This document shows, one piece after another, positions 1-6,001 of a DNA stretch of 6,001 nt (the first letter of the stretch is position 1; each line of letters begins with the position of its first letter). A program made the translations under genes and the position numbers. This DNA comes from Eubacterium sp. (GTDB taxonomy: Bacteria > Bacillota > Clostridia > Oscillospirales > Acutalibacteraceae), in contig JAFYFO010000252.1 of assembly GCA_017543725.1 (NCBI GenBank), positions 1 to 6,001 of the forward strand. Reading direction: 5' to 3'. The notes under the pieces are model-generated. The model saw only the letters and a program-made list of their open reading frames with translations, did not search any database and was not told the origin of the DNA.

Positions 1-626
1 GTCATATACATAGCGTTTTTGTCGTCGCTGAAAAGACCGTAAACAAAGGTTGCAAGATAAGCGCCGCCGTATCCAAGATAATACGAAAGCTGCCAGATGG
101 TTGCAACAGTCTTTTTTTCTTTCGGATTGGGAGAAATAACCTGCGCTACATTCTGACCGAAGTTGTTGAATATATTTATTACAGTCTGGCTGCACGCAAT
201 TCCGTAGCGGAATAAAATCATCTGCTCAACAGTCCAGCCCTTTGGAACATAGAAAAACAAAACCGTAAGAACAAACATCGGAACAAGACAGATAATATAC
301 CACTGACGGTATCTGCCCCAGCGTGTTTTCCACTTCTGAACAATAATGCCCGCAACGAGACCGAATACTATACCTAATACGGTTGTAAGAGTTGTCTGCA
401 GAGCGCCGATTTTTGCAATTCTTCCTGCATCCACTCCGACGGAGCCGTAATACAGCTCGTGAAGAAATGCCGCAGCAAGAGTACCTGTAAGCGTTGTGCC
501 GAACATACCTCCGATACGCGCCAACATAAGGCAGATATACTCAAACGTGGAAACGTTCTTTCTCTGCTCTGCGGGGAGCGTATTATCAGGAGCAATTAAT
601 GCGGAATTCTTTTTTTCCTTTTTCAT
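1..626 (-). CDS. GPH-family (MFS_2) sugar:cation symporter-like membrane protein, N-terminal part
   Basis: The frame opens at an ATG (624-626) and runs leftward out of the window without a stop, giving 208 residues of a protein whose family is usually about 450-500 long. A Lys-rich cytoplasmic N-terminus (MKKEKKNS) leads into about five hydrophobic segments, near residues 30-55, 70-97, 110-128, 135-164 and 178-200. The loop after the second segment reads KTRWGRYRQW (100-109), which resembles the G-[KR]-[YF]-R-x-W signature of the glycoside-pentoside-hexuronide:cation symporter family. The loop after the fourth segment (SPNPKEKKTVATIWQ) sits where that family has a basic loop. Family members import sugars or glycosides with Na+ or H+, but no substrate can be named here. 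The ribosome site AAAGGAG lies 8 nt before the ATG and fixes the start. The gene is transcribed divergently from the carboxypeptidase gene. I am confident of a multi-spanning MFS-type transporter and moderately confident of the GPH assignment. Confidence 0.8.
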   Translation of the reverse strand, partial: MKKEKKNSALIAPDNTLPAEQRKNVSTFEYICLMLARIGGMFGTTLTGTLAAAFLHELYYGSVGVDAGRIAKIGALQTTLTTVLGIVFGLVAGIIVQKWKTRWGRYRQWYIICLVPMFVLTVLFFYVPKGWTVEQMILFRYGIACSQTVINIFNNFGQNVAQVISPNPKEKKTVATIWQLSYYLGYGGAYLATFVYGLFSDDKNAMYM

Positions 627-646
627 TTTATCATCTCCTTTGTTTA

Positions 647-675
647 ATAATAGCATAAATACATCAATCGAGCAA
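647..675 (-). promoter_or_regulatory. Probable extended -10 promoter for the transporter gene
   Basis: Read on the minus strand, TATTAT (647-652) is preceded by TGC, giving an extended -10. The hexamer TTGCTC lies 17 bp further upstream (670-675) and matches TTGACA only in its first three bases. The extended -10 can compensate for the weak -35. It leaves a short leader of about 15 nt that contains the AAAGGAG ribosome site. It lies back-to-back with, and almost touching, the promoter of the carboxypeptidase gene. Confidence 0.5.
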
Positions 676-681
676 GAAGGT

Positions 682-710
682 TTGACGTATATTTTAAAAT
701 ATGATATAGT
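682..710 (+). promoter_or_regulatory. Sigma-A promoter for the D-Ala-D-Ala carboxypeptidase gene
   Basis: TTGACG (682-687) and TATAGT (705-710) are separated by exactly 17 bp, each one or two bases from consensus, and TG at 702-703 makes an extended -10. Transcription would start near 717, leaving a leader of only about 20 nt that holds the GAGGT ribosome site (728-732). The spacer contains a perfect 14-bp AT-rich palindrome (689-702), described in the findings. The quality of the match suggests vegetative rather than sporulation-sigma control, but this is inference. Confidence 0.75.
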
Positions 711-737
711 TTAGCTGTAATTCTAGCGAGGTAGTAT

Positions 738-2078
738 ATGAAAAAGTCATTTTTAATTGTATTATTTGCACTCTGCTTTACGTTGACTCCTATAAGCGTT
801 TTGGCGCAGACCGCTGAAGCAAATATTAAGTACAGCGATTCTCTTTATGAGCAAAACGAAATAGCGCAGGCGCCGAGACTGACCTTTGAATATAATAAGG
901 ATGAGCAAAGCAAGAACAGTAACGCGCCGGAAATAGGCTGTAAGGCTGCATTTTTAGCCGACCCTGAGAGCGGAAAGATATTTTATGAGAAGAACGCGCA
1001 CGAAAAGATGTATCCTGCAAGCACAACGAAGATACTTACGGCGCTTATTGTACTCGAAAACTGTAACGTTGAGGAAAAGGTTAAGATATCGCAGAAAGCG
1101 GTTGATTTAATTCCTGAGGGGTACTCAAACGCAAATCTTAAGCCGGGAGAGGAACATACCGTATATACCCTTCTTCAGGCTCTGCTTATTCCGAGCGCAA
1201 ACGAAGCTGCCTACGCCCTTGCCGAGCATGTAAGCGGAAGCATCGACGCTTTCGCCGAGCTTTCCAATAAGAGGGCAAAGGAGCTTGGATGTGAAACGCT
1301 TCATTTTGTAAATCCGAACGGAGTTCACGACGACAGCCACTACTGCAGCGCATATGATTTATACATTATTGCGAAAGAGTGCAGAAAGTACGACGTTTTC
1401 AATGAAATTGTAAAGTCAAAGAGCTTTACAGTTCCGCCAACCGAAATATACAAAAATAACGACAGAAAATATGAAAATACAAACGAGCTGCTTTTACCCT
1501 CATCGAGCTGTTATTATTCCCACTGTACCGGGATTAAGACGGGTCATACAACTCCTGCGGGCGAATGTCTCGTGTCGGGCAGTTCAAAAGACGGACTCGA
1601 TTTAATCTGTGTTGTTTTAGGCGGAGAGATAAAACAAAACGGAATAAACGAGCGTTTTTACGATTCGAAAAAGCTGCTTGAATATGTATATGAAAATTAT
1701 TCATATAAAACCTTTGCGAAAAAATATCAATCCTACGGAAAAAGAATAATTGAAAATGTAACTAAGGACACAAGCACGCTTGATACATATATTCTCACAG
1801 ATATAAAATCGCTTGCGCCAAACGAAATTAATGCAAAAAACGTAGTATATGAAACAGAGCTTCCGGAAGTTCTTGAAGCCCCGATTAAACAAAATCAGGT
1901 TTTGGGAAAAGTAACATACAGAGTCGATGGATTTATCTATTCAACAAACATCGTCGCAAGTCACGACGTTGAAAATAAACCCTATATGATATATAACGCG
2001 CTTATAGTGCTTGGAGCGTTACTGCTTATAATATCTGTATATATAATAATAAACTTACGCAAAATGAAAAAGAGGTGA
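738..2078 (+). CDS. dacF: D-alanyl-D-alanine carboxypeptidase, DacF/PBP5 family (low-molecular-weight penicillin-binding protein)
   Basis: A complete 446-residue protein of the serine-type peptidase S11 family. It is exported and removes the terminal D-alanine from peptidoglycan pentapeptide stems, which limits cross-linking. All three active-site motifs are intact and in order: S95-T-T-K98 (nucleophile Ser95, base Lys98), S153-A-N155, and K267-T-G269. A signal peptide (MKKSFLIVLFALCF, cleavage likely after VLA near residue 23) precedes a variable stretch to about residue 65. The catalytic domain covers roughly 65-310, and a beta-rich region resembling the PBP5 C-terminal domain covers about 320-405. 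A hydrophobic helix (about 415-438, MIYNALIVLGALLLIISVY) followed by LRKMKKR should anchor the C-terminus in the membrane; this is longer than the usual amphipathic C-terminal helix. GAGGT 5 nt upstream supports the ATG. The stop codon lies inside a terminator stem, so the gene is monocistronic. The family is certain; the choice of dacF over another S11 paralogue name is tentative. Confidence 0.95.
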   Translation: MKKSFLIVLFALCFTLTPISVLAQTAEANIKYSDSLYEQNEIAQAPRLTFEYNKDEQSKNSNAPEIGCKAAFLADPESGKIFYEKNAHEKMYPASTTKILTALIVLENCNVEEKVKISQKAVDLIPEGYSNANLKPGEEHTVYTLLQALLIPSANEAAYALAEHVSGSIDAFAELSNKRAKELGCETLHFVNPNGVHDDSHYCSAYDLYIIAKECRKYDVFNEIVKSKSFTVPPTEIYKNNDRKYENTNELLLPSSSCYYSHCTGIKTGHTTPAGECLVSGSSKDGLDLICVVLGGEIKQNGINERFYDSKKLLEYVYENYSYKTFAKKYQSYGKRIIENVTKDTSTLDTYILTDIKSLAPNEINAKNVVYETELPEVLEAPIKQNQVLGKVTYRVDGFIYSTNIVASHDVENKPYMIYNALIVLGALLLIISVYIIINLRKMKKR

Positions 2079-2108
2079 ATCGGGATATCCGTTTCACCTC
2101 TTTATTTA
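2067..2108. terminator. Bidirectional intrinsic terminator between convergent genes
   Basis: An 11-bp perfect stem, AAAGAGGTGAA (2069-2079) with TTCACCTCTTT (2093-2103), encloses a 13-nt loop in which CGG and CCG (2081-2083, 2089-2091) can pair further. On the plus strand the stem runs into TTTATTTATTATTT. On the minus strand it runs into TTTTTCATTTT. Both directions therefore have a hairpin plus a U-rich tract. It can end the carboxypeptidase transcript rightward and the HAD phosphatase transcript leftward. The carboxypeptidase stop TGA (2076-2078) is inside the left arm, and the HAD stop (2109-2111) comes just before the hairpin on its own strand. Confidence 0.85.
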
Positions 2109-3209
2109 TTATTTCTTCGTTACGTTTTCGCCGTAAATTGTCTTCCAGTCATTCTTCATTGAAATTGCCGTCCAGCCGTTTTCCTTGCAACTGTCAGCCA
2201 TTTTCTGCGCTTTTTCGGGGTTGCCGTTTTCGCGCTGAGTATCGTCGCAGCAGAGCATAAACGCCTTTGCTTTGTATTCATTGTTGTTTATTGTGTATTC
2301 AGCCATACTTGAATCGCTTCCGCTGTTTCCGAAGGATAAAACGGGCTGTTTTCCGATTTCCTGCTGAATAACGGTAACTTTGTTCATATCAAGGTTTTTG
2401 ATAAGGAATTCGCCGCCCATAATGAGTTGGTCGTCGTCATCAAACTGATAATCAAGGCCGTCCGTTTTGCCCTGGTCGGTTGCAACCATTGATTCATCCG
2501 AACCGATAATCTGTGAGTCGGGCAAATCAAGCGGGGAAGCCTTAACAAGACCTCTGACGATAAATCTGTCTGTTCCGCTGACAACATAAACCGTGAAATC
2601 ATTCTCTTTAAGAAGTTCAACAACTTCAAGCATCGGCTTAAAGAAAGCCTCGCCCCTTGTCATATTATTATATCCTGGAGCGGGGGTTTTTGCATACTCA
2701 GCAACATAATCAATGAATTCTTCGGGAGTTAAGCCCTTGAACGCAGAGGCAACAGCCTTGCCGTGCTTAACCATCAAATCTTCAGGAGAAACGCCCGTAT
2801 CCATATACTGCTTAACTTCTTTTGCAACATCCTTTTCAAAATCGCTTGCCTTATCCTTATAATTCTCATCCTCTGCAACACGGTGGTAGTAAATGCAGTG
2901 GTCGAAATAAACGGGGTCTGTTTCGCAGGCGAGAGTTCCGTCGAGGTCGAAAACCGCAATTCTGTTTTCAACGGGGATGAAATCTTCTCCGCCCTCAGTT
3001 GTAACTGCCTTGAGATAATCAAGAAGTTCTGTTTTTGCCGCTGCGCTGTCGTTCCAGAGTGAGAGCGCGCTCTGAGGTACTTCGGCGGTTTCGGGTTTGC
3101 TTTCTTTTTTTGTGTGCGCTGCGAATGAAACGCTCACAGCAATTAATGCAATTGCAAGAATTAAGGAAATAATTTTCCAGATTAATGAATTATTTTTTGT
3201 TTTTTCCAT
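2109..3209 (-). CDS. Exported HAD-superfamily phosphatase (phosphoserine phosphatase-like fold)
   Basis: A complete 366-residue protein. Residues 10-30 (IWKIISLILAIALIAVSVSFA) form a hydrophobic segment after a short basic start, so it is exported, either cleaved near SFA-A or kept as an N-terminal anchor. A linker rich in Lys, Glu, Pro and Ser follows. HAD motif I is D88-L-D-G-T92 (Asp88 nucleophile, Asp90 acid/base). Motif II is Ser211 in VYVVSGTDRF, the motif III lysine is probably Lys271, and motif IV is FGNSGSD (293-299). Motif IV has Asn295 in place of the first Asp of GDGxND and keeps Asp299. The region between motifs I and II (about 95-200) is long and mostly helical-looking, fitting a C1-type cap. 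The expected reaction is hydrolysis of a phosphomonoester outside the cytoplasm, but the substrate cannot be deduced. AAGGAAGG about 5 nt upstream supports the ATG at 3207-3209. It is convergent with the carboxypeptidase gene and has its own promoter. The superfamily is sure; the function beyond phosphatase is not. Confidence 0.88.
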   Translation of the reverse strand: MEKTKNNSLIWKIISLILAIALIAVSVSFAAHTKKESKPETAEVPQSALSLWNDSAAAKTELLDYLKAVTTEGGEDFIPVENRIAVFDLDGTLACETDPVYFDHCIYYHRVAEDENYKDKASDFEKDVAKEVKQYMDTGVSPEDLMVKHGKAVASAFKGLTPEEFIDYVAEYAKTPAPGYNNMTRGEAFFKPMLEVVELLKENDFTVYVVSGTDRFIVRGLVKASPLDLPDSQIIGSDESMVATDQGKTDGLDYQFDDDDQLIMGGEFLIKNLDMNKVTVIQQEIGKQPVLSFGNSGSDSSMAEYTINNNEYKAKAFMLCCDDTQRENGNPEKAQKMADSCKENGWTAISMKNDWKTIYGENVTKK

Positions 3210-3255
3210 AGTCGTCCTTCCTTTTCGGTTATTAATCTGAGTTTTAACCCTTTTT

Positions 3256-3284
3256 ATTTTAGAAAAAGATGTTCATTTTGTCAA
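3256..3284 (-). promoter_or_regulatory. Near-consensus sigma-A promoter for the HAD phosphatase gene
   Basis: On the minus strand a perfect TTGACA (3279-3284) is followed after 17 bp by TAAAAT (3256-3261). It is the best promoter in the window by eye. Transcription should start near 3249, giving a leader of about 40 nt that includes the GGAAGGA ribosome site (3215-3221). No operator-like dyad overlaps it, so constitutive expression is a reasonable guess. Confidence 0.85.
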
Positions 3285-3456
3285 GGAAAATTAACAATAT
3301 GCGTGACTGAGCATTTTTTACATTTTCTCAAAGTAACATAATTTTAAATTGGTATTAGTATTATTTTATGTTAGATTAAAAATCCCCGAAAGTTGGTTTT
3401 GGCTGGCTTTCGGGGAACTTCTTTCAGCGAATTTCCTAAAAAGATTAAACAAAATA
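3285..3456. other. Intergenic region between the divergent HAD and STAS-NRPS promoters
   Basis: This AT-rich stretch lies between the HAD promoter on the left and the STAS promoter on the right, within a 318-bp gene-free spacer. Apart from the minus-strand hairpin at 3378-3416 I see no coding frame with a ribosome site, no tRNA-like fold and no recognisable riboswitch core. The left part (3290-3375) is almost pure AT with runs such as ATTTTTTACATTTT and could bind regulators or act as an UP element, but no repeat supports a specific operator. Confidence 0.5.
3378..3416 (-). terminator. Strong hairpin with a U-tract on the minus strand only (orphan terminator)
   Basis: TCCCCGAAAG (3383-3392) pairs perfectly with CTTTCGGGGA (3407-3416), a 10-bp GC-rich stem around a 14-nt loop. 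Read leftward it is followed at once by TTTTT (3382-3378), the form of an intrinsic terminator. Read rightward it is followed by ACTTCTTTC, a poor U-tract. No gene in the window is transcribed leftward into it, since the genes on either side diverge. It may stop antisense transcription coming back from the STAS-NRPS operon before it reaches the HAD promoter, end a small unannotated RNA, or be a structured element on the plus strand. The structure is certain; its role is not. Confidence 0.6.
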
Positions 3457-3485
3457 TATACTTTTTTAGTATTATATGTTATAAT
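3457..3485 (+). promoter_or_regulatory. Extended -10 promoter for the STAS-NRPS operon
   Basis: A perfect TATAAT (3480-3485) is preceded by TGT, giving an extended -10. The hexamer 17 bp upstream (3457-3462, TATACT) is a weak -35. The start would be near 3492, giving a leader of about 36 nt that ends in a strong AGGAGGT ribosome site (3514-3520), 7 nt before the ATG. A short inverted repeat, ATACT-5-AGTAT (3458-3472), lies over the -35 and spacer and could be an operator, though in such AT-rich DNA it may be chance. No sigma-B-type GTTTAA/GGGTAT pair is visible, so the STAS gene does not look driven by a stress sigma factor here. Confidence 0.65.
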
Positions 3486-3527
3486 TGAACTAACTATTTG
3501 ATGTTTCATTAACAGGAGGTACTTATA

Positions 3528-3821
3528 ATGGATATTAAGAAAGAAATAAACGGCAAAATCTGCACATTATGCCCCGAGGGAAGAATAGACACTCTGACCT
3601 CAGCTGAACTTGATGAAGCAGTAAACGCCGCTTGCAAGGAATGTGAAAAACTCGTTCTTGATATGAAGGATGTTGATTATGTTTCCTCAGCGGGAATCCG
3701 CGTTATAATTCAGGCGCACCAGACTGTTGGAAAAGATAGTTTCTCGCTCAGAAATGTTTCAAAAAATGTTATGCAGTTATTAACTATGACGGGATTTGAT
3801 AAGGTCCTGACTTTCGAATAA
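3528..3821 (+). CDS. STAS-domain protein, anti-sigma-factor antagonist type (SpoIIAA/RsbV-like)
   Basis: A complete 97-residue single-domain protein. The layout is that of a STAS domain: an N-terminal beta hairpin (DIKKEINGKICTLCPEGRID), the Leu/Ala-rich helix after DTLTSAELDE, the central strand LVLDMKDVDYV (42-52), the signature loop VSSAGIRVI (52-60), and a C-terminal helix ending MTGFDKVLTFE. In SpoIIAA and RsbV this loop carries the serine phosphorylated by the cognate anti-sigma kinase. Ser54, two residues before Gly56, aligns best with RsbV Ser56, with Ser53 as the alternative. Known relatives bind an anti-sigma factor when unphosphorylated and so free a sigma factor, but some act on other targets. 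A strong AGGAGGT site 7 nt upstream suggests high translation. It is the first gene of a likely operon with the NRPS, which starts 10 nt after its stop. No kinase or PP2C phosphatase partner is encoded inside the window. Confidence 0.9.
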   Translation: MDIKKEINGKICTLCPEGRIDTLTSAELDEAVNAACKECEKLVLDMKDVDYVSSAGIRVIIQAHQTVGKDSFSLRNVSKNVMQLLTMTGFDKVLTFE

Positions 3822-3831
3822 TGGAGAAAAA

Positions 3832-6001
3832 ATGAGCAGACTTACTGAAAAAATTTGCGAAAACATAAAAAAATATCCCGAATTTCAGGTTCTTTCGGAC
3901 GGCAAAGGCGCCTTTTCGTTTTCGCAGTTTGATTCCTGCGCACGAAAAATTGCTTCAAGGCTTATCAAAAACGGAGTCGGCAAAAACGATTTTGTTACAA
4001 TAGAACTCCCGAGAAATAAGGAATATATCGCCGCTATGTATGCCGCTTGGCTCACAGGAGCGGCTTTTGCGCCGTTGCTGACAACCTATCCCGAAGAAAG
4101 GCTTGAATCAATCAGAAACGACTGCTGTGCAAAGGCGGTTATAAACGAAAAATTCCTGCGCTCAATTGAAAAAGAAGAGCCATTTGCAGGAAACGCCGAG
4201 GCAGACGACGATACGCCTGCGCTTTTGATTTACACTTCTGGTTCAACGGGCAGACCCAAGGGCGTTTTGCACACCCACGGAAGTATCAGCGACGCTGTTT
4301 TTCGTTATAACGATTATTTTGATTTTCAGCAGGGATGCCGCACTGCGCTTGCAGCGCCTTTCTCATTCGTTGTTTCCGTTCACGATATTTTCCTTCCGCT
4401 GACAGTTTGCGCAACGGGCTGCATTATGCCCCTTGATGTTATGCGCGACCCTGTTTTGCTTGCGGATTTTATTGATGAAAATCAAATCAATCATCTTTTC
4501 ATCAGCCCCAAAATGCTGAAAGTTTTTCAACCCAAGGGCAATTCACTCAAAACTGTTTACACAGGCAGTGAGCGTGTTTCAGACACATACAGCGAGGATT
4601 TTGAACTTGTTGTTATGTACGGCCAGTCGGAGTGCGCAGGAACGCTTGCCTTTAAAGTTGATAAAAAATATTCAAACACCCCGATAGGTCTTCCAATCGG
4701 CGAGGTTAAGGCTTATGTTCTTGATGAAAACGGCAATCAGGTGCAGGAGGGCGAACTCTGCCTTGCGGGCCGTTTTGCAAGGGAATATCTCAATCTTCCC
4801 GAACAGAGCGCCAAAACCTTCACAAAAAATCCGTTTTGCGCTGAGGACGGTTTTGAAAATCTGCTTCGCACGGGCGATATTGTTAAGCGCGGCGAAGACG
4901 GAAATATCATCTTCCTCAACCGTATGGACTGGATGGTTAAAATAAACGGCCAGCGTGTTGAGCCGAGTGAAATTGAAACTGTTATCAAAAGTGCAAACGG
5001 CGTTTTCGATGCGGCGATAAAGGATTTCAAAAACCAATACGGTCAGGTTTACCTTGTTGCTTATTATGTTGAAAAAGAAGCCGTTGACGCGCAGGATATC
5101 AAGGAAGAAATCTCCAAAAAACTTCCATCATATATGATACCTTCTTTCTTTGTTAAACTTGATAAACTGCCGATTAACGCAAACGGAAAACTTGACAGAA
5201 ACGCGCTTGAAGTCCCCGAGGCTGCCGCGTTTAAAAATGATTATATCGCTCCCGAAACCGATATGCAAAAAGCGCTTTGCCACGCCTTTGAAAAGGTTCT
5301 TTCGGTTGAGAATGTCGGCGTTGACGACGATTTCTTTGCCCTTGGAGGCGATTCAATAAAATGCGCTATGGCGGCAAGCGAATGTTCGCTTTATAAAATC
5401 AGCACTTCCGATATTTTTGCAGGCAAAACGCCCAGAATGATTGAAAGACTTCTGATTAAAAAAGCCTCGAAAAAAACGCTTGTTAAAAAGGCTGAAAAGC
5501 CGAGAATATATCCCCTGACTCCGTTTGAAAGGGGAATGTATCTTGAGCAGAAACTTGATGAGAATTCAACGGTTTACAATCTTAATGTCGGCGCTGTTAT
5601 CAACAAAACGGACACAAAGAGCCTTAAAGATGCACTGTGCAAGGTTTTCAAAGCGCACGAGGCGTTTTGCTCGTATTACGGCGAAGAAAACGGCTTGCCC
5701 GTCAGAATTCTCTGCGATAAATTGCCTGAAATCGAAGTTGAAAAGGCTGAAAACCGCGAGGATGTTATTTCAATTATTGATAACTACGCAGTTCCTTTCA
5801 ATCTCAATTCGGGCATTCCTGTCAGACCCAAAATATACGAAATAAGCGACGGAAGCCTCATTCTGCATATGGCGATTCATCATATTGCGTTTGACGGCGG
5901 TTCTGCCGAAGAGTTTATAAACGAACTTTCCGACGCACTCAGCGGCAAGGAAATTCAGAGCGCTGAACTTGACCTTTCCGATATTTACGATGTTCAGGAT
6001 A
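3832..6001 (+). CDS. Nonribosomal peptide synthetase, A-T-C N-terminal portion (cut by window end)
   Basis: An open frame from ATG 3832 reaches the right edge without a stop (723 codons). The adenylation domain covers about 1-456: A3 YTSGSTGRPKG (134-144), A5 MYGQSE (262-267), A7 RTGD (346-349), A8 RMDWMVKINGQRVEPSEIE (364-382), and A10 NANGKLDR with Lys453. A carrier domain follows, with DDDFFALGGDS and Ser508 as the phosphopantetheine site. After a Lys-rich linker (about 540-557) a condensation domain begins at YPLTPFERGM (560-569) and has an intact HHIAFDG motif (683-689, catalytic His684). The usual RHExLRTxF motif is degenerate (AHEAFCSYY, 608-616). By alignment, the position of GrsA Asp235, which binds the substrate amino group, is Val180, and positions 236 and 239 are Val181 and His184. 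With no C domain before the A domain, this is an initiation module feeding a downstream module. GGAG 5 nt before the ATG and the 10-nt gap to the STAS stop imply co-transcription. It is certainly NRPS; the product is unknown. Confidence 0.95.
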   Translation, partial: MSRLTEKICENIKKYPEFQVLSDGKGAFSFSQFDSCARKIASRLIKNGVGKNDFVTIELPRNKEYIAAMYAAWLTGAAFAPLLTTYPEERLESIRNDCCAKAVINEKFLRSIEKEEPFAGNAEADDDTPALLIYTSGSTGRPKGVLHTHGSISDAVFRYNDYFDFQQGCRTALAAPFSFVVSVHDIFLPLTVCATGCIMPLDVMRDPVLLADFIDENQINHLFISPKMLKVFQPKGNSLKTVYTGSERVSDTYSEDFELVVMYGQSECAGTLAFKVDKKYSNTPIGLPIGEVKAYVLDENGNQVQEGELCLAGRFAREYLNLPEQSAKTFTKNPFCAEDGFENLLRTGDIVKRGEDGNIIFLNRMDWMVKINGQRVEPSEIETVIKSANGVFDAAIKDFKNQYGQVYLVAYYVEKEAVDAQDIKEEISKKLPSYMIPSFFVKLDKLPINANGKLDRNALEVPEAAAFKNDYIAPETDMQKALCHAFEKVLSVENVGVDDDFFALGGDSIKCAMAASECSLYKISTSDIFAGKTPRMIERLLIKKASKKTLVKKAEKPRIYPLTPFERGMYLEQKLDENSTVYNLNVGAVINKTDTKSLKDALCKVFKAHEAFCSYYGEENGLPVRILCDKLPEIEVEKAENREDVISIIDNYAVPFNLNSGIPVRPKIYEISDGSLILHMAIHHIAFDGGSAEEFINELSDALSGKEIQSAELDLSDIYDVQD

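Follow-up and report, generated by a model that had tools for sequence, protein, structure and literature searches.

What does a STAS protein of the anti-sigma-antagonist type do directly in front of a nonribosomal peptide synthetase (NRPS)? The question is raised by a 6001-bp stretch of Eubacterium sp. DNA (here, the window), which is the entire contig C176 of a metagenome-assembled genome (MAG) of 1.69 Mb, 398 contigs and a completeness score of 74.6%. On its + strand, a STAS gene (3528..3821) is followed, after a stop-to-start gap of 10 bp, by an NRPS gene that starts at 3832 and is cut at the right edge, the end of the contig. The co-linear arrangement described in the initial annotation is thereby confirmed. 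A search of the window's own genome returned neither a further piece of the NRPS (at E ≤ 1e-60) nor a close partner phosphatase for the STAS protein. Because the contig stops at position 6001, partner genes were sought in relatives.

The STAS protein and the synthetase of the window

The 97-aa STAS protein matches the Pfam families STAS (PF01740, 58.2 bits, cut-off 22.6) and STAS_2 (38.7 bits) and the NCBIfam superfamily ant_ant_sig (TIGR00377, 65.6 bits, above the cut-off of 53.45), and its PDB relatives include 4hyl and 1sbo. It thus has the single STAS domain typical of SpoIIAA/RsbV-type antagonists, while its score against the SpoIIAA equivalog TIGR02886 (31.1 bits, cut-off 114.75) does not make it a member of that family. 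The loop serine of such antagonists is also present: Ser54, the second serine of a VSSAG motif (codon 3687..3689, + strand), is a serine in 58/58 aligned STAS proteins whose genes lie no more than 6.5 kb from a related NRPS. By this conservation, and by analogy with SypA Ser56 and BtrV Ser55 as given in the accessible text of a review of STAS-only proteins (PMC8256260), Ser54 is the predicted phosphoacceptor.

The STAS gene is preceded by an RBS-like AGGAGG (3514..3519, + strand), and a GGAG (3823..3826, + strand) lies inside the 10-bp gap, 5' of the NRPS start. A site scan showed neither a promoter-like nor a terminator-like site in this gap, in agreement with the earlier statement that nothing transcriptional separates the two genes. 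The companion statement, that the only visible promoter precedes the STAS gene, fared less well. Promoter-like sites do occur 5' of the gene (3446..3475) and at its start (3509-3536), both on the + strand with 9/12 matches, but they are weak, and the claim weakens with them, since the five promoter-like hits of the region are not clearly above the 2.7 (sd 1.7) found in shuffled sequences. A terminator-like stem of 15 pairs also lies 5' of the STAS gene (3383..3416, + strand), and an Rfam search of the window gave nothing at the gathering threshold. A GPH-type transporter gene at the left of the window was considered as a cluster member and dropped, as it has no homolog at E ≤ 1e-8 in other NRPS loci.

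The NRPS part in the window (3832..6001, + strand) encodes the first 723 of about 1975 amino acids, a length estimated by homology, and is 82%, 79% and 62% identical to full-length relatives. Pfam places on it, all on the + strand, the adenylation domain A1 (AMP-binding, 3862..4773, motif FSFVVSVHDI), the C-terminal subdomain of A1 (AMP-binding_C, 4969..5190), the thiolation domain T1 (PP-binding, 5272..5451, motif LGGDSIK) and the start of a condensation domain (5503..5958, motif HHIAFDG), so that the window itself shows only A-T and part of C. The orthologs in the congeneric genomes G034 and G007 are about 1975 aa long and read A-T-C-A-T-reductase, and against NCBIfam the G034 protein scores highest with the aureusimine synthetase AusA (NF047350), at 1008 bits over nearly the full length, below the cut-off of 2500. 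The thiolation, condensation and reductase catalytic residues that were checked are present in every NRPS row with letters at those positions. The gene is split over two frames in four of the related loci (L074, L082, L098 and L135).

In A1, the window has a valine at the position that we take to correspond to Asp235 of GrsA. Of the 71 rows that have a letter in this column, 63 show valine and 8 isoleucine; the other 7 of the 78 rows are gapped. The missing aspartate makes it likely that A1 accepts a substrate without an alpha-amino group and, together with the terminal reductase of the relatives, that the product is a short N-capped aminoacyl aldehyde or alcohol. Comparison of A2 with A-domain codes gave no confident substrate assignment; the A2 motif SFDMSFKEH is found in 77/77 rows with letters there, a count that is biased because FDMSFKE served as a search pattern.

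Partner genes in related loci

A search for the full NRPS at E ≤ 1e-60 in 80 genomes of the genus matched eight, six of which (G000, G034, G007, G001, G064 and G084) carry the ortholog or a piece of it, the other two (G002 and G076) having different NRPSs of 29-38% identity. Next to the STAS and NRPS genes, four congeneric genomes encode a SpoIIE phosphatase that carries a HATPase domain of the kinase type, in three gene orders: STAS-NRPS-SpoIIE/HATPase in G034, SpoIIE/HATPase-STAS-NRPS in G007 and G064, and STAS-SpoIIE/HATPase-NRPS in G001. The neighbourhoods are complete in G034, G007 and G001, and the NRPS is cut in G064. In G034, the closest relative (NRPS 82% identical), the SpoIIE-HATPase gene starts 90 bp 3' of the NRPS. 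The suggestion that a kinase and a phosphatase are encoded past the right edge of the window is thus supported in relatives as far as the presence of these domains is concerned, but in the congeners a single fused protein carries both.

The G007 NRPS is nearest to that of G034 (85%). For the G007 STAS and phosphatase, the identities are 76% and 65% with G064, 76% and 59% with locus L083, and 43% and 42% with G034, a pattern that fits an exchange of the STAS-phosphatase pair while the synthetase stayed. This reading is not unique, since the G007 STAS also shares 72-75% identity with STAS proteins from loci where the phosphatase reaches no more than 44-48%, which argues against strict pairing. 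Over 16 loci, the distances correlate for STAS and phosphatase (0.77), STAS and NRPS (0.86) and phosphatase and NRPS (0.83), so that no pair is singled out. STAS-NRPS distances over 22 rows gave r = 0.84 (0/2000 permutations), a value that is not controlled for shared descent.

Beyond the genus, a scan of a genome collection returned 310 relatives, the best 80 of which were kept. By their record titles, most of these come from MAGs of the ruminant gut; the rest have various other origins, and a few are isolates. One isolate with a related locus is Ruminococcus sp. FC2018, whose locus L131 has STAS and SpoIIE-HATPase. Adding the window and four loci from congeners and removing four duplicates left 81 loci, which were annotated using seed HMMs for STAS, SpoIIE, HATPase and MATE built from these same loci. 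At least 6 kb of DNA is available on both sides of the NRPS in 32/81 loci, the other 49 including all five loci of the genus, the window among them. Among the 32 well-flanked loci (from the best 80 of 310), STAS lies within 6 kb in 25, SpoIIE-HATPase in 21, and a fusion of a MATE exporter with a HATPase (MATE-HATPase) in 24; 28 loci have one or more of these three, and seven have ABC exporter genes within 9 kb. The neighbourhood comparison proposed in the initial annotation thus shows a STAS linkage that recurs in relatives. Homologous NRPSs without a STAS neighbour, which had been named there as evidence against such a linkage, do occur, with no STAS within 6 kb at 7/32 well-flanked loci, against the 25 that have one. 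Four loci (L081, L082, L087 and L102) lack STAS, SpoIIE-HATPase and MATE-HATPase within 6 kb and have ABC exporter genes, although in L082 there is a SpoIIE without the fusion, and in L102 both SpoIIE-HATPase and STAS lie beyond 6 kb. At 18/60 loci with at least 1 kb upstream, the window included, the NRPS is preceded by a STAS gene on the same strand whose end lies -8 to 69 bp ahead of it. As the window's 1.69-Mb genome has five STAS matches, its own STAS among them, the recurrence of STAS beside the NRPS is more than chance.

A class-level control drew 391 genomes, 11 of which match at E ≤ 1e-250, the window's own included, and the other ten supplied 12 distant NRPS loci. These NRPSs are 32-36% identical and 2235-2993 aa long where complete, one being split by a stop and one cut. 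A MATE gene lies beside 9/12, with a detectable HATPase in six of those nine and a tail below detection in L179-L181. STAS and SpoIIE-HATPase are found together at 1/12 (L182), a SpoIIE-like gene is cut at the region's edge in L177, and STAS, phosphatase and MATE genes are absent from L178 and L187, which are short contigs, and from L188. The exporter fusion is therefore the more widespread trait, and the pair of STAS and phosphatase is bound to a lineage.

The HATPase domains of these loci fall into two kinds. Those fused to phosphatases keep the GGxG motif (G2 box) in 41/41 and ExxxN in 39/41 sequences, and stand-alone HATPase genes within 6.5 kb of the NRPS (L077, L090, L093, L096 and L120) keep both in 5/5. 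The HATPase tails of the MATE exporters keep ExxxN in 38/38 and GGxG in 0/38. In 17 further MATE-HATPases (ten from NRPS-free loci of the genus, six beside distant NRPSs and one from G084), GGxG is absent from 17/17, and ExxxN is also absent from the ten of NRPS-free loci and from L177. We infer from these motifs that the kinase is the phosphatase-fused or stand-alone HATPase; the tails, lacking the G2 box that the phosphatase-fused domains have, look like docking domains. For the gene of about 577 aa that follows the NRPS, the "PP2C" match of the seed HMM is a cross-match to the HATPase tail; in those scanned, Pfam gives MatE plus HATPase_c_2.

The phosphatase metal residues and the kinase motifs are intact in the relatives, as judged from an alignment of 24 rows chosen from 39 and the motif count over 41 sequences. 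A structural model of SpoIIE-HATPase (mean pLDDT 85.0, pTM 0.49) has the PP2C domain of SiaA as its second fold match, its N-terminal region lying outside the matches listed. Hydrophobic stretches and helices in this region, rather than a topology prediction, lead us to predict that the phosphatase is membrane-bound. For the exporter, modelled from 40 aligned sequences, the matches listed cover the MATE part only and no HATPase part, and the HATPase call rests on Pfam and the motifs.

Possible outputs of the switch

The reading put forward here, tentatively and with a confidence somewhat short of even, is that STAS and NRPS form a unit, joined in the congeners by SpoIIE-HATPase, in which the STAS protein is phosphorylated and dephosphorylated by that protein and targets the peptide pathway itself, with no sigma factor in between. 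An outside cue would reach the predicted membrane region of the phosphatase, whose HATPase would phosphorylate STAS on Ser54 and whose SpoIIE domain would remove the phosphate. Unphosphorylated STAS would then dock on its output. In the window's lineage this would be the synthetase, since no exporter-HATPase lies beside the NRPS in the three complete congeneric loci; where the exporter is present, STAS would dock on its kinase-like tail, and making and/or exporting the product would follow the cue. The full relay beyond transcription, in which a membrane phosphatase-kinase charges STAS and so gates both the assembly line and export via a dead kinase domain on the MATE protein, is possible but on balance doubtful.

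The main rival is classical partner switching, in which STAS would free a sigma factor from an anti-sigma kinase, either the HATPase of the phosphatase or that of the STAS-HATPase-sigma gene run on contig C119 of the window's genome, so that the NRPS operon is transcribed. The classical switch is built from STAS, SpoIIE and HATPase, unfused HATPase genes occur at some loci, regulation of NRPS expression has been proposed for a comparable archaeal cluster in the accessible text of PMC2812497, and sigma-region-4 matches are plentiful in five genomes of the genus (8-18 per genome), although this family also matches archaeal controls and so not all are sigma factors. Of the flanking genes whose presence the initial annotation proposed to check, a phosphatase, a HATPase and a MATE exporter were found in relatives, but no SigF-type sigma gene appeared in the 81 loci (from the best 80 of 310), using one SigF-like and one ECF sequence as queries, which may miss other types. 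ECF-like sigma genes lie 3.7-8.9 kb from the NRPS in only 5/81 loci. Archaea have no sigma-70, so that the archaeal cluster would have none to act on. Elsewhere in the genus, a second operon without an NRPS combines MATE-HATPase with SpoIIE-type genes, and with STAS too in 5/9 congeneric loci; in the window's genome, contig C129 carries STAS, a STAS-APH fusion and SpoIIE-HATPase, and contig C313 carries SpoIIE-HATPase, a 275-aa protein and MATE-HATPase. Partner-switch genes thus recur next to what look like enzyme or transporter genes, which makes an output other than transcription somewhat more likely for the NRPS-linked switch. Transcription through a released sigma factor is rated as rather unlikely.

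Export might also be the sole target, with unphosphorylated STAS gating the MATE protein via its HATPase tail and lying near the NRPS merely because the pathway is one cluster. The MATE gene stands directly 3' of the NRPS in 37/60 loci with 1 kb downstream, the loss of GGxG from its tail is what a docking domain might show, and the NRPS-free operon of the genus pairs MATE-HATPase with SpoIIE-type genes and, at 5/9 loci, with STAS. Yet six loci (G034, G007, G001, L121, L105 and L137) have STAS and SpoIIE-HATPase by the NRPS and no MATE-HATPase in the DNA examined; genome-wide, G034 and G007 have only distant MATE-HATPases (22-23% identity), and G001 has none at E ≤ 1e-20, which makes control of export alone unlikely. 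Quite improbable, and disfavoured, is a neutral neighbourhood in which common STAS and SpoIIE modules lie beside the NRPS with no functional link, even though the window's genome holds its five STAS matches and other loci with STAS, SpoIIE-HATPase or MATE-HATPase. The density of SpoIIE-HATPase and MATE-HATPase genes falls with distance from the NRPS, from 36 and 37 within 2 kb to 2 and 0 at 6-10.5 kb over 80 loci; STAS has two peaks there, 28 within 2 kb and 20 at 4-6 kb, with 6 at 6-10.5 kb. A directly upstream STAS is moreover retained across one NRPS clade: in a tree of 64 of the 81 loci (short rows dropped, quick method, long branches flagged), the 20 rows with this arrangement are 19/19 of one supported clade, the window included, plus L078 outside it. 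The STAS and phosphatase genes also stay by the NRPS through the three gene orders of a single genus.

Should the direct action of STAS on the pathway hold, a synthetase switched post-translationally by partner switching would be an unusual regulation of secondary metabolism, and a MATE protein fused to an altered anti-sigma-kinase-like domain would offer a means of gating efflux by protein phosphorylation. A sensor acting via the STAS switch would, if true, make cue and product testable together.

Relation to known systems

Dimodular pyrazinone-type NRPSs have been reported in 13/981 rumen genomes (PMC9540692), and a set of 8,160 rumen genomes holds 5,346 NRPS clusters, by far the most of them in Firmicutes (PMC8241843), according to the accessible text of both papers. 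AusA shares its dimodular architecture and terminal reductase with the full-length orthologs in G034 and G007; the first condensation domain is absent here, A1 lacks the aspartate for an alpha-amino group, and the score of the G034 protein is under the AusA cut-off. With the SpoIIAA/RsbV - SpoIIAB/RsbW - SpoIIE/RsbU switches, as described in the available part of PMC8256260, the cluster, as seen in four congeneric relatives, shares a conserved-serine STAS, a kinase-type HATPase and a SpoIIE phosphatase. It differs from these classical switches in that the HATPase of the closest relatives is fused to the phosphatase (compare Rv1364c, 3ke6), that a second, altered HATPase is fused to MATE, and that no SigF-type gene was found in the cluster. 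A phosphorylation-switched small protein acting directly on an enzyme, as proposed here, is known from SiaABCD of Pseudomonas aeruginosa (PMC8457831), although there the output is a diguanylate cyclase, the phosphoacceptor a threonine and the kinase SiaB a separate protein, whereas the putative output here is a peptide synthetase and/or an exporter.

The expectation that such STAS proteins do not stand upstream of a peptide assembly line needs some correction: in 2010, such neighbours were reported in the archaeon Methanobrevibacter ruminantium, in the accessible text of PMC2812497. In its strain M1, the NRPS of the cluster mru0066-mru0071 is surrounded by genes for an antagonist, two serine phosphatases and MatE, which were proposed to sense the environment, to regulate expression of the NRPS and to serve in export. 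In the open-licence literature searched, STAS-NRPS linkage was found described only in the available part of that paper, which makes no mention of a MATE-HATPase fusion; neither this fusion nor a clade-wide linkage in Clostridia was found described in that search. The two clusters, likened by description alone, share the rumen and perhaps a thioester reductase domain, given as such in the legend of Figure S8 and called a thioesterase in the main text (PMC2812497, as accessible). Unlike the cluster of the window, that of M. ruminantium is archaeal, and its first module opens with a condensation domain. The linkage of STAS and NRPS is thus real and conserved, of a kind already reported in an archaeon, and the form that it takes in Clostridia differs.

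Surroundings of the STAS and NRPS genes

Divergently oriented from the STAS gene of the window is a minus-strand gene (2109-3209) encoding a HAD-family protein (Pfam HAD) with a hydrophobic stretch at its N-terminus. Because close homologs of this protein are found 0.8-5.7 kb from related NRPS genes at three loci (L081, L100, and L115), it may belong to the NRPS pathway. Between the two divergent genes lies a terminator-like stem of 15 pairs (3383-3416, plus strand), into which no plus-strand gene directly leads and for which an Rfam search returned no match.

Variation around related NRPS genes

An alternative form of the cluster, found at L081 (3956-16625) and at the similar loci L085, L087, and L100, replaces the switch genes with ABC exporter genes, an AMP-ligase-like protein, and a PGA_cap protein alongside the NRPS. 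A PPTase is present at L081, L085, and L100, and is absent from L087.

Additional switch genes are found at two other loci. At L122, a first NRPS with ABC genes is followed by a stretch (18877-25886) in which SpoIIE-HATPase, MATE-HATPase, and STAS are arranged in a row ahead of a second, partial NRPS (974 aa in view). At L077, a consecutive run (20454-22800) of a STAS, a stand-alone HATPase with intact motifs, and an unfused SpoIIE is positioned near an NRPS that is already equipped with its own fused set.

Gene sets without an NRPS and a STAS-APH fusion

The window's genome harbors, on another contig, a second conserved gene set that lacks an NRPS (L149, 732-6289) and that is also present in nine congeneric loci (L151-L153 and L155-L160). 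Its members are a ~295-aa protein, a MATE-HATPase fusion whose exporter tail lacks both GGxG and ExxxN, a ~275-aa protein that by eye is acetyltransferase-like, and a SpoIIE-type gene in which the HATPase is fused, separate (L151), or the gene is cut by the contig end. A STAS gene adjoins the set in five of the nine congeneric loci. An NCBIfam search matched neither of the small L149 proteins.

A further contig of this genome encodes a fusion protein that combines a STAS domain with an APH-type kinase (L007, 2343-3482, minus strand), adjoined by a second STAS and a SpoIIE-HATPase; a STAS protein of similar size is encoded at L152 (13880-15013, minus strand). The STAS-APH locus may represent a further partner switch whose output is an enzyme.
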